Below, piece after piece: positions 1 to 64,000 of a stretch of 64,000 bases of DNA. Below the pieces are notes generated by a model. That model worked only from the letters and a program-made list of their open reading frames with translations, was not told where the DNA came from and did no database searches. The translations under genes were made by a program, and so were the position numbers. Origin of the DNA: Dehalococcoidia bacterium (GTDB taxonomy: Bacteria > Chloroflexota > Dehalococcoidia > SpSt-223); the NCBI GenBank assembly GCA_025054935.1, contig JANWZD010000011.1, positions 62,001 to 126,000 of the forward strand. The letters run 5' to 3'. Numbering within the stretch: the stretch's first letter is position 1; the number at the start of each line of letters is the position of its first letter.

Positions 1-437
1 GGGGCGGCGCGGAGCGGCCGGAAGCCGGGATGGTGGTCGATGACCGGCCGACCCCACAGCTCGACATTCAACGCCTCAAGGACGAGCGCCGGGTTCTCGT
101 CGCGAGCGATGAGGTGCACGTTCGCCGGCCGCCGGAGGAAGTGCGGCCGGCGGTAGACCGAGTGCGCGTCGTAGCAGTCGTGGTTGCCCGGCAGAATGAC
201 GGCCGGTCCGGGGAACTGCGCCAGTTCGTCGAGGAGAAGCTGGACCGTCGCGTCGCTGACGCGGTTGTGATCGAAGACATCGCCGACGAGCAGCAGCGCA
301 TCTGCCCGGGCGCGTCGCGCCGCGGCGACGACAGCGCGCAGCGCGTGAGCTGCGAGGTCGGGCGCGTAGTCGTTGCCGAGATGGAGGTCGGAGGTGTGGA
401 GAACGCGCAGCGAGCGCGCATCGCGGGCAGAAGGCAT
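1..437 (-). CDS. Metallophosphoesterase (SbcD/Mre11-like), truncated by window edge
   Basis: Starts at the ATG at 437 and runs off the left edge, so only about 145 N-terminal residues are visible. The calcineurin-type metallophosphoesterase motifs appear in order: TSDLHLG near residue 16, GDVFDH near residue 50 and PGNHD near residue 80. These supply the Asp, His and Asn ligands of the di-metal centre. In this family the enzymes hydrolyse phosphoesters, and the SbcD/Mre11 branch acts on DNA. The N-terminal part alone cannot separate a nuclease from a general phosphodiesterase. It is a single gene in view, with no partner upstream. Confidence 0.85.
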   Translation of the reverse strand, partial: MPSARDARSLRVLHTSDLHLGNDYAPDLAAHALRAVVAAARRARADALLLVGDVFDHNRVSDATVQLLLDELAQFPGPAVILPGNHDCYDAHSVYRRPHFLRRPANVHLIARDENPALVLEALNVELWGRPVIDHHPGFRPLRAA

Positions 438-1235
438 CGGGCCAAGTGTAGCAGATGGGCGCGGCGGGTGAAGACTGTATCCGAATTGGCGAGAGCGAAA
501 TTATCGCGCTGGCGTGGGGGCGGCCGGCAGCAGCGGTGCGCGCCCGGTGGGCTGCGCGCCAGGAGAGGGCGGCGCCGCTGGCCGCTTGAGCAGCCGACAG
601 CCGGCTCGAGGGAGAGGCCGGGCCAGAGCGCGCTTCCTGTTGAGGCCGTGCCCATCGTGGGGCGCCGCTCTCGGCCGGCGTCTGCGCAGGGCTGGGGCGG
701 TGTTCTTCGCGTCTTCCCAGCGGTCGCGCTGCTGCCGTTCGCTGCTCTCGCGACCTGCGGCCCGAGGCGGCTCTCCGCGCCCGCACCGCCTCGTCGCCGA
801 CGTGGAAATGCCTGCGGCTCCTTCGGACGGGAGTGGCGTCGTCGGCCGAGCGCTCGTGACGCCCTTTCCCATCCCGAAGTCAGCGCATCCGCGCCCGCTG
901 AGGCGACGGCCGCGCGGGCAGAGTATGCGCCGTCAGGGGGCGATCTGCTGTGCTTGAGGAGGCTCCCAGCGCCGGAGAGTAGCGCCCTTCAGAGCGACTG
1001 CAGGGGAGAACCTTCTGTCTCTGCTCGTTCTCCTGCCAAGAGGCGCCGTTTTCACGGTCAGCCGCGCCCGCGCTCTCATCAGTCAAATGCGACCAGCAAT
1101 GCTTCGATCAAAGTGTTCCAGTGCAGCGATCTGGTGCTCCTATCGTCAAGCATCTCAACGGTGCTGCTCGGGACCGTAGTGCTGGTCTGGCGCGGCTGAA
1201 GCGAAAAACTGTGAGGCAGCAGTCAAGCCATGGTG
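438..1235. other. Long intergenic stretch, no convincing gene
   Basis: About 800 nt without a protein I can support. Open frames on both strands are low-complexity Arg/Ala/Pro-rich translations typical of non-coding GC-rich DNA, and none shows a motif. The last 200 nt before 1235 are less GC-rich and lead into a promoter-like box for the next gene. Confidence 0.5.
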
Positions 1236-1241
1236 TACACT
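1236..1241 (+). promoter_or_regulatory. Putative -10 box TACACT for the Mrr-N gene
   Basis: TACACT lies 39 nt before the ATG at 1281. It falls inside the N-terminal extension of the longer open frame (TTG/ATG near 1230), which argues for the shorter start. No clear -35 is seen. Confidence 0.4.
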
Positions 1242-1280
1242 GTCCTCCAAAGACGCAGGCAACGTGAGGGAACGCGACGC

Positions 1281-1853
1281 ATGGGCCATGGCGATGTAAG
1301 CGCAGCGTTCGAACTGCTGCTGAGCGAGCTCGACAATGCATTGAGCAGCGCACGAGAGGAAGCTGCGCGTGCCTCGCGGGCGGGCCGCTACAGCGAAGTC
1401 AACGCCAGTATCGCAGTCGCGCAACAGATCGAAACGATCGTCGATCAAATCAAAGCGAGCTATCGCCAATGGCAGGAGATCTCCAGCCAGCCGCGGGCCT
1501 CTCGCCAAGATCGGCCATCCCCTCCCCAACATGGACGCAGGACCCCAGTTAAGGTGTTTCGGCTGCCGATCCTGCGCGCCCTCGTCGCGCTTGGAGGGAG
1601 CGCTCCGCTCCATACGGTCCTGGAGCGAGTTTTTGACGAAGTGAAAGGCTCGTTGACTGAGGCCGATTTCGACCTGGTGCCCTCTCAGCCGAACACGCCG
1701 TATTGGCGGAATTACGCGCAATGGGCTCGGAAAGAGCTCGTTCTCGAGGGACTGATGTGCAGCGACAGTCCGCGCGGCATCTGGGCGATCTCAGAGCACG
1801 GGGTCGCCTATCTCGAACGCCATCAGGCGGCGGCGAAAGAAAAGAACCCGTAG
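1281..1853 (+). CDS. Stand-alone winged-helix protein related to Mrr N-terminal domain
   Basis: 190 aa, starting at the ATG at 1281, which has GAGGGAA about 8 nt upstream. The first 70 residues are helical and Ala/Glu/Gln-rich (probable coiled coil), followed by a short Pro/Arg linker. The C-terminal 95 residues read as a winged-helix domain of the Mrr_N type: a helix starting LPILRALVALGG, a PYWRNYAQWARKEL segment and a wing with GIWAISEHG. Mrr_N normally precedes a restriction endonuclease domain; here no catalytic PD-(D/E)XK domain follows. Likely a DNA-binding regulator or an orphan specificity module. The function is inferred from the fold only. Confidence 0.6.
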   Translation: MGHGDVSAAFELLLSELDNALSSAREEAARASRAGRYSEVNASIAVAQQIETIVDQIKASYRQWQEISSQPRASRQDRPSPPQHGRRTPVKVFRLPILRALVALGGSAPLHTVLERVFDEVKGSLTEADFDLVPSQPNTPYWRNYAQWARKELVLEGLMCSDSPRGIWAISEHGVAYLERHQAAAKEKNP

Positions 1854-2000
1854 GCAGCGCTGGCGCTGCTTGAACAGCGCTGAGCAACCGCCTAGCCTCG
1901 TTCTCGGCTGGACAGCGGGTGCCGCTGCATTTCAGGAGGCGGGCGGCGCTTGCGGGCAGAGCGCCGGTTCGCGACGCCGCTCTGCCGAGAAACAGCATCT

Positions 2001-2086
2001 TGGCAGAGAGGGAGGGATTCGAACCCCCGGACCTTTCGGTCTGCGGTTTTCAAGACCGCTGCCATCAACCACTCGGCCACCTCTCC
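2001..2086 (-). tRNA. tRNA-Ser (anticodon UGA)
   Basis: On the minus strand the 5' half GGAGAGG pairs with CCTCTCT before the discriminator G and an encoded CCA (2001-2003). The anticodon loop CTTGAAA carries TGA at 2052-2050. A long variable arm (CAGACCGAAAGGTC region) and a GGTTCGAATCC T-arm fit a class II serine tRNA. Length is 86 nt with CCA. G1-U72 is a wobble pair. Confidence 0.95.
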
Positions 2087-2096
2087 GTGCAGCATG

Positions 2097-2126
2097 ATCG
2101 TACCGTGCCGCGCGAAGAGGCGGCAA
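2097..2126 (-). promoter_or_regulatory. Putative promoter of tRNA-Ser
   Basis: Reading leftward, TTGCCG (2126-2121), 18 nt, then TACGAT (2102-2097), with the tRNA 5' end 10 nt further on. The spacing suits a housekeeping sigma factor. Confidence 0.5.
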
Positions 2127-2172
2127 CGTGCTCTCCGCTCGGGGCAGCAGCTTCCGCCGCGGCGCCCCACCC

Positions 2173-3831
2173 TCACCCCAGCCGGCCAAACAGCCGCGCT
2201 AACTGCGTCGCGCTCAGGTGCATCATCGTCGGGCGGCCATGGGGGCACGTCTTCGGCGCGGCGGTCTCCTCAAGCTGAGAGAGCAGGGCGCGCATCTCGG
2301 CATCGGAGAGCGCTTGGCCGGCGCGAATGGCGCTATGGCAGGCGATCGACGCGGCAATCCGGTCGCGCCATTCGGCCGGGTTGCCGATCAGCGAGGTGAG
2401 CGCATCCATCACGGCGCCGCTCACCTCCCCGGGCGCGAGCGATGCCGGCGCGGCGCGCACCACCACGCTGCGCTCGCCGAAGCGGTCGACCGTCAGCCCG
2501 AGCGCCGCCAGCTGGTCGGCGTGACGCTCGTAGGCGATCAGCTGCTCAAGCGAAAGATCGAGCACAACCGGGTCGAGCAGCCCTTGGCGCTCCACCGCTC
2601 CCCGCTCCCACGCCGCCAGCAGCCGCTCGAACAGGATGCGCTCATGCGCCGCGTGCTGGTCGACAAGGTAGATCCCATCCGGCCCTTCCGCAATCAGGTA
2701 CGTCAACCCCACCTGTCCCAGCAGGCGAAGTGCCGGCAGCCGCCGCGCCAAGGGCACGGCAAGAGGCAGCTGCTCCGCCGGTCCGTCGTCTGGCCAAGGG
2801 AGCGGGGGCGCCGGCACCACTTCCGGGAGGCGCAGGTCGGCGTCGAGCGCCGCGCGGACCGCGCGCTGGACGACCGAGAACACCTCGCGTTCGAAGCGCA
2901 GCCGCACCTCGCTCTTCGCGGGATGGACGTTGACATCGACGCCGCCTGGCGCGATCGCGAGATGGAGCACCGCCAGCGGGTGCCGCCCCACCATCAGGCG
3001 GTTCTGAAACGCGCTCTCGACCGCCTGAGCGAGCAGCCGGCTTTGCACCCACCGCCCGTTGATAAAGAACGAGAGCCCGCCGCGGTTGGCGCGGCTGACC
3101 GATGGCCGGCCGACGAGGCCGACGACCTGCGTCAGCGGGTCCGGCGCTGTCTCGCGGGAGTCGACCGGCACCATCGCATCGGCAGCGGCGCGCCCCAGCG
3201 TTGCGACGACGGCATCCTCGAGCGCGCCCGTTCCGGGAGCGCGGAGCGTCGTCCTGCCGTCGACTTGGAGCGTAAACCGGACCGCAGGCCGCGCGAGCGC
3301 ATACTGGCTGACGACCTGGGCGCAGGCGGCGGCTTCAGTGGCGGCGCTCCGCAGGTGCTGGCGGCGGGCGGGCAGGTCGGCAAACAGCCGCCGAACGGTG
3401 ATCTGCGTGCCCGGCGCACCCGCCTGCCGGCTCGCTTCGACGAGCGCGCCCCGCTCCCACCGCCGAACCGCCGCATAGGGCTGGTCGGCAGGGCGACTGA
3501 CAATGCTCACCTCCGCTACTGCCCGAATGCTGGGCAGCGCCTCGCCGCGGAAGCCGAGCGTCGCGATCGTCTCGAGGTCGTCGAGCGTCGTCAGTTTGCT
3601 CGTCGCGTGGCGCTCGAACGCGAGCTCGATCTCGGCCTCGGCGATGCCGCAGCCGTCGTCCGTCACCCGGATCAGCTGGATGCCGCCGCCCCGGATCTCG
3701 ACCCCGATCGACCGCGCACCGGCGTCCAGCGCGTTCTCAATGAGCTCTTTGACAACCGACGCTGGGCGCTCGATCACCTCGCCGGCGGCGATCCGCGCCG
3801 CAAGCGCCGGTTCAAGCACCCGGATCGGCAT
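2173..3831 (-). CDS. mutL: DNA mismatch repair protein MutL
   Basis: 552 aa. The N-terminal GHKL ATPase has E32/N33 in KELIENALDAGA, the DDGCGI loop and GFRGEAL. The C-terminal dimerisation domain carries the endonuclease motif DQHAAHERILFE (DQHA-x2-E-x4-E), then ACHSAIRAG and a terminal CPHGRP. This marks a nicking-competent MutL of the kind found in bacteria without MutH. It couples MutS mismatch recognition to strand incision. The start lies 1 nt after the stop of the BAX-inhibitor gene, so the two are probably co-transcribed. No mutS in the window. Confidence 0.97.
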   Translation of the reverse strand: MPIRVLEPALAARIAAGEVIERPASVVKELIENALDAGARSIGVEIRGGGIQLIRVTDDGCGIAEAEIELAFERHATSKLTTLDDLETIATLGFRGEALPSIRAVAEVSIVSRPADQPYAAVRRWERGALVEASRQAGAPGTQITVRRLFADLPARRQHLRSAATEAAACAQVVSQYALARPAVRFTLQVDGRTTLRAPGTGALEDAVVATLGRAAADAMVPVDSRETAPDPLTQVVGLVGRPSVSRANRGGLSFFINGRWVQSRLLAQAVESAFQNRLMVGRHPLAVLHLAIAPGGVDVNVHPAKSEVRLRFEREVFSVVQRAVRAALDADLRLPEVVPAPPLPWPDDGPAEQLPLAVPLARRLPALRLLGQVGLTYLIAEGPDGIYLVDQHAAHERILFERLLAAWERGAVERQGLLDPVVLDLSLEQLIAYERHADQLAALGLTVDRFGERSVVVRAAPASLAPGEVSGAVMDALTSLIGNPAEWRDRIAASIACHSAIRAGQALSDAEMRALLSQLEETAAPKTCPHGRPTMMHLSATQLARLFGRLG

Positions 3832-3832
3832 G

Positions 3833-4537
3833 CTAGTCGCGGTTGTTGCCGGCGAGCGCGCTCAGCAGCCGCAGCAGCGAGAGGAAGAGGTTAACAATGT
3901 CGAGGTAGACCATGGCCGCCATCACCACCGCGGCGGCGAAGGTCCCCTCCATCTGCTTGATCTTCTGGACATCGTGGATGAGAAAGAGGCTGAACAGCAC
4001 CGCGCCGCCACCGCCAAGCAGGATCTCCAGCCAAGTGGCGCGGACGAAGATCGCCAGCACGCTGCCGCCGATCAGCGCGAGCAGGCCGACGAACAGCCAC
4101 GTCTGGAAGCGGGCGAGCGAGACGTCAGTCGTCCAAGCGAAGATCGTCAGCCCGCCGGTAATGATCGCGGTCAGGAGCAGCGCTTGGCCGAGAATGGCTG
4201 GCGCGGCAACGAGGTAGTAGCCGATCACCGGGCCGAGCGACATTCCCGAGAGAAACGTGAAGCCATACAGGAACAGCAGCCCGAGCGGCGCAGAGCGGCG
4301 CGCCACCGGCTGGAGCGCGAAAATGAAGCCGAGCTGCGTGATCGCGAGCACGATGAAAAAGGGCAGCCCAAGGACCCCCGCTGCCGCGAGCGAGAGGCCA
4401 ACGGCGCCGCCGATCGCGCTGAAAATGAAGGAAAAGGCGAGCAGTCCGAAGACAGTCGCGACCGCGCTTCGCTCCGCGGCGCTCTCGCGTCCAAACAGTT
4501 CCGGATAGTCGCTAGGGCCGCGATACTCTCGGTTCAT
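3833..4537 (-). CDS. BAX inhibitor-1 / YetJ-YccA family membrane protein
   Basis: 234 aa with about seven hydrophobic spans after a short charged N-terminus. The C-terminal half has the acidic residues of this family in LIHDVQKIKQ and YLDIVNLFLSLL, which in characterised homologues form the pH-sensitive di-Asp switch of a calcium leak channel. Inner-membrane location. Start ATG with GAGGGAGGA just upstream and an extended -10 box further up. First gene of a likely two-gene unit with mutL; the pairing has no obvious functional logic. Confidence 0.9.
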   Translation of the reverse strand: MNREYRGPSDYPELFGRESAAERSAVATVFGLLAFSFIFSAIGGAVGLSLAAAGVLGLPFFIVLAITQLGFIFALQPVARRSAPLGLLFLYGFTFLSGMSLGPVIGYYLVAAPAILGQALLLTAIITGGLTIFAWTTDVSLARFQTWLFVGLLALIGGSVLAIFVRATWLEILLGGGGAVLFSLFLIHDVQKIKQMEGTFAAAVVMAAMVYLDIVNLFLSLLRLLSALAGNNRD

Positions 4538-4565
4538 CGGTCCTCCCTCGTTTCCCCACTACAAA

Positions 4566-4574
4566 ACGATAGCA
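4566..4574 (-). promoter_or_regulatory. Extended -10 box TGCTATCGT upstream of the BI-1/mutL unit
   Basis: Reading leftward, TGC-TATCGT sits about 28 nt before the BI-1 ATG at 4537, leaving room for the GAGGGAGGA ribosome site. The identical box occurs before the secreted glycosidase at 57204-57212. Confidence 0.5.
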
Positions 4575-4702
4575 CAGCCGCAAACGCGATACGCGGGGGT
4601 GCGCGCCTTCCTTCGGGCACGCCTCTCCGCAGCGCGCATTTCGAGCGACCCGGCGGAAGCCTTGCCGGCGACCGCGCTCGCCCGCCGAAGCCGAGAGCGC
4701 GA

Positions 4703-4708
4703 TATCCT
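4703..4708 (+). promoter_or_regulatory. Putative -10 TATCCT with start codon 8 nt downstream
   Basis: TATCCT ends 8 nt before the ATG at 4717 and no purine-rich ribosome site intervenes. A transcript from this box would begin at or next to the ATG, so the mRNA may be leaderless. Confidence 0.35.
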
Positions 4709-4716
4709 TTGGAAAT

Positions 4717-7700
4717 ATGGAACCGGGCATCTGGGTCGGGGAGCGCGCGGATGAAACCCTCCTTGCTGCCGCCCGCGCGCTTTGGGCGGAACTGCCTCCC
4801 GGTCGGCGCGCCGCGACCCGGATTGCCGCCGGCTTCTCCGCTCTCGGCTGGCCGATCGACCTCGCCATCTTCACCGACACCGCCCTTGCTGTCGTCCACC
4901 TTGTGCCCGCAAGCGGTCCGCTTGTCGCCCGCCGCGCCGGACTCTGGCACTCCGGCGGCGCGCCGATCCTGCCGGACCGCCCGAACCCGCTGCTCAGTCT
5001 CCGCCTCGCGCGCCTCGCACTCCTCGAGCGCCTCGCCGAGCGGTCACCCGCTGTCCTCGGCCGCGCCGGCGACGCGCTCGTCTGGGATCGCGCCGCCGGT
5101 CTCGTCGCCATCGCGCCGACGCTGCCCGCCGGCTCGGCGATCGCGCTCGGCGTTCCTCCCCGCGACTGTCGCGTTATCGGTCTCGACCGCCTTGCCGGCA
5201 CCGTCCTTCGTCTCCGCCCTCTGCACGAGCCGGTCGACCCTCTCGCGCTCGATCGCCTACTTCATGAAGGGCTCGGCCTCCAGCCCGTCGGCGGCCGCGC
5301 TGAGGCAGCCGGCTGCTTCCTCTGCACGCTCGTTAGCCGCCGCTGCGATCTCCACCGGCTGCGCGGCATCGTCGTCGACCTCCGCCAGACGAACGGTGTC
5401 CACCTCACGATCCAGACCGAGGACCAGTGGACGCTCGCGCTGTACTTGAACGACCCCTGGACGCCGCTCGGCGCGGGGATCGACCGTCTTCTTGCTGCCG
5501 GGGCGCCGCCCGCGATCGTCGCGCATCACCTCGCCGCGCGTGTCCGCGACGGCCGCGTCGCCTTTGCGGCCGGCAAGGACAGCCTCGTTGTCGTCGCCCC
5601 TGAAGTGCTGGTAGATGTCACGGCGGTCGCCGAGATGGCGCAGTGTCCTCTCGCCTATGTCGTGCACCAGTTCGAGCCGAAATCCCCGAGCGAGGACTCG
5701 GTGCGCGGCAAAGTCGTCCACGCCGCCTTGCGCCGCCTTGTCCGCGGCGAGACGCCGGCGGACGCGCTCGTCGAGGCGGCGCGCGAATCGACCCGCGACC
5801 TGGCGTTCGCGAACGTCACGCTGGATGCCGTGCTCGCGGGCGCACGCGACCACGTCGCCAAAATCGCCCCGGTTGTGGCGGGCCAGCCGGGCGAGACCGA
5901 GACGGCGGTCAGCAATCCGCAGCTTGGGATTGCCGGCCGCGTCGATGCGGTCTGGGAACGCGATGGGCAGGTGGAGCGGGTGCTTGAACTGAAAACGGGC
6001 CGCCCCGCGCCGGCCCTAGCAGCGCGGCCGAACCATCGCCTCCAAGCGCAGCTGTACGCCGCCAGTCTCTGGAACGCCGGTCGGCTCGACCTCGCGCAGG
6101 CGACCGTCCAAGTCGCCTACACCGGCGGCGAGGAGCTGGTCGCGGTCGATGTGCGTACCGATTGGCCGGCGATCCGGCAGGCGGTCTTCGTTCGCAATGA
6201 GGCGGTCCTCTTCGACTTGACCGGTCAGCCGCTCGGCGAACTAAAGCGCTGCAGCACGTGCCCGAGGTTTTTGCAGGACCGATGCCAGTTCTATGCCGAC
6301 CTCCTCGGGTATGCGCCGACGCTGACGACCGCCGACAGCGACCGCCAGACATTCCGCCAGTGGGTTGCCGCGCTTCGCCGGGAAGCCGCCCTCGAAGCCC
6401 GCTCGCAGCTCGGCGCCTCCCGCCGCTCCCTCAACGCGCGCGTCGAAGATGGCAGCTGCTTCCGCATCGACTCCATCGCAGAGGAAGAAATCATCTCTGA
6501 TGGGCGCTGGCGGGCGCGCCTGCGCGGGCGCAATATCTCGCGCTTTCGGGTCGCCGACCGGGCGACTCTCGCCAGCGACGACCCGCTCGGTCCGCGCGTG
6601 GACGCTGCGATTGAGGAAGTCGCTGCCGACGGGATCGACGTCCTTGCCGATGCGCCCGCGCCGTGGGCAACGCGCCTCGAGCCTGCAGCGAGCGGCACCC
6701 TCCTGCAGGGCGTCTTCCAAGGGCTTACCGGCTGGCTTCGGGCTGACGATCGCCTCCGCCGTCTCGTGGCCGGCGAGCGCCTCCCGCGCTTCGGGCCGCG
6801 GCCGGCGCGCGATCCCGCGCTCGACGAATACCAGCAGCAGGCGGCTGCCGCGGCGCTCGCCGCCGAAGACTACGCGCTCATCTGGGGGCCGCCCGGCACA
6901 GGAAAGACACGCACGATCGCCCGGATCGTTCGCGCGGCCGGACGTCGGGTCCTGCTCGCCGCGCTGACCAATCAGGCTGTGGATAACCTCGCTCTCGCGC
7001 TGCTTGCTGATGGGCAGCAGCAGCTGCTGATCATCGGTCGGCCGAACCGCTCTCACAGGTCGCTGCTTCCCTTCACCCTCGATGCTTTCGGCGACCAGCT
7101 CGACCGGATCCGCGACGCACTCGCCCAGACACCGGTCGTCCTCACGACGGCCCACCAAGTGGCGAGCGGCCGCTACGACCAAGCCTTCGGCGGTGCGCCG
7201 CCGTTCGATCTCGTCATTCTCGATGAGGCGACGCAACTGACGGAGCCGGCTGCGCTGGGGGTACTGCGGCTCGGCCGCGCCTTCGTGCTCGTCGGTGACC
7301 ACAAGCAGCTCGCGCCCATCGTCGCCGACCCCGACTCTGCGCTTGCCCGCTCCCTCTTTGATCGGCTGTGGGCCCATCCTGCTTCAGCAGAGGCGCGCGT
7401 CATGCTCGCGCGCCAGTACCGGATGCGCGCCGCGATCGCGGAATTCCCCGCCCAGCGCTGGTACGAAGGGCGGTTGGAAACTGCGCCAAGCGCCGAGGCG
7501 CAGCCATCCATCCTCGTCCCCGCGAGCCGCTGGCCTGCCCTCTGGGGCGAGGCGCCGGCGGTGTTTGCTGCCGCTCCCGCCGACCGCGAAGCGGACATCG
7601 TCGTCACCCTCGTCCGCGACGCCCTCCGCGCCGGCCTGAGCCCGGACCAGATCGGCGTCGTCTCCCCCTATCGCCAGCAGGTCGCGGAGCTCTACCATCG

Positions 7701-7974
7701 GCTCGACGACCTCAAGGAGCCGCCGCTCGTCGACACCGTCGACCGCTTTCAAGGGTCCGAGCGCGACTGCATCATCCTTGCCGCTGACGCCAGCCGCCCC
7801 GGCGACCTCCTTGCCGATGAGCGCCGCCTGAATGTCGCGCTCACCCGCGCGAGGCGCAAGCTGATCGTTGTCGGCGACCCCGATCGCTTGCGGCGCTATC
7901 CTGCCGCTGCCGCCCTAATCGACCATTTCGCGCAGCGGGGGACGCTCGTCTCGCTCTCTGATCGATCGGGGTGA
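4717..7974 (+). CDS. Dna2-like Fe-S nuclease / SF1 helicase
   Basis: 1085 aa, combining two enzymes. The N-terminal half holds a RecB-type nuclease: C310, H335, D410 and E424-x-K426 (ELKTG), then C512, C515 and C523. One upstream and three downstream cysteines are the AddB/Dna2 arrangement for a 4Fe-4S cluster around the nuclease. The C-terminal half is an SF1 helicase: Walker A GPPGTGKT at 724-731, Walker B ILDEATQ at 834-840, VGDHKQLAP, ARQYRM, DTVDRFQGSERD and NVALTRARRKL. It probably processes DNA ends or flaps with 5'-3' unwinding, as Dna2 does; RNA substrates cannot be excluded. It stands alone between short intergenic regions. Confidence 0.9.
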   Translation: MEPGIWVGERADETLLAAARALWAELPPGRRAATRIAAGFSALGWPIDLAIFTDTALAVVHLVPASGPLVARRAGLWHSGGAPILPDRPNPLLSLRLARLALLERLAERSPAVLGRAGDALVWDRAAGLVAIAPTLPAGSAIALGVPPRDCRVIGLDRLAGTVLRLRPLHEPVDPLALDRLLHEGLGLQPVGGRAEAAGCFLCTLVSRRCDLHRLRGIVVDLRQTNGVHLTIQTEDQWTLALYLNDPWTPLGAGIDRLLAAGAPPAIVAHHLAARVRDGRVAFAAGKDSLVVVAPEVLVDVTAVAEMAQCPLAYVVHQFEPKSPSEDSVRGKVVHAALRRLVRGETPADALVEAARESTRDLAFANVTLDAVLAGARDHVAKIAPVVAGQPGETETAVSNPQLGIAGRVDAVWERDGQVERVLELKTGRPAPALAARPNHRLQAQLYAASLWNAGRLDLAQATVQVAYTGGEELVAVDVRTDWPAIRQAVFVRNEAVLFDLTGQPLGELKRCSTCPRFLQDRCQFYADLLGYAPTLTTADSDRQTFRQWVAALRREAALEARSQLGASRRSLNARVEDGSCFRIDSIAEEEIISDGRWRARLRGRNISRFRVADRATLASDDPLGPRVDAAIEEVAADGIDVLADAPAPWATRLEPAASGTLLQGVFQGLTGWLRADDRLRRLVAGERLPRFGPRPARDPALDEYQQQAAAAALAAEDYALIWGPPGTGKTRTIARIVRAAGRRVLLAALTNQAVDNLALALLADGQQQLLIIGRPNRSHRSLLPFTLDAFGDQLDRIRDALAQTPVVLTTAHQVASGRYDQAFGGAPPFDLVILDEATQLTEPAALGVLRLGRAFVLVGDHKQLAPIVADPDSALARSLFDRLWAHPASAEARVMLARQYRMRAAIAEFPAQRWYEGRLETAPSAEAQPSILVPASRWPALWGEAPAVFAAAPADREADIVVTLVRDALRAGLSPDQIGVVSPYRQQVAELYHRLDDLKEPPLVDTVDRFQGSERDCIILAADASRPGDLLADERRLNVALTRARRKLIVVGDPDRLRRYPAAAALIDHFAQRGTLVSLSDRSG

Positions 7975-8178
7975 CTGTCGAGCGCCGACCTTGCCCGGAT
8001 GGAGGACAGCGCTGCCTGACGGCCTCCAGCGCCCGGATACGGGCGTGATTTCGTCTCTCCCGAGCAGGGGAGCGAAATCCTGCGCGCTGCGCCACGACTA
8101 GCGATGCGGCTGTACCCTCGAGCGGGTCGTACCGTCGTGGCAGCACCAGTCTAGTCGCTCGCGGAGCAGCAGGTCAAG

Positions 8179-8208
8179 TTGCATTCTCAACGCACGGCAG
8201 CGTAGGCT
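8179..8208 (+). promoter_or_regulatory. Weak promoter candidate for the PNPOx-like gene
   Basis: TTGCAT (8179-8184), 18 nt, then TAGGCT (8203-8208). It lies about 50 nt before the proposed GTG start. The boxes deviate from consensus. Confidence 0.3.
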
Positions 8209-8256
8209 GTGTGCTGGCGTCCGCCGGAGGACGACTTTCGCACGTTGGGGAGTGAG

Positions 8257-8790
8257 GTGGCATTTCCATCAGTCGAAGAAATGCAGAAAATCGCGCTTAC
8301 CTTTTGTCAGCCTCCACGCTTTGCGCAGATGATCACAATCGATAAAAACGGCTTTCCGACCGCGCGCACGCTCGGCGGGCGACTGATGCCCGACTGGACG
8401 GTCGATATCTACACCTTCAAGCACTTCGCCCGCCTCGCCCATGTTCGCCGCAACCCGCACATGGCGATGGTCTGGACGCAACATCCGGAGCCTGGGAGTT
8501 CGTCGCGCATTCCGAAGATGATCGCGGCCAAGGGCATTGCCGAGATCATCGAGGGCGAAGCGATGCGCCCCTTCGCCGAGGAGCGGGTGGCGGCAGGCGG
8601 CGGCCGCGACGGCATGACCGTCGAGCGCTACCTGAACGAGGTCGCGCTCATCCGCTTCCACATTACCGAATTCCGGGCCGAGGGCTTCGCTGCCGAAGGA
8701 ACCGAGCTGACTTGGGACGAAGTGACTACCGGCATGACCTGGAAGCCGACTGGCCCGGCGCGGCCCGAGCCTGTCGACCCCGAGGGCTAG
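8257..8790 (+). CDS. Pyridoxamine 5'-phosphate oxidase-like FMN-binding protein
   Basis: 177 aa from the GTG at 8257, preceded by GGGGAG; an in-frame ATG at 8209 would add 16 unconvincing residues. The split-barrel features are a substrate-entry helix (VEEMQKIALTFC), the strand MITIDKNGFPTART, and NPHMAMVWTQHPEP, typical of the FMN-dependent PNPOx-like family that reduces or oxidises small cofactors. The C-terminus contains a run of acidic residues and ends in a Pro-rich tail. Substrate unknown; F420 or FMN use cannot be decided from sequence. Single gene, followed by a GC hairpin. Confidence 0.75.
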   Translation: MAFPSVEEMQKIALTFCQPPRFAQMITIDKNGFPTARTLGGRLMPDWTVDIYTFKHFARLAHVRRNPHMAMVWTQHPEPGSSSRIPKMIAAKGIAEIIEGEAMRPFAEERVAAGGGRDGMTVERYLNEVALIRFHITEFRAEGFAAEGTELTWDEVTTGMTWKPTGPARPEPVDPEG

Positions 8791-8814
8791 CCGTTTGGGC
8801 TGGACCGAATGAGG

Positions 8815-8831
8815 GGGAGCGCACCGCTCCC
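8815..8831 (+). terminator. GC hairpin after the PNPOx-like gene
   Basis: GGGAGCG-CAC-CGCTCCC, a perfect 7-bp stem with a 3-nt loop, 25 nt past the stop codon. No T-run follows, so it is at best a weak intrinsic terminator. Confidence 0.35.
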
Positions 8832-8845
8832 ATCCAGCCGTCCAA

Positions 8846-9632
8846 TTGTCCGGCCGGCCGAGCGGGGCGGGGGAGGGAGGGCGGCGCGTTCTTCTTGCTC
8901 TTCCGTGGCTGGCGGCTGCCGCATTCGCGCTCGCCGTGCTCCTCGGACTGGCGCTGACGCCGCCGCTCCAGCAGGCAACGTGGCTCGATGCGTCGCCCCT
9001 CCGCCCCCAACCCGAACCCGACCGAGCTGCAGGTCGGCCGCGCCGTCGGAGGCGGGGAACGGCGGCGCTCCTCGCCTTCACCCTCGCTCAGCTCCTTGCC
9101 GGCGCCGCGATCACCTCGGCCACGCTCATGCTCCACCTCAGCGACTCGGCCGGCGTCGTGCCGACCGTGCCGGACGGCCAAGACCGGCGGAACTGCTGGC
9201 TTCCCGACTGGATGACCGACCGGCTGGGCCGGCACAAAGTCCCGCCATCGTCAACGCCGCGCTGGGCGGGACGATCTTCGACGACCTCAGCGGTTACCGC
9301 GAGTTCAAGCCGACCGTCGAGTACGTCGGCCACTATCTCACCGCGTGGCCGCGCCCTACTACACCGCCGCGGTCCTCGGCATGCACAGCGGCTCGTTCTC
9401 GCGCGTCTATCCGCTTCGTGCCGGCGTCGAGGTGACCGACCTTGCCGGAAAGAACCCCCACCGCGCCGGGCTATGCGTCCTGCTTGACCGATCCCAATAC
9501 TGCCCCTCGACCTTCACCTTCGATCAGTGCGATAACGGGGACAGTCGGTCTCCCACCAGCTGCTGGTGCGGCGGAACTGGGTCGTCGACGCCAACAAGCA
9601 GTTCAACGGCCCAACGCCGGAGCTCCTGACCC
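8846..9632 (+). pseudogene. Frameshifted membrane-protein relic, family unknown
   Basis: Sensible protein segments appear in alternating frames and join end to end: a hydrophobic segment (LALPWLAAAAFALAVLLGLA), then NPNPTELQVGRAVGGGER in another frame, a second hydrophobic segment followed by DSAGVVPTVPDGQDRRNCWL, then IFDDLSGYREFKPTVEYVGH, then YYTAAVLGMHSGSFSRVYPL with several cysteines, and finally RRNWVVDANKQFNGPTPELL. At least four frame changes occur in about 750 nt. This looks like a decayed gene for a membrane-anchored protein with an extracytoplasmic Cys-containing domain; clustered sequencing errors are the alternative. I do not recognise the family. Confidence 0.55.
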
Positions 9633-10427
9633 TCAGCAGGGGCCGCCCGCGTGGCCGGCCGCCCAGCGGATTGCGCCGAGCACTTGGCGCTGAAAGCGCG
9701 CATCGGCCCACGTCTCCGAAAAGTGGCCGAGCGCGTTGTAGTAGACGCGGCCGGCGCCCTGCTGGCGGCACCAGGCAAGGGGGAAATCGCCGCTCGCGCC
9801 GACCGAGGCGGCGTCCAGCCGCAGCAGGACGTGCACTCGCGGCCGCGGGTTCTCTCGGAAGGTGTAGAACTCCTCGCGGATGGTGAAGCTGCTGCCGAGC
9901 CCTTCGGTGGCGGGGTGGGCGCTGTCCTCGACGATCACGCCGCCGGGCTGGACCCACGGGTGCTCCTTGAAGTAGGCCCCGACGAGCGCGCCGTACTCCG
10001 GCCAGCGGTAGAGCGTGTCGGTGGCGCTGTGGAAGCCGAGGAAGCCGCCGCCTGCCGCGACAAAGCCGAGCAGCGCCGCGCGCGCCTCGTTCGAGAGCGG
10101 CAGCTCGCCGCTGGTGAGGCAGAAGACGAGCACGTCGTACTGCATCAGCCCCGCTTGACTGATGACGCTCAAATCCTCGGTGGCGGTGACGGTGAAAGCG
10201 GTCGAAGCATCGGCGAGGCCGCGGAAGGCGGCGATTGCCGCCGGGATCGAGTCGTGGCGGAAACCGTAGGTCGCGGTGATGACAAGCACGCGCGCTTTCT
10301 CGGCCGACGGCGTGCGGACAATGGGCGCGATCGGGATGTTGACGCGTTCGCTCGGGCGCGCGCAGCCGGCGAGCGCCAAAAGCAGCGGGGCAGCAAGCGC
10401 CGTGCGCCGGCTGATGCGAGCGCTCAT
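9633..10427 (-). CDS. ThuA-domain lipoprotein
   Basis: 264 aa. The N-terminus has a twin-Arg motif (SRRTAL) and a lipobox LALAGC, so it is probably a Tat-exported lipoprotein anchored on the outer face of the membrane. The rest is a ThuA-like class I glutamine-amidotransferase fold: VLVITATYGFRHDSIP at the start, GFHSATDTLYRWPEY in the middle, and PLAWCRQQGAGRVYYNALGH near the end. ThuA-like proteins are linked to sugar (trehalose-type) metabolism, but the reaction is unproven. Its start overlaps the stop of the upstream hydrolase by 4 nt, so the two are translationally coupled. Confidence 0.85.
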   Translation of the reverse strand: MSARISRRTALAAPLLLALAGCARPSERVNIPIAPIVRTPSAEKARVLVITATYGFRHDSIPAAIAAFRGLADASTAFTVTATEDLSVISQAGLMQYDVLVFCLTSGELPLSNEARAALLGFVAAGGGFLGFHSATDTLYRWPEYGALVGAYFKEHPWVQPGGVIVEDSAHPATEGLGSSFTIREEFYTFRENPRPRVHVLLRLDAASVGASGDFPLAWCRQQGAGRVYYNALGHFSETWADARFQRQVLGAIRWAAGHAGGPC

Positions 10428-11314
10428 GTAGCGTCGGCCGGCAGAATGGCCGAGCCGGTCTGGGAGCGCGGGTCGCGCCGTTCCCAGCGGCCGGCGTCGA
10501 CAGTCGCGAAGAAGTCGAGCACGGCGGCGTTGAAGCGCTCCGGCTCCTCGAGATTGATCGTGTGGCCGCTCTTCGGCAGCATCACCAGCCCGGCCCGGGG
10601 GATCGTCCGTTTCAGGAAGAGGGCCGGCTCGAGGCAGGGGTCGTCCTCGTCGCCCACGATGATCAGCACCGGGACGTCGAGCGCGGCAAGGTGCTCTTTC
10701 AGCTCGAAGACCGAGGGGCGCTCTCTCTGGACCCCGAGGAAGGTGTTCGCCGAGCCGAGGTCGGAATGTTCGGCCAAGCGCGCGACGAAGGCGCGAAAGC
10801 CGTCGGGGTCTTTTGTCTCGAACTGGACGCGCGTCGGACCCCGCGAATACCAGCTTGCCACCGAGCGCATCCCTTCGCTGAGCATCCGGCGCGCCGTCGT
10901 CTCGACATCAGCCTGGAACTTCGCCCGCTCGGCGGCGGTTGAGCCGTAGCCTGTGCCGGCGAGCACGAGCGAGCGGACCCGCTCGGGGTGCTGGATGGTG
11001 AAATGGAGCGCAGCGTAGCCGCCCATCGAGATGCCGCAGAGATGGGCGCGCTCGAGGCCGAGGCCGTCGATCACGTCGCGAAGATCATCGGCAGCACGCT
11101 GCTGCGAATAGCGGCGCACATCTTCCGGCACCTCTGACGGGGGGTAGCCGCGGGCATTGTAGGCGATGGTCCGGTAGCGGCGCGCCATCGCTGCTACTTG
11201 GGGCGCCCAGCCCCGATAGTCGTCGGCGAACTCATGGACAAAGACGATCGGGGTGCCGCTGCCGCGCTCTTCGTAGAACAACCTGACGCCATCGCTCGTA
11301 GTGACGTACGGCAT
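10424..11314 (-). CDS. Alpha/beta hydrolase, Ser-nucleophile type
   Basis: 296 aa. Canonical alpha/beta-hydrolase layout: the oxyanion segment IVFVHEFADD, NARGYPPS, the nucleophile elbow GISMGGYAAL, an acidic residue after VLIIVGDEDDP, and the catalytic His in PKSGHTINLEEPE. Resembles 3-oxoadipate enol-lactonase and related C-C or ester hydrolases, but the substrate is undetermined. Start ATG with GGAGAGG immediately upstream. Coupled by a 4-nt overlap to the ThuA lipoprotein and preceded by a YciI-like gene 30 nt away. Confidence 0.85.
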   Translation of the reverse strand: MPYVTTSDGVRLFYEERGSGTPIVFVHEFADDYRGWAPQVAAMARRYRTIAYNARGYPPSEVPEDVRRYSQQRAADDLRDVIDGLGLERAHLCGISMGGYAALHFTIQHPERVRSLVLAGTGYGSTAAERAKFQADVETTARRMLSEGMRSVASWYSRGPTRVQFETKDPDGFRAFVARLAEHSDLGSANTFLGVQRERPSVFELKEHLAALDVPVLIIVGDEDDPCLEPALFLKRTIPRAGLVMLPKSGHTINLEEPERFNAAVLDFFATVDAGRWERRDPRSQTGSAILPADAT

Positions 11315-11344
11315 CCTCTCTCCTTTCCGGAGTGTGCCGCTGCC

Positions 11345-11629
11345 TCAGGCGGGTGCGCCGACGACGACGTTCCATTCGCGCACGGTGCGGCTCGTCCAGA
11401 GGCCTGCCTGGCAGTATGGGTCGTTGTCGAGCATGGCCTCGACCTCTTCGCGGCTTGCGGCGCGATAGATAATGAGCGCGCCGTCAATCGGGTCGGCCCA
11501 GGCGCCGGCCATGATGACGTTGCCTCGGGCGCGCAGCCCCTCGAGGTAGGCGAGATGAGCGGGCCGATAGGGCGCCCGCTTCTCCACAATGTCAGGGACA
11601 TAGGTCACGATCGCCGCGTACAGCTTCAT
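11345..11629 (-). CDS. YciI-like protein
   Basis: 94 aa ferredoxin-fold protein of the YciI family: MKLYAAIVTY, then the conserved RPAHLAYLEGLRARGNVIMAG segment with the family His, and DPYCQAGLWTSRTVREWNVV near the end. Family members are small cytoplasmic proteins of mostly unknown role with a conserved His-Asp pair. The frame is open much further upstream, but that extension overlaps the PBP gene, so the ATG at 11629 is the start. Lies between the PBP gene and the hydrolase, on the same strand. Confidence 0.8.
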   Translation of the reverse strand: MKLYAAIVTYVPDIVEKRAPYRPAHLAYLEGLRARGNVIMAGAWADPIDGALIIYRAASREEVEAMLDNDPYCQAGLWTSRTVREWNVVVGAPA

Positions 11630-11657
11630 GCGCCCTCCGTCGGCGGATGGTACTCGA

Positions 11658-14444
11658 TCAGTTGGCGACGCGGACGATAACCCGGCTTTCCGCGGCGCGG
11701 CCAGTCCGGTCGTAGACGGTGAGGATGATCGAATGGACAGTATTCGGCGACCCGCCTGTTGCCCAGCTGCCGAGCAGACCGTTTTCGACCGGACGCACTC
11801 CCTCCGCGATGGTACGCCGCTGCACCGGGGCTTCCCCTTGGCCGACCTCCAGCTTGTAGGCAGCAAAGTCGGGACCGGCGGCGGTCCCAAGGATGTTTAC
11901 GGTTCCGTTGACTAGCGAGCCGGAAGCCGGCGCGACAATGGCGGCCGGGCCGGCGGCGGCAGGGATCGGCGTTGCCGTTGCCGCCGGGCGGGGCGTGTCG
12001 GTGGGACGGGGCGTCGCTGTCGGCGCGGGCGTTCGCGTGCCGCTCGCGGTCGGCGTTCCGGTCAGCGTGGCCGAGGCGGTGATGGTGGCGGTCGCCGTCA
12101 CCGTCCCGGTTGGGCGGGGACCGCTGAAGCAGGCGCAATACTCCGTCGGGATTGGCGGCAGGCCGAGGTTCCGGATCTCCTGCGGCACGTCGGTCAAGTT
12201 CGGCGGCAGAAACGAGCGCAGCTCGACTTCGTCGGGGCGGCAGCCGCTGTCCGCCAGCTTGCCATCCAGCTTGCAGACGAGCATCCGCTTGGCATACAGC
12301 TCAACGGGGGTCTTGGGCTCGATGCCTTGGATGTAGATGTCGCTCGAGGTGCTGCTGCACTCTCCCTTTTCGTTGCGTTCGGCGCAGACCGAGACGGTGA
12401 TGATGCCCGGCGGCCGAGGGAAGTTTTTTACGGCACGGTTGCGGTGGGCATACTCCATGAAATCGTGCCAGATCGGGCCGGCTGCCCGCGAGCCGAGCAA
12501 GTTCATCATCGGCGCGTTGTTTGAATTGCCGACCCATACCCCCGTGACGAGGTCGGGCGTATAGCCGATTGTCCACGCATCGCGGGAGTCGTCGGTTGTG
12601 CCGGTCTTGGCAGCAGCTGGCCGCGAGAGGCGGAGCGGGCTGTCGAACCCGAACTCCGGGGCCCGGGCGGCGTTGTCAGCGAGAATGTCAGTGATCAGGT
12701 AGGCGAGTTCGGGGGTGAGCGGCCGCCGGTCGTCCTTCGGCTGGTACTGGAAGAGCGTCCGGCCGTCAAGGTCGACCACTTTCAAGATCGCCGTCGGCGG
12801 ATGGTAGATGCCCCCTGACGCGAAGACGCCGTAGGCGGCGGTCAGCTCAAGCAGCCGCACTTCGCCGCCGCCCAAGGTGAGCGACAGCCCGTAGCGAGCG
12901 GGGTCCTTAAAGCTCGTGATCCCCATGCTGCGCGCCATCTCGACGGTGTCGGTCAGCCCAGCGAATTGCAGCACCTTGATTGCCGGAATGTTGAGCGAGG
13001 TTGCTAGCGCGTTCCGCAGCTTGACAGGACCGCGGAACTTGCCGTCGTTGTTCTTGGGCGAGAATGGTTTTCCCTGCCCATCTGGGATCGTGATCGGCTC
13101 ATCAAGGAGCACGGTTGCGGGCGTGTAGCCCTTCTTGAACGCCGTCACGTAGGTGATCGGCTTGATCGACGAGCCTGGTTGACGCTCAGCGATCGCGACA
13201 TTCACCTGTCCATCGATGTCGCGATCGAAATAGTCCACCGAGCCGACCATGGCAAGGATCTCGCCGGTTTTCGGGTCGATCGCGACGAGCGCGGCGTTGC
13301 GGGCGTTGAAGCGCGAGACGCTGTCGATATGGCGCTTGACGATCCGCTCCGCTTCGCGCTGGAGATCCAGGTCGAGCGTGGTGTAGACAGTTAGGCCGCC
13401 GCGATACAGCCGCTCCGACCCGTAGCGCTCTTGGAGGAGGTCGCGCACGTAGAAGACGAAGTGCGGCGCTTTGATGTCGAAGCGGGCAGCGCGGAAGGTG
13501 AGCGGCTCGTTGCGGATCCGGTCGGCCTCCTCGGCACTGATGTAGCCGGCGCGGCGCATCAGTTCGAGAACGTCGGACTGGCGCTCCCGCGCCGCCCGCG
13601 GATTGACGGTCGGGTCATACTCGACCGGCGACTGCGGCAGGCCGGCGAGGAGGGTCGCCTCGGCAAGCGTCAGCTCGCGCACCGACTTGCCGAAGTAGCC
13701 CTGCGCCGCTGCCTCGATCCCGTAGCTCAGGTTCCCGTAGTAGATCTCGTTCAGATACATCTCCAAGATCTGCTCTTTGGTGTAGAGCCGGTCGATCTGG
13801 ACGGCGAGCAGGATCTCTTTCAGTTTGCGGAGGTAGCGCAGCCGCTCGCGCTCGGCGCGGGAGAGGGACGGGTCGAGTTCGGCTTTGCGCTCAGCCTCCG
13901 GAATAAGGACGTTGCGGATCAGCTGCTGGGTGATTGTCGACCCGCCGCCCTCGCCGGTGCCGGTCAGGTTCAGGAAGGCGGCGCGCAGAATGCCTTGGTA
14001 GTCGACCCCCCGGTTTTCGAAGAAGGTGCGGTCTTCGGTGGCGATCGTCGCCGAGATCACCGCTCGCGGCATCTCGTTGAGCGGCACGCGGGTGCGGCGG
14101 CCAGCGTTCGGGTCGAACAGCTCGTACAGCAGCTCACCGTCGCGGTCAAGGATGCGCGTTGAGTTGAACTGGGTCGTTCGGCTCGAGAGCTCGTTCGGAT
14201 TTGGCAACTCGAGGTAGGCGCCGAAACGGTCGCTTGTGAACGCCAGTGCCGCCGGCGCGCCGAGCGTCGCTGTCGTCAGCAGGGCGATGACCGAGGCGAG
14301 CGCAAGCCCGGCAGCGACGCCGAGCGCGTGCCAGAGGTTCGGTCCTCGATGCAGCGCGCGCCGCTGCAGGCGAAATTTGAGGCGAGCATGTCGGATCGCC
14401 TCAGCGCGGCTGACCGCGCGGGCGTGGCGATGACGTGACTGCAT
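11658..14444 (-). CDS. Class A penicillin-binding protein (PBP1A type)
   Basis: 928 aa from the ATG at 14444; the longer frame to 14474 runs through a promoter box. A short basic cytoplasmic tail precedes one transmembrane helix (about residues 38-70), then the GT51 glycosyltransferase (ATEDRTFFENRGVDY with catalytic E137; GGGSTITQQLIRN), then the transpeptidase (SSIK with S425, SLN, KTGTT with K613). The enzyme polymerises and crosslinks peptidoglycan outside the membrane. After the transpeptidase come a Cys-containing region, a Thr/Pro-rich linker of about 50 residues and a terminal Ig/Big-like domain that may bind the wall or a partner. Confidence 0.95.
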   Translation of the reverse strand: MQSRHRHARAVSRAEAIRHARLKFRLQRRALHRGPNLWHALGVAAGLALASVIALLTTATLGAPAALAFTSDRFGAYLELPNPNELSSRTTQFNSTRILDRDGELLYELFDPNAGRRTRVPLNEMPRAVISATIATEDRTFFENRGVDYQGILRAAFLNLTGTGEGGGSTITQQLIRNVLIPEAERKAELDPSLSRAERERLRYLRKLKEILLAVQIDRLYTKEQILEMYLNEIYYGNLSYGIEAAAQGYFGKSVRELTLAEATLLAGLPQSPVEYDPTVNPRAARERQSDVLELMRRAGYISAEEADRIRNEPLTFRAARFDIKAPHFVFYVRDLLQERYGSERLYRGGLTVYTTLDLDLQREAERIVKRHIDSVSRFNARNAALVAIDPKTGEILAMVGSVDYFDRDIDGQVNVAIAERQPGSSIKPITYVTAFKKGYTPATVLLDEPITIPDGQGKPFSPKNNDGKFRGPVKLRNALATSLNIPAIKVLQFAGLTDTVEMARSMGITSFKDPARYGLSLTLGGGEVRLLELTAAYGVFASGGIYHPPTAILKVVDLDGRTLFQYQPKDDRRPLTPELAYLITDILADNAARAPEFGFDSPLRLSRPAAAKTGTTDDSRDAWTIGYTPDLVTGVWVGNSNNAPMMNLLGSRAAGPIWHDFMEYAHRNRAVKNFPRPPGIITVSVCAERNEKGECSSTSSDIYIQGIEPKTPVELYAKRMLVCKLDGKLADSGCRPDEVELRSFLPPNLTDVPQEIRNLGLPPIPTEYCACFSGPRPTGTVTATATITASATLTGTPTASGTRTPAPTATPRPTDTPRPAATATPIPAAAGPAAIVAPASGSLVNGTVNILGTAAGPDFAAYKLEVGQGEAPVQRRTIAEGVRPVENGLLGSWATGGSPNTVHSIILTVYDRTGRAAESRVIVRVAN

Positions 14445-14454
14445 GCAGGGCACA

Positions 14455-14460
14455 AGTATA
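14455..14460 (-). promoter_or_regulatory. -10 box TATACT, 10 nt before the PBP start codon
   Basis: Reading leftward, TATACT ends 10 nt before the ATG at 14444. Transcription would start within a few nt of the codon, suggesting a leaderless or nearly leaderless mRNA. No ribosome site is visible. Confidence 0.45.
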
Positions 14461-14519
14461 GGCCGGCCACGCATGGGGGACTACTGCGAGCGCGGGTCTG
14501 CCCGCCGGGGCATGGAGCG

Positions 14520-15305
14520 CTACAGCCGGAGATGCTCCTCAGCAGTTTGCGCAACGCGCAGCACCGCCTCGTGCAGCAGCCCGTTCGTCGCCACGCCGTC
14601 GCCGCCGGCGGTCACTGCCCTCCCGCTGAAGTCGCTGAAGCGGCCGCCGGCCTCCTCGACGCAGATCCGCGGCGCAGCGAAATCCCACGGGTTCGCGTCG
14701 AGGTCGAACATGATCTCGGCGCGGCCGGTGGCAACGAGCGCGTAGCCGTAGCCGTCGCCCCACGTGCGCGCTGTGCCAGCGGCTGCGACCAGCCGGTCGA
14801 TGAGGGCGCGCCGCGTCGGGTGCTTGAAACTCGAGCTGAGCAGATAGGCCTGCTCGAGCTGGCTCACTGTCGAGACCCGGCACCGCCGACCATTCCAGAA
14901 GCAGCCGAGGCCGCGCCCGGCGCTCACCAGTTCGTCCAGCCCGGGAAGATAGATCGCGCCCGCAATGACCGCGCCCTCGCGCTCGACCGCGATCAGCACC
15001 GCATAGAGTGGGACGCCCCGTACGAAGGAGCGTGTCCCATCGATCGGGTCGATGATCCAGCGGTGGGCCGCGCCGGGACGAGTGTCGCCCCACTCCTCGC
15101 CGATGATGCCGTGATGCGGATAGCGCGCCTCGATCCGGCGACGGATCAGGAGCTCTGCCTCCCGGTCGGCGGCGGTCACCGGCGAGCGGTCAGCTTTCCA
15201 CTCCGTTGCGACGTCGTTCTGGAAATAGCCGAGCGTCAAGCGGCCGGCGGCGACGGCCACCTCGGCGGCGAAGTCGCGCAGCGCCGCGATCGATTCGTCG
15301 CTCAT
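14520..15305 (-). CDS. Inositol-monophosphatase family, HisN-like histidinol-phosphatase
   Basis: 261 aa. Metal-binding motifs of the FIG superfamily are intact: DRSPVTAADREAE, GEEWG, DPIDGTRSF and ANPWDFAAPRICVEEAGG. The stretch WGDGYGYALVATGRAEIM matches the HisN branch (histidinol-phosphate phosphatase) better than inositol monophosphatase. Mg-dependent, cytoplasmic. A GGAGGAG ribosome site precedes the ATG. It lies 30 nt downstream of the giant-membrane-protein operon, so it may act on a phosphorylated sugar instead of histidinol phosphate. Confidence 0.85.
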   Translation of the reverse strand: MSDESIAALRDFAAEVAVAAGRLTLGYFQNDVATEWKADRSPVTAADREAELLIRRRIEARYPHHGIIGEEWGDTRPGAAHRWIIDPIDGTRSFVRGVPLYAVLIAVEREGAVIAGAIYLPGLDELVSAGRGLGCFWNGRRCRVSTVSQLEQAYLLSSSFKHPTRRALIDRLVAAAGTARTWGDGYGYALVATGRAEIMFDLDANPWDFAAPRICVEEAGGRFSDFSGRAVTAGGDGVATNGLLHEAVLRVAQTAEEHLRL

Positions 15306-15335
15306 CGCTCCTCCGCGGCCAATGCTAGCGGATGG

Positions 15336-18221
15336 CTAGGGCGCGCGCGCGATCGCGAGCGCATCGCCCCGCGGGGTGGGCAGCCGCGCTCCGGTTGCGA
15401 GGTCATAAAGCCCAATCAGGATCGTCCGGACACCCTCAGCCTCGGGGAGCACAATCCGGTCGGTGACACGCTCCCCGGCCGACCAGAGGCTCGTCGGATA
15501 GCCGCCTCCCTGCGGCGGCGCATCGCGCTGGGCAATGAGGCGTCCCGCCTCGTCAAGCAGATGGACGAAGACGGTGTAGTCGCGGCCGACCTCCCGCCGC
15601 GCGCGCCAGAAGAGCACGAGGGTATCGCCCTCGTCGGCGAACGAATAGCCGTCCAGCTCGATCGCCTCGCCGAAAGAGAGCCCCAGAGCCACCTCGGGCC
15701 GGAGGTCGCTCGGCGGTTCGGGCAGCTTGAGCGGCGGCAGCAAGCCGAGCCCGACAACCCGCGGCGGCGGGCCGGCAGTGCGGAAGGGCGCGATGCTCGC
15801 CTGGACGAGATAGCGTCCCGGCGGCGCGTCCGGCGGCAGCCGGAGCGTATGGCGCGTAGTCCGCCGCTCTCCAAGCTGCCAGAGCGATGTCAGCCCGATC
15901 CCGTCGCGCGGGTCTATCGCCGACCGTGTCACCACCCCGCCGTCGGGACCGATGAGGCTCGCCATCAGCGCATAGTCATCGCTGGGGAGGCCGTCGGCCG
16001 CCCAGTCGAACGTGACCTCGATCGTCGCGCCCGGCGTGAGGACGCGCTCCGGGGACTGCCGTCCCGCGAGCAGCCGCAGCCCGTCGGCGCGGCCGAGCCC
16101 CTCCGGAAGCGGCGGCTCGGGCGCGCGGCCGGCGACGCGCAGCGTGCCCACCAGCGCCCGACGGTCACCGACGACCGCTTCCACCCGTACGTCGCCGGCG
16201 GCCGTGCCGGGGCGCAGCCAGAGCGTGCGCACATCGCGGACGATCTCATTCGCCGTCCACCACGCGGTCGAGGCCGTTCCCCACATCGGCCGGCCGACTG
16301 ACTCTGCCGCTGTCTCGCCCTCGGCAACGAGGCGGAGCCCGACCGCGAGGTCAGGCGGCTGGCCGATCGCTTGCCAGTAGAGCGTTGCCGCATACGCGTT
16401 CGGGCCGCGCTCCTGAATCGCTCCGCCAAGCAGCCGCAGCGCGCCGAGGTCGGCGGGAGCGAGCGTCGACTCCACGAGCGCCGGACCGCGCAGCGCCAGC
16501 GCGCCGACGCCAAGCAGGGCGAGCGCTGTCAGCGCCAGCGTCGCGCGGCCGGTGCGGCGGCGCAGCGGAACGGCGAGGGCGACAACGACGATCAGGCTGA
16601 GCGCCGAAACGATGGCGCCCATCGTCCGGACCGGTGTTGTCCCATAGCGGAGCGCGACGATATGCTCCCCCGGCGGCACCGCAACCGTCAGCAGGCGCAG
16701 CGGCCCGGTCTCGCCGACCGGCGCCGGCGTACCGTTGAGGGTTGCCGACCAGCCGGGCAGGGCAAAGGCGTGGAGCCGCAGCGCCGTTGGCTGCTCGGCG
16801 CGGACGGCAAGGTCGAGCCCATACGGCCCGAAGCGGAGCAGCCGGGCGGCGGCGAGCGGCAGGTCGCTCACCGCTGCAGGCGGCAGAAAGCCGTCCGCTG
16901 GCCAGCGCCAGACCGCCGCCACGCCGGCCGGCAGGTACTCCTGCGCGAACGTCGTCCCAACCGAGCGGTCGACGTATTCCCAGCGCACCACCCCAGCGGG
17001 CGTGAGCAGCGATCGATCGAGCGGGCGCTCGACAACCGGCAGCCGCGCGAGTGCCGCCGCGGCGAACGCCACCGCCCCGACCGCGGCGATTGCCTGCCCC
17101 CAGCGGAGGAGCGCTAACGGCGCGGCCGCGATCGCGCCCAGCAGCGCTGCCGGCCCGAGGAGCCGAAACGGAAAGAGCAGCGGGTCGAGCAGCCGCACCC
17201 CGCTCCAGAGCGGCGCCGCGAGCGTTGAGAGGAGCAGCGCGCTCACCCCCACGCCCGCTGCGCCGTATAAGGCCGGCAGCCGCAGCTGACGAAGCGCGAG
17301 CGCCGCTGCCGTTCCCGCCGCCACGCCGGCCGCTTGGACCAGCCCGAACCGGAAGAGGGCGTAGCTGAACGCCGGCTCGAGATCCACCAGCCGCTCGAGC
17401 GGCAGGAGCCGCCGCAGCGTCCGCCCCGCAAACCGGTCCAGCGCGATCGTGCTCGACTCGCTGAGGGCCGGCAGCCAAGAGAATGCCGCCAGCCCCGCGG
17501 CAAGGACGAACGGCAGCAGCCCCCAGCCAAGAGCGGCGGCCGCCGCGCTGCGGCGCATGCCCGACGCCTGCGCGCGGGCGACGAAGCGGATGGCCCACCA
17601 CAGCAGCGCCAGCGGCCAAGCGAGAAAGGCAATCAAGTTGTGGGCGAGCAGCAGCCCGGCGAGGGCCAGTGCCGCGACCGCGAGCGCAGCGCGCTGCCCG
17701 GCGCGCAGGCTGCCCTGCCAGCGGTCGAGCGCCCAGAAACACCACGGCAGGAGCGCGATTGCCCAGGCCTCAGCCAGCGCCCCGCGGATGTAGACAGTGG
17801 CGAGAACATACGGCGCGTAGAGGTAGGCGGCGGCAACGAGCGCGCCGCCGGCGAGCCGGCCCGTGAGCGACTGGCCGAGGAGGAACCCGCCCGCCGCAGC
17901 GACGACGAGCGACAATGCCAGCGCGACGCGGACGCCGGCCAAGGCGTCGCCGCCGACGAGCAGCGGCAGTTCGGCGATGTAGGCCGAAAGCGGCGGATAG
18001 AACGTCCCCAGCGGATAGCCGTAGCCCGCCGCGAACTCGGGATACAGCCGCGGGAACAGCACCCCCTGCCGGACCAAGCTGTCGAAAGCGACAAGCCGCG
18101 TCGCGTGCAGCATCCCGTCGTGGCTGTCGATGAAGGGGGTCGTGAGGACCCGCCAAGCGGCCGGGAGCGCGAGGCCGAGAACGATCGCGCCCGAACGGGC
18201 GTAATGGAGCGCGGCGGTCAT
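15336..18221 (-). CDS. Giant membrane protein, PTPS-related/GT-C type, with C-terminal modules
   Basis: 961 aa. The first 570 residues form about 12-13 hydrophobic spans. The N-terminal loop has DSHDGMLHATRL and GYGYPLGTFYPPLSAY, matching the membrane family annotated as 6-pyruvoyl-tetrahydropterin-synthase related, which has a GT-C-like topology. The remaining ~390 residues are extracytoplasmic beta-rich repeats, ending in a module with TVFVHLLDEAGRLIAQRD, SLWSAGERVTDR and IGLYDLATGARLP. Probably transfers a sugar from a lipid carrier or handles polymer on the outer face. Start overlaps the previous stop by 4 nt. Last membrane gene of a four-gene operon. Confidence 0.75.
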   Translation of the reverse strand: MTAALHYARSGAIVLGLALPAAWRVLTTPFIDSHDGMLHATRLVAFDSLVRQGVLFPRLYPEFAAGYGYPLGTFYPPLSAYIAELPLLVGGDALAGVRVALALSLVVAAAGGFLLGQSLTGRLAGGALVAAAYLYAPYVLATVYIRGALAEAWAIALLPWCFWALDRWQGSLRAGQRAALAVAALALAGLLLAHNLIAFLAWPLALLWWAIRFVARAQASGMRRSAAAAALGWGLLPFVLAAGLAAFSWLPALSESSTIALDRFAGRTLRRLLPLERLVDLEPAFSYALFRFGLVQAAGVAAGTAAALALRQLRLPALYGAAGVGVSALLLSTLAAPLWSGVRLLDPLLFPFRLLGPAALLGAIAAAPLALLRWGQAIAAVGAVAFAAAALARLPVVERPLDRSLLTPAGVVRWEYVDRSVGTTFAQEYLPAGVAAVWRWPADGFLPPAAVSDLPLAAARLLRFGPYGLDLAVRAEQPTALRLHAFALPGWSATLNGTPAPVGETGPLRLLTVAVPPGEHIVALRYGTTPVRTMGAIVSALSLIVVVALAVPLRRRTGRATLALTALALLGVGALALRGPALVESTLAPADLGALRLLGGAIQERGPNAYAATLYWQAIGQPPDLAVGLRLVAEGETAAESVGRPMWGTASTAWWTANEIVRDVRTLWLRPGTAAGDVRVEAVVGDRRALVGTLRVAGRAPEPPLPEGLGRADGLRLLAGRQSPERVLTPGATIEVTFDWAADGLPSDDYALMASLIGPDGGVVTRSAIDPRDGIGLTSLWQLGERRTTRHTLRLPPDAPPGRYLVQASIAPFRTAGPPPRVVGLGLLPPLKLPEPPSDLRPEVALGLSFGEAIELDGYSFADEGDTLVLFWRARREVGRDYTVFVHLLDEAGRLIAQRDAPPQGGGYPTSLWSAGERVTDRIVLPEAEGVRTILIGLYDLATGARLPTPRGDALAIARAP

Positions 18222-20212
18222 CGCGTCACCGAGAGCGTGCCAACGATGATCTCTGGCCCGCCCTCGACCGGCAGCGGCCGGCTTGTCTCCGCCTCATACA
18301 CCACAACCGCCACCCGGTAGGTTCCAGCCAGGAGCTCGCGCGGCAGCGGCAGCAGATGGAAGGTGCGTTCGCGCTCATTCCCGGCCCAGGCCGAGGTCGG
18401 CTCGAAGAGGCCCGTGCGGACGAGGAAGTGATCAGACTGGGCGACCCGGCGGCCGGCATCATCGAGGAGGCGGAGCGACACCTTGAGGTCGAGGTCGGTG
18501 CGCTCCACTGCCGTCCACTCCGCGATCGCCCACGCCGTCTCGATGCCGACGCCGACGGCGAGGCCGGTCAGACGAAGCGGTCCGAATGGGAGGTCACGTC
18601 GCTCGAGACCGGCGGGGGCGAGCGAGGGGAGAAGCGGCGGCTCGACCTGCCAAGCGGTGGCGCGGAAGTAGTCGTAGCGCTCGTCCCACAGCTGGCGTCC
18701 CTGCCGGCCGAGGAGGAACTCGGCGAGCCGCTTGTGGTCAGCCGCGATGTCGCGCTCGACCGCCCGCTCGAAGACGATCACCGTCCGCCGGCTGCCCACA
18801 AGCTCGGCAAACTGCCGTGCGATCCGCTCTTCATCAGCGCGGATAAACCGGTACGGCGACCCTCCCCGGTAGAGAAAGGCGATCGTGCCGTGGTCGTAGC
18901 CCTCGCGATAGAGGCGGCTCTGGACGATCGCAAACGCCGTGTCGGGGCCGGCTTCTGCGTTCATCACCGCTGCCATCTCGACCATATCGCTGTCGAACTG
19001 GGTGGGGATCTCCGGCAGCGCTGCCCATTCCACGAAGTAGATCCGCCCTTCCCACATGCCGCTCAGGACGATCAGCGCCGCTGCTGCCGCGCCGACGAGG
19101 CGGCGGGGAACGCCCCGCCGAGCAAGGAACGCTCCCGCTTCGATGAGTCCGATCGCAGGAAAGAGATAGACGGCAGGCAGCATACCGAAGGCGTGCGCGT
19201 TGTGAGGAAAGACGCCGAGGGGAAGAGGCGTTGCGAGCAGCATCACCCCGAACCACAGGATCAGGAAGCTGTACGGCCCGCGGCGGACGCGCCGGAGGGC
19301 GATGCCCAGCCCAAGGAGAAAGAATGGCGCGACCGCGAGATCGAAGACGGGCGCGCCGGGGTAGTTGCGGTAGGCGCGCGCATCGCCTCCGCCCGGGACG
19401 ACGAACATCGGCAGCGTCCCGACAAGCGCGGTCAGATAGCGCTCATGAGGCGGTTGTCCGCTCGCTTCGGTAAAGGGGTTCAGCTTCGCTTGGCGGCGGA
19501 AGAACTCCTCCGGATGGGAGAGAGCGTAGCCGAGGAGCGGCGCGCTGACCGCCGTGCCGACCAGGACGAACAGAAGCAGCCCGCGCCACCGCGCAGCAAG
19601 CGGTGAGAGCGACAGGTCAAGCGCGAGGCGCGCTGCGGCGTAGCCCGGCATGATGAGCGGCGCAATGCGCGCCGCGGTGTAGGTGTATTGGGTGAGCCCG
19701 AAGGCGAGCCCAGCGGCTGCCCAGGCACCCAGCCGCCGCGTCTCCCACGCTCGCCAGAACCAGTAGGCGGCTGCGGCGAGCAGGAAGGGGAAGGCGTTGA
19801 TCCGCAGCCCGATGCGGTTGAAGATGACCAGCCAGATCGAGGTCGCGGCGAATGCTGCCGCCGCCACGCCGATCCACTGCGCGCTCTCGCCATTGACCGA
19901 GCGGAACAGCCGCCGCCCGAGCGGGATCGTCACAGCGACCGTCAGCACGCCGAAAAACGCTGCCGGCAGCCGCAGCGCCAGTGGGTCGCGGCCGAGCAGG
20001 GCGACGAACGGCGCGGCCGCCAGCATGAACAGCGACTCGCGTCCGCCATTCTGGGGGTAGAACGGCAGGATCTCGCCGCGGAGCGCGGCCATCGCGTCGA
20101 GGCCGTAAAACCCCTCGTCCATGTTCAGCCCCGGCGGCAGCTCCGGCAGCAGCACGATGCGCATGCCGAAAGCTGCGAGAAGCACTGCCGCCGCCGCCCA
20201 CCGCGCGCTCAC
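18218..20212 (-). CDS. GT39/PMT-family membrane glycosyltransferase
   Basis: 664 aa from the GTG at 20212, which overlaps the upstream stop by 4 nt; the longer frame is not supported. PMT/ArnT-type GT-C enzyme: the first extracytoplasmic loop has LPPGLNMDEGFYGLDA with the Asp-Glu pair used in catalysis, then NGGRESLFM. About 11-12 hydrophobic spans are followed by a ~280-residue extracytoplasmic part ending in a beta-rich domain (VSLRLLDDAGRRVAQSD, PTSAWAGNERERTFHLLPLP). The donor is expected to be a polyprenyl-phosphate sugar and the acceptor a protein or glycolipid outside the membrane. Acceptor unknown. Confidence 0.85.
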   Translation of the reverse strand: MSARWAAAAVLLAAFGMRIVLLPELPPGLNMDEGFYGLDAMAALRGEILPFYPQNGGRESLFMLAAAPFVALLGRDPLALRLPAAFFGVLTVAVTIPLGRRLFRSVNGESAQWIGVAAAAFAATSIWLVIFNRIGLRINAFPFLLAAAAYWFWRAWETRRLGAWAAAGLAFGLTQYTYTAARIAPLIMPGYAAARLALDLSLSPLAARWRGLLLFVLVGTAVSAPLLGYALSHPEEFFRRQAKLNPFTEASGQPPHERYLTALVGTLPMFVVPGGGDARAYRNYPGAPVFDLAVAPFFLLGLGIALRRVRRGPYSFLILWFGVMLLATPLPLGVFPHNAHAFGMLPAVYLFPAIGLIEAGAFLARRGVPRRLVGAAAAALIVLSGMWEGRIYFVEWAALPEIPTQFDSDMVEMAAVMNAEAGPDTAFAIVQSRLYREGYDHGTIAFLYRGGSPYRFIRADEERIARQFAELVGSRRTVIVFERAVERDIAADHKRLAEFLLGRQGRQLWDERYDYFRATAWQVEPPLLPSLAPAGLERRDLPFGPLRLTGLAVGVGIETAWAIAEWTAVERTDLDLKVSLRLLDDAGRRVAQSDHFLVRTGLFEPTSAWAGNERERTFHLLPLPRELLAGTYRVAVVVYEAETSRPLPVEGGPEIIVGTLSVTR

Positions 20213-22986
20213 GGCAGAACCCCCAACTCGAGCGCATCGCCGGCGGGTGAGCGCGCCCGCTCGCCCGTCACCGGGTCGTAGAGGCCGACGACCAGCCGGA
20301 GCGGTCCGGCCGGCGCGCTGAGCGTCCGCCGGTCGATGAGTACCTCTCCCGGCAGCCACGACACCGCCGGTGCCTCGCCGCCGCCCGGCGGACCGTCGCG
20401 CTGGGCGGCGATCCGGCCATCGGGACCGACCAGATGCACGAACACCGACCAGTTGCGGTCAGGCGTCGCCGCGGCCTGCCACACCAGTTCGATCTGCAGC
20501 TCGCTGCCAAGGCGCCAGCTCGACCAGCCGAGCAAGGTGGCGATACCGCCAAGCGTCTCGCCGACCGGCTGGACGAAGGGTGGCGGGGTGAAACGGCGTT
20601 CGCGGCCAGCCACCTGGAGCGTTCCGACCCGCGCTGCCGGCCCCTCGCCCCACTGAACGTCGACGGCGAGCGGGCCTGCGGGCGCGGTCACCGCAAGGCG
20701 CGCCTCGACGACATCGCGCACAAGCGCCCTGTCCGGCCAGCTCGCCGGCGGCAGCCGTCCTCCGAGCGGCACGCCGCGCCCGCCGCCATGCGCATTGCCG
20801 GCGCTGTCGAGCAGGTGCACTTCGTAGCCTGCGCCGACGACGGGGCCCGGCAGCCGCTGCCAGTAGAGGACGATCGCCGCCGTCTCTCCCGGTATCACTG
20901 GACTGTCGGGGAGGGCGCGGCCGGCGAGCGCGATGCCGCCCCAGCGGGCGTTCGCGACTGCCAGCTCCGGGTCGAGCGCTGTTCCCGAGGGGGGAAGTGT
21001 CAGCACGCCGACAAGCCCTTCCATCGCGTCCCGAACGCGCAGCACCTCGCCGGACTCGCGGTCGTAGACCGTGGCGTGGAGGCGGTAGCGTCCTGCGGGC
21101 AGCCCCGGCGGGAGGTCGAGGAGGTGATAGCTTGCTTGACGCTCGCCGACCGGCCAGGCCGCAGTCGGCACAAAGCGGGGCGGCGCCAGCAGGTCGCGGT
21201 CGGCCTGGGCGACCAGCCGTCCCTCCTCATCGCGAAGGCGAAGCGACACTTTCAGATTGTGGTCGGTCGGCGCGAGGAGCGACCAGCGTGCCAGCGCCCA
21301 GAGACGGTCCCGCGCCGCGCTCGGACCAGCCGCCCAGCGTTCCAGCCGCAGCGTCCCGCCGAACTCGAGCGCGGCCGGCTGCTCGCCGTCCGGGGCGAGC
21401 GCGGGCCAAAGCGGCTCGTCGAGGCGATAGCTGGCGAGCCGGTAGCTCGCATGGGCTTCGTCGTGAACGAGCTGCCACTGCCGCCGGAGCAGAAAGTCCA
21501 CTATCTGCTTGGTATCCGGGGGCGCCATCCGGGCGCGGCTCAGTTCGATCACAGTGACCTCGCGCCGCTCTCCCGCCAGCGCTGCCAGCTCCGCTGCGAC
21601 GGACGCCTCGTCAATGCGCAGGAAGCGGAAGGGCGCGTCGCCGCGGTAGAGGAACTCGACCGTCGGGTGCGACCAGCCCGGCAAGTAGCCCGCGCCGATC
21701 GGGATGACGATCGCTGTCGCCGGGCGGCTGCGGTCGTTCATCGCATTCGCGACGTCGACAAGGTCAGCGTCATAGGCTGCCGCAAGTCCCGGCAGCGCCC
21801 GATAGTCGCTGAAGTAGCGGTTCCAGCCCCAGGCGAAATTGCCGGCGACGATGACCGCCGCTGCGCCGGCGGCAAGGCGCGCCGCCGTCTGACGGCCGAG
21901 GCGGCGCGCACCGTCGACTGCGGCGACGAGGCCGAGCGCCGGAAAGAGAAAAAGGACGGGCAGAACGCCCGCGCCATGAATGAAGTGCGGCGCGGCATCG
22001 CGCGGCAGCGCCGCCGCCAGCGTGAACACGGCCAGCCAGAGCAGGATGAATTGAAAGGCCGGCTCGCGCAGGCGCCGAAGCGCGACGGCGAGCCCCCCGA
22101 CGAAAAGCGCGCCTCCGACTGGAGTGAAGGCAGGATCGCCCGGATAGGACTGAAGCGGGCTGCTCACGCCTTCGAGGAAGAACATCCGCAGCATGCCGGC
22201 GAGCCGGCCAACGTAGCCGTGGCCGCCCGCCAGCCGGCCGTCGTTGGTCATGAGTGCCAGCTGCCGCTCGAAGAAGACGCCGGGATTGGTCACGACGTAG
22301 AGCGCCAGCGGCATGGCGACGGCTGCCGCGGCGAGGGCGAAGGCGAGCCACTCCCGCCGGCGTTCCCAGAGCAACTGCGGGGAGCGGCCGACGAGCGCGA
22401 GCAGCACCAGATAGCCCGGGATGACCGGCGGCAGGGCGCGCACTGCCGAATAGCTGTACTGCACCAGCCCGAAGGCGGCGCCCGCGGCGAGCCAGTCGCC
22501 GGTCCGCCGGGTCTCGAGGGCGCGCCAGAACCAGTAGCCGGCGATCGCGAGCAGCGGCGCGAACAGGTTCAGCCGCCAGCCGATCCGGTTCTCGACAATC
22601 AGCCAGACCGCCCCGGCCGCGAACGCTGCTGCCACGAGCGCGAGCGCGTCGCGGCGAAACAGCCGCCGCGCGAAGGCGAAGAGCGCGGCGACAAAGACGA
22701 CCCCGGCGAATGCCGCGGGCAGCCGCAGCGCAAACGGGTCGTGCCCCGCTGCGGCGATGAACGGCGCGGCGAGCGCCATGAACAGCCCTTCCCGCCCGCC
22801 GTTGCCGGCATAGTAGACGCGCGGCCCTTCGCGCAGCACGCTCGCCGCATCGACCGCGTAATACGCCTCGTCGCGTCCGAGACCCGGCGGCAGCTCCGGC
22901 AGCCAGAGCACCCGCGCCGCGAATGCCGCAAGGAGGATAACGGCTGCGGCGGGGCGCGTCAGCGCGGAGCGCATCGCCGTCCTCAC
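20209..22986 (-). CDS. GT39/PMT-family membrane glycosyltransferase, long C-terminal tail
   Basis: 925 aa. Close relative of the next gene downstream: LPPGLGRDEAYYAVDA gives the catalytic Asp-Glu loop, followed by NGGREGLFM and about a dozen transmembrane segments to residue ~400. The ~520-residue extracytoplasmic tail has two or three beta-rich modules; the last contains WSVFVHLVGPDGRIAAQRD, SWLPGEVLIDR and VVGLYDPVTGERAR, nearly the same pattern as at the end of the 961-aa protein. Joined to neighbours on both sides by 4-nt overlaps (22983-22986 and 20209-20212). Likely uses a lipid-linked sugar. Confidence 0.85.
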   Translation of the reverse strand: MRTAMRSALTRPAAAVILLAAFAARVLWLPELPPGLGRDEAYYAVDAASVLREGPRVYYAGNGGREGLFMALAAPFIAAAGHDPFALRLPAAFAGVVFVAALFAFARRLFRRDALALVAAAFAAGAVWLIVENRIGWRLNLFAPLLAIAGYWFWRALETRRTGDWLAAGAAFGLVQYSYSAVRALPPVIPGYLVLLALVGRSPQLLWERRREWLAFALAAAAVAMPLALYVVTNPGVFFERQLALMTNDGRLAGGHGYVGRLAGMLRMFFLEGVSSPLQSYPGDPAFTPVGGALFVGGLAVALRRLREPAFQFILLWLAVFTLAAALPRDAAPHFIHGAGVLPVLFLFPALGLVAAVDGARRLGRQTAARLAAGAAAVIVAGNFAWGWNRYFSDYRALPGLAAAYDADLVDVANAMNDRSRPATAIVIPIGAGYLPGWSHPTVEFLYRGDAPFRFLRIDEASVAAELAALAGERREVTVIELSRARMAPPDTKQIVDFLLRRQWQLVHDEAHASYRLASYRLDEPLWPALAPDGEQPAALEFGGTLRLERWAAGPSAARDRLWALARWSLLAPTDHNLKVSLRLRDEEGRLVAQADRDLLAPPRFVPTAAWPVGERQASYHLLDLPPGLPAGRYRLHATVYDRESGEVLRVRDAMEGLVGVLTLPPSGTALDPELAVANARWGGIALAGRALPDSPVIPGETAAIVLYWQRLPGPVVGAGYEVHLLDSAGNAHGGGRGVPLGGRLPPASWPDRALVRDVVEARLAVTAPAGPLAVDVQWGEGPAARVGTLQVAGRERRFTPPPFVQPVGETLGGIATLLGWSSWRLGSELQIELVWQAAATPDRNWSVFVHLVGPDGRIAAQRDGPPGGGEAPAVSWLPGEVLIDRRTLSAPAGPLRLVVGLYDPVTGERARSPAGDALELGVLP

Positions 22987-25727
22987 CGCTGCGGGAGCGC
23001 GACCGGACCGAGGCGGACGCTTGTCGCGCCGTTTGCCGGGATCGGCCTGCCCGTGGCCGCGTCGATGACACCGACCACGATCGAGACAGCATCCACCCCT
23101 GCCGGCAGCGGGATCATCTCATACCCGTCGAGCACATACTCGCCGGCGCGCCAGCCGGTTGTCGGCGCCTCGCCGCCGTGAGGGCGGTGAGCGCGTGCAG
23201 CGACCACCCGGTCGCCAGCGAGAAGTTGGACGGACACGACCAAGTCGGGCAGGTCATCGCGCAAGGCGCGCCAAGAGAGCGTCAGGTCGAGCGCCATCCC
23301 CGGGCTGGTGACCACATCCGGATCGTAGCCGACCAGCTCGATCAGGTCGCCGAAGCGTGCTGCGGCCGGGCGCGCGATCTCGGGCGGCGCAAAGCGGCGC
23401 GGCCGGTCCACGATCGGGATGCTCCCAAGGACAAGGCTGCCCTCGTCGTCCTCCAGCCGCAGCGTGACCTCGCCGCTCGCCGTCGCGGGGATGACCACCT
23501 CGAGCGGGACGCGCTGTGGCCTCACGCTCGCGGGGACATCCTGCGGTGCGCCGGCGCGCTCCTCCACCGCAAGGGCGAAGCGCGTCGCCGGCCCCTGCCA
23601 GTAGACCGACACCCGCAGGCGCTCCCCGGGCCGGACGCGCTCGGCCGGCGCCTGCCAGCCGACCAGCGTGCCGCCAGCAAACGGGCGGTCGAGGCGGACG
23701 ACGGGCGCGTCCGCCGGCAGCGGCAGCGGCGCAGCAAGCGCGAAGCGCAGCGCTGCCCGAGCGGGAAGCGTTGCGGTGCCGTCTTGGCGGTAGGCGGCAA
23801 CGCGCAGTTCGTAGTCGCCGGCGGCAAGCGCGGCCGGCAGCGGCACAATGGCATACACCCGTTCCTCCGCCGGGCGCGGCCACGCCTCGGGCGGCCGGCC
23901 CGCTCCGTCGACGACGGGACGGTCGCTCTGCGCCACCGGCTGTCCTGCCAAATCGAAGACTTGAAACGACAGCCGGTCGGGCGCGCCCGCTGTTGCCGGC
24001 ACAGTCACCGTCGCGGCGACAGCGAGCGCACTCTCGTCTGCCGAAAGCGCGACCGAGTCCACCCGCACCCGCACGAGACCAAAGTCGAGCGGCGCGCTCG
24101 GTCCGGCGAGCGCCGTCGGCGCGCCGATGAGCCGATAGTCGCGTCGTCGGGCACCGCCCGCGTCGCGCTCGTCGAGGCGCGTTCCAGCGGCGCGCAGCAG
24201 GTAGTCGACAACCTCGCGCGGATCGTCCGGTCCGAGGCGGGTCGGCGGGAAGTCGTAGACCTCGACCAGCCGTCCCGGCCAGCCGTCGCGCTGCAGCCAG
24301 GCGGCGGCCAGTTCTTCAGCGGCGAGGAGGGTGCCGCCCGACTGGCCAGTGAAGAGGTAGTCGAAGGCGCGGTAACTGAACGCTTCGCCGCGCGCCGGGT
24401 TGGCAAGCAGCAGGACGGCTCGCCCGTCGCGGGCAGCGTTGGCGGCCTTGGCGATGCGCGCGATCGGAACGCCGAAGGCACGCACGACCTCAGGGTGGTT
24501 CGCCCAGACGCGGAAATAGTCTTGCGCGGTCACCGCGCCGCTGATAGCGAGAAGCACCGCCGCTGCCCCGGCGAGCAGGTGCGGCTGGCGCATCCAGCGC
24601 GCCGCTAGCCGGCCGGCGTCCGCCATGCCGAGCGCGGCGAGCAGCATCGCCGGTGGCAGCGAGCCGATCGCCCGGCCGTAGTTCGGGTGTCCTTCGCGCG
24701 CAAGGATCGCCGGGAGCAGAAAGACGGCGAGCCAGAGCAGCAGCCACCGCTCGCCGCGGCGGGTGAACCGCGCCAGCGCCGCCCCGACGCCGAGGAGGAA
24801 GAACGGCAGGACTGCGAGGTCGAAGACACCGCGCCCCGGCAGCGACAGCACCCAGTTGCTCCCGCCATCGCCGACGAACATCGCGAGTGTGCCGACAACC
24901 GCCCGCTCAGGCGGCGGAGGAGGAACCGGCAAGGCGCGCTCGTTCTCAAACGGCAGCAGCTGGCCGATCCGGCTGAAGAACTCGTCGGGATGGATTGCGA
25001 AATAGACGCCGAGCGGCAGGGCGACGAGCGCCATGACCGCCACGAGCCGTGCCCAGCCGCCAAGCCGCGCCTGCGCGCTCGCCCGGTCGAAGAGGAGGTC
25101 GGCAGCGACGATGAGCGCTGCCAGCATGGGCACAATCCGTGCCGCGGTGTAGGTGTAGAAGGAGGCGCCAAGCGCCGCGCCGGCGGCTGCCCAGCCCCGC
25201 CGGTCGCCGTCATAGGCGCGCGCCAGCCACCAGCAGGCGATCACCAGGGCGAGGGGCAGCAAGATCGCCCGGAAGCCAATCCGGCTCCAGAAGAGATGCC
25301 AGAAGTTGACCGCCATCACCGCCGCGGCGAGGAGCGCGACAGCCCGCGCATCGGGCCGCGCTCGGAACAGCCGGAACGCCAGCGGCGCCGCCGCCGCGAC
25401 GGTCAGCAGCCCGGCGGCAGCAGTCGGAAAGCGGATCGCGATCTCGTTGCGCCCAAAGAGGAACGAGCTTGCAGCGAGGAGGTACATCTCGGCCGGCTCG
25501 CGGCCGAAGTTGCCGGGAAACCAGAGGCGGAGATCGCCTTGGAGGATCTTCAGCCCGTCGACGGCGTCGTAGGCGACATCGTTATTGATACCCGGGGGGG
25601 CAGCGTCGAGTGCCGGCAGCCGCAGCAGCGCCGCGACGAGCAGGATGCCAATCAGGAGCCAGCGGTAGCTGCGCGGGGCTGGGGCTGACCGCGCGCCCGT
25701 CGCGGCCGCCGGCGAACTTGGCGTCAC
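22983..25727 (-). CDS. GT39-like membrane protein with altered catalytic loop
   Basis: 914 aa from the GTG at 25727, preceded by GAGGGAGGAAGC; the longer frame to 25976 would overlap the WalJ-like gene. Same architecture as the two downstream relatives: about 12 transmembrane spans, then a ~480-residue extracytoplasmic beta-rich tail (VVSVQLLAGDRVVAARAHRP, TGWRAGEYVLDGYE, IVVGVIDAATGRPIP). In the first loop the usual Asp-Glu is Asp-Val (PPGINNDVAYDAVDG), so the general base may be lost or supplied elsewhere. First gene of the four-gene operon. Confidence 0.8.
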   Translation of the reverse strand: MTPSSPAAATGARSAPAPRSYRWLLIGILLVAALLRLPALDAAPPGINNDVAYDAVDGLKILQGDLRLWFPGNFGREPAEMYLLAASSFLFGRNEIAIRFPTAAAGLLTVAAAAPLAFRLFRARPDARAVALLAAAVMAVNFWHLFWSRIGFRAILLPLALVIACWWLARAYDGDRRGWAAAGAALGASFYTYTAARIVPMLAALIVAADLLFDRASAQARLGGWARLVAVMALVALPLGVYFAIHPDEFFSRIGQLLPFENERALPVPPPPPERAVVGTLAMFVGDGGSNWVLSLPGRGVFDLAVLPFFLLGVGAALARFTRRGERWLLLWLAVFLLPAILAREGHPNYGRAIGSLPPAMLLAALGMADAGRLAARWMRQPHLLAGAAAVLLAISGAVTAQDYFRVWANHPEVVRAFGVPIARIAKAANAARDGRAVLLLANPARGEAFSYRAFDYLFTGQSGGTLLAAEELAAAWLQRDGWPGRLVEVYDFPPTRLGPDDPREVVDYLLRAAGTRLDERDAGGARRRDYRLIGAPTALAGPSAPLDFGLVRVRVDSVALSADESALAVAATVTVPATAGAPDRLSFQVFDLAGQPVAQSDRPVVDGAGRPPEAWPRPAEERVYAIVPLPAALAAGDYELRVAAYRQDGTATLPARAALRFALAAPLPLPADAPVVRLDRPFAGGTLVGWQAPAERVRPGERLRVSVYWQGPATRFALAVEERAGAPQDVPASVRPQRVPLEVVIPATASGEVTLRLEDDEGSLVLGSIPIVDRPRRFAPPEIARPAAARFGDLIELVGYDPDVVTSPGMALDLTLSWRALRDDLPDLVVSVQLLAGDRVVAARAHRPHGGEAPTTGWRAGEYVLDGYEMIPLPAGVDAVSIVVGVIDAATGRPIPANGATSVRLGPVALPQR

Positions 25728-25839
25728 GCTTCCTCCCTCGGCTCCTGTCTCCGCGTCCGCACCACGGCCGCTCTCCTGCCAGTGCGGTGGATGTCTGGTC
25801 TGCCCCACGAGCGTCGGCTCCGAGTGAGGAAAGCGCGCG

Positions 25840-26709
25840 CTAGGTCGGCAAGGCGAGCTGCCAGCCGACGGTCTCGCTCGACCAGAAGAGGCTCGGGGTG
25901 TCGCGGGCGGCCACCTCCAAGCGGACGCCGGTGATACCTTCGCGGCGCAGGATGCTGCCGACAATGCGCTTGGCAAGCCGCGGCGAGTTATTGATCGCCG
26001 AGAGATGCGCCAGCCAGACTGTGCGCGGCCGCCCGTTCGCCGATCCGACGATCAGCCGGGCCGCTTCGAGGTTCGAAAGATGGCCGAGCGGAGAAAGGAG
26101 GCGCGCCTTTAGCGACTCCGCGTAGGGGCCGGTGCGCAAGGTGTCGTAGTCGTGGTTCGCCTCGAGGATGAGCAGGTCAGCTGCCGCCAGCGGCTCGTGG
26201 AGCGTCTCGGACGCCGTGCCGAGGTCGACGCAGTAGACGATCGTCCAGCCCCCCGACCGGATGAGAAAGCCTGAGGGCGCGGCAGCATCGTGCGGCACTG
26301 GAAACGAACTGACGTCGCAGTCCCCCACGGTTACCGTGGAGCCGAGCGCGAGCGGCTGGCGCCGGAAGGCCCCGACCATCGCTTCGGCGGCGTCGAGCGT
26401 CTTCGGGGCGGCGATCACTGGCGTGCCGTATCTGCGGGAGAAGGCTCCCACCCCAATCACGTGGTCGCTATGTTCATGGCTGAGCAGGATGGCATCTACC
26501 GCCTCAGGCGGAACGCCGCGGCCCGCAAGCGTGCTCGCCGCTGTCCGCGCCGTAATGCCGAGGTCAACGAGGAGGGTCGTCGTCGCCGATTGAACCAGCA
26601 GACAGTTGCCGCTCGACCCGGAGGCCAAGACCTTCGCGCTCAGCTGGCCCGGCGGGAGACGGGAGGGAACGGCGGTGAGCGTATCGGTGCGGGGCGTCAC
26701 GTACTCCAT
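25840..26709 (-). CDS. WalJ/YycJ-like metallo-beta-lactamase-fold hydrolase
   Basis: 289 aa from the ATG at 26709 (a TTG at 26718 and a GTG just downstream are alternatives). Zinc ligands appear in LSHEHSDHV, PVPHDA and LEANHD. The opening LASGSSGNCLLV and VDLGIT are typical of the YycJ/WalJ group, linked elsewhere to cell-wall stress control and to DNA exonuclease activity in mismatch repair. The presence of an endonuclease-type mutL in this window makes the exonuclease role plausible. TACAAT at 26775-26770 could be its -10. Cytoplasmic. Confidence 0.85.
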   Translation of the reverse strand: MEYVTPRTDTLTAVPSRLPPGQLSAKVLASGSSGNCLLVQSATTTLLVDLGITARTAASTLAGRGVPPEAVDAILLSHEHSDHVIGVGAFSRRYGTPVIAAPKTLDAAEAMVGAFRRQPLALGSTVTVGDCDVSSFPVPHDAAAPSGFLIRSGGWTIVYCVDLGTASETLHEPLAAADLLILEANHDYDTLRTGPYAESLKARLLSPLGHLSNLEAARLIVGSANGRPRTVWLAHLSAINNSPRLAKRIVGSILRREGITGVRLEVAARDTPSLFWSSETVGWQLALPT

Positions 26710-26803
26710 TCCAAGCAAGAAGCGCCGGGCACGCGCGTACTCCTCGCCTCGCGGCGGTGTATGCGCTCGATTGTAGTGGACGCCCGGCGGGAACGCGGGC
26801 TGC

Positions 26804-27481
26804 TTAGCGGGCGAGCGCCAGCGGATTGAAGTTGGTCGTCCGGTCGAACGGGTCGCTCCCTTCGAGCCGCTTCAGGCGCGTGACGACCGCATACGTGAGC
26901 GGCGTCGCCAGCGCTTCATAAGCGCTCTTGAACCCCCAGTTCGTCAGAATGGTGAGGAAGAGCGCTTCGGCCGGGATGGTTCCCGCAAAAGCGATGAGGA
27001 CGAAGAGCGTCGAATCGAGCCCCTGACCGACGATGGTGGAGGAGATCGTCCGTGTCCAGAGCCATCGTCCCTCAGTCGCGACCTTCAGCCGGGCGAGGAC
27101 GTAGGAGTTCGCGAAGCTGCCCACGAGGTAGGCGAGCAGCGAGGCGAGGAGGAGCCGCGGCGTGTAGCCGAGGATCGCTTCGTACGCTGCTTGCGCTTCC
27201 CAAAACTCCGGCGCCGGGAGGACGCGCCCGATCGAGAAGACAACGACGGCCAGCAGGTTGCAGAGGAACCCGAGCCAGATGACCCGGCGCGCTGCCGCGT
27301 AGCCGTACACCTCGGTCAGGACATCGCCGACGAGGTAGCTTACCGGGAAGATAATGTTCCCAGCGTCCATCACGAGCGGACCGACGGCGATCAGCTTGAC
27401 GGCCGCGATGTTCGCGGTGATCAAGCTGGAGACGAAGAGCGCGACGACGACGACGAAAGCAAAGGAGTACTGCGGGCGCAT
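26804..27481 (-). CDS. Queuosine precursor transporter (YhhQ/VUT family)
   Basis: 225 aa from the ATG at 27481, which has GGAGGG 3 nt upstream; the longer frame is not supported. Six hydrophobic segments. Family signatures are the ITANIAAVKL opening, NIIFPVSYLVGDVLTEVYGYAAARR, and GSFANSYVLARLK. YhhQ-type proteins import preQ0/preQ1 for queuosine tRNA modification. No queuosine biosynthesis genes are nearby. Inner membrane. Confidence 0.9.
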   Translation of the reverse strand: MRPQYSFAFVVVVALFVSSLITANIAAVKLIAVGPLVMDAGNIIFPVSYLVGDVLTEVYGYAAARRVIWLGFLCNLLAVVVFSIGRVLPAPEFWEAQAAYEAILGYTPRLLLASLLAYLVGSFANSYVLARLKVATEGRWLWTRTISSTIVGQGLDSTLFVLIAFAGTIPAEALFLTILTNWGFKSAYEALATPLTYAVVTRLKRLEGSDPFDRTTNFNPLALAR

Positions 27482-27521
27482 TTTCCCTCCCACTCCCACG
27501 GTGCCGGCGAAGGATAGCGCG

Positions 27522-29735
27522 TCACGGCAAGCGGAGGCGCGCGACAACAGGGTCTCCCATCGGGGGGATATCGCCTCCGGGACCGCGAACCGCCAGCCGG
27601 ACGGCATACTCGCCGGGCGGCAGGCCAGCGGGGAGCGGCACATCCCGCTCGTCGAGAATGCGGTCGCCGGGCTGCCAGAAACTCGTTCGGTACCAGCCGT
27701 CGCCGGGATCGCCGCTCGTGCGCGAGACAATGCGTCCCCCGCTGTCGATAAGCTCGACGGTCACCTCGCGGTCATGCCAGCGCAGCCCGCCGGACCACGA
27801 TGCCCGCCAGTAGAGGTAGATCCCGAGGTCGTCAGGATACCGCTCCACGCGGATGCCGGCGAGAACGAGATCGTTGCCGAAGCGAAGGTCGCGGCGCTCG
27901 GCACCTTCCGGCGGCCACGGTCCGTCCTTCCGCACGCGCAGCGGCCCAATGCGCACCGTCTCCCCGACGGGGCCCGCGTCGTCGCGCAGCGTCAGCTCCG
28001 CGAAGAGGTAGCCGGGCGCCGGGCTGTCGAGCGGCAGGTCGAGCGCGACCCGCTGTTCGCGCCACTCGCTCGCCGCAAGCACCGGACCGGCAGCGGGGAA
28101 GAGGACTGCGCGCTCGGTCACGGGTCGGAAACCCGAGGCGACAAGGCGCACCCTGCCCGTCAGGTCGCGCGGCTGCTCAAGCGGCCGCCACCAGAGGACG
28201 AGCGTTGTCTGCTCGCCGACGCGCGGCGTTTCGGGTTCGAAGCGGAAGCCGCCGAGCGCGAGGGCGTCGCCGAAGCGCGCATCAAGGGGGCTGAAAACAA
28301 TGCCCGTGTCGCCAAGGGTTCGCGTCGGGGAAACGCCGCCGAGCGCCGCGAACAGCGCGGGGTTCTGGCGAGCGAGCACCTCGTAGCGGCCGTTGACGCC
28401 GAGCAAGATCCCGATGCCAACCGACACGCCGGCAAGCGCCCCAACGGCCGCATCGACGAGCCGGGGGTGGCGCGCTCCAGCGCGCAGCGCTGCCGCGCCG
28501 AGAAAGGCGACGAGCACTGCGAGCGGCGCGATGTCGCCGAGGTAGCGCGCCGTCACATATCGCTGGAGGAGGACGGGGAGGATCGCTGCGCCGGCAAGCG
28601 CTGCTAGGCCGGCGGCGGCGGCCAAGGCGCGACCGAACTGCTCCCGCTGCCGCCAGAGAGCGGCGAGGCCGAGCGGCGCGAGCAGGGCGAACGGCGTGGC
28701 GACCAGCAGCCCGACGACGGGCTCAGCGCGCAGCTCAGCCGGAAGGACGAGCGGACCGAGCGAGCGTCCCGGCGGCATCGCTGTGAGGAAGGGAAAGCGC
28801 TCAAGGAGGGCTGGCGGAGCGAAGAGAAAGAGGACGAGGTTCGGCAGGAGGTAGGCGAGCCCGAAAAACTGGTCGTAGCGCGCGACGAGGTCAAAACCAG
28901 CGAACTGGAAGCGAACGCCCGTCTCGACAACCGAGCCGAAACGCGCCCAGTTGTACCAGCCGAGCGCGAGGGCGCCGCCGGCGAGCGGCAGTCCGACCCC
29001 AAGTGCCGCGCGCGGCTGCCGCCTCCGCAGCAGCCACAGGATTGTCCCGCTGCCGAGCAGCAGCACGGCCGGCGCGAGCGAGAGGCGGGAGGCGGCCGCG
29101 AGCGCCCACGCGGCGCCGGCCGCCGGCCACCACCAAGGCGCGCGGAGCGCCCGGCCGGCGCAGACGAGGCCGGTCATCAGAAAGCACCCGCCAGCGAGGA
29201 TCGCCGTCTCATAGACGGCGGGGCGGCTGAGCAGAGCAGGGAGAGGATAGGCAAGCCCGGCGACGAGGTAGGCGGCGACGAGGAAGAGCGGTGGCGTGCC
29301 GGGGAGGAGCCGGCGCAGCTGCAGCAGCGCCCCGCCGGTTGCCAACGTTAGGCCGAGGGCGAAGGGGAGGGCGAGCGCAGCGTCGGGGACATCGCGCACG
29401 TCTGCGAAGGGGGCGGCGAGCGCCAGCAGCGCGGCCGGCGCGGGACCGAAGTAGAGGTAGTACCGCCCGGCGTAATACACCGCGTCGAGCATCGGGTTGT
29501 ACGGGAAGCGCTGGTCAGGGTCGTAGGGGTTGGCGAGGGCGGCGAGCGCCGTCGGCGGCAGCGTCCGCAGCGCGAGCTGACCGTGGGCGAAGGCGTCGGC
29601 TTGCTGGCCGAGGAATCCGGTTGTCCAGCGAAACTCGCGGTCGTCCAGCAGTCGGAACGTGCCCGCTGTTGCCACCGCAAGCTGGACCAGCGCTACCCCG
29701 ACGACGAGGAGCGTGGCGCCGAGGCGAGCCATCAT
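27522..29735 (-). CDS. Giant membrane protein (GT-C-like) with two beta-rich C-terminal domains
   Basis: 737 aa. An N-terminal signal-anchor is followed by about 11 transmembrane spans to residue ~440. The first outer loop has NPYDPDQRFPYNPMLDAVYYAGRYYLYF, typical of a large uncharacterised membrane family and lacking the GT39 Asp-Glu motif. The last ~280 residues are two beta-sandwich-like modules (TTLVLWWRPLEQPRDLTGRV; EVTVELIDSGGRIVSRTSGD, SFWQPGDRILDERDVPLPAG) resembling the tails of the 15-25 kb operon. Start ATG overlaps the stop of the pterin dehydratase by 4 nt. Role in surface glycan or lipid modification is inferred. Confidence 0.7.
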   Translation of the reverse strand: MMARLGATLLVVGVALVQLAVATAGTFRLLDDREFRWTTGFLGQQADAFAHGQLALRTLPPTALAALANPYDPDQRFPYNPMLDAVYYAGRYYLYFGPAPAALLALAAPFADVRDVPDAALALPFALGLTLATGGALLQLRRLLPGTPPLFLVAAYLVAGLAYPLPALLSRPAVYETAILAGGCFLMTGLVCAGRALRAPWWWPAAGAAWALAAASRLSLAPAVLLLGSGTILWLLRRRQPRAALGVGLPLAGGALALGWYNWARFGSVVETGVRFQFAGFDLVARYDQFFGLAYLLPNLVLFLFAPPALLERFPFLTAMPPGRSLGPLVLPAELRAEPVVGLLVATPFALLAPLGLAALWRQREQFGRALAAAAGLAALAGAAILPVLLQRYVTARYLGDIAPLAVLVAFLGAAALRAGARHPRLVDAAVGALAGVSVGIGILLGVNGRYEVLARQNPALFAALGGVSPTRTLGDTGIVFSPLDARFGDALALGGFRFEPETPRVGEQTTLVLWWRPLEQPRDLTGRVRLVASGFRPVTERAVLFPAAGPVLAASEWREQRVALDLPLDSPAPGYLFAELTLRDDAGPVGETVRIGPLRVRKDGPWPPEGAERRDLRFGNDLVLAGIRVERYPDDLGIYLYWRASWSGGLRWHDREVTVELIDSGGRIVSRTSGDPGDGWYRTSFWQPGDRILDERDVPLPAGLPPGEYAVRLAVRGPGGDIPPMGDPVVARLRLP

Positions 29736-30085
29736 CCGCTGGCGAGGCGTTCGAAGCAGCGGTCGGTCTTCGCGGCAGCAATGAAGTCATTGAGATGGAG
29801 ATTGCGGATGGCGTGGGTCCACCAGCTGACTGTGACCGACCGCGCCTCGAGGAGGAGGGTGGGATGGTGGCCTTCTTCCTCGGCAAGGGCGGCCACCGCG
29901 TTGGTAAATCGAACGGCGTCGGCGTAGCGGCGGAAGCGGAAGACGCGCTCAAGGCGCGGGATCCCGTCGCGCTCAACGATCGTCCAGCCGGGGATCTGCG
30001 GCAGGAGCGCGGCGATCTGCTCCGGCGTTACGGGCGGCGAGTCGGGGCGGCAGGCCACGCAACGGAGTTCGGTCAACGCAGTCAT
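29732..30085 (-). CDS. Pterin-4a-carbinolamine dehydratase
   Basis: 117 aa from the ATG at 30085 (GGAG 6 nt upstream; GATAAT at 30107-30102 is a possible -10). The family core is intact: EEEGHHPTLLLEARSVTV, then WTHAIRNLHLNDFIAAAKTD, which supply the catalytic His-His and the C-terminal helix. The enzyme dehydrates 4a-hydroxytetrahydropterin to regenerate the cofactor of aromatic amino acid hydroxylases; many bacteria without such hydroxylases use it in molybdopterin or folate contexts. It is followed with overlap by a membrane protein, an arrangement with no clear logic. Confidence 0.9.
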   Translation of the reverse strand: MTALTELRCVACRPDSPPVTPEQIAALLPQIPGWTIVERDGIPRLERVFRFRRYADAVRFTNAVAALAEEEGHHPTLLLEARSVTVSWWTHAIRNLHLNDFIAAAKTDRCFERLASG

Positions 30086-30214
30086 GGGCGTCTCCATTCC
30101 GATTATCGCTGCTCGATGGGGAAAAGTTGTGGAGAAACCGGGCAAGCATCATCTCGTCACGCCTGCCTGGATCGGTTAGCATCCGGACAACGGCGGCGGA
30201 GGACGAGGTCCGAC

Positions 30215-30574
30215 ATGTGTCGCGTGCTGGTAGTGGACGATGACCCGTCCGTGGTGGCGCTCTGCGTGTTCGCGCTTGAGTTTGAAGGGCATGAAGCAGT
30301 CGGCGTCACAAGCTTGCCGCAAGCGCTCGACGCCGCCCGCCGCGAGCCGTTTGATGTGCTTGTTGCCGATGTGCCCACGGCCGGCGATGCGCTCCTGAGG
30401 GAGGAGAACGCTGTCGCTCCGCTCCCCATCCTGCTGATCGCCGAAGATAGCGTCCGCCTGCTGCAGCTCCTCACGACAGCCAGCCGCAGCGATATCTATG
30501 GACTGGCCAAGCCGTTTGATATCGGCGAGTTTGTCGATGAAGTGCAGCGCCTTGCTCACGCTCGCGCTGCCTGA
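30215..30574 (+). CDS. Stand-alone response-regulator receiver domain
   Basis: 119 aa, a single REC domain with no output domain. Acidic pocket D8/D9 (VVDDDP), phospho-acceptor D52 (LVADVP) and K99 (LAKPF) are present. The switch Thr/Ser at the end of beta-4 is replaced by Ile75 (ILLIAEDS), so signalling after phosphorylation may be altered. GGAGG lies about 12 nt before the ATG, and TAGCAT (30177-30182) could be a -10. No histidine kinase nearby. Convergent with the GT4 gene that ends 10 nt away. Confidence 0.85.
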   Translation: MCRVLVVDDDPSVVALCVFALEFEGHEAVGVTSLPQALDAARREPFDVLVADVPTAGDALLREENAVAPLPILLIAEDSVRLLQLLTTASRSDIYGLAKPFDIGEFVDEVQRLAHARAA

Positions 30575-30583
30575 GCGGCATCC

Positions 30584-31783
30584 CTACCAGGCGGTTTCGG
30601 CACGCTCGAGCACGACCTGGTGATAGGTGCGGATGGTCTGCTGAGCGATCGCTGCCCAGGAGAAGCGGGTTTTTGCGGCGGCATACGCATTGGCGGCGCG
30701 CGCCTGCGACCACTCGGGATGGTTGAGGGTGTGGAGAATGCCCCACGCCAGCGAGTCGGGGTTATTGGGCGAGACGAGTATCCCCGTTTCATGATTGCGC
30801 ACCACTTCGCTAAAGCCGCCGACATCGGAAGCAACGACGGGCGTTCTCGCCGCAAAGCCTTCAAGCGCGACGATACCGAACGGTTCATACAGGCTGGGAA
30901 ATGCCGCGCAGTCGGCGACGACCAGCAGCTTGTCGCGCTCCTCATCCGGAATAAAGCCGGTGAAAATCATCTTTCCATCGAGCCCGAGTTCGCGGGCGCG
31001 TGCCCGCACGCTGTCGAGCATTCCTCCAGTCCCAGCGATGACAAATTTCACGTCGGGACGGCTCGAGATGACGCGAGGCGCAGCTTCGACCAGCACCTGC
31101 ACCCCTTTCTCCCAGACAACCCGGCCGACGTTGAACACTAAGCGCTCCTGCGGCAGCGCCCAGCGTGCGCGAAACGCCGACAAATCGCAGGCCCGGAGCC
31201 GGTCAAAAGGGGTCGTGTCGATCCCGTTCGGAATGACATCGATCTTATCGGCCGGCGCGCCGAACGCGGTCTCGACCTCGTGGCACATAAATTCGGTGCA
31301 GGTGATCAGCCGCCATGCCTCATAGACGAGCCACCATTCGGCGTTGTGGATAGCGCGCTGGAGATCGGTCGAAAGAACGCCATGGTTGCGCCCCCATTCG
31401 GTCGCGTGAATGGTGGCGATGAGCGGGAGCTTGAACGCGTGCTTGAGTTCGATCGCCGCAAAGCTGACCAGCCAGTCGTGGGCGTGGACGAGCTGGAAGC
31501 CGCCGAGGGATTGGACAATGGCCCGCCCTTTGGCGGCGAGAACAACGTTCGTCTGCTGAGCGTCGTGAAAGAAGTCGCCGCTCCGGACGTCGGGGGGATC
31601 AACGCGGTAGACGGTCATCCGCGTCCCGACGCGCTCTTCGGGGACGCCGCCCGCCCAGCGGGGCGTGACGAGATGGATCTCGATCCCCGCGGCGTCGAGC
31701 GCCGGCGTCAGCTCGGAGACGTGCTTGCCGAGACCGCCGACAAGGTGCGGCGGGTATTCCCACGAGAGCATCAAGACGCGCAT
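30584..31783 (-). CDS. GT4 glycosyltransferase, glycogen-synthase-like
   Basis: 399 aa. GT-B fold: the N-terminal donor-loop LSWEYPPHLVGGLGKHV resembles bacterial and archaeal glycogen/glucan synthases of family GT4; VHAHDWL, IPNGIDTTPFD and the acidic motif EPFGIVALEG follow. Retaining transferase, cytoplasmic, probably using a nucleotide-sugar. Could make storage glucan or maltosyl units; no glycogen branching or debranching genes are nearby to confirm it. Ends convergently with the receiver gene and starts 33 nt from the GNAT gene's stop. Confidence 0.85.
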   Translation of the reverse strand: MRVLMLSWEYPPHLVGGLGKHVSELTPALDAAGIEIHLVTPRWAGGVPEERVGTRMTVYRVDPPDVRSGDFFHDAQQTNVVLAAKGRAIVQSLGGFQLVHAHDWLVSFAAIELKHAFKLPLIATIHATEWGRNHGVLSTDLQRAIHNAEWWLVYEAWRLITCTEFMCHEVETAFGAPADKIDVIPNGIDTTPFDRLRACDLSAFRARWALPQERLVFNVGRVVWEKGVQVLVEAAPRVISSRPDVKFVIAGTGGMLDSVRARARELGLDGKMIFTGFIPDEERDKLLVVADCAAFPSLYEPFGIVALEGFAARTPVVASDVGGFSEVVRNHETGILVSPNNPDSLAWGILHTLNHPEWSQARAANAYAAAKTRFSWAAIAQQTIRTYHQVVLERAETAW

Positions 31784-31816
31784 CAGGACCTCCGGTTGGA
31801 AGCGTGGGCGCGATGA

Positions 31817-32680
31817 TCAGCCGGGCTGCGCCGTGATCGGGGAACGCTCGATCGACGGTCGGTTCGTCCAGCGGCCGAGAATGGTCTCAACCTCATCAGT
31901 CTGCCGGAAGCCGACCGAACGGTAGAGAGCTTGGGCGACGCGATTGGTCACTTGGGTTGTCAGCGCCACTTCCCGTGCCCCGCGCGCCGCGAGGTCGGCG
32001 AGCGCCCCCAGCAGCATGGCGCGCCCGAAGCCGCGGCCTTGGTCGGCGCGGCGCACTGCTAGGCGGTCCAGGTGGCCGCGCGCGCCCCGGACCGTTGACG
32101 ACGCGTAGCTGACCAGCTCCTCGCCGACCCAGCCGGTCAGCACGGTCACTTCGGGCAGCGCCTCGTAGCGCTCAAAATCGTGGGGGTCGTTCCACCACAG
32201 CCACGGGAAGCTGGCGCGGTCGACCGCAATCAGGGCATCGAGATAGCGGGGCTGGTACGGCCGCAGTTCGAGCGGAGCGGGAGACGGCTCGGGCACGCGC
32301 AGCGGCGCGAGCACCATGGTCACAATCCGGTCGAGCTCGCTGAACCCGTGGCTCCGGTACCAGCGGCCATCCCGCCACACTTCACTGATGGACGGGACAA
32401 CGGCTTGGACGCCCCGCTCGACGAATGCTGCTACGAGGCGTTCCACCAGCTGCTGGCTGTTCGCGCCTCGCGCCGCCAATTCGAGGACCGACCCGATCTC
32501 GCGGCGTCCGCGCCACCATCCTCCGACCACATACTCGCCGGTGGCGGGGATCCAGAACGATGGCGCATCGCTCGCGGCGAGCTGCCGCGCCAAGGAGGTG
32601 GTGTCGTAGTTCGACAGCCACGGGATCCGCAGAAGCGCGACATCAGCCGGTTCAAGCGGCAGGATGCGGTCGCTCATCAT
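31817..32680 (-). CDS. GNAT acetyltransferase, probable tandem-GNAT
   Basis: 287 aa from the ATG at 32680, overlapping the FtsW/RodA stop by 4 nt. The C-terminal half is a clear GNAT domain (LDRLAVRRADQGRGFGRAML for acetyl-CoA binding; NRVAQALYRSVGFRQTDE). The N-terminal half repeats the pattern in degraded form (VERLVAAFVERGVQAVV, RWYRSHGFSELDRIVTMVL) without the CoA loop, so it looks like a fused, inactive GNAT copy. Acceptor unknown. Coupling to the SEDS operon suggests a role tied to envelope growth. Confidence 0.8.
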   Translation of the reverse strand: MMSDRILPLEPADVALLRIPWLSNYDTTSLARQLAASDAPSFWIPATGEYVVGGWWRGRREIGSVLELAARGANSQQLVERLVAAFVERGVQAVVPSISEVWRDGRWYRSHGFSELDRIVTMVLAPLRVPEPSPAPLELRPYQPRYLDALIAVDRASFPWLWWNDPHDFERYEALPEVTVLTGWVGEELVSYASSTVRGARGHLDRLAVRRADQGRGFGRAMLLGALADLAARGAREVALTTQVTNRVAQALYRSVGFRQTDEVETILGRWTNRPSIERSPITAQPG

Positions 32681-33951
32681 CGCTCCCGCTCCGTGTCGGC
32701 GGCGAGGCGGAGCAGCAGGCCGAGGAGCACGGAGTTGGTCAGGATCGAGCTGCCCCCATATGAGACGAACGGAAGCGTCACCCCCGTCAGCGGGAGCAGC
32801 CGCAACACCCCGCCGACGATAACCACCGTTTGGATGCCGATCACCGTCACCAGGCCAGCAGCAAGCAAGGCGGCAAAGGTCGTGCGTGACTGCAGCGCTA
32901 TTCGGAAGCCCCGGCCGATGAACACCGCGTAGAGCGCCAGCAGCCCGAGCGTGAAAGCGAGCCCCGCCTCCTCGCCGATGGCGACGAGGATGAAGTCGGT
33001 ATGCACGGCAGGCACATAGCCCGGCCGGCCGAGCCCGACCCCCGTTCCGAAGACCCCGCCCGAAGCAAGCGCAATCAGCGCTTGGATCGACTGCATCCCG
33101 ACCCCGCTCGGTTGCCCCCAGGGGTCTAGCCACGCCACAACCCGGCTTTGGAAGACCGGCACAGTGTGATACGCGACCCACACCGCTGTCGCGAAGGCCG
33201 CTCCCGCGAACGCGAGGTAGAGCAGCCGGCCGCTCGCTACATAGAGCATGGCGACGAAGATACCAAAGAACAGCAGCGCTGCGCCCAAGTCGCGCTGGAT
33301 GACCAGCAGCCCGACGGCAAGCCCCCACATCACCAGCAGCGGGATGAGATAGGGAATAGGCGGCAAGGGCAGCGGGCCGAGCCGATAGGAGCCGCGCGCA
33401 AGGATCGTGGCGTGCTCATCGAGATACGCGGCAAGGAAGATAACGAGCAGGACTTTGAGCAGCTCCGACGGCTGGAAGTAGATTCCCCCTGCGCCGAGCC
33501 AGAGCCGCGCTCCCGAGCCGTTCAGGTCCTGCCCAAAGAGGAACGTCAGCCCGACCAGGATCAGCCCGAGAGTGGCGATGCTGTATTTGAACTGGCGGAG
33601 CACGGAAAGGCGGCGCGTCAGAAAGAAGGTCGCTGCGGCGACAGCGAGGCCGAGCACAAGCCAGATCGTCTGGCGCATGCCAAATCCCGCGTCGAGCCGA
33701 GAGATGAAGACAAGGCCGATACTGCTCAGCGTCACGACGATCGGGAGCAGGAGCTGGTCGCCGCGCGTTCCCGCGATCGAAAGCGCGCTATGCACCGCGA
33801 TTGCCGCGCCGAGATAGGCAAGCACCGGGACCATGGCGGCAGGGAGCACTTCCCCATTGCGCGCAGCGCTGGCAAGCGCGGCGCCGCAGAGCCCCACCGC
33901 TCCGCCCGTGAGGAGCAGCGCGATCTCGCGGCCGCGCCAACTGAGAGTCAT
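32677..33951 (-). CDS. SEDS peptidoglycan glycosyltransferase, FtsW/RodA family
   Basis: 424 aa from the ATG at 33951. Ten or more transmembrane spans with SEDS signatures: FGQDLNGSGARLWLG, YFQPSELLKV, QRDLGAALLFFG and VSYGGSS near the end. SEDS proteins polymerise lipid II with a class B PBP partner. No PBP2 gene follows, unlike the usual actinobacterial FhaA-FhaB-PknB-RodA-PbpA cluster. Joined by 4-nt overlaps to FhaB-like upstream and GNAT downstream. Whether it serves division or elongation is not visible. Confidence 0.92.
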   Translation of the reverse strand: MTLSWRGREIALLLTGGAVGLCGAALASAARNGEVLPAAMVPVLAYLGAAIAVHSALSIAGTRGDQLLLPIVVTLSSIGLVFISRLDAGFGMRQTIWLVLGLAVAAATFFLTRRLSVLRQFKYSIATLGLILVGLTFLFGQDLNGSGARLWLGAGGIYFQPSELLKVLLVIFLAAYLDEHATILARGSYRLGPLPLPPIPYLIPLLVMWGLAVGLLVIQRDLGAALLFFGIFVAMLYVASGRLLYLAFAGAAFATAVWVAYHTVPVFQSRVVAWLDPWGQPSGVGMQSIQALIALASGGVFGTGVGLGRPGYVPAVHTDFILVAIGEEAGLAFTLGLLALYAVFIGRGFRIALQSRTTFAALLAAGLVTVIGIQTVVIVGGVLRLLPLTGVTLPFVSYGGSSILTNSVLLGLLLRLAADTERER

Positions 33952-34385
33952 CCGGCACGCTCCAATCGCAGTCGGACCCCGCCGAACTCGAGGAGATCGC
34001 CCGGCACGACGACGGTCGCTGTCCTGATGGGTCGACCGTTTACCCGCGTCCCGTTGGTCGAGCCGAGATCTTCCACCCACCACCGCCCATCGACCCGGCG
34101 CAGCAGCGCATGCCGGCTGGAAACGGTCTCATCCGGCAGGACAAGCCCGCTGCCCGGTGCGCGGCCGACGGTTGTCTCAGGGGAGAGGGGGAGGATCGCA
34201 CCGCGCTTCAGCCCGCTGCGCGCGCCATCGACAACGCGCAGGATCGCCCCGGCTGTGCTCGTTCCGGATGCGCCGGCGCGGTTCTGGAGGTCGCGCCAGA
34301 GCAGGAACACGATTTGCGCCAAGAAGGCGTACAGCAGGACAACGAAAAGGAGGCGCAATCCAAGAATGCCCACGTCGGAAATCAC
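33948..34385 (-). CDS. FhaB-like membrane-anchored FHA protein
   Basis: 145 aa from the GTG at 34385, which overlaps the upstream stop by 4 nt. One N-terminal transmembrane helix (GLRLLFVVLLYAFLAQIVFL) and a cytoplasmic linker precede a C-terminal FHA domain: TTVGRAPGSGLVL, SSRHALLR, DLGSTNGTRVNG. FHA domains read phospho-threonine from Ser/Thr kinases. In Actinobacteria FhaB/FipA joins kinase signalling to the division or elongation machinery. No kinase gene is seen here. Confidence 0.88.
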   Translation of the reverse strand: MISDVGILGLRLLFVVLLYAFLAQIVFLLWRDLQNRAGASGTSTAGAILRVVDGARSGLKRGAILPLSPETTVGRAPGSGLVLPDETVSSRHALLRRVDGRWWVEDLGSTNGTRVNGRPIRTATVVVPGDLLEFGGVRLRLERAG

Positions 34386-35077
34386 GGACGCCGCTCCAGG
34401 CGAACCCGAAGGGCGGCCCGGCCGAGCCGTACCGAGTCCCCATCCTTCAGCCTCGCGGCGCCCGTCACTCGCCGTCCGTTGACGAACGTGCCGTTCGTGC
34501 TTTGGAGATCGACAATGACCAGTTTTCCGTCCGCTGCGCGCAGCTGCGCGTGGTAGCGGGAGACGGAGCGGTCGTCGAGCACGATGTCGTTGTCGAGCGC
34601 GCGGCCGAGGGCGGCTGGCAGCCGCTCGACGGGGAGAACACGGTCGCCGTGGTGAAGCGTCGCGCGCAGCGGGGACGGCGGCGGAGCCGGGCGTGACAGC
34701 GCGGCGGTTGGGCTCGGCTCGGGACCGAGGCGCTCCGGAAAAGCGCGGATTTCGCGCTTGCCCAAACCGGGCGCAATCGTGATCCGGACTGCCGGCCCGC
34801 TCCGTTCGCCTGGCCAACGCTCTTGGATGCGGGCGGCGGCATAGCGGCTGAGCTCGGTTTCGATCACAGCAGTGCGCCCGGCGAGCGCCCGCGCCGCCTC
34901 TTCAGCGACCTCGAGACGGAGCGCGGCCGGAGGCGGCGCGTCAGCGGCGAGGTCATCGAGCGCGCGGTCGATCGCCCGGGTCAGTTCGAGGGGATCGAGT
35001 TGGCCTCCAAGAAGCCGCGGCAAATCTTGCTCGAAGATGCGCTCGGCGAGGCGCTCGAAGTGAGCAAATGGATTCAT
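34382..35077 (-). CDS. FhaA-like protein (DUF3662 + FHA)
   Basis: 231 aa. The N-terminal DUF3662 domain (MNPFAHFERLAERIFEQ, LTRAIDRALDD) is followed by a Pro-rich linker and a C-terminal FHA domain (AALGRALDNDIVL, SRYHAQLR, DLQSTNGTFVNG). This is the FhaA architecture; FhaA binds phosphorylated lipid-II-handling proteins in mycobacteria. First gene of the FhaA-FhaB-SEDS-GNAT unit, with a consensus TATAAT upstream. The N-terminus fits the family well, so the ATG at 35077 is taken. Confidence 0.9.
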   Translation of the reverse strand: MNPFAHFERLAERIFEQDLPRLLGGQLDPLELTRAIDRALDDLAADAPPPAALRLEVAEEAARALAGRTAVIETELSRYAAARIQERWPGERSGPAVRITIAPGLGKREIRAFPERLGPEPSPTAALSRPAPPPSPLRATLHHGDRVLPVERLPAALGRALDNDIVLDDRSVSRYHAQLRAADGKLVIVDLQSTNGTFVNGRRVTGAARLKDGDSVRLGRAALRVRLERRP

Positions 35078-35111
35078 GGCAGCGGTCTCGCGCGTCGCCC
35101 TCCTCTGTCTC

Positions 35112-35117
35112 GATTAT
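35112..35117 (-). promoter_or_regulatory. Consensus -10 TATAAT of the FhaA-FhaB-SEDS operon
   Basis: TATAAT reading leftward, 34 nt before the ATG at 35077. GAGGAGGG follows it, well upstream of the start codon. No good -35. Confidence 0.5.
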
Positions 35118-35212
35118 AGGGTGGCTGCTGGTCTGTCCCCCCGCTGTTCGGCGGGACATGCGCCGGGAAGGACGACGTGCTGCCGCCGGTTGCCGACCGT
35201 CGCCAGCAGCCG

Positions 35213-35221
35213 TGCTATACT
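35213..35221 (+). promoter_or_regulatory. Extended -10 TGCTATACT before the nuclease-like gene / hpt
   Basis: TGC-TATACT, 16 nt before the GTG at 35238, with GGGGAA between. Divergent from the FhaA operon promoter about 100 nt away. The same 9-mer occurs in the reverse direction at 56092-56084. Confidence 0.5.
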
Positions 35222-35237
35222 GGCCGTGCGGGGAACG

Positions 35238-35678
35238 GTGAGTTCACTGACCGATATCCAGGGCGAGCGTCCTGCAGCTGCCATGACGCCGCCGCGCCAC
35301 ATCATCGAGCGAGTCGCGCAGCGCGATCCCGCCGGCAAGGTCATCTTCGCTCATGAGAGCGAGGCGGAATTCGCCAAACTCCTCGATTTCTATCAGATCC
35401 GCTGGGAGTACGAGCCGCGGTCGTTCGCGATCGAATGGGATGAAACCGGCGCCGTGTCGCGCTATTTCACCCCAGACTTTTATCTCCCAGAGCTTGACCT
35501 GTACGTTGAGCTGACAACGCTCCGCCAGAAGCTCGTGACGAAGAAAAATCAAAAGCTCCGGCGCCTGCGCGAGCTGTACCCGGAGATCAGGATCAAGCTG
35601 TTCTACCGCCGCGACCTCAAAAGCTTGTTCGCCAAATACGGCCTGCGGCTTCCCCCGAATACTGCTGAGACGCCGTGA
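35238..35678 (+). CDS. Small conserved protein with PD-(D/E)XK-like core
   Basis: 146 aa from the GTG at 35238, which has GGGGAA upstream; the ATG at 35283 is the alternative and lacks a ribosome site. The core reads ESEAEFAKLLDFYQIRWEYE, YFTPDFYLPELDLYVEL, then TKKNQKLRRLRELYPEIRIKLF. The E...PDF...E-x-(T/K) pattern with a Lys-rich helix is reminiscent of restriction-like PD-(D/E)XK nucleases, but the catalytic Lys position is not canonical. I infer a possible nuclease fold only. Coupled by a 4-nt overlap to hpt. Confidence 0.6.
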   Translation: MSSLTDIQGERPAAAMTPPRHIIERVAQRDPAGKVIFAHESEAEFAKLLDFYQIRWEYEPRSFAIEWDETGAVSRYFTPDFYLPELDLYVELTTLRQKLVTKKNQKLRRLRELYPEIRIKLFYRRDLKSLFAKYGLRLPPNTAETP

Positions 35679-36211
35679 GCGCAGGGTCCCATGAACCGCC
35701 GAACGGCTATGTCCTCATCGGCGCGCCGCTCATCCAGCAGCGGGTGCGCGAATTAGGGAAGCAGATCGCTCGCGATTATGCCGACAAATGTCCGATCTTC
35801 ATCGGCGTCCTGCGGGGGGTGGTGGTCTTTCTTGCCGATCTGTTGCGGGCGACAGATGGCCTGCTCTGCGAGCTGGATTTCATGGCGATCAGCTCATACG
35901 GCTCCGGCAGCGGGATAGTTCGGATCGAAAAGGACCTAGAGACAAGCATCGAAGGACGGCACGTCATTCTCGTTGAAGACATCGTCGATACCGGCCTGAC
36001 GCTCCGCTTCATTCTTCGCAACCTTGAAGTTCGGCGCCCCGCCTCCCTCGTCGTCTGCACTCTTCTCGACAAGCAAGCGCATCGCCTCGTGCCGCTGCCG
36101 ATCCGCTACACTGGCTTCTCGGTAGGGGACCGTTTCGTCGTCGGTTATGGGCTCGATGAGAGGCAGCGTTATCGCAACCTGCCCGACCTGTGGGTGATCG
36201 ACGTCCCCTAG
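35675..36211 (+). CDS. hpt: Hypoxanthine phosphoribosyltransferase
   Basis: 178 aa. GTG start overlapping the previous stop by 4 nt. Type I PRTase: the PRPP loop is VEDIVDTGLTL, with an upstream VLRGVVVFLADL and a flexible loop SYGSGS; KQAHR and VGYGLDE complete the family pattern of bacterial Hpt (hypoxanthine/guanine salvage to IMP/GMP). Cytoplasmic. A 16-nt inverted repeat follows 24 nt past the stop. Confidence 0.93.
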   Translation: MSAGSHEPPNGYVLIGAPLIQQRVRELGKQIARDYADKCPIFIGVLRGVVVFLADLLRATDGLLCELDFMAISSYGSGSGIVRIEKDLETSIEGRHVILVEDIVDTGLTLRFILRNLEVRRPASLVVCTLLDKQAHRLVPLPIRYTGFSVGDRFVVGYGLDERQRYRNLPDLWVIDVP

Positions 36212-36234
36212 ATCGTTCTGCGGTGGGCGGAGAT

Positions 36235-36250
36235 GACAGCGAGCGCTGTC
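36235..36250. repeat. Inverted repeat GACAGCG-AG-CGCTGTC between hpt and the stress-type gene
   Basis: A perfect 7+7 repeat with 2-nt centre, 24 nt after hpt and 39 nt before the next ATG. It can fold as a 6-bp stem with a GAGC loop (terminator stem without T-run) or act as an operator for the downstream gene. Confidence 0.5.
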
Positions 36251-36288
36251 GGGGACCCATATTGCTTGCGCTGCGTTGAGGGGGGGCA

Positions 36289-36816
36289 ATGGTCCGCACG
36301 ACCCAACTGGTGGCAGCAGCATATCCAAAGAAGGAGGATGCCCAACGGGCGGCGAATGAGTTAAGGGCGCACGGGTTTGACGAACAGAGCGTTTCGCTGC
36401 TCTATACCGACACCGGCTCGACGATGAAAGCCGGCGCAATCGACGGCGCGATCTGGGGCGGCATTTTCGGCGGACTGTTTGGCCTGCTGTTCCCGCCGGT
36501 TGGGCTGATCGTCGCGGCGGGACCGATCCTCGGCATTCTTGGGGCGGGCGCAGCGGGCGCGGCGCTCGGCGCGGTCACCGTCGCCGGCCTCGAGGCGGTG
36601 ATCGCGGCGCTCATCCAAGCTGGTCTGCCCGAGGAAACCGCTGCCCGCTTTGGTCAGATGGTCCACAAAGGGGATGCGCTTCTCGTCGTCCACGCCGCCA
36701 CGCCCGAGCAGGCAGCGCTCGCCAAAGAGACCCTCGCCCGCCACAACCCGCGCGGTGACGACGCTCCCGACGGCGCGGGCGTTGTCGCTGTCGACGCGAA
36801 GCCGGCAGCGAGCTGA
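36289..36816 (+). CDS. Glycine-zipper membrane-associated stress-type protein
   Basis: 175 aa. The N-terminal AAYPKKEDAQRAANELRAHGFDEQSVSLLY resembles the YflT/general-stress 17M domain. The middle has a Gly/Ala-rich zipper (GAIWGGIFGGLFGLLF) and a second hydrophobic stretch up to residue ~105, as in proteins that sit in or on the membrane. The last part is soluble with HKGDALLVVHAATPEQA. Start ATG after GAGGGGGGGC. Role inferred only from family resemblance: envelope or osmotic stress response. Confidence 0.7.
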   Translation: MVRTTQLVAAAYPKKEDAQRAANELRAHGFDEQSVSLLYTDTGSTMKAGAIDGAIWGGIFGGLFGLLFPPVGLIVAAGPILGILGAGAAGAALGAVTVAGLEAVIAALIQAGLPEETAARFGQMVHKGDALLVVHAATPEQAALAKETLARHNPRGDDAPDGAGVVAVDAKPAAS

Positions 36817-37328
36817 TCGCCGCCGCGGCCGATATCAGGCTGCCCGGTTGCCGCTCGTCCCCCAGGCCCTGCGCCGCTCTGAGCGAGGGACGGCTCGGCC
36901 TTCTCTCCGCCGTTCTCTCTCTGTGCGCGGCGCGCGGCAACCCTGAGCAAAAGGACCGCGCCATCACCCCCGGCACGGGAGCGGGGCTAGCTGCGGACGG
37001 GATTGCCCGCCAGCCTGCAGCTGGCTCGCCATGACGGCTGTTTCTGTCCGGCCGCCGGCGACCGAAAGGCGCTGAGCCTGCAGCTCGCAAGGGCGGTGCT
37101 GGCGAGCGGCGGCGGGCAAGCCCCGCCCTGTCCCCCGTTGGGAGCCCCGCCGCGCTGGACATCGTTGCGAGCGTCGCGACAGCCGCATACGATCTGGGCG
37201 CTGCTTCCGCGCCGGACCGTGTCCATCGTGCGCGGCACTCGCAGCGGCGCGCAGCACCCCGGCCGGCGGGAGCTCCATCGCGCGGCGCTGCAATCAGGTG
37301 TCAGCGCGGCAGCCGCTGCGGAACGGGG
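36817..37328. other. Intergenic stretch, no gene recognised
   Basis: 512 nt between the stress-type gene and the EVE gene. Open frames are Arg/Ala/Pro-rich with no motif. No tRNA, terminator with T-run, or repeat array was found. Confidence 0.45.
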
Positions 37329-37787
37329 CTACCCCACCGGCGCGGCCTTGGCGGCCCGGAGCGCGCTCTCGATGGTGGCAAAATCGTGCTCGGGCAGTTG
37401 GTGGACATTGCCTTGGAACGCCAACTGCCAATGCGCCGGCGGCCATTTCTTCACCCACTCGAGCTGAGGAAGCAGCGTCTCCGCCTTGACGAACTGGGCA
37501 GGCTCCAGGATGACGTCAGGACGGATTGGGAAGCGGAACGGATATTCCTCTTCCGCTTTCTTGCTCGACCAGATCGGCTCGTGGCTTTCGAAGTAGGGCC
37601 CGGTGGCGGTCGCAGTGCCGCCGAATGCCTGAAGGCCGGTCAGGTAGAACAGCACCCGATCGCCCGCCTGCACCAACTCAGCCTTCCTGCGATGGCGGCG
37701 TTTCATGCCGGCAAGGTCGAACCCGCGGGCGCGCGACACCTCGAAATTGGCAGCGGACGAGACAAGCATCCAATACCGCAGAGGCAA
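37329..37787 (-). CDS. EVE-domain protein
   Basis: 152 aa from a TTG at 37787 with GGGAG 6 nt upstream; this start keeps the conserved YW of the EVE fold (LPLRYWMLVSSAANFEV), which the ATG at 37769 would remove. Other EVE/PUA-like features: RRHRRKAELVQAGDRVLFYL, then the beta-core and WVKKWPPAHW, and a terminal HDFATIESAL helix. EVE domains bind modified nucleotides in RNA or DNA and often occur with restriction or defence genes; none is adjacent here. Confidence 0.8.
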   Translation of the reverse strand: MPLRYWMLVSSAANFEVSRARGFDLAGMKRRHRRKAELVQAGDRVLFYLTGLQAFGGTATATGPYFESHEPIWSSKKAEEEYPFRFPIRPDVILEPAQFVKAETLLPQLEWVKKWPPAHWQLAFQGNVHQLPEHDFATIESALRAAKAAPVG

Positions 37788-38013
37788 CTCCTTCTCCCTA
37801 GGCTGGCGATGAGCGGAGCGGCGGCGAAGGCAGCGCCGCTTGCTCGCACGCTGCTGCCCGGCTGCTCCCCGCCCGTCGTCCGCCGCGTCGGAACAGCGCG
37901 AATTATATGGGGGCAGCCGGAGGAGGGGAACGCCTTGCGCTGGGGAAACAATTCCGCGCGCGGAGCGCAGGGCGCCGAGGGCGAGCCGGCGCGCCTCGGA
38001 AAGTGAGGCCGCG

Positions 38014-38502
38014 TTAGGCCGGCGGAGACGGGTCGGCTCGCGCGGAGCGGCTCGCTTCCGCTTCCTCAGTGTTGAGGACGATAGTAACCGGCCCGTCGTT
38101 GACGAGCGCAACCTGCATCATCGCGCCGAAGACGCCGGTTGCTGTGCGGATGCCGTGCGCGCGCAGGGCGTCGGCGAAGCGGTCAACAAGGGGGGCGGCG
38201 AGCTCCGGGGGGCCAGCACCGAGAAAGCTCGGGCGGCGCCCCCGCCGCGTATCTGCAAAGAGCGTGAACTGGCTGACAACCAGCGCCTCCCCTCCGATAT
38301 CCAGGAGGGAGCGGTCAAACTTGCCCGCCTCGTTCGGAAAGATGCGGAGCGTGGCGATCTTTTCGGCGAAAGCGTCCGCGACCGCCGGCGTATCCGTTGC
38401 GGCGACCCCGAGCAGAATAAGGAGTCCTCGCCCGATCGCGCCGACAACGGTCCCATCGACGCTGACGCGCGCCTCGGTGACACGCTGAACGACGGCCCGC
38501 AC
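38014..38502 (-). CDS. dtd: D-aminoacyl-tRNA deacylase
   Basis: 162 aa from a GTG at 38502, 1 nt after the FmdB-like stop. Family core present: [15 protein letters not shown] at the start, [17 protein letters not shown] in the middle, and NDGPVTIVL with the cis Gly-Pro motif that rejects L-aminoacyl-tRNA. Removes D-amino acids or glycine from mischarged tRNAs. The longer frame upstream is the shadow of the FmdB gene. Confidence 0.95.
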
Positions 38503-38503
38503 C

Positions 38504-38770
38504 TCAGGCGGCGGATGCGGCCGTCTCCGACTTGCTCTCCGACGTCGAGTCGCTGGCGGCGCTGTCGCTGCTGGCGCCGTCGCTCCGGCTGCCGTTAGCG
38601 TAGTCGGTCTTGTAGAACCCGCTCCCCTTGAAGACAATGCCTGCGGGGAAGATGACCCGCCGGACTGGCGCGCCGCACTCGATGCAGGCGCTGAGGGGCG
38701 CGTCGGTGAAGCGCTGCTTCACTTCAAAGCGATGCCCGCCCGATTGACAGGCATATTCGTACATCGGCAC
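38504..38770 (-). CDS. FmdB-family zinc-ribbon protein with a broken first Cys pair
   Basis: 88 aa. Starts [20 protein letters not shown]. Family members usually have CxxCGH here; in this copy the second Cys is Gly. The second pair CIECG and the RRVIFPAG segment are intact, followed by [10 protein letters not shown] and a Ser/Ala/Glu-rich tail. Normally an 8-kDa zinc ribbon of unknown function (FmdB, formamidase-associated regulator). TACAAT at 38817-38812 is a possible -10. First gene of the pair with dtd. Confidence 0.85.
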
Positions 38771-38898
38771 GGTGGGCTACCCTCACACAGCCAAACTCAG
38801 GTTTCTGGCTGATTGTAGCGAAGCTGCTTCGAGGGCGACGTTGGCAGTGTGTTAGAAACGCGGCCGGGCGCCTGCCGGTTGCATCCAGCCTCCTACGC

Positions 38899-38904
38899 TA
38901 TAAT
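38899..38904 (+). promoter_or_regulatory. Consensus -10 TATAAT before rmlD
   Basis: TATAAT, 27 nt before the rmlD ATG at 38932, with GGGGAA in between. TTGCAT at 38879-38884 is a -35-like element but the spacer is only 14 nt. Divergent from the FmdB promoter. Confidence 0.5.
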
Positions 38905-38931
38905 CCGGCGACCCAGACGGGGAACCGGACG

Positions 38932-39774
38932 ATGCGGGTCGCAGTGACAGGAGGGAAAGGCCAGCTCGGGCGCCAGGTCTGTCGTGCCTTCGCCGAAGCG
39001 GGTTGGCAGGTGCTCGACCCCTTGCTTGACCGCCCTGCCCATGACATCGCGGACCTCGCGGTCGCCGGCACGATCGCCGCGATGCGCCCTGATCTCGTTG
39101 TCCACTGCGCCGCGATGACCGACGTCGATGGGTGCGCCCGGGACCCCGACGCTGCTCTGCGGGTGAATGCGCTCGGCACGCGCAATGTGGCGCTCGGAGC
39201 GCGCCGCGCCGGCGCAGCGATGGTGGCCATCTCCACCAACGAGGTGTTTTCTGGCACCGCTGACGCGCCCTACGACGAGTGGAGCCCTGTCGACCCGATC
39301 AATCCGTATGGCCGCTCGAAGGCGATCGGCGAGGCCTTCGTTCGCCAGCTCGTCCCCGAGTCCTACATCGTTCGCACGGCGTGGCTGTTCGGCCCGGGCG
39401 GGAACAACTTCGTCACCAAAATGATCGCGCGCGCCAAAGCCGGCCCGCTCACTGTCGTTTGCGATGAGATCGGCTCCCCGACCTACGCGCCTGATCTCGC
39501 GGACGCGCTCGTGGCGCTCGTTCGGACGGGTGCCTACGGCACATACCATCTCGTCAACGAGGGGGTTGCCAGTCGGCTTGAGTTTGCGGAGGCGATTTTC
39601 GCGCTCGCCGGGATCAGGGCAGAAGTGACGCCGACGACCTTGGCCCAGTGGTCGCGGCCGTCCCGCGTTCCTCCCTACACCCCGCTCCGCAATGTCGCCG
39701 GCGCTGCGCTCGGCATCCGCCTGCGGCCGTGGCGCGAGGCGCTCGCGGTGTATCTGGCTGTCGAGGCGGCGTGA
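38932..39774 (+). CDS. rmlD: dTDP-4-dehydrorhamnose reductase
   Basis: 280 aa extended SDR: GGKGQLGRQV for NAD(P)H, the CAAMTDVDGCARDPD segment, ISTNEVFSG (usually STDYVFDG), and the Tyr-Lys pair in NPYGRSKAIGE. The reductase makes dTDP-L-rhamnose, the donor for cell-surface glycans. rmlA, rmlB and rmlC are not in the window. First gene of a plus-strand unit followed with a 4-nt overlap by GT2. A related sugar-nucleotide reductase is the alternative. Confidence 0.85.
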   Translation: MRVAVTGGKGQLGRQVCRAFAEAGWQVLDPLLDRPAHDIADLAVAGTIAAMRPDLVVHCAAMTDVDGCARDPDAALRVNALGTRNVALGARRAGAAMVAISTNEVFSGTADAPYDEWSPVDPINPYGRSKAIGEAFVRQLVPESYIVRTAWLFGPGGNNFVTKMIARAKAGPLTVVCDEIGSPTYAPDLADALVALVRTGAYGTYHLVNEGVASRLEFAEAIFALAGIRAEVTPTTLAQWSRPSRVPPYTPLRNVAGAALGIRLRPWREALAVYLAVEAA

Positions 39775-40718
39775 CAGTCGCAGCGTCCGTCATCATCCCG
39801 AACTGGAACGGCCGAGCCTACCTCCCGACGTGCCTCGGCGCCCTGGCGCGCCAGACACGGCAGGATTTCGAGACCATCCTCGTTGATGACGCCTCGACGG
39901 ATGACAGCGTCCGCTATGTCGCGGAGGCATTTCCGTGGGTGCGGATCATCCGACTGCGCCGCAACGGCCATTTCGCGCGCGCTGTCAACCTCGGCATCTG
40001 CGCTGCGCGGTCGGAGGTGATCGTGCTGCTCAACAACGACACCGAGCCGGAGCCAGGGTGGCTGGAGGCGCTGCTGGCGGCGCTCGAGGCGCATCCTGAG
40101 GCCGGCATGGCGACGAGCAAGCTCCTCCTCTTCGACCGGCGGAATGTCCTGCACTCGGCGGGCGATCTCCTGCGGCTCGACGGCCGGCCGGGGAACCGAG
40201 GGGTATGGGAAGAAGATCGCGGTCAGTACGACGAGTCGCGCTGGGTGTTCGGCGCGTGCGGCGGCGCTGCCGCCTTCCGCCGGGCGATGCTCGAAGAGGT
40301 CGGGCTCTTCGATGAAGCGTTCACCGCGTATTGCGAAGATGTTGACCTCTCGTTCCGAGCGCAGCTGGCGGGGTATCGCTGCCGCTTTGTGCCGGAAGCG
40401 CGGGTGTATCATCGTCTCTCGGCGACCGGCGGCGGCCCCCGGGCGAGCTACCTCTGCGCCAAAAACATCATCAACGTGCTTGTCAAGAACATGCCCGCCG
40501 AATTGGCGCGCCGGCACTGGCCGAAGATCGTCTGGGCGCAGGCACGGCTGGCGTCTGAGGCGCTGCGCCACGCCCGGCAGCCGGCGGCGCGCGCGTGGCT
40601 GCGCGGCCAGCTGGCGGCGCTCGGCCAGCTGCCGACGATGCTCGCCAAACGCCGCCGCATCCAGGCGCGCCGCCGCGTTCCGATCGCGGCGATCGAGGCG
40701 CTGCTGGAGGCGGGATGA
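39771..40718 (+). CDS. GT2 glycosyltransferase (rhamnosyltransferase-like)
   Basis: 315 aa from a GTG at 39771 overlapping the rmlD stop by 4 nt. N-terminal GT-A domain: VIIPNWNGRAYLP, the first Asp cluster LVDDASTDDS, metal-binding LNNDTEP, and FGACGGAAAFRRAML then FTAYCEDVDLSFR with the acceptor-side acidic motif. Resembles WcaE/WsaF and rhamnosyl-type transferases, consistent with the coupling to rmlD. The C-terminal third is basic and alpha-helical and may contact the membrane. Confidence 0.88.
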   Translation: MTVAASVIIPNWNGRAYLPTCLGALARQTRQDFETILVDDASTDDSVRYVAEAFPWVRIIRLRRNGHFARAVNLGICAARSEVIVLLNNDTEPEPGWLEALLAALEAHPEAGMATSKLLLFDRRNVLHSAGDLLRLDGRPGNRGVWEEDRGQYDESRWVFGACGGAAAFRRAMLEEVGLFDEAFTAYCEDVDLSFRAQLAGYRCRFVPEARVYHRLSATGGGPRASYLCAKNIINVLVKNMPAELARRHWPKIVWAQARLASEALRHARQPAARAWLRGQLAALGQLPTMLAKRRRIQARRRVPIAAIEALLEAG

Positions 40719-41470
40719 CCGTCTTTCTTTCGGTCGTCATCCCCGCGTACAACGAGGAGGCGCGGATCGGAGTCGCCTTGGAAAAGGTGCGTGCCTACCT
40801 CGAGCATCAGCCCTACTCTTCAGAAGTGATTGTGGTTGAGAACGGCAGCACCGACCGGACGGCAGCGATCGTCGAAACGGCAGCGGCGCAGCCGGGCGTG
40901 CCAGTGCGCTTGCTGCGCCTCGACCGTGCCGGCAAGGGCCGTGCCGTGCGCGCCGGCATGCTCGCCGCTGTCGGCGAGTATCGCTTCTTTGCCGATGCCG
41001 ACTTGTCGATGCCGATCGAGCAACTCGCGCGCTTCTTGCCCCCGGCAATCGGCGCGGCGGACCTCGCCATCGGCTCGCGGGAAGCGCCAGGCGCGCGCCG
41101 GATCGGCGAACCGGCGTATCGCCATATCATGGGGCGCGTCTACAACCTGATCATCCGCCTCGTCGCGGTCAACGGCTTCGACGACACGCAGTGCGGCTTC
41201 AAGATGTTCCGGGGCGAAGCAGCCGACTGGCTCTTCCGCCATCAGCTGATCGACGGCTGGGCGTTCGACATCGAGTTGTTGCTGCTGGCGAAGCGGCGCG
41301 GCTACCGGATCGTTGAGGTGCCGATCGACTGGTATCACGGTGAGCAGAGTAAGGTGCGGCCGGTGCGCGATACCGTGACGATGCTGGGCGAGACCCTGAA
41401 GATTCGGCTGAATGTCCTGCGCGGCCGTTATCCGGCTCGCGAGCAGAGTACCAGTCCTGGCGCGCAGTGA
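40715..41470 (+). CDS. Polyprenyl-phosphate sugar GT2 (Dpm1/DPG synthase-like)
   Basis: 251 aa, start overlapping the previous gene by 4 nt. VVIPAYNEEARIGVAL, VVENGSTDRT, FADADLSMP and the later QCGFKMFRG mark the dolichol-phosphate-mannose-synthase type of GT2, which moves a sugar from a nucleotide to polyprenyl phosphate. Such an enzyme would feed the giant GT39-like membrane proteins. Cytoplasmic, membrane-associated, no transmembrane helix predicted here. Followed by a DUF2142-type protein after 19 nt. Confidence 0.88.
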   Translation: MTVFLSVVIPAYNEEARIGVALEKVRAYLEHQPYSSEVIVVENGSTDRTAAIVETAAAQPGVPVRLLRLDRAGKGRAVRAGMLAAVGEYRFFADADLSMPIEQLARFLPPAIGAADLAIGSREAPGARRIGEPAYRHIMGRVYNLIIRLVAVNGFDDTQCGFKMFRGEAADWLFRHQLIDGWAFDIELLLLAKRRGYRIVEVPIDWYHGEQSKVRPVRDTVTMLGETLKIRLNVLRGRYPAREQSTSPGAQ

Positions 41471-41489
41471 CCACCCCCACCGGCCGGCA

Positions 41490-42785
41490 ATGACGGCGCC
41501 TCTGCTGCGAGTGGGGCTGGCAGCCATCGTCGTCTGGCAGCTCAGCGTCGGCTCGCTCTACGCCTTCGCCGTTCCGCCGTGGCAGGCGCCGGACGAGCCC
41601 GCCCACTTCAACTATGCGCGCCACGTAGCGCAGACGGGCACGCTCCCGGTGCTGCAAGTCGGCGACTACGACGGACCGTATCTCGACCTGCTCAAGGCGA
41701 GCCGCTTTCCGCCCGCGCTCCCGATCGATGGAGTGCGCTACGAAGGGCACCAACCGCCGGCGTACTATGTGCTCGCGGCGCCGCTGACCGCGCTTGCTGG
41801 CGCCGCCGACCCGCGCCCGGTCCGCTTGCTCTCGGTGGCGCTCGGGGCGCTGCTTGTCCTCCTCGTCTTTGCCATCGTCCGCACGCTCCTGCCGGCGCGG
41901 CCAGACCTCGCCCTGCTCGCGGCCGCGCTGCCCGCTGTTATCCCGCAGCATCTGGCGATTTTCGCCTCGGTCAGCAACGACGCCCTCGCCTCGGTGGCAG
42001 TCGCGCTCGCGCTGCTGCTCACGCTGCGCCTCCTCGCTCAGCGCCAGCGGGCGGGGGAGCCGCCCACGCCTCGCCAAGCGGTGGCGCTGGGGCTGGCGCT
42101 CGCGCTCTGCCTGCTGACCAAGGTGACGGCCTACGTCGCGCTCCCGCTGGCGCTCGCTGGTCTGCTCTGGGCGGGAGGGCGGCGACGGACGCTCGCGCTC
42201 GCGCTGGCACCGCCGCTGGGAGCCGGGCTGTTCTGGGCGGGACGCAACATCGCGCTCTACGGTCCGCTCGACCCGCTTGGCCTCGCCCGCCACGACGCCG
42301 TTGTCGCCGGACAGCCGCTCACGGGCGCGTTCACGCTTGCGACCGTGCGGACGCTCATTGGGGTCGGCTTCCAGAGCTTCTGGGGCCAGTTCGGCTGGAT
42401 GGGCGTCCTGATGGATGGCTGGGTATACGGCCTGCTCTGGGCGGGAACGCTGCTTGCCCTGCTCGGCCTCCTCGCGTTCGCTCGCGATCTGCAGCGCGGC
42501 CGCGTTGTGGTTGACTGTGCCGCTCGGCAGGGGCTGGTGGTGCTCGGACTGCTGTTTGTCCTCGTCGTCGCCGGCTTTCTCTGGTACAACCTGCGCTACC
42601 TGCAGCCGCAGGGACGCTATCTGTTTGCCGCCATGCCGACGATCGCCCTTGCGCTCGCCATCGGTCTGCGCTGGGTCTTCTCGGAGCGCTGGGGGGCGCT
42701 GCCGCTCGGGGCCGTTTACGGCGGCCTCGCTGTGCTCGACCTCTATGCCCTCTGGCGCTACATCCTCCCCCAGCTTGCCGGCTGA
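41490..42785 (+). CDS. DUF2142-type integral membrane protein
   Basis: 431 aa from the ATG at 41490. About 11-12 transmembrane segments. First outer loop: FAVPPWQAPDEPAHFNYARHVAQTG, then QPPAYYVLAAPLTALAG, both typical of DUF2142 proteins found in polysaccharide loci. The fold is GT-C-like. Function unknown; possibly glycan polymerisation or transfer. No extra tail, unlike the membrane proteins at 15-25 kb. Confidence 0.85.
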   Translation: MTAPLLRVGLAAIVVWQLSVGSLYAFAVPPWQAPDEPAHFNYARHVAQTGTLPVLQVGDYDGPYLDLLKASRFPPALPIDGVRYEGHQPPAYYVLAAPLTALAGAADPRPVRLLSVALGALLVLLVFAIVRTLLPARPDLALLAAALPAVIPQHLAIFASVSNDALASVAVALALLLTLRLLAQRQRAGEPPTPRQAVALGLALALCLLTKVTAYVALPLALAGLLWAGGRRRTLALALAPPLGAGLFWAGRNIALYGPLDPLGLARHDAVVAGQPLTGAFTLATVRTLIGVGFQSFWGQFGWMGVLMDGWVYGLLWAGTLLALLGLLAFARDLQRGRVVVDCAARQGLVVLGLLFVLVVAGFLWYNLRYLQPQGRYLFAAMPTIALALAIGLRWVFSERWGALPLGAVYGGLAVLDLYALWRYILPQLAG

Positions 42786-43005
42786 TGGCGTCAGGAGCCG
42801 AGCGCGCGGGGCGTCCCCAAGAGCCGGCGGGCAGACACGTCTTTCCGCCTGCGCGCTCGCTGGTTCCGGCCTTCGCCCTCCTGCGCGCCGTAGATCGTGC
42901 CTCCGCGCTGCCGCCCCCTGCGCGAACCAGGCTTCGCGCTCCTGCCGTTCGTTCGCCTCGAGCACGCCGCGATTGCGCCGTCCACGGTAAGTGCCTGCGC
43001 TCGGT

Positions 43006-43014
43006 TGGTATACT
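43006..43014 (+). promoter_or_regulatory. Extended -10 TGGTATACT of bioY
   Basis: TGG-TATACT, 29 nt before the ATG at 43044, leaving GGAG at 43032-43035 as the ribosome site. Marks bioY as a separate transcription unit within the glycan block. Confidence 0.5.
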
Positions 43015-43043
43015 GCGGAAAAACCCTGCGCGGAGCGAACGCG

Positions 43044-43652
43044 ATGCAGACTACCCCACACCTCACTCTGGCAGGCGCTCTCTTGCCTCGGGCTGGCGTG
43101 GCGACCAAGGCCGCCCTCGCTGTCCTTTTTTCCGTACTGATTGCGATCTCGGCCCAAGTGAGCTTTGAGATCGGCCCGGTGCCGATCACCCTCCAGACCT
43201 TGATGGTGCTGCTGACTGGGGCGCTGCTTGGCAGCCGGCTCGGCGCGCTCGCGGTTGCGCTCTATCTCGCGGAAGGGCTCGCCGGCCTGCCGGTCTTCGC
43301 CGGCGGAAACAGCGCTTGGAGCGTGGCGCGCACTGGCGGTCCCTACATTCTTGGCAGCACTGCCGGCTATCTCGTCGGCTTCGTCGCGGCTGCCTTTCTT
43401 GTCGGCTGGCTCGCCGAGCGCGGCTGGACGCGCACTGTTCTCTTGACCGCCCTCGCAATGGTGCTCGGCAACCTAGTCATCTACGCCCTCGGCCTGCTCA
43501 ACCTCGCGCGCTTCGTTCCGCCGCCAACGCTGTTCGCCGTTGGGCTGCTGCCCTTCCTGCCGGGCGACGCGATCAAAATTGCGGTCGCGGTGGCGCTCCT
43601 GCCGGGGGGCTGGAAGCTGCTCGAGGCGGTAGGACTTCACCCGCGCCGCTGA
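43044..43652 (+). CDS. bioY: Biotin transporter BioY (ECF S component)
   Basis: 202 aa from the ATG at 43044, following a GGAG. Six transmembrane spans: the opening LFSVLIAISAQVSFEIGPVP leads to PITLQTLMVLLTGALLGSRLGALAV, then AGLPVFAGGNS, GGPYILGSTAGYLVGFVAAAFL, FLPGDAIKIAVAVALLP. High-affinity biotin import, with ATPase subunits encoded elsewhere. No biotin-biosynthesis or birA gene is adjacent. Its own extended -10 box precedes it. Confidence 0.95.
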   Translation: MQTTPHLTLAGALLPRAGVATKAALAVLFSVLIAISAQVSFEIGPVPITLQTLMVLLTGALLGSRLGALAVALYLAEGLAGLPVFAGGNSAWSVARTGGPYILGSTAGYLVGFVAAAFLVGWLAERGWTRTVLLTALAMVLGNLVIYALGLLNLARFVPPPTLFAVGLLPFLPGDAIKIAVAVALLPGGWKLLEAVGLHPRR

Positions 43653-43705
43653 GACCGTGACGCGCCCGCCGGCGCGCCGCGATGTTTCGAGCGGTCGCCG
43701 GCGGC

Positions 43706-44227
43706 CTACTCGGCGGTGTCACGGCGGCGCTGCCGCGTCGGGAGACGAGGCGGGGTCTCGGAGCGGTCGGCCGTTGGCGGTGCCGCCCCGGTGCCGCTGA
43801 GACGATAGGCACGCTCAAGACGACGGGCAACGGTCAGGATCGCGAAGGTCAGCAGCGTCGCCGCCACCGCGATCAGATAGAGTCCCGCGCTGGCAGCCAG
43901 GCCCACCGCGGCCATCATCCAGACACTGGCGGCGGTGGTGACGCCGATAATGCCGCGCCGGTCGCGGATGATGGCCGCCGCTCCGAGGAAGCCGACCCCC
44001 ACCACAACCTGCGCGGCAACCCGGCCCGGGTCCTCGAACCCGTTGCCGCTCGCCCGAAAGCCGACGATCGAAACGATGCCGAAGAGGGCAGCGCCGGAGG
44101 AGACGAGCATGAAGGTGCGCAGCCCCGCCGGCCGGTCGCGCCGCTCGCGGTCGAAGCCGACGAGGGCGCCGCATGCCGCCGCTACGAGAAGCCGCGCGAT
44201 CAGTTCCAGCTCGCTCGGCGCGCTCAT
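43706..44227 (-). CDS. MgtC/SapB family membrane protein
   Basis: 173 aa. Four hydrophobic spans with the family motifs: ALVGFDRERRDRPAGLRTFMLV, then VVGVGFLGAAAIIRDRRGIIGVTTAASVW. MgtC proteins help survival at low Mg2+ and affect the membrane ATP synthase; this copy is the short form without the C-terminal ACT-like domain. Convergent with bioY. Same strand as the following GT2 but separated from it by 24 nt. Confidence 0.9.
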   Translation of the reverse strand: MSAPSELELIARLLVAAACGALVGFDRERRDRPAGLRTFMLVSSGAALFGIVSIVGFRASGNGFEDPGRVAAQVVVGVGFLGAAAIIRDRRGIIGVTTAASVWMMAAVGLAASAGLYLIAVAATLLTFAILTVARRLERAYRLSGTGAAPPTADRSETPPRLPTRQRRRDTAE

Positions 44228-44251
44228 GGTCCTCCCGCGTGCGCGCGGGGG

Positions 44252-45031
44252 CTACGGTTTCGGCGCTTCGGGGAGAGGCGCCGGCGCCGGATGCGCCAAC
44301 TCGTCGCGCATCAGATGGCGCTCGAGCCAAAGGTGGAGCACAGTAAAGAGATATTTCCGCCCCATCGTTCGGATCGACAGCCGCGAGACCCCCGCCGTTC
44401 GACCATACCAGTTCACCGGCACAACCGCAAAACGGTAGCCCCGATTCATCGCTTTCAATGGCAGCTCAACCGTCATGTTGAAGTGATTCGCAAGAAGCGG
44501 CGAGATGTCGCGGATCACCTCGGCACGAAAGCCTTTGAAGGCGTTGGTCATGTCGTTGTAGCGGGTGCCGAACAGCACCTGAATGAAGGTGTTCGCAATC
44601 CGGTTCACGATCAGCTTGTGGAGCGGGTAGGCACGGACGATCGTCCCCCGGGTGAACCGTGTTCCAAAGACGCAGTCGTAGCCCTCGGCCAGTTTGCGGT
44701 AGTAGGTGACGATGTCGTTGGGATCGTCAGAGGCGTCGCCCATCGCGATGACGACACAGTCGCCGGTGATATTCGCCAGTCCGTCGCGGATGGCGCGCCC
44801 GAAACCGCTCGGCGGCTGGCGGTGGATGACGCGCACAGTCGGCAGCTCTGCCATCAGCCGGATCGCAATGTCGGCGGTGCCGTCGGTCGAGTTGTCGTTG
44901 ACGAGGATCACTTCGTGGGGAATGCCGGCAGCGTTCAGCGTGGCGACAATGTCGCGCACGGTCTCGCCGATCACCGCCTCTTCGTTGTGCGCCGGGACGA
45001 CGACCGACAGCTTCATCGGGCTCGGGTTCAT
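44252..45031 (-). CDS. GT2 glycosyltransferase (polyprenyl-phosphate type)
   Basis: 259 aa from the ATG at 45031. GT-A core: SVVVPAHNEEAVIGETV, VNDNSTDGTAD, metal site MGDASDDP, then YNDMTNAFKGFRAEV and PVNWYGRTAGVSRL. Similar to Dpm1-like and heptosyl/mannosyl GT2 enzymes; a C-terminal amphipathic segment is suggested. Last gene of a minus-strand unit with two GT4 genes and a conserved unknown protein. It overlaps nothing, with 4 nt to the next stop. Confidence 0.88.
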   Translation of the reverse strand: MNPSPMKLSVVVPAHNEEAVIGETVRDIVATLNAAGIPHEVILVNDNSTDGTADIAIRLMAELPTVRVIHRQPPSGFGRAIRDGLANITGDCVVIAMGDASDDPNDIVTYYRKLAEGYDCVFGTRFTRGTIVRAYPLHKLIVNRIANTFIQVLFGTRYNDMTNAFKGFRAEVIRDISPLLANHFNMTVELPLKAMNRGYRFAVVPVNWYGRTAGVSRLSIRTMGRKYLFTVLHLWLERHLMRDELAHPAPAPLPEAPKP

Positions 45032-45035
45032 CGTC

Positions 45036-46091
45036 TCACCCCCGCAAGCGCGGCGCAAGATACGACCGGAATAATGCACGAACTGCCTCCGGCGCGAACG
45101 CCTCGGCCCGGCGCTTGCCGGTGGCGATCAGCCGGTCGCGCAGCGCTTGGTTCCGGACGACGAGAGCGATCAGCTCAGCGATCACCGGCATCTCCTTTCG
45201 ATGGACGAGGATCCCCGCCTCGCCAAGCGTATCCGGAACAGCGGTTGCGGCGTAGGCGATGATGGGTACGCCGCTCCACATCGCTTCGACCAGCGGGACC
45301 CCGAACCCCTCATGCTCCGACATGCAGAGGAAGACGTGGGCAAGCTGGTAGTAGGCGCGGAGTGCCGCATCGGAGACGCGGTCGGTGAAGATGACGTCTT
45401 CCTCGACGCCGAGGTGGCGCGCGAGGTGGTCCAGCCAGCGGCGATAGGTCGGCGCCAGCACGCCGCCGACGACAAACAGCCGCGCGCTGGGGTCGATCCG
45501 CTTGTAGGCGGCGAGCGCTTTGATGGCGTCCTCCTGCCGCTTGTGCGGAGCGATCTTACTGACCGTGAGCAGGTTTGTTCGGCCGTCGTCGTAGTCTGCC
45601 AGCACTGCCGGGTCAGGCGGGACCGAAAACCGCTCCGGGTCGAGCGGGAGGGGGAGCACGGCTGTGTCGGGATAGCCGGCGGCTTGGAGCTCGCGCCGGC
45701 TGTACTCCGAGTTCGCCATCGCGAATTCGACCGCAGCAAACGAGCCGAGCTCCCACCGCCCAAGCTGCGTCATGCTGATCGCCTGCAGGTCGGCGCCGTA
45801 GAACAGCTCGGGCGGCGTGATGTTGTGGTACATCATGTACATCGGTCCGGGCAGCCGGCGCGCGAGCGCCGACACCGGCGAGCCGATCGAGAAGTGCCAA
45901 ATCACCCGCTCGCGCTTGGCCGGGTCGACCTGCAGCTCATGGTACGGCCGCACCTCGTCCGCAAGGTCCGCGGCAATCTGTTCGGCATAGATCTCTGAGC
46001 GCGCGCCGGCCTCGCGCAGCCAGCGGCGCAGCGAGAAGGCGAGGTCGGTCACGCCGTCGCCGCGCACGGCGCCGACGGTCAGTTGGTGCAC
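45036..46091 (-). CDS. GT4 glycosyltransferase
   Basis: 351 aa from the GTG at 46091; GAGGG sits 7 nt upstream, just after the previous gene's stop (46102). An ATG at 46121 would add 10 residues and overlap. GT-B fold: VHQLTVGAVRGDGVTDLAF in the N-domain, VLPLPLDPERF, TVSKIAPHKRQED and the donor-site motif EHEGFGVPLVEA. Nucleotide-sugar dependent, retaining, cytoplasmic. Substrate unknown; context is surface polysaccharide synthesis. Confidence 0.85.
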   Translation of the reverse strand: MHQLTVGAVRGDGVTDLAFSLRRWLREAGARSEIYAEQIAADLADEVRPYHELQVDPAKRERVIWHFSIGSPVSALARRLPGPMYMMYHNITPPELFYGADLQAISMTQLGRWELGSFAAVEFAMANSEYSRRELQAAGYPDTAVLPLPLDPERFSVPPDPAVLADYDDGRTNLLTVSKIAPHKRQEDAIKALAAYKRIDPSARLFVVGGVLAPTYRRWLDHLARHLGVEEDVIFTDRVSDAALRAYYQLAHVFLCMSEHEGFGVPLVEAMWSGVPIIAYAATAVPDTLGEAGILVHRKEMPVIAELIALVVRNQALRDRLIATGKRRAEAFAPEAVRALFRSYLAPRLRG

Positions 46092-46101
46092 GGTCCAGCC
46101 C

Positions 46102-47277
46102 TCAGCCCAGCAATCGCGCATAGCGGTCGATCAGAATGCGCCAATCGTAGTTGGCGAGCACATAGCGCCGTCCTGCTTCCCCCATCCGGTCGGCCTCGGC
46201 GGGGTGCTCGAGCAGCCAGTCGAGACAGCCCGCGAACTCGGCGAAGCCGCGAAACGGCAGCCCGCCGCCGCTCTCGCGGCAGTGCTGCGCCATCACCGCG
46301 CTCTCCGCATTGACGAGGACTGGCCGGCGCTGCAGCCAGCTCTCCATGAGGACAAACGAGAAACTTTCGTTCACCGACGGCTGGACAAGGGCGAGCGCAG
46401 CGGCGCAGCCGTCGGCCTTCTCTTGCTCCGAGATCCGGCCGATATCAATGATCTTGCTTCGAAACCGCCGCGGAATGGCGACCGCGCCGCTGCCGGCAAG
46501 CACGAGCGCGGGGCCGTCGGGGCGGCGCAGCAGATAGCGGACGACGTACTCGATGAGCAGCGGGGTGTTCTTCGTCCGGTCGCGTCGTCCCACTGCGAAG
46601 AGGAACGGCCCGTCAATTCCGAACCGGTGCCGGAAGCGGTCCGGGTTGCCCACCGGCGAAGTGTCAACCCCGGCGCCCCACAGCAGTAGGGTGTCATCTG
46701 GCACGCCGTACAAGCGTTGGATGAGGTCGCGCTCTGGCTTCGTAAGGGCGATCACGCCGCGCACGGCCCGAAAGACCGGCGTCCAGCAGCGCATCCGCGC
46801 GTAGCCCTCGTCATGGAGCGCCGGCAGCAGATAGGTGGACGCCGGCGCGATCTGGGCGCCGAAGTAGGTCGTGCCGAACGGATAGGGGATGAAGATGAAC
46901 ACCGTCTGCTCGCGCTCGCGGATTGCGCGGTAGAGCGCCTCGCTATTGACACTCTGGCGGAAGTAGGCGATCTCTTCCGCCGGCGTGAGGCGCCGGCCGG
47001 CGATCAGCCGCTCATTGAGGGCGCCGAACGTTGTGATCGGCGCGCGGTCGAGCGGGAAGCGGGTCACTGGCACGCCGTTTTCCATCGTCGTGCCGGGACG
47101 ATGGTAGTCCGTGTTCCAGCCGGTGAACAGGTCCTTCGCGGTCGTCGTCAGCACCTCGACCGGCAGCCCGGCGGCAGCAAGCCGTTCGGCGGTCGTGCGG
47201 CAGACCTGCTCTGCGCCGCCGAGGATGTCGGTTCCGTACCACGGGGGGACAAAGGCGATCCGCTTAGCGGCCGGCAT
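46102..47277 (-). CDS. GT4 glycosyltransferase, paralogue of 49645-50892
   Basis: 391 aa. N-domain FVPPWYGTDILGGAEQVCR, unusual in keeping a YGTDILGGAE acceptor loop, then WNTDYHRPGTTMENGVPVTR, a HDEGYARM segment, and in the C-domain VGRRDRTKNTPLLIEYVV and PSVNESFSFVLME (E-x7-E). Very similar throughout to the protein at 49645-50892, implying duplication. Overlaps the 199-aa conserved protein by 14 nt. Confidence 0.88.
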   Translation of the reverse strand: MPAAKRIAFVPPWYGTDILGGAEQVCRTTAERLAAAGLPVEVLTTTAKDLFTGWNTDYHRPGTTMENGVPVTRFPLDRAPITTFGALNERLIAGRRLTPAEEIAYFRQSVNSEALYRAIREREQTVFIFIPYPFGTTYFGAQIAPASTYLLPALHDEGYARMRCWTPVFRAVRGVIALTKPERDLIQRLYGVPDDTLLLWGAGVDTSPVGNPDRFRHRFGIDGPFLFAVGRRDRTKNTPLLIEYVVRYLLRRPDGPALVLAGSGAVAIPRRFRSKIIDIGRISEQEKADGCAAALALVQPSVNESFSFVLMESWLQRRPVLVNAESAVMAQHCRESGGGLPFRGFAEFAGCLDWLLEHPAEADRMGEAGRRYVLANYDWRILIDRYARLLG

Positions 47278-47863
47278 CAGCGTCGAGGCGGGCGCGGAGG
47301 GCAGCGATCTCGTCCTGCAGCCGCCGCTGGTCGCGCCGGATCGCTTCTTGGTGGGCGATCACGCGCGCCAAGAAGGCGATCAGCTGGCCGATGACTACCC
47401 GCTGCCGCGCTGCCTGGATGTTGTCATAAAACACGGCGAGCTCATGGGCGGCTCGCTTGAGGCGCGTGATCATGCCGCCGACGAGGGGCACGGGGCTCGG
47501 GCGGACCTCGACGTGGAGCGTCAGGTTGCGGGCATCGTCCTGGATCTGGTCGAGCATGAAGGCCCATTCCGGGTCGATGCGCAGGCGCTCGATCCAGCGG
47601 GCATCGCCCGTGTCATCATGGCCGAAGACAGGCAGGTCAGCCGCCCACTCCTCGGCGGAGTAGCCCCGGGCAGCCAGCCCGGCACGCACCTCGGCGAGGA
47701 TCGCCTCGACGTCGATCGCGTCGTCGCGAATTTCAATCACGGCCTCGGGAGGGCATGGCGCTCTCGCGGGCTCAGCGGGAGCGGCCGCGGCGGCATTCGG
47801 CGGGACAGCCCCTTCTTCCGGCGGCGCCGGACGGGGCTGCGCTGTGCGTTTCTTCCTCGGCAT
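47264..47863 (-). CDS. Conserved unknown protein with C-terminal coiled coil
   Basis: 199 aa. The N-terminal ~40 residues are Pro/Ala-rich and disordered-looking. The middle has IDVEAILAEVRAGLAARGYSAE and DDTGDARWIERLRIDPEWAF, then a PSPVPLVGGMITRLKRAAHELAVFYDN helix and a long Arg/Gln-rich coiled coil to the end. Proteins with this layout are sometimes found beside methyltransferases and GTs in surface loci, but I cannot name a family. First gene of the minus-strand unit. Its ATG is 10 nt from a TACAAT box, with no ribosome site. Confidence 0.6.
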   Translation of the reverse strand: MPRKKRTAQPRPAPPEEGAVPPNAAAAAPAEPARAPCPPEAVIEIRDDAIDVEAILAEVRAGLAARGYSAEEWAADLPVFGHDDTGDARWIERLRIDPEWAFMLDQIQDDARNLTLHVEVRPSPVPLVGGMITRLKRAAHELAVFYDNIQAARQRVVIGQLIAFLARVIAHQEAIRRDQRRLQDEIAALRARLDADAGR

Positions 47864-47873
47864 AGCGGCCGCA

Positions 47874-47879
47874 ATTGTA
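47874..47879 (-). promoter_or_regulatory. -10 TACAAT, 10 nt before the start of the 199-aa gene
   Basis: Reading leftward, TACAAT then 10 nt then ATG at 47863, with no purine-rich site between. Spacing identical to those of the PBP and HD genes; suggests a leaderless transcript. Confidence 0.45.
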
Positions 47880-47882
47880 GTC

Positions 47883-47903
47883 GAGAAGGCGCGCGCCCTT
47901 CTC
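47883..47903. repeat. Inverted repeat GAGAAGG-N7-CCTTCTC upstream of the 199-aa gene
   Basis: 7+7 arms around CGCGCGC. It overlaps where the -35 of the 47863 promoter would lie, and is 51 nt beyond the stop of the lipoprotein gene. It could be an operator or a terminator stem; no T-run follows leftward. Confidence 0.45.
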
Positions 47904-47953
47904 GGACTAGCGCTGGGCAGCGGCGCGCGCTTTTTCTGCTCCCAAGATCGGGC

Positions 47954-49525
47954 CTACTCCAGCTTGACCACCGAGTCGAGGTTCCAGAAGAAGGGCGTGG
48001 GCAGGGTCAGCCCTTGGAGCTTCTTGCTGGTGATGGTGATCGTGGGGACGACGACCAAGAAGATCATGCTGACGTCGTCGACATGCGCTCGGTTGGCAGC
48101 ACGCAGGAACGCTGCTCGCCGAGCGGGGTCGGTCTCCGCTTGGGCAGCCCGGTAGTTGTCGTCGAACCCGGGGGCGCACCAGATCACGTTCGCTGGGGGC
48201 AGGTCGCACGTCATCAGCCCCCGTTGGAGGGAGAAGAAGCCGTTCGCGTCGCTGATATTCGCCGCAACCATCTCGTTGCGGGTGCGGCCGCCCCGCGTGA
48301 AGAAGATATCGACATAGACGCCGAACTCCTGCTCCTCGATCCCAACCTCGACCCCCACGTCGCGAAGATAGCTCTGGACGGCCTGCATCAGCGACGGCAG
48401 GAAGAAGGCGCGAGTGTAGTCGATCGGCCCCTGGACCTTGAAGCCGTTGGGATACCCTGCTTCGGCGAGCAACTGCTTCGCTCGGTTGACATCGAAGGGA
48501 TAGGGGCGAATGGTCTCGTCATAGAGCAAGCTGCCGGGCGGAGCCATCTGGCCCGTCGGCTGCGCGTATCCCCTGAAAATCGTCCGCGCGATCGCTTCTT
48601 TGTCGACGGCATAGTTCAGCGCTTGGCGCACGCGCTTGTCCTGCAAGGGCGAATTGCGCCGCTCGATCGCGTTCCGGTCGAACCGGAAGGACTGGACAGT
48701 GGTCAGTTGGACGTCGACGTTCAGCCCTTCCCGCTTGGCTTGGTCCGCCTGATCGCCGCTGAAGGGGCCCACAGCGATATCGATCTCGCCCGTGCGAACG
48801 CCGGCGAGGGCGACGGTGGTGTCGGGCACCGAGCGCCAGCGGATTTCGGTGGCCGTCGGCTTCCGGTACGGGTGCTCGTAGCCGGCACGGCGGCGATAGA
48901 TGATTTCGTCAGCCGTGCGGAACTCGACCAGTTCGAATGGACCGGTGCCGACCGGCTTCGTGGCGAAAACATCGCGGCCCACCTGCTGGTAGTACTTTTG
49001 AGGAAGGACATAGAGATAGGGCGCAACGTACAGGACACTGACATCGCGCTGACGGGTGAGCAGGTCGACCGTAAACTCATCTACCTGGCGCGCCCGTGTC
49101 ACGTTCGGCATCAGCGGCCGCTGCGGCGTGTTCGTGTCGATAAACAGGTTGACGGTGAACTCGACATCCGCTGCCGTCATCCGGTCGCCGGTTGAGAATG
49201 TCATGTCGCGCCGCAGCGTGAAGCGCCAGCCGCTCTCGTCGGGCAGGAGCTCCCACCGTTCGGCGGCCGCCGGCTTGAGGGTAAAGTTGGGACCAAAGTC
49301 GATCAGCGCGTCGAATTGCGCGGAGAAGATGTGCATGCGCGCCGCGACGCTTTCGGGGCTAGCGCTGGCGGGCAGCCCGGCGTCGGCGCCGCGGATGACC
49401 TGGACGGCGGCGCGACGACCTTCTGCCGGCGCTGCCGGACCTCCTGGCGGGGCCGGAGCAGGCGGCGCGCAGGCGCTCAGCACGAGAATGCACACAAGAC
49501 CGATTGTTGGGGCTCCTGCTCGCAT
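47954..49525 (-). CDS. Peptide/nickel-type ABC substrate-binding lipoprotein (SBP family 5)
   Basis: 523 aa. Lipobox VLSAC after a short signal sequence and a Pro/Ala-rich linker. SBP_bac_5 features: LKPAAAERWELLPDESGWRF, TFSTGDRMTAADVEFTV, PLQDKRVRQALNYAVDKEAI and DVNRAKQLLAEAGYPNGFKV. Would bind a peptide, oligosaccharide or metal complex outside the membrane. No permease or ATPase genes are adjacent, so it is an orphan within the glycan block. GGGAGAGGAG precedes the ATG. Confidence 0.92.
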   Translation of the reverse strand: MRAGAPTIGLVCILVLSACAPPAPAPPGGPAAPAEGRRAAVQVIRGADAGLPASASPESVAARMHIFSAQFDALIDFGPNFTLKPAAAERWELLPDESGWRFTLRRDMTFSTGDRMTAADVEFTVNLFIDTNTPQRPLMPNVTRARQVDEFTVDLLTRQRDVSVLYVAPYLYVLPQKYYQQVGRDVFATKPVGTGPFELVEFRTADEIIYRRRAGYEHPYRKPTATEIRWRSVPDTTVALAGVRTGEIDIAVGPFSGDQADQAKREGLNVDVQLTTVQSFRFDRNAIERRNSPLQDKRVRQALNYAVDKEAIARTIFRGYAQPTGQMAPPGSLLYDETIRPYPFDVNRAKQLLAEAGYPNGFKVQGPIDYTRAFFLPSLMQAVQSYLRDVGVEVGIEEQEFGVYVDIFFTRGGRTRNEMVAANISDANGFFSLQRGLMTCDLPPANVIWCAPGFDDNYRAAQAETDPARRAAFLRAANRAHVDDVSMIFLVVVPTITITSKKLQGLTLPTPFFWNLDSVVKLE

Positions 49526-49564
49526 CGCGGCGCTCCTCTCCCGTTGCGCGAGACTTCGGTCCGC

Positions 49565-49573
49565 ATTCTACCA
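49565..49573 (-). promoter_or_regulatory. Extended -10 TGGTAGAAT of the SBP gene
   Basis: Reading leftward, TGG-TAGAAT about 39 nt before the ATG at 49525. Supports separate transcription of the lipoprotein gene. Confidence 0.5.
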
Positions 49574-49644
49574 AACACTGAATGCCAAGCCGGCCTGCTC
49601 GGCACGCCCGTTGCGGGGGCTTGCGGGGTCAAGTCGCGCCCCCG

Positions 49645-50892
49645 TCACTCGCGGAGCAGGGCAGCGTATCGCGCAAGGATCGTCGGCCAAGCGAAGCGGC
49701 GGCGGACGTAGGCGCGACCGCGTTCGCCGAGGGCAGCGCGGATAGCCGGGTTCGCTCGGAGATAGTTCACGAGCGCCGCGAACTCAGCGTAACAGCGGAA
49801 CGGGAGGCCGCCGCCGCTCGCCAGCGCGAAGTGGCGCGTGACGGCGCAGCGATCATTGACGAGCACGGGGGTCCCCTCAACCCAGCTTTCCATCAGCACG
49901 AGCGAAAAGCTTTCCCGCACCGACGGCTGGACTGTTGCGAGCGCCGCGGCGTAGGCATCGCGCTTCGTCTCCTCGTCGACTGTGCCGAGCCGAACGATGC
50001 GGTCGCCGAGCTGAACCGGCAGCCGGGGCTCGCCGGGACCGGCGAGCACGAGCAGCAGATCATCGTGGGCGAGCGCGTAGCGGACGAAGTAGTCGAGCAG
50101 CAGCGGCGTGTTCTTTGTCGGCACCAGCCGGCCGACGTAGAGCAGGAACGGCCGGTCGATCCCGGAGCGCGCGCGGAAGCGCGCGGCGTTGCCGCGCGGC
50201 TCGGTCTCCACCCCCGCCCCCCCCAGGGGCAGCGTCGCGTCCGGCAGACCGTAGAGCGCTTGGATGAGGTCGCGCTCCGGCTCGGAGAGGCAGATCACTC
50301 CGCGCACCTGGGCAAACAGTTCGCGAAACGCCGCCATCCGCGCGTAGCCCTCGTCGTGCAGGCAGGGGATGATCCAGCTGCGCTCCGGTGCGAGCTGGGC
50401 GCCGAAATACGTCGTGCTGAAGAAATAGGGAAGGAAGAGGAAGCAGTAGCGTTCGCGCTCGCGCGCGATGTAGCGGTAGAGGGCGTCGCTGTTGACGAAC
50501 TCGGCGAAAAACTGGCGCTCCTCCTCGGGGGTGACGCGCTCGCCTGCGACCAGCCGCTCGTTGATGGCAGCGAAGCGGTGGGGGTGTTGGGCGCGGAGCG
50601 GAAAGCGGCGCACCGTCACCCCGTTTTCAACGCGGGCACCGGGGCGATGCCAGTCCTTCCACCAGCCGCTGAACTGGTCGCGCGCGCAGGTGGTCAGCAC
50701 TTCGACCGGCACGCCCGCCGCCGCAAGGCGCTCCGCTGTCTGCCGCGCGAGGAGTTCCGCTCCCCCAATCGCGTCGGCGCCATACCACGGCAGGACGAAG
50801 GCGAGCGCGCGGTCCGCAGGCGGTCGGGCAGCGGGGCTGTCCCTGTGCAGTGCGGCGAAGCGTCGGGCGAGCGCGGCGAGCGCGGCGTTCAC
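49645..50892 (-). CDS. GT4 glycosyltransferase, paralogue of 46102-47277
   Basis: 415 aa. FVLPWYGADAIGGAELLARQ, FSGWWKDWHRPGARVENGVT and CLHDEGYARM in the N-domain, then VGRLVPTKNTPLLLDYFVRY and PSVRESFSLVLMESW in the C-domain match the 391-aa protein almost block for block. An extra ~20-residue Ala/Arg N-terminus precedes the common region, so the start may lie downstream. Last gene of the minus-strand five-GT operon; its first codon overlaps the previous stop by 4 nt. Confidence 0.88.
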   Translation of the reverse strand: MNAALAALARRFAALHRDSPAARPPADRALAFVLPWYGADAIGGAELLARQTAERLAAAGVPVEVLTTCARDQFSGWWKDWHRPGARVENGVTVRRFPLRAQHPHRFAAINERLVAGERVTPEEERQFFAEFVNSDALYRYIARERERYCFLFLPYFFSTTYFGAQLAPERSWIIPCLHDEGYARMAAFRELFAQVRGVICLSEPERDLIQALYGLPDATLPLGGAGVETEPRGNAARFRARSGIDRPFLLYVGRLVPTKNTPLLLDYFVRYALAHDDLLLVLAGPGEPRLPVQLGDRIVRLGTVDEETKRDAYAAALATVQPSVRESFSLVLMESWVEGTPVLVNDRCAVTRHFALASGGGLPFRCYAEFAALVNYLRANPAIRAALGERGRAYVRRRFAWPTILARYAALLRE

Positions 50893-52136
50893 GCTGCCAC
50901 CTCGCGGTAGACGGCCTCAACGCGGTCGACGACGGCTTCCCAGGTGTGGCGCGCAAGGGCGCGGGCGCGGCCGGCGGCCGCGAGGCGCTGCGCCTGATCG
51001 GGGTCGGCGAGCAGTTCGCGGATTGCGGCTGCGAGCGCTGCCACGTCGCCAAAAGGGACGAGGCGGCCGGTGACGCCGTCCTCGATCACTTCGGCGGGCG
51101 CGCCGGCGGCGGCGCCGATCACTGGCAGGCCGGCAACCCACGCCTCGCAATAGACGATGCCGAACGACTCGGTGCGCGAAGGCAGGACGAGCAGCGTGCC
51201 GGCGGCGAGCAGGTCGCGCTTCTCCGCGTCGGAGATGGGGCCGAGGACGCGGCAGCCGTCGGCCGGTCCAGCCGCGAGGGCAGCGTCGAAGGCGGGGGTG
51301 CGCTTGCCGGCGACGACCAGCGTGACGAGGCAGCCCTCCGCGCGGAGGCGGCGCACTGCGGCCAGCAGGTCGAGCGCGCCCTTCTCGGGGAGGGCGACGC
51401 CGAGGAAGACGACGATCGGCCCGGCGATCCCATGACGCTCGCGAAAGCCCGCCCCGTCGCCGCCCGCAACCGCCGCGGGGTCGACCCCTGCTCCTCCTCG
51501 CCGGATCGCGCGCCGGGGTACCCCCAGCCGGGCGAGCGCCTCGCCTTCCAACGCTGTCTGGACGAAGACCGCGTCAGCGCGGCGCATCAAGTCGATCTGG
51601 TGAGGGAGGGTGTAGTGGCGGCGGATCTCCCAATCCTCGGGACGGCCGAGGTGAGCGAAAGGGGTGACGAGGAACGGGATGCCCTGCCGCGCCGCGAACC
51701 GTTGCGCCCAGATCATCAGGGAGTCGTACGGCGCGCAGCCGGCATGGACGAGATCGAACCGCGCGCGTTCCCAGCGCGCTCGCCACGCTAAGCTGGGGAC
51801 GAACGGCGTCAGCGACGCAATTGTCCGCAGCAGCGGGAGGGTCCCCGGCAGCGGCGCGAGCGTGATCGCCAGCCAGCGCAGCCGGTGATACGTTGCGGCG
51901 GTCGGCCCGAGGCGCCGAACCCGCGCCCGCCAGACCGGGATGCCGTTCACCCGCTCCTCGCCCGCGGGAAGCGCAGGGGCGCTCGGCGACCAAAACCGCT
52001 CGATCTCCAGCGCGTCGGTCGTCCAGACAGTCACCTCATGACCGCGCGCCGCTAGCCGCTCCGATAGCTGCTGAAAGACGAGCTCTGAGCCGCCGATCGC
52101 CGGCGGGTAGCGCTGGATCACGTGGAGGATCTTCAC
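50889..52136 (-). CDS. GT4 glycosyltransferase, paralogue of the next upstream gene
   Basis: 415 aa. MKILHVIQRYPPAIGGSELV and LSERLAARGHEVTVWTTDA open the N-domain; HYTLPHQIDLMRRADAVFVQT and IRRGGAGVDP follow; the C-domain has VFLGVALPEKGALDLL and PSRTESFGIVYCEAW. Nearly the same scaffold as 52133-53389. 4-nt overlaps both sides. Retaining GT-B enzyme for surface glycan assembly. Confidence 0.9.
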   Translation of the reverse strand: MKILHVIQRYPPAIGGSELVFQQLSERLAARGHEVTVWTTDALEIERFWSPSAPALPAGEERVNGIPVWRARVRRLGPTAATYHRLRWLAITLAPLPGTLPLLRTIASLTPFVPSLAWRARWERARFDLVHAGCAPYDSLMIWAQRFAARQGIPFLVTPFAHLGRPEDWEIRRHYTLPHQIDLMRRADAVFVQTALEGEALARLGVPRRAIRRGGAGVDPAAVAGGDGAGFRERHGIAGPIVVFLGVALPEKGALDLLAAVRRLRAEGCLVTLVVAGKRTPAFDAALAAGPADGCRVLGPISDAEKRDLLAAGTLLVLPSRTESFGIVYCEAWVAGLPVIGAAAGAPAEVIEDGVTGRLVPFGDVAALAAAIRELLADPDQAQRLAAAGRARALARHTWEAVVDRVEAVYREVAA

Positions 52137-53389
52137 CCGACCAGCTCCTCGTAAACTGCAACCACGCGGCCGACGACCTTCTCCCAGGTGTAGTCGGCAA
52201 GCGCTTTCTCCCGACCCCGCGCCGCAAGGCGCGCCGCCAGCGCCCGGTCCGCGATCAGGGCACGGATGGCCTCGGCGAGCGCCGGCACATCACCGAACTC
52301 CACCAGCCGGCCGGTGACGCCGTCCTCGATCACCTCGGCGACGCCGCCGGCGCGCGCGGCGACTGGGGCGATCCCGGCGGTCCATGCTTCAAGGAAAACG
52401 ATCCCGAATGAGTCGGTCCGCGACGGCATCGCGAACACGTCGGTAGCAGCGAACAGGTCGCGCTTGGCGTCGCCGAGGGTCACGCCGAGCAGCCGGCAGC
52501 GGCGCGTCACGGTCTCCGGAAGGGCCGCCCAATAGCGCTCAAAGTCGCCGTAGGTCGGGCCGGCGAGCGCCAGCGTTGCGGTCAGTCCCTGCTCCCACAG
52601 CCGGCGCATCGCCTCGACGAGGTGGACCGCGCCTTTGTCTTTGGCGACCGTGCCGAGAAAGGTGACCAGCGGCCCCTCGACCGCGTGCTGGCGCCGGAAC
52701 CGCTCGCGGTCGCCGCCGAGCACCTCAGCCGGCTCGACGCCGACGCCGCCGCGCCGGATCGCGCGCCGCGGCACCCCGAGCGAGGTCAAGAACTCCCCTT
52801 CTAGCGCCGTCTGAACGAAGACCGCGTCGCAGCCGCGCAGCAGCGCAATCTGGTGGGGCAGGGTGTAGTGCCGGCGGACAGCGGCATTGTCCGCTTCGCC
52901 GAGGTGAGTGAAGGGCGTCATCACGAACGGGATGCCCCGCCGGCGAGCGAGTGCCTGCGCCCACGCGACGATAGCATCGAACGGAATGTTGCCGGCGTGG
53001 ATGAGGTCGTAGCGCTCGCGGGTTGTGGCGAGCCGGAGCGCCAGTTCGGGAACGAAGGGCGTCGCCGCTGCCGCTGCCAGCGCGAGGCGCTCCCCGCCGG
53101 GCGCGCGGCCGAGCAGGCCGACGAGCCGCCGCAGCGCGGGGTACGTGAGCGGCGACAGCGGCAGGTGGCGCACCGGAAAGCGCGTGACGGTGACGCCGTT
53201 CAAGCGCTCCGTTCCCGGCGAGAGGCGTTTGCGGGCTGGTTGCCAGAAATATTCGAGGTCGTAGGCGGTGGTGGTATAGACCGTCACCTCATGTCCGCGG
53301 GCTGCCAGCCGCTCGGACAGCTCCTGAAAGTAGCGCTCGGACCCGCCGACGTAGGGCCAATAGCGCTGGATGACATGGAGGATCTTCAC
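52133..53389 (-). CDS. GT4 glycosyltransferase, tandem paralogue
   Basis: 418 aa from the GTG at 53389, 13 nt after the previous stop; the longer frame to 53707 overlaps that gene. Shares ILHVIQRYWPYVGGSERYFQ, AARGHEVTVYTTTAYDLEYFW, RRHYTLPHQIALLRGCDAVFV and PSRTDSFGIVFLEAWTAG with the next gene. The two are best explained by tandem duplication and divergence. Predicted cytoplasmic, nucleotide-sugar dependent. Confidence 0.9.
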   Translation of the reverse strand: MKILHVIQRYWPYVGGSERYFQELSERLAARGHEVTVYTTTAYDLEYFWQPARKRLSPGTERLNGVTVTRFPVRHLPLSPLTYPALRRLVGLLGRAPGGERLALAAAAATPFVPELALRLATTRERYDLIHAGNIPFDAIVAWAQALARRRGIPFVMTPFTHLGEADNAAVRRHYTLPHQIALLRGCDAVFVQTALEGEFLTSLGVPRRAIRRGGVGVEPAEVLGGDRERFRRQHAVEGPLVTFLGTVAKDKGAVHLVEAMRRLWEQGLTATLALAGPTYGDFERYWAALPETVTRRCRLLGVTLGDAKRDLFAATDVFAMPSRTDSFGIVFLEAWTAGIAPVAARAGGVAEVIEDGVTGRLVEFGDVPALAEAIRALIADRALAARLAARGREKALADYTWEKVVGRVVAVYEELVG

Positions 53390-53402
53390 TGGCAGCGCGG
53401 CC

Positions 53403-54572
53403 TCATCCCGCGAATTGGGCGATCGCCGCGAGGTACTGTTCGGCGACGGCGTCCGGCGCGAGAGTGACGGCAGCCCAGCGCCGTCCCGCCTCGCCCCGCG
53501 CTGCCCGACCGGCCGGGTCGAGCGCCAGCGTCCGCAGCGCGGCGGCGAGCGCCTCTTCGTCCTCGGGCGGCACAAGGGTGACGGCGTCGGGCGGCAGTTC
53601 GCGGAACGCGCCGACCGCCGAGGCGACCAGCGGCGTGCCGGCTGCGAGCGCCCGCAGCGCCGCGCCCGAAGTCTCGCCGCGGGTGGGCCAGCGCAGGGCG
53701 ATCGCAAGATCGACGGCGGCGAGCGCGCGGCCGAAGTCCCGCCAGCTCACCCGGCCGGTCACGAGTGTCCGCTCGCGGACGCCGGGCGCAGCGGCCGCCA
53801 GCGCCGGCTCGAGGGCGCCGCCATCCTCCCCCACGATCACCAGCCGCCAGTCGGGCAGCTCCGGCGCGAGGGCGTTCAGCGCCCGGACAGTTGCGTCCAG
53901 GTGCTTCTCGGGCGTGACGAGGCCGAAAACGCCGAACAGCAGCGCCTGCACCGGCAGGCCGAGCGCCCTGCGCGCCGCCGCGCGGTCCAGCCGGGTCGGC
54001 GGGGCGACGAGATGGGGCACAACCGCGACCTGCGCCTCCGGACGACCCTGACGGACGAGGGCAGCGGCAGCCTCGCTGTGGACGATGACGCCGAGGCTGG
54101 CATCGACGACCCGGCCCGTCAGCGGCCACGCTTCGGCGACGACGCCGCGCACGCGATGGAGGGCCCCGCGCGCTGCCCGGCCGCCCGCGACGCCGTGGCT
54201 GTAGAGCATCTCGCGGATATAGCCGGCGCCGTCGCCGCGATGTTCGGTGATCGCCGAGATGAAGTGATGGATGACGGGGTCGTGGAGGACGACGACGCCC
54301 GGCCAGGCGAGCGCAGCGCGGTAGGCCGGCTCGTGAGCGAGGCTGTTGCCGAGCTGATAGAGCGCAACATCCCAGCTGTTCGCGCCGGCGGGGCCGCGAA
54401 ACTCGGCAACCGGCTGCCACGGGATAGCCGCGCGGGAAGGCAGGCGCGGGGGATGGGCCGAGTAGAGCGTGAGACGGCAGCGGGCGGCGAGTGCCGGCGC
54501 GAGCTCAGCGCTGTAGTCGGCGATGCCGGTCGGCTCGGGGGGGAGGGGCGTCACCATGGCGAGGCGCATCAT
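53403..54572 (-). CDS. GT4-type glycosyltransferase, divergent
   Basis: 389 aa. N-domain: MVTPLPPEPTGIADYSAELAP, HDPVIHHFISAITEH; C-domain: FGVFGLVTPEKHLDATVRAL and RWPTRGETSGAALRALAAGTP in place of the usual E-x7-E loop. This resembles GT4 enzymes in which the donor-site Glu is in a GETSG motif. Start overlaps the upstream stop by 4 nt; 13 nt follow to the next start codon. Confidence 0.85.
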   Translation of the reverse strand: MMRLAMVTPLPPEPTGIADYSAELAPALAARCRLTLYSAHPPRLPSRAAIPWQPVAEFRGPAGANSWDVALYQLGNSLAHEPAYRAALAWPGVVVLHDPVIHHFISAITEHRGDGAGYIREMLYSHGVAGGRAARGALHRVRGVVAEAWPLTGRVVDASLGVIVHSEAAAALVRQGRPEAQVAVVPHLVAPPTRLDRAAARRALGLPVQALLFGVFGLVTPEKHLDATVRALNALAPELPDWRLVIVGEDGGALEPALAAAAPGVRERTLVTGRVSWRDFGRALAAVDLAIALRWPTRGETSGAALRALAAGTPLVASAVGAFRELPPDAVTLVPPEDEEALAAALRTLALDPAGRAARGEAGRRWAAVTLAPDAVAEQYLAAIAQFAG

Positions 54573-56062
54573 GCCTCCTCGGCGGGCACGCGGCCGTCAA
54601 CCGCCGGCGAGGCGTGCCGGCGTGCTGCTAGCCGCGCCTGCAGGAGCGCGAGGCTGCGCCGCAGCTGGACGAGGTCGCGGTCGAGAGCGGCGACGATGGC
54701 GTCGCTCTCTTCGCCGCGGCGAGTGAGCTCGCCCAGCAGCGCGCGCACCCGGGCAGTCTCGGCTGCAAGCTCCCCAAGCCGCTCCTCGAGGCGGTCATCG
54801 CGATCGTTGAGGGCGGCGAAAGCCGCTTCGAGGGAGTCAACGAGCGCGACCAGCCGGGTGAGCAGCTGCTCGTATTCCGCCTGCCACGCTTGGAACGTCT
54901 CAAGGACGGGGAGCATCGACCAGCGGACAACTAGCCAACTGGCGGCGCGCGCGAGGGCGAACGCCCGTTCCGGAAGCGAGCGCGCGCTGCGCCACGATGC
55001 CGGACCAAGCGCCGACCAGCCGCGCAGCAGAGGCAGCAGCGTCTCGTTGAGGGCGTGCGCGTGTGCCGGATGAAATGCGCGGCGGTGTCCGGCAAGGCGG
55101 CTCGGCGGCGGCGGCGGCTCAAGGCGGAGCAGGCGGCGGTAGTGGGGCAACACGTCTGGGCGAAGGCGTTCAACCGCGCTCGCGAGCTCCCGATAGACCG
55201 CGGTCAGTGCTGCCTGCTCGCGGGGCGAGCCGAGCGTCGGGTAGCGGGCGGCCTCGGCGGCGACAAAGGCGCGCCACTGGCCTGTCGCGAGGTGCTTCAA
55301 CTGGTAGCGCAGCCGGCCGCGATGATAGGCGGTGTAGTAGCGGTCGCTGTTGCGGCCGAGAGACGCCGACTCCGAATGGACTGCCACCGCCTCAGGACGG
55401 TAGACCACGCGCCAGCCGGCCTCGCGCAGCCGCCGGCAGAGGTCTACTTCCTCGAAGTATCCCGGCCAAAACTGCTCGTCGAGCAGCCCGACTTCGTCGA
55501 GCGCGGCGCGCCGCACGCCGAGCACCGCGCCGGTCACATACTCCACATCGCGCGGCGTGTCGTGCTGGCCGGCGTCGATCTCGCCGTAGCCGTAGTGGTG
55601 GCCGAGGGCGAGCGGCTGGTCGAGATAGCCCCCAGCGTGCTGGAGCGTCAGGCGATCGGGAAAATACAGCTTTGCGCCGACCGCGCCGATCCGCGCGTCC
55701 TCGGCGAAGGCAGCGGCGACCCGCTCGAGGCAGTCGGGGTCGAGGACAACGTCTTGGTTGAGCAGCACGACAAGCGGCGCGCGTGCGGCGCGGATGCCGA
55801 CATTCATGCCGCCGGCGAAGCCGAGGTTGCGCTCGGTGCGGAGCAGCGGCAGCTGCGGGTAGGCACGCTGAATGAGCGCGGCGGTGTCATCGGTCGAGGC
55901 GTTGTCGACAACGATGATCTCGAGATCGCGCAGCGTTTGCGTCAGCAGCGCAGTCAGGCACGCCGAGACGAACGGCGCGCCATTCCAGAAGAGAACTATG
56001 GCGCTGAGCGCTGGGGTGACAGGTTGGGTGCGTATCGGTCGGGCGTTCAGGGGCGCCCCCAA
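54569..56062 (-). CDS. GT2 glycosyltransferase with long C-terminal coiled coil
   Basis: 497 aa. N-terminal GT-A domain to ~300: AIVLFWNGAPFVSACLTALL, VVDNASTDDTAA, LLNQDVVLDPDCLE, YVTGAVLGVRRAALDEVGLLD, FEEVDLCRRLREAGWRVVYRPEA. About 80 further residues precede a hydrophobic, Trp-containing stretch (ASWLVVRWSMLP), then a ~130-residue coiled coil. The tail may tether or dimerise the enzyme, or set glycan length. First gene of the five-GT operon, 22 nt after an extended -10 box. Confidence 0.88.
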   Translation of the reverse strand: MGAPLNARPIRTQPVTPALSAIVLFWNGAPFVSACLTALLTQTLRDLEIIVVDNASTDDTAALIQRAYPQLPLLRTERNLGFAGGMNVGIRAARAPLVVLLNQDVVLDPDCLERVAAAFAEDARIGAVGAKLYFPDRLTLQHAGGYLDQPLALGHHYGYGEIDAGQHDTPRDVEYVTGAVLGVRRAALDEVGLLDEQFWPGYFEEVDLCRRLREAGWRVVYRPEAVAVHSESASLGRNSDRYYTAYHRGRLRYQLKHLATGQWRAFVAAEAARYPTLGSPREQAALTAVYRELASAVERLRPDVLPHYRRLLRLEPPPPPSRLAGHRRAFHPAHAHALNETLLPLLRGWSALGPASWRSARSLPERAFALARAASWLVVRWSMLPVLETFQAWQAEYEQLLTRLVALVDSLEAAFAALNDRDDRLEERLGELAAETARVRALLGELTRRGEESDAIVAALDRDLVQLRRSLALLQARLAARRHASPAVDGRVPAEEA

Positions 56063-56083
56063 GCGGCCGCGTTGGCCGGCCGG

Positions 56084-56092
56084 AGTATAGCA
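56084..56092 (-). promoter_or_regulatory. Extended -10 TGCTATACT of the five-GT operon
   Basis: Reading leftward, TGC-TATACT 22 nt before the ATG at 56062. One half of a divergent promoter pair. Confidence 0.55.
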
Positions 56093-56112
56093 AAGGCGCG
56101 CCCTCCCCTCGC

Positions 56113-56141
56113 TTGATCGGCTGCCCTCTGCCGCCTACACT
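56113..56141 (+). promoter_or_regulatory. Promoter of the flippase-like gene
   Basis: TTGATC (56113-56118), 17 nt, TACACT (56136-56141); the GTG start at 56190 is 49 nt further. The spacing is optimal, and the site is divergent from the TGCTATACT box 20 nt to the left. Confidence 0.5.
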
Positions 56142-56189
56142 CCCCCTCCGACACTAAGGCGCCAACCACGGAAGGTAGCCGGGCGACGG

Positions 56190-57182
56190 GTGGCGGGGAT
56201 CACGTCCTCACGAGAATTGTGGCTCCGACTCGTCGTCGGCTTGCTCATCAGTGCTGGCGCGATCGCGCTCACCCTTCGCCTCGTCGACCTTGAGGAAGTG
56301 ACAACGACCCTGCGCTCCACCAATCCAGTGCTGACGCTCGCGGCGCTTGGCTCCTTTCTCCTGACGACCTACGCCAAAGCGGCGCGGTGGACTGCGCTCT
56401 CCGGGCTGCCCCAACGGGCCAGCCGGCGCCTGCTGCCCGGTCTCGTCATCGGGCAGTTGGTCAATACCCTCATTCCCGCGCGGCTGGGCGACCTTGCGCG
56501 CGCCGTCGTCGCCGGCGAGGCGACCGGCCTCGGCAAAGCGTTTTTGCTGGGGACGGTCGTCCTCGAGAAGCTGATCGATGGGCTGTGCGTGCTCCTCGTT
56601 GCGGCGCTTCTCCTGCCGTTTCTGCGCCTGCCGGAGTGGCTGGTGGCGAGCGGACTTGAAGCGGCTCTGGGTGTTCTTCTGCTCGGCGCCGGAATCGCGA
56701 CGCTGCTGCTCGTCGGCGACCGGCTTTTGGCGCTCGCTGCCCAGCTCCTGCGCGCCGTTCCCGGTCGCTGGAGCGCTCGCCTCACGCGCGCTCTCGCCGA
56801 CGCCATCCGCGGTCTGGGCGGGCTGCGCACTTGGCCGCAGCGCTGGTGGGTGAGCTGGTGGTCGTTCGTGGCGTGGACCACGATGATCGCCACCAATGTG
56901 CTGGTCTTTCAGGCGGTCGGACTTGAGGCGGAGCTGAGCGCTGCCGTCATCGTCCTGCTTGCGGTGACCGTCGGCGGATCGGTCCCCTCGGTCCCTGGCC
57001 GCGTCGGCGTGTTTCACTCGCTCGTCGCCGCGCCGCTGATCCTGACGGGCGTCGACCCGGCGCGGGCAGTGTCGGCTGCGGTCGTGCTGCACCTGCTCGT
57101 TGTCTCGACGCAGCTTGTGCTTGGGGTGCTCTTCATCTGGCGGGCAAGCCTCGACCCGCGCCAGCTCGCGGCGCTGAAGTAG
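56190..57182 (+). CDS. LPG_synthase_TM (AglD/UPF0104-type) membrane protein, flippase-like
   Basis: 330 aa from a GTG. Seven to eight transmembrane segments. Family motifs: TTYAKAARWTALS, GQLVNTLIPARLGDLARAV, VLEKLIDGLCVLLVA and SVPSVPGRVGVFHSLV. The membrane part of lysylphosphatidylglycerol synthases and AglD-like proteins has this pattern and is thought to flip or transfer lipid-linked sugars. Divergent from the GT operon, which fits a role as a glycan or lipid-linked precursor flippase. Confidence 0.85.
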   Translation: MAGITSSRELWLRLVVGLLISAGAIALTLRLVDLEEVTTTLRSTNPVLTLAALGSFLLTTYAKAARWTALSGLPQRASRRLLPGLVIGQLVNTLIPARLGDLARAVVAGEATGLGKAFLLGTVVLEKLIDGLCVLLVAALLLPFLRLPEWLVASGLEAALGVLLLGAGIATLLLVGDRLLALAAQLLRAVPGRWSARLTRALADAIRGLGGLRTWPQRWWVSWWSFVAWTTMIATNVLVFQAVGLEAELSAAVIVLLAVTVGGSVPSVPGRVGVFHSLVAAPLILTGVDPARAVSAAVVLHLLVVSTQLVLGVLFIWRASLDPRQLAALK

Positions 57183-57203
57183 CAGGAATGTCGCCCGCCG
57201 TCT

Positions 57204-57212
57204 TGCTATCGT
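57204..57212 (+). promoter_or_regulatory. Extended -10 TGCTATCGT of the secreted glycosidase
   Basis: TGC-TATCGT 19 nt before the ATG at 57232, with GGAGGA at 57220-57225 as the ribosome site. The longer frame from 57211 would start inside this box. Confidence 0.5.
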
Positions 57213-57231
57213 GTCTTATGGAGGACAACAG

Positions 57232-58734
57232 ATGCCACTGCGTGGTAGCCCTCTGCTCGCGACGGGAGCGCTTGTGGCGTTGGGGGTTTCGCTCCTGGCC
57301 GGCCTCGGCGGGTCGACTGGAGCGGCGCAAAGCCCGACGCGGCATTATCTTCCGATCGCGATGGTGAACGACCCGAAACCCCAGAGCTCGCTCGTCGCCG
57401 TCTGGCATAAGCCGTTCGCCGACGATGCCGCTGCGGACCGCGCCGCTGTCAGCGGTGCCCGCTACGTGCGCGCGTTTATCGAGTGGCGCAATGTCGAGCC
57501 GGTCCAGACGACGCCGCCGACCTACAACTGGAGCCAGTACGACGCCGAGCTCGGCGCGATCATCAGCCGCGGCCTCGAGCCGATGCTGAACCTGACCGAC
57601 GCGCCCGACTGGGCCGCCTTCCCGAACTGCGGTCCGTTCAAGGATGCCAACGGCCAAGAGCGCTGGGTTGAGTGGGTGAAGGCGACGGTGGCGCGCTACT
57701 CGGCCCCCCCGTACAACGTGCGCTACTTCTTGCTCACGAATGAGCCCGACTTCCGGATGAAGAACCCGAACGACCGGAACGGCGGCGGCTACGGCGGCGG
57801 CTGCTGGGGGGACAACCCGGCGGCGTTTGGCGCGATGCTCCGCGCCACCTACAGCGCCGTCAAGCCGCTCTATCCTCACGTCTTTCTCGTGATGGGGCCG
57901 CTTGCATCGGACGGTTCGAACGCCGACTTCAATCTGAACTTCCTGCAGGAGGTCGTCAACCCGGCGATTGGGAATGCCGGCAATGCATTCGATCTGGCAT
58001 CGTTCAACTATTTCATCTTCTATCGCCGCAACTGGGAGCAGTACGGCACGTCGGTGATCGGCAAGGCCGAGCGGTTCCGCCAGATCATGGCGTCGGCCGG
58101 CGGCGCGAAGCCGGTGATCGTGGCGGAGACCGGCCTCGTCGAAGACGAACTAGGCGCGACCGCCGAAAGCCAGGCGATCCTCGTTCCGCAAGTGCTCACC
58201 CAAGCGCTCGCTGACCGCGCCCGCGCCACCGGCGACGGCATCCGGATCGCGACGTGGTTCTCGCTGAAAGATTTCGCCACGCCGAACAACGACTCCGATT
58301 GGGGCCTGATCGACCTCCAGAACAACCCGAAACCGGCCTACCGCGCGCTGCGCCAGTGGGTGAACGAACTGCACGGCGCGACGCTCAAGGCGAACCAGAG
58401 CGAGCCAACCTACGGGGTCACCCCGCCGGCGGGAGCGCGCCGATGCGACGCCGCGGCGACTGGAGCGACCTTCTTCTGCGACACGCTCCAGCGCTATCTC
58501 TTCACCACCACCGGCCCGCACGACAAACTGGTCGTCTGGGTTGACCCGGGCGCGAAGCCGACCACGAATTTCTATTTCAAGACGACAGCGACCCGCGTCA
58601 TCTCCTATCCCGCGAATGAGGTGTTCGGCATCCGCGACCGCGAGGGGAACCCCGTCAATTTCCCGGTCGTTGGCGGCCAGCTCCAAATCACGGTCGGGGA
58701 GAGCCCCCTCTACCTCGACGTGCTCCGAAGATAG
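57232..58734 (+). CDS. Secreted TIM-barrel glycosidase (GH-A clan-like)
   Basis: 500 aa from the ATG at 57232 with GGAGGA 6 nt upstream. A signal peptide spans about residues 1-33 (ALVALGVSLLAGLGGSTGAAQ). The barrel has FIEWRNVEP, LLTNEPDF with acid/base E171, and VIVAETGL with nucleophile E299, the GH-A pattern of retaining glycosidases (GH5/GH39-like). A ~120-residue beta-rich C-terminal domain with two Cys follows. Probably trims or remodels the exported glycan made by the neighbouring GT genes, or degrades external polysaccharide. Confidence 0.85.
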   Translation: MPLRGSPLLATGALVALGVSLLAGLGGSTGAAQSPTRHYLPIAMVNDPKPQSSLVAVWHKPFADDAAADRAAVSGARYVRAFIEWRNVEPVQTTPPTYNWSQYDAELGAIISRGLEPMLNLTDAPDWAAFPNCGPFKDANGQERWVEWVKATVARYSAPPYNVRYFLLTNEPDFRMKNPNDRNGGGYGGGCWGDNPAAFGAMLRATYSAVKPLYPHVFLVMGPLASDGSNADFNLNFLQEVVNPAIGNAGNAFDLASFNYFIFYRRNWEQYGTSVIGKAERFRQIMASAGGAKPVIVAETGLVEDELGATAESQAILVPQVLTQALADRARATGDGIRIATWFSLKDFATPNNDSDWGLIDLQNNPKPAYRALRQWVNELHGATLKANQSEPTYGVTPPAGARRCDAAATGATFFCDTLQRYLFTTTGPHDKLVVWVDPGAKPTTNFYFKTTATRVISYPANEVFGIRDREGNPVNFPVVGGQLQITVGESPLYLDVLRR

Positions 58735-58779
58735 CGCGGCTGGGGGCGGCTCGCGGCGGGCGGCCGTTCGTCTCGCGCC

Positions 58780-59565
58780 TCAGACTGTCCGCAGGAAGGC
58801 GAGCATCTCGGCTGCCCACCGGTCGACGGTGTCGCGAAAGCGGCGGCCTCCTGCTGTCTCGACAAAGCGGTGCGGGCCGAGCAAGGCGCGGGCGGCGAGC
58901 GTGTTCCGATAGATCTCGTCGTCGCGGCCGACGAGGACAAGGGTCGGGCAGCGGACGGCGGGAAGCGTCGCGCTCATGTCGTAGGTGAACGCTGCCTCGA
59001 AGCCGGCCAGTGCGCGCTCGCCAAGCTGCAGGCGCTCGATCACGTCGCGCGTCGCCTCGCCGGGGTCGCCTTCACGTTTCAGGGAGAGCGAGAAGAGCGT
59101 CTGAAGATGGCTGCCGTCCTCGGCGGCCGGTGGGGTGCCAAAGCGCCCGGCACGGAGCGCCTCTAAGCGCTGGGCGCGCTCGCGCTCGTCGAAATAGGGA
59201 ATGCCGCCGAGGATGAGCGCATTCACCTGGGCCGGGGCGCGTGCCGCGAGATCGATGGCAATCGCCGCCCCGGTGTGATAGCCGTGAACGGCTGCGCGCT
59301 CGAAGCCGAGCTTCGCGATCGCTTCGCTGACGGCGTCGGCGTAGAGCGGGATGGTGGCGCGGCCGACCGGCGGGGCGGAGTTGCCGTAGCCGAGCGTGTC
59401 GAGCGCAACGACCCGACGCTCCACCGCCAGCAGGGGAATGATCGGCCGGAACATGGCGGAGGATTGCGGCGATTGGTGGAGCAGGATGAGCGGTTCGCCG
59501 GCTCCGGCGGTGAGGTAATGGATCTGGCCGAAGCGGGTCTCGACAAAGCCGCGCCGGATGGTCAT
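58780..59565 (-). CDS. Alpha/beta-hydrolase-fold protein with His at the nucleophile elbow
   Basis: 261 aa from the ATG at 59565. The fold is alpha/beta hydrolase (LILLHQSPQSSAMFRP, ALDTLGYGNSAPP, VLVGRDDEIYRN), but the nucleophile elbow reads GYHTG with H97 in place of Ser, and the usual catalytic His near the end is absent (ETAGGRRFRDTVD). A classical Ser-His-Asp triad is therefore missing. Close relative of 60074-60925, which has the same changes. Substrate unknown; possibly a non-hydrolytic role. The ATG overlaps the stop of a frameshifted VOC gene by 4 nt. Confidence 0.85.
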   Translation of the reverse strand: MTIRRGFVETRFGQIHYLTAGAGEPLILLHQSPQSSAMFRPIIPLLAVERRVVALDTLGYGNSAPPVGRATIPLYADAVSEAIAKLGFERAAVHGYHTGAAIAIDLAARAPAQVNALILGGIPYFDERERAQRLEALRAGRFGTPPAAEDGSHLQTLFSLSLKREGDPGEATRDVIERLQLGERALAGFEAAFTYDMSATLPAVRCPTLVLVGRDDEIYRNTLAARALLGPHRFVETAGGRRFRDTVDRWAAEMLAFLRTV

Positions 59566-59990
59566 GGCCAAGAGCTCCCGAGAGGCGTCATCCCCAGTTG
59601 CAGGCGGTACAGCTGAACATCGCCCCGGACGAAGCGGACCGGCTAGCCGCCCGGCGAGAGAACGCAGACGCAGGCGCCGCTCGGAACGGTGCGCTGATCG
59701 GCCCAAGTTGGGCCGCATCCCGAGCGAGCGCCCGCCGCGGGCCCCCTCGCAGTCGTCGACGAGCAGAAATGGGGCGCCCGAGGCCTGCTCGCGCCCAGCC
59801 GGCTGCTCGGGCGGCGTGCCGCCGCCGTGAAGCTCAAGGCGCGGGCCGCCGAGGTCGAAGAGAGCGCCCCGCTCGGCCGGCTCGCCGGGCGTGGGGCGAA
59901 CGTGCTCCAGCCCCCTGCTTTCCTCCCAGAACGCTGCTTCCTGCTGAAGGTTTTCTCCCGCAGGACGAACTCGGTCAGGATTGAGCGCAT
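59562..59990 (-). pseudogene. Frameshifted VOC (glyoxalase-like) gene
   Basis: The ATG at 59990 begins RSILTEFVLRE; after a one-base shift the frame reads NLQQEAAFWEESRGLEHVRP, ERGALFDLGGPRLELHGGG and FLLVDDCEGARGG, typical of a vicinal-oxygen-chelate protein. A further shift restores DVQLYRLQLGMTPLGSSWP and a stop whose TGA overlaps the hydrolase ATG by 4 nt. At least two frame changes are needed. Gene decay or sequencing error are both possible; the preserved overlap supports recent disruption or error. Confidence 0.65.
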
Positions 59991-60034
59991 AGTTCCTCTT
60001 CTCTCTTGGCGATGACGGTGTCGGCTGACAGCTA

Positions 60035-60043
60035 TGGTACGCT
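60035..60043 (+). promoter_or_regulatory. Extended -10 TGGTACGCT of the second His-elbow gene
   Basis: TGG-TACGCT, 30 nt before the ATG at 60074, followed by GAGGGA (60064-60069) as a ribosome site. Confidence 0.45.
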
Positions 60044-60073
60044 AGCCACCGATTTCGGCGACGAGGGAATGGG

Positions 60074-60925
60074 ATGGCGCGTGTCCGTCGCGGCTATCTT
60101 GCTGCCCCAACTGGGCGAATCCACTATCGGCACGCCGGACCTGATGGGGACGATGCGCCGGCGCTCGTCTTGTTTCACGAGTCGCCGCTGTCGTCGGTCA
60201 TCTTCGAGCGCGCCCTGCCGTTGCTGGGAGAGCGATTGCGCGTCTGGGCGTTCGATACGCCGGGCTACGGGCTGTCCGACCCGCCCCCGGCACCGCTCGA
60301 AATCCCGGAGTATGCGCGTTGGCTCCTCCAAGGGATCGATGCGCTCGGCATCGACCGCTTTGCGGCGGGCGGGGGGCATACCGGCGCTTCGCTCGCCATC
60401 GAGGTGGCGGCGCTGGCTGGTCCTGAGCGGGTCTCCTGCGTCATTCTCTCGGGCGTGCCGCTCCTCGCGCCGGAAGAGCGAGCCGAGTACCTTGCGAACT
60501 GGGCGCCCGAAATGGTGCTCGACGCTGACGGCGCATATCTCCGCTGGGCGTGGGAGCGCTACCAGCGGATTTGGGGACCGGACGACCCGGCACTCAACAC
60601 CCTTGCCATCATCCAGCTGCTTCAGGTCTGGGACCGCTACAGCTGGGCCTACAACGCCGCCTTCCGCCACGACCCTGCGCCCAGTCTCGCTACGCTTGCC
60701 TGCCCGATCTTGCTGCTCAATTCCGAGGACGACCTGCTGAACTTCACCGACCCGCGCGCGCTGGAACTGGCACCGCATGCCAAGCTGGTGCGCGTGCCGG
60801 GTCTGCGCGGGCAGTTGCCGTGGCGCCGTCCTGAGGTGTACGCCGACGAGACGATCGCCTTCATCCTCGGCGAGCCGCCGCGCTTCCGCTCGGCCGCAGC
60901 TGCTGAGGAGCGCCGGCCGCTCTAA
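60074..60925 (+). CDS. Alpha/beta-hydrolase-fold protein, His-elbow paralogue
   Basis: 283 aa. LVLFHESPLSSVIFERALPL, FDTPGYGLSDPP, and the elbow GGGHTGAS with H102 where Ser is expected; near the end LLLNSEDDLL is present but no catalytic His follows (PGLRGQLPWRRPEV). The paired H-x-SPxSS loop and GxHTGA elbow are shared with the divergently placed 58780-59565 gene. Probably a small subfamily of the alpha/beta-hydrolase fold with altered chemistry. Convergent with no gene; followed by the HD gene on the same strand. Confidence 0.85.
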   Translation: MARVRRGYLAAPTGRIHYRHAGPDGDDAPALVLFHESPLSSVIFERALPLLGERLRVWAFDTPGYGLSDPPPAPLEIPEYARWLLQGIDALGIDRFAAGGGHTGASLAIEVAALAGPERVSCVILSGVPLLAPEERAEYLANWAPEMVLDADGAYLRWAWERYQRIWGPDDPALNTLAIIQLLQVWDRYSWAYNAAFRHDPAPSLATLACPILLLNSEDDLLNFTDPRALELAPHAKLVRVPGLRGQLPWRRPEVYADETIAFILGEPPRFRSAAAAEERRPL

Positions 60926-60965
60926 GTCAAAAACGCTGCTGGTGGGAGAAGGCGGCAGGACGCAG

Positions 60966-60971
60966 TACACT
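60966..60971 (+). promoter_or_regulatory. -10 TACACT, 10 nt before the HD-domain start codon
   Basis: TACACT, then 10 nt, then ATG at 60982. No ribosome site. The GTG at 60976 lies too close to the box to be the usual start. Confidence 0.45.
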
Positions 60972-60981
60972 GACAGTGGCG

Positions 60982-62337
60982 ATGTTCTACGACTTCCGCG
61001 CCATCTGGCCGAACGCGCCGGCGACGTGGGTCCGCGATGCCGTTTGGGGGGATATTCCCCTCTATCCCCAAGAACTGACTCTGATCGATAGTGCCGTCTT
61101 CCAACGGCTTCGACGGGTTCGCCAGCTTGGCCCGCTGATGTGGGTCTTCCCCGGCGCGAACCATTCCCGCTTCGAGCATGCTCTGGGAGTGATGCATTTA
61201 GCGCGGGTGCTGATCATGCAGCTGCGGGCTCAGCCGGCGTTCCCTAAGGCGACCGCAACCGACTTGCGCGTTCTGGTCGCCGCGGCGCTCCTCCATGATG
61301 TGGGGCATTACCCGTTCTCGCATGCGCTCGAAGATGTCGAGCGTCCCTGCTCTCTGCCAGACCACGCCGATGTGGGAGCAGCGCTTGTGCGCGGGCCGCT
61401 CGCTCCGATCCTGCGGCGGCACTGGCGGGTCGACCCGGAGCGCGTCGCGGCGCTGGTGGCGGCCACCCGCTCGGGCGCGTCGCCGGCGCTCTCCGGCATT
61501 GATGGCCTCTGGCTGCGGGTCGTCAGCGGTGCGGTCGACGTCGACCGGCTCGATTTTCTCCGCCGCGACGCGCTCTTTGCCAACGTACCGTACGGGATTG
61601 TCGATGTCCAGCGCATCCTCGCCTCGCTGCGGGTCTGGCGCGACGGCGACAGTCCGCGGCTCTATCTCGACGAGAAAGGGATCGGTCCGCTCCAGTCGCT
61701 CATCTTCGGGCGCTTTCTCATGTATGGGAACGTCTACTGGCATCACACCAGCCGGATCATCACCCGCATGATCGTGCGGGCGGTAGAAGATGCGCTCGAG
61801 CATGGCGACCTGAGCGCTGACGAACTGAGGTGGCTGGACGATGCGACCCTGCTCGACCGGCTGCGGAGCGCTCGCCGCCACGGGCTGGCGCGGCGGCTCG
61901 TCCAGCGGATCGAGCGGCGGGACCTCTACAAGCGCGCTGTTGAGATCCGGCCGACCGACCCCCTCTTTGACCCGTTGGTTGCAGTGCAGCGCCGCCCCGG
62001 CGGCCGATTGGCGGCGGAGGCAGCGTTGACAGCGTGGGCCTCAGCGGCGATAGGACAACCGGTCCCGGCGGATGGTCTCTGGCTCGACCTTCCGCAGCAG
62101 CGCAGCTTTCAGCCGGTCGAAGGCGTCATCTGCAAATCGCCGCCTCCGGGCTATCGCAATCCGGTCCCGTGGGAAGCAGTCTCTGGCCTGACCGCTGCCG
62201 ATCTCGACCGGCTGGCGCGCTCGGTCCAGCGTGTCCGCGTTCTCGCGAGCAGCCGCGACCTCGCTGACCGCATCAATGAGGTGTGGCAGGCCGACCGGAG
62301 CGGCGTCGCGCGCGCGATCGAGCGCGTTGCTGCCTGA
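60982..62337 (+). CDS. HD-domain phosphohydrolase (SAMHD1/dGTPase-like)
   Basis: 451 aa. HD metal-binding motif: NHSRFEHALGVMHLA, then ALLHDVGHYPFSHALE, and SGAVDVDRLDFLRRDA with the downstream Asp. The order H...HD...D with RFEH at the start is the dNTP triphosphohydrolase/YdhJ pattern. Probable substrate is a dNTP or phosphorylated nucleotide, cytoplasmic. Two further helical regions (240-330, 380-450) are not recognised. Its stop forms the palindrome TGATCA with the stop of the convergent peroxiredoxin gene. Confidence 0.85.
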   Translation: MFYDFRAIWPNAPATWVRDAVWGDIPLYPQELTLIDSAVFQRLRRVRQLGPLMWVFPGANHSRFEHALGVMHLARVLIMQLRAQPAFPKATATDLRVLVAAALLHDVGHYPFSHALEDVERPCSLPDHADVGAALVRGPLAPILRRHWRVDPERVAALVAATRSGASPALSGIDGLWLRVVSGAVDVDRLDFLRRDALFANVPYGIVDVQRILASLRVWRDGDSPRLYLDEKGIGPLQSLIFGRFLMYGNVYWHHTSRIITRMIVRAVEDALEHGDLSADELRWLDDATLLDRLRSARRHGLARRLVQRIERRDLYKRAVEIRPTDPLFDPLVAVQRRPGGRLAAEAALTAWASAAIGQPVPADGLWLDLPQQRSFQPVEGVICKSPPPGYRNPVPWEAVSGLTAADLDRLARSVQRVRVLASSRDLADRINEVWQADRSGVARAIERVAA

Positions 62338-62802
62338 TCAGAAGGCAGCGCCGAGCGCCTCAAGGAGCGCAAGCCGCTGCTCGGGGCTGGCGGCCGAGAA
62401 CCACGGATTGGCGTAGATCACCACCCCGCCGCGATCGATGACAAAGACAGCGCGTCGGCTCCGTTTCTGCTCTTCGTCGGCAACGCCGTAGGCGCGGGCG
62501 ACCGTGAGGTCGAGGTCACTGGCGAGCGGGTAGGGCACGCCGCCAAGGCGCTCAGCGAAGCGCGCGTGGGAGTCGAGGGGGTCGGCGCTGATGGCGACGA
62601 GGCGCGCGCCAAGCTCCTCGATCAGCGGCAGGTCCTCGGCGAGCGTCTGCGCTTGCGCCTGACAGGCGGGGGTGCCGTCCTCGGTGTAGAAGGCGAGCAC
62701 CAGTTTGGCATCCCGCCACAGTTCGCTGCCGACAATCTCGCCGGCTGTCGAGGGCAGACGGAAATCGGGCGCCTGGTCGCCGGGCTGGGGGGGCTGGCTC
62801 AT
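62338..62802 (-). CDS. One-Cys peroxiredoxin (Bcp/AhpC-TSA family)
   Basis: 154 aa from the ATG at 62802; the upstream frame is noncoding. Fold features: PGDQAPDFRLPSTAGEIV, then FYTEDGTPACQAQAQTL with the peroxidatic Cys in TPAC, SADPLDSHARFAERLG, and FVIDRGGVVIYAN. The second (resolving) Cys of Bcp-type enzymes is absent, so it probably relies on an external thiol such as thioredoxin. Cytoplasmic peroxide reductase. Convergent with the HD gene. Confidence 0.9.
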   Translation of the reverse strand: MSQPPQPGDQAPDFRLPSTAGEIVGSELWRDAKLVLAFYTEDGTPACQAQAQTLAEDLPLIEELGARLVAISADPLDSHARFAERLGGVPYPLASDLDLTVARAYGVADEEQKRSRRAVFVIDRGGVVIYANPWFSAASPEQRLALLEALGAAF

Positions 62803-63429
62803 CACGTTCGACCTCGTGTCGCGGCCACAACTGCTCTCACCGGGAGACTGGCATACCGATCCCCCTCCGCGCAAGCGCTGCCACCAAGCAGAAGACGCCG
62901 CTTCGGGGGAGCCATCGGGCATACCTCGTGGGCGTGGCTCACCGCCGGCGCTCCCCCGGCGGGGGCGCCCTCGTCTTGCCTGCCGCGCTTCGCCGTGAAG
63001 CTCGCGCGGCTGAGCGAGGGGGACGGTTGTCCTAGAGAGCAGGGAGCAGCGCGGCCGCATGCTGACGATGGCATGAGCGGCATGATCGCTGCCTGCGGAC
63101 CGCTCGCGAGGAGATGGTGCCCGCAGTGCTTGCGGCGGGGAAGAGAACGCGTCGTCAGCGCTGTCGGAGCGCGGTCTTCCCGCAGCGGGCCAAGGAAGGC
63201 TGGGGACGCCTGCGCCGGGGGGCACGGACCGCTCGCGCTGATGCCAGTGACCGCGGATTGCGTGCCGGCGGGCGCGGCGATTGCCGTGCGGTGGGCAGAC
63301 GCGCCTTGTGGCAGCGGTCGGCGGCGGCCGGCCACTCCTCCTGCCGACGGGAGGACGGGCGGCGGTTGATGATGGAGCGGCCTGCCGGCAGCGGCGCCGC
63401 TCTCTCGCGGGAGGTATCATGAGGCGACG
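62803..63429. other. Intergenic stretch, no gene recognised
   Basis: 627 nt between the peroxiredoxin and gamma-glutamyltransferase starts, so it must hold divergent promoters. No convincing coding frame, tRNA or tandem repeat was found. GCTCCCCCGGCGGGGGCGCC near 62951 contains a partial inverted repeat. Confidence 0.4.
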
Positions 63430-64000
63430 ATGGTCGCGGCCGACCTCGCTCTCTACCCTCCTCATCGCCAGCACCGCGCTGTCGCGATGGGCCGGCGCGG
63501 CGCGATCGCCAGCCAGTCGCCGCTCGCTAGTGCCGCTGGGCTGCGCATCCTTCAGGAAGGAGGCAACGCGGTCGATGCCGCAATCGCGATCGCGGCGGTT
63601 GAATGCGTTGCCCTGCCGATGCTGTGCGGGCTTGGGGGCGACACATTCGCGATTGTCCATGCGCCCGATGGCCGGGTGCAGGCGCTGAACAGCAGCGGCG
63701 CCGCCCCGCTGGCACTGACCGCCGAGGAGTTTCGGCGGCGTGGGCTGACCCTGCCGCCGTTTCGGGGCGCGGAGTCGGCGGCCGTGCCGGGGAGCGTGGC
63801 GGCCTGGGAGGCGCTCTGCAACTCCTTTGGCACGATGCCGCTCTCGGCCCTGCTGGCGCCGGCGATCTGGTATGCCGAGCACGGCGTGCCGGTTGACGAG
63901 CGCCAGGCTGAGGTGATTGCGCTCGTTGCGCCAACCTTGCAGCAGGAAGCTCTGCGCGTCTACCTGCCGCGGGGACGGCCCCCTCTGCCGGGAGAACTGC
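63430..64000 (+). CDS. Gamma-glutamyltransferase, truncated by window edge
   Basis: 190 residues visible from the ATG at 63430, with GAGG 5 nt upstream. No signal peptide is obvious (MVAADLALYPPHRQHR). The N-terminal GGT block is clear: RRGAIASQSPLASAAGLRIL, QEGGNAVDAAIAIAAVECVA, CGLGGDTFAIVHAPDGRV, and AVPGSVAAWEALCNSFGTMP. The catalytic Thr of the small subunit is beyond the edge. Ntn-hydrolase acting on glutathione or gamma-glutamyl peptides; cytoplasmic GGT-like proteins are common when the signal is absent. Confidence 0.9.
   Translation, partial: MVAADLALYPPHRQHRAVAMGRRGAIASQSPLASAAGLRILQEGGNAVDAAIAIAAVECVALPMLCGLGGDTFAIVHAPDGRVQALNSSGAAPLALTAEEFRRRGLTLPPFRGAESAAVPGSVAAWEALCNSFGTMPLSALLAPAIWYAEHGVPVDERQAEVIALVAPTLQQEALRVYLPRGRPPLPGEL

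Follow-up and report, generated by a model that had tools for sequence, protein, structure and literature searches.

Among proteins of the alpha/beta-hydrolase fold there is a large family, common to several bacterial phyla and apparently undescribed, in which the nucleophile elbow carries a histidine, and whose chemistry is probably done in a new way. Two members lie in a 64,000-nucleotide stretch of a Dehalococcoidia genome (assembly GCA_025054935.1, contig JANWZD010000011.1, positions 62,001 to 126,000), referred to here as the window and numbered from its first letter. It is tentatively proposed that throughout this widespread family the elbow His would be paired directly with an Asp, that its tens of paralogues per genome may serve the catabolism of ring compounds, and that the arrangement would be one left unnamed in a recent classification of the fold. 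Few enzyme folds have been studied as thoroughly as the alpha/beta-hydrolase fold, in which Ser, Cys, or Asp is the residue assumed for the elbow. Annotated simply as “alpha/beta hydrolase”, a selected family with His at this point, numbering 20–42 genes in some small genomes, would represent overlooked catabolism. Such a family would put to the test whether His-Asp dyad chemistry is possible on this fold, and its gene clusters offer a basis for guessing substrates. As a caution, genes of this kind should not be labelled decayed hydrolases.

The two window proteins are P0001 (261 amino acids; 58780–59565, minus strand, with its ATG at 59565) and P0002 (283 amino acids; 60074–60925, plus strand). 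Both ORFs, about 38% identical and divergently placed, are as the first-pass annotation described them, and the two motifs it singled out are found in each. The oxyanion-region loop is H30-Q-S-P-Q-S-S in P0001 (59458–59478, minus strand), with Gln for the usual Gly of the HG pair, and H35-E-S-P-L-S-S in P0002 (60176–60196, plus strand). The elbow reads G95-Y-H97-T-G-A in the first (59266–59283, minus strand; H97 codon 59275–59277) and G100-G-H102-T-G-A in the second (60371–60388, plus strand; H102 codon 60377–60379). P0001 has in addition a cap motif, D150-G-S-H153 (59107–59118, minus strand), that is typical of the family. The catalytic-acid column, which follows the penultimate core strand, is occupied by D216 in P0001 (58918–58920, minus strand), the proposed partner of H97, and by D220 in P0002 (60731–60733, plus strand). 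A third hydrolase of the window, P0003 (10424–11314, minus strand), serves as a contrast: it is a canonical Ser/Asp/His enzyme outside the His-elbow family, and it does keep the full triad ascribed to it, with a GISMG elbow, the sequence SGHTINLEEP, and acid D224. Adjoining P0001 is a 507-amino-acid ORF (57211–58734) with the appearance of a glycoside-hydrolase-type secreted protein, and the start of another, gamma-glutamyltransferase-like by appearance, lies at 63430–64000 and extends past the window end.

Both proteins belong to the superfamily, scoring 56.7 (P0001) and 55.2 (P0002) bits against Abhydrolase_1 (PF00561), where the Pfam gathering score is 25.8; both are far below the curated cut-offs of the named NCBIfam families (PcaD, BphD, and haloalkane dehalogenase equivalogs). 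In HMMER alignments to solved structures with an Asp nucleophile (fluoroacetate dehalogenase, Alr0039, and epoxide hydrolase), the HTG of each falls on the catalytic-Asp column of the GHDRG-type enzymes. An AlphaFold2 model of P0001, a structure prediction of the kind the first-pass annotation had suggested as a check, is a confident alpha/beta-hydrolase fold (pLDDT 92.6, pTM 0.91) in which strand 91–96, H97 at the strand-to-helix turn, and helix 98–109 make up the nucleophile elbow. Among solved structures, its fold is closest to CarC (Z 29.5, 2.0 Å over 234 residues) and DxnB2; BphD and fluoroacetate dehalogenase likewise rank high. The model of P0002, folded from its single sequence with no alignment, is poor (pLDDT 41.5), and the case for its fold therefore rests on sequence. 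Where the canonical enzymes require Ser, Cys, or Asp there is thus H97 or H102, at the nucleophile position by the structure-alignment column in both proteins and by the modelled elbow in P0001. The C-terminal catalytic His, reported as missing, is indeed absent from both, its column holding Arg in P0001 and Gly in P0002. The acid, reported as retained, is likewise found: D216 and D220 align with D224 of P0003, in a column that is Asp in eight of nine canonical homologues from the same genome. Both proteins carry the family signature of GxHTG elbow, HQ[ST][PA] loop, DTPGxG, and acid D, P0002 deviating by HE for HQ and P0001 by DTLG for DTPG.

BLAST searches of the source genome (3.57 Mb) give about 20 family genes with 23 domains, three of the genes being head-to-tail two-domain fusions with an HTG elbow in both halves (L173, G000:C8:99089-100729; L170, C9:99192-100772; L167, C7:154202-155761). 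The elbow residue is His in 19 of these domains, Leu in three, and Met in one, and in none is it Ser, Cys, or Asp. The source-genome members are scattered, forming no consistent operon; four of them (L159, L167, L169, and L173) adjoin or lie near family-5 extracellular solute-binding proteins. The two window genes had been taken for parallel changes in two copies, but at least 17 further domains in this genome carry the elbow His as well, and P0001 and P0002 are on separate branches of the family tree. With these branches, the 38% identity, and the paralogue family, the His is best explained as inherited from the family, not gained twice; the paralogues and the tree rule out independent change in two copies.

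Orthologues in genomes of the same genus retain the GYHTGA or GG/GA-HTGA elbow. For P0001 there is one in G202 (78% identity, dN/dS 0.18), and for P0002 there are orthologues in G202 (82%) and G201 (75%), with dN/dS of 0.09–0.13. With dN/dS at 0.09–0.18 both genes are under purifying selection, and these values and the intact orthologues rule out decay or pseudogenes as an explanation. An elbow preserved in this way and common to an entire family is more than a chance occurrence. The earlier suggestion of selected, altered chemistry in place of decay is supported both by these ratios, with the HTG elbow kept, and by the prevalence of the His elbow among relatives.

That prevalence was measured column by column in 194 domains: the elbow is His in 172, Leu in seven, Gly in four, Ser in three, Asn and Trp in two each, and Arg, Met, Phe, and Ala in one each; the genome-contig sample was partly selected by the GHHTGA pattern, and the own-genome and plasmid sets and the profile-based census were not. 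An acid (D/E) accompanies the elbow His in 169 of 172 domains by profile alignment, or 165 by MAFFT, and is present in 11 (profile) or 12 (MAFFT) of the 22 domains with another elbow residue. The HG His (H30 in P0001) is nearly invariant in His-elbow domains (168/172), while the usual oxyanion Gly after it has become Gln (Q31 in P0001) in 122 of them; T98-G99, following the elbow His, is also conserved. The C-terminal His is at its own column in 38 of the 172 and, allowing one column of slack, in 55 of all 194 domains. On the tree the elbow His changes nine times, the acid eight, the C-terminal His at least 12, and the cap His at least 18. The raw association of elbow His and acid fits a His/Asp pair, but it must not be taken as proof; corrected for relatedness, co-loss of the two is not significant, the nine elbow changes yielding only six independent usable pairs. 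The paralogues L015/L082, L021, L023, L107, and L125 have a Leu or Met elbow and have lost the acid too, and several of these may form a branch of their own, non-catalytic or intermediate, near the canonical hydrolases in the tree.

The guess that further GxHTG proteins would be found in databases proved correct, with relatives both on plasmids and on genome contigs. The contigs were scanned with a pattern made from four close rows, the 13-row alignment (A1) being too divergent for this purpose; the scan returned 238 relatives, 80 of which were kept, from Chloroflexota, Pseudomonadota, Actinomycetota, Myxococcota, and others. Plasmid-borne members are found in Novosphingobium, Sphingomonas, Shinella, Variovorax, Rhodococcus, and Streptomyces, and all six plasmid members read have a His elbow, which the query did not require. 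A search of viral contigs and phages found no family member. With a strict profile cut-off, copy numbers are 42, 29, and 28 in three bins of 2.9–4.5 Mb labelled Rhodospirillaceae or Marinimicrobia, 15 in a relative of the source genome, 12 in each of two Gammaproteobacteria, and one or two in Actinobacteria. Expanded paralogue families are also reported in a paper on SAR202, but they are other ones. Fused proteins from Rhodospirillaceae (L240-L246 and L270-L273) have the His elbow in their N-terminal half and not in their C-terminal half; the second half of a fusion on plasmid pJE1 (L176:14141-15862) likewise lacks it.

Outside the source genome, members in several phyla have catabolic neighbours, among them amidases of isochorismatase type and CoA transferases. 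In marine and sponge-type Gammaproteobacteria the gene is accompanied by an AllB-like amidohydrolase, by PuuE-like deacetylases, of which there are two or three, and by one enzyme each of the isochorismatase family and the Asp/Glu-racemase family, the latter AMDase/EutA-like. Anaerolineales loci have an isochorismatase, an Asp/Glu-racemase-family enzyme, CaiB, HpaI, an aldehyde dehydrogenase, and a flavin monooxygenase; partner genes are partly similar on Sphingomonas plasmid pJE1 and on a Shinella plasmid. The neighbour enzymes fall far short of the cut-off scores for named functions. Five loci have members next to a type III polyketide synthase, at several of these loci in tandem copies; in L094, L109, L110, L111, and L118 (Rhodospirillaceae and a Marinimicrobia-labelled bin) the family genes are followed by one that is DpgA/chalcone-synthase-like. 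A biosynthetic use of the polyketide-synthase-linked members is possible, to judge by this placement.

From the conserved residues and these neighbourhoods we infer that the members are catabolic enzymes working via an elbow-His/Asp dyad. An acid that persists after loss of the C-terminal His must have some other role, and the elbow His, with a side chain longer than that of Ser, could reach this Asp. The Asp, which follows strand 7, would then hold the elbow His, in what is presumed to be direct contact, and the His would most likely serve as a general base/acid that activates water or moves protons during a decarboxylation, C-C, or amide step. The substrates would be ring-derived intermediates, positioned by the cap together with the Gln/Ser-Thr loop. 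A catabolic family with the triad rebuilt in this way, mostly without the C-terminal His, is a good possibility, if one short of probable. Against the dyad, Leu- or Met-elbow paralogues persist in the same genome, so that the His is not needed to keep such a gene; the non-significant co-loss, the scattered placing of the source-genome members, and the partly pattern-selected contig sample also count against it.

If these proteins are not enzymes, they could be sensors or ligand-binding proteins built on a hydrolase scaffold with no catalytic activity left, the elbow His binding the ligand. Gibberellin receptors are ligand-binding proteins on such a scaffold. The nucleophile, the C-terminal His, and the oxyanion Gly have all changed, and some paralogues and the C-terminal halves of fusions have Leu, Met, Gly, or Trp elbows, as might be expected of dead proteins. 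The acid, however, is retained almost exclusively alongside the elbow His, the genes occur within catabolic clusters as single enzyme genes whose neighbours are hydrolases and oxygenases and not regulators, and 28–42 copies per genome of about 3 Mb fit catabolic diversification; a binding role is therefore rather unlikely.

If they are enzymes, the elbow His could itself be the nucleophile, forming an N-acyl or N-alkyl histidine intermediate opened by water. It stands at exactly the position of a covalent nucleophile, and behind it lies the conserved backbone site T98-G99, but the HG Gly that normally belongs to the oxyanion hole has given way to other residues and most members have no His to serve as base for the second-step water, which makes covalent catalysis distinctly unlikely. 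A nucleophilic His might also still be served by the C-terminal His, as in a modified triad kept by the GGTHDIVDEQP subgroup, with the members that lack it, P0001 and P0002 among them, as secondary losses. The 38 domains with His in the canonical column do form one branch (Gammaproteobacteria, L010, and L083); most branches, however, have no C-terminal His, and the acid is conserved without it, in 45 of 71 His-elbow domains, so that a surviving triad appears quite improbable. Metal-dependent enzymes, with elbow His, cap His (H153), and acid as ligands, are very improbable, since the cap His, though common (123 of 172 His-elbow domains), gives way to Tyr, Phe, Glu, or Gln in about 30%, P0002 with its Y155 among them, and has undergone at least 18 changes on the tree, compared with nine for the elbow.

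Of the elbow-His/Asp arrangement preferred here, the open-access literature searched, a scope that takes in few subscription journals, yielded no description, whether as GxHxG or as His-elbow alpha/beta hydrolases; section 2.7 of a 2024 survey of the fold, on active-site variation, covers Ser, Asp, and Cys elbows with no mention of His (PMC11878206). The survey does cite fold members that function without a nucleophile, the Ser-less lyases and CGI-58 (PMC11878206). As described there, the Ser-less lyases retain a D/E-His dyad with the C-terminal His, whereas the His-elbow family has its His at the elbow and has usually lost the C-terminal one. Fluoroacetate and haloalkane dehalogenases and epoxide hydrolases are among the best sequence matches, with GHDRG aligned to G-Y/G-HTG, but these have an Asp nucleophile and a C-terminal His, both missing in P0001 and P0002. 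For both proteins the top NCBIfam matches include PcaD (3-oxoadipate enol-lactonase) or the PcaDC fusion (E 1e-10 to 2e-18), but at 40–66 bits, compared to curated cut-offs of 256–390, and P0001 and P0002 lack triad residues.

In ring degradation, a single alpha/beta hydrolase, the N-formylmaleamate deformylase NicD/Nfo, has an amidase and a maleate isomerase as its partners (PMC6122326, PMC7356986). Isochorismatase-family and Asp/Glu-racemase-family genes adjoin His-elbow members in several phyla, a likeness to NicD-NicF-NicE at the end of nicotinate degradation. NicD has a Ser elbow, and the resemblance is offered as an analogy, with no claim of membership. In fold, the nearest relatives of P0001 are the meta-cleavage-product C-C hydrolases CarC, DxnB2, and BphD, which are its best matches (Z 27.5–29.5, 2.0–3.0 Å, 234–249 residues) and share the core, the cap, and the position of the acid; their role is in aromatic catabolism. 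At 19–23% identity, however, they differ at the active site: theirs has Ser and a C-terminal His, while the His-elbow proteins mostly lack the C-terminal His and have the HG Gly replaced.
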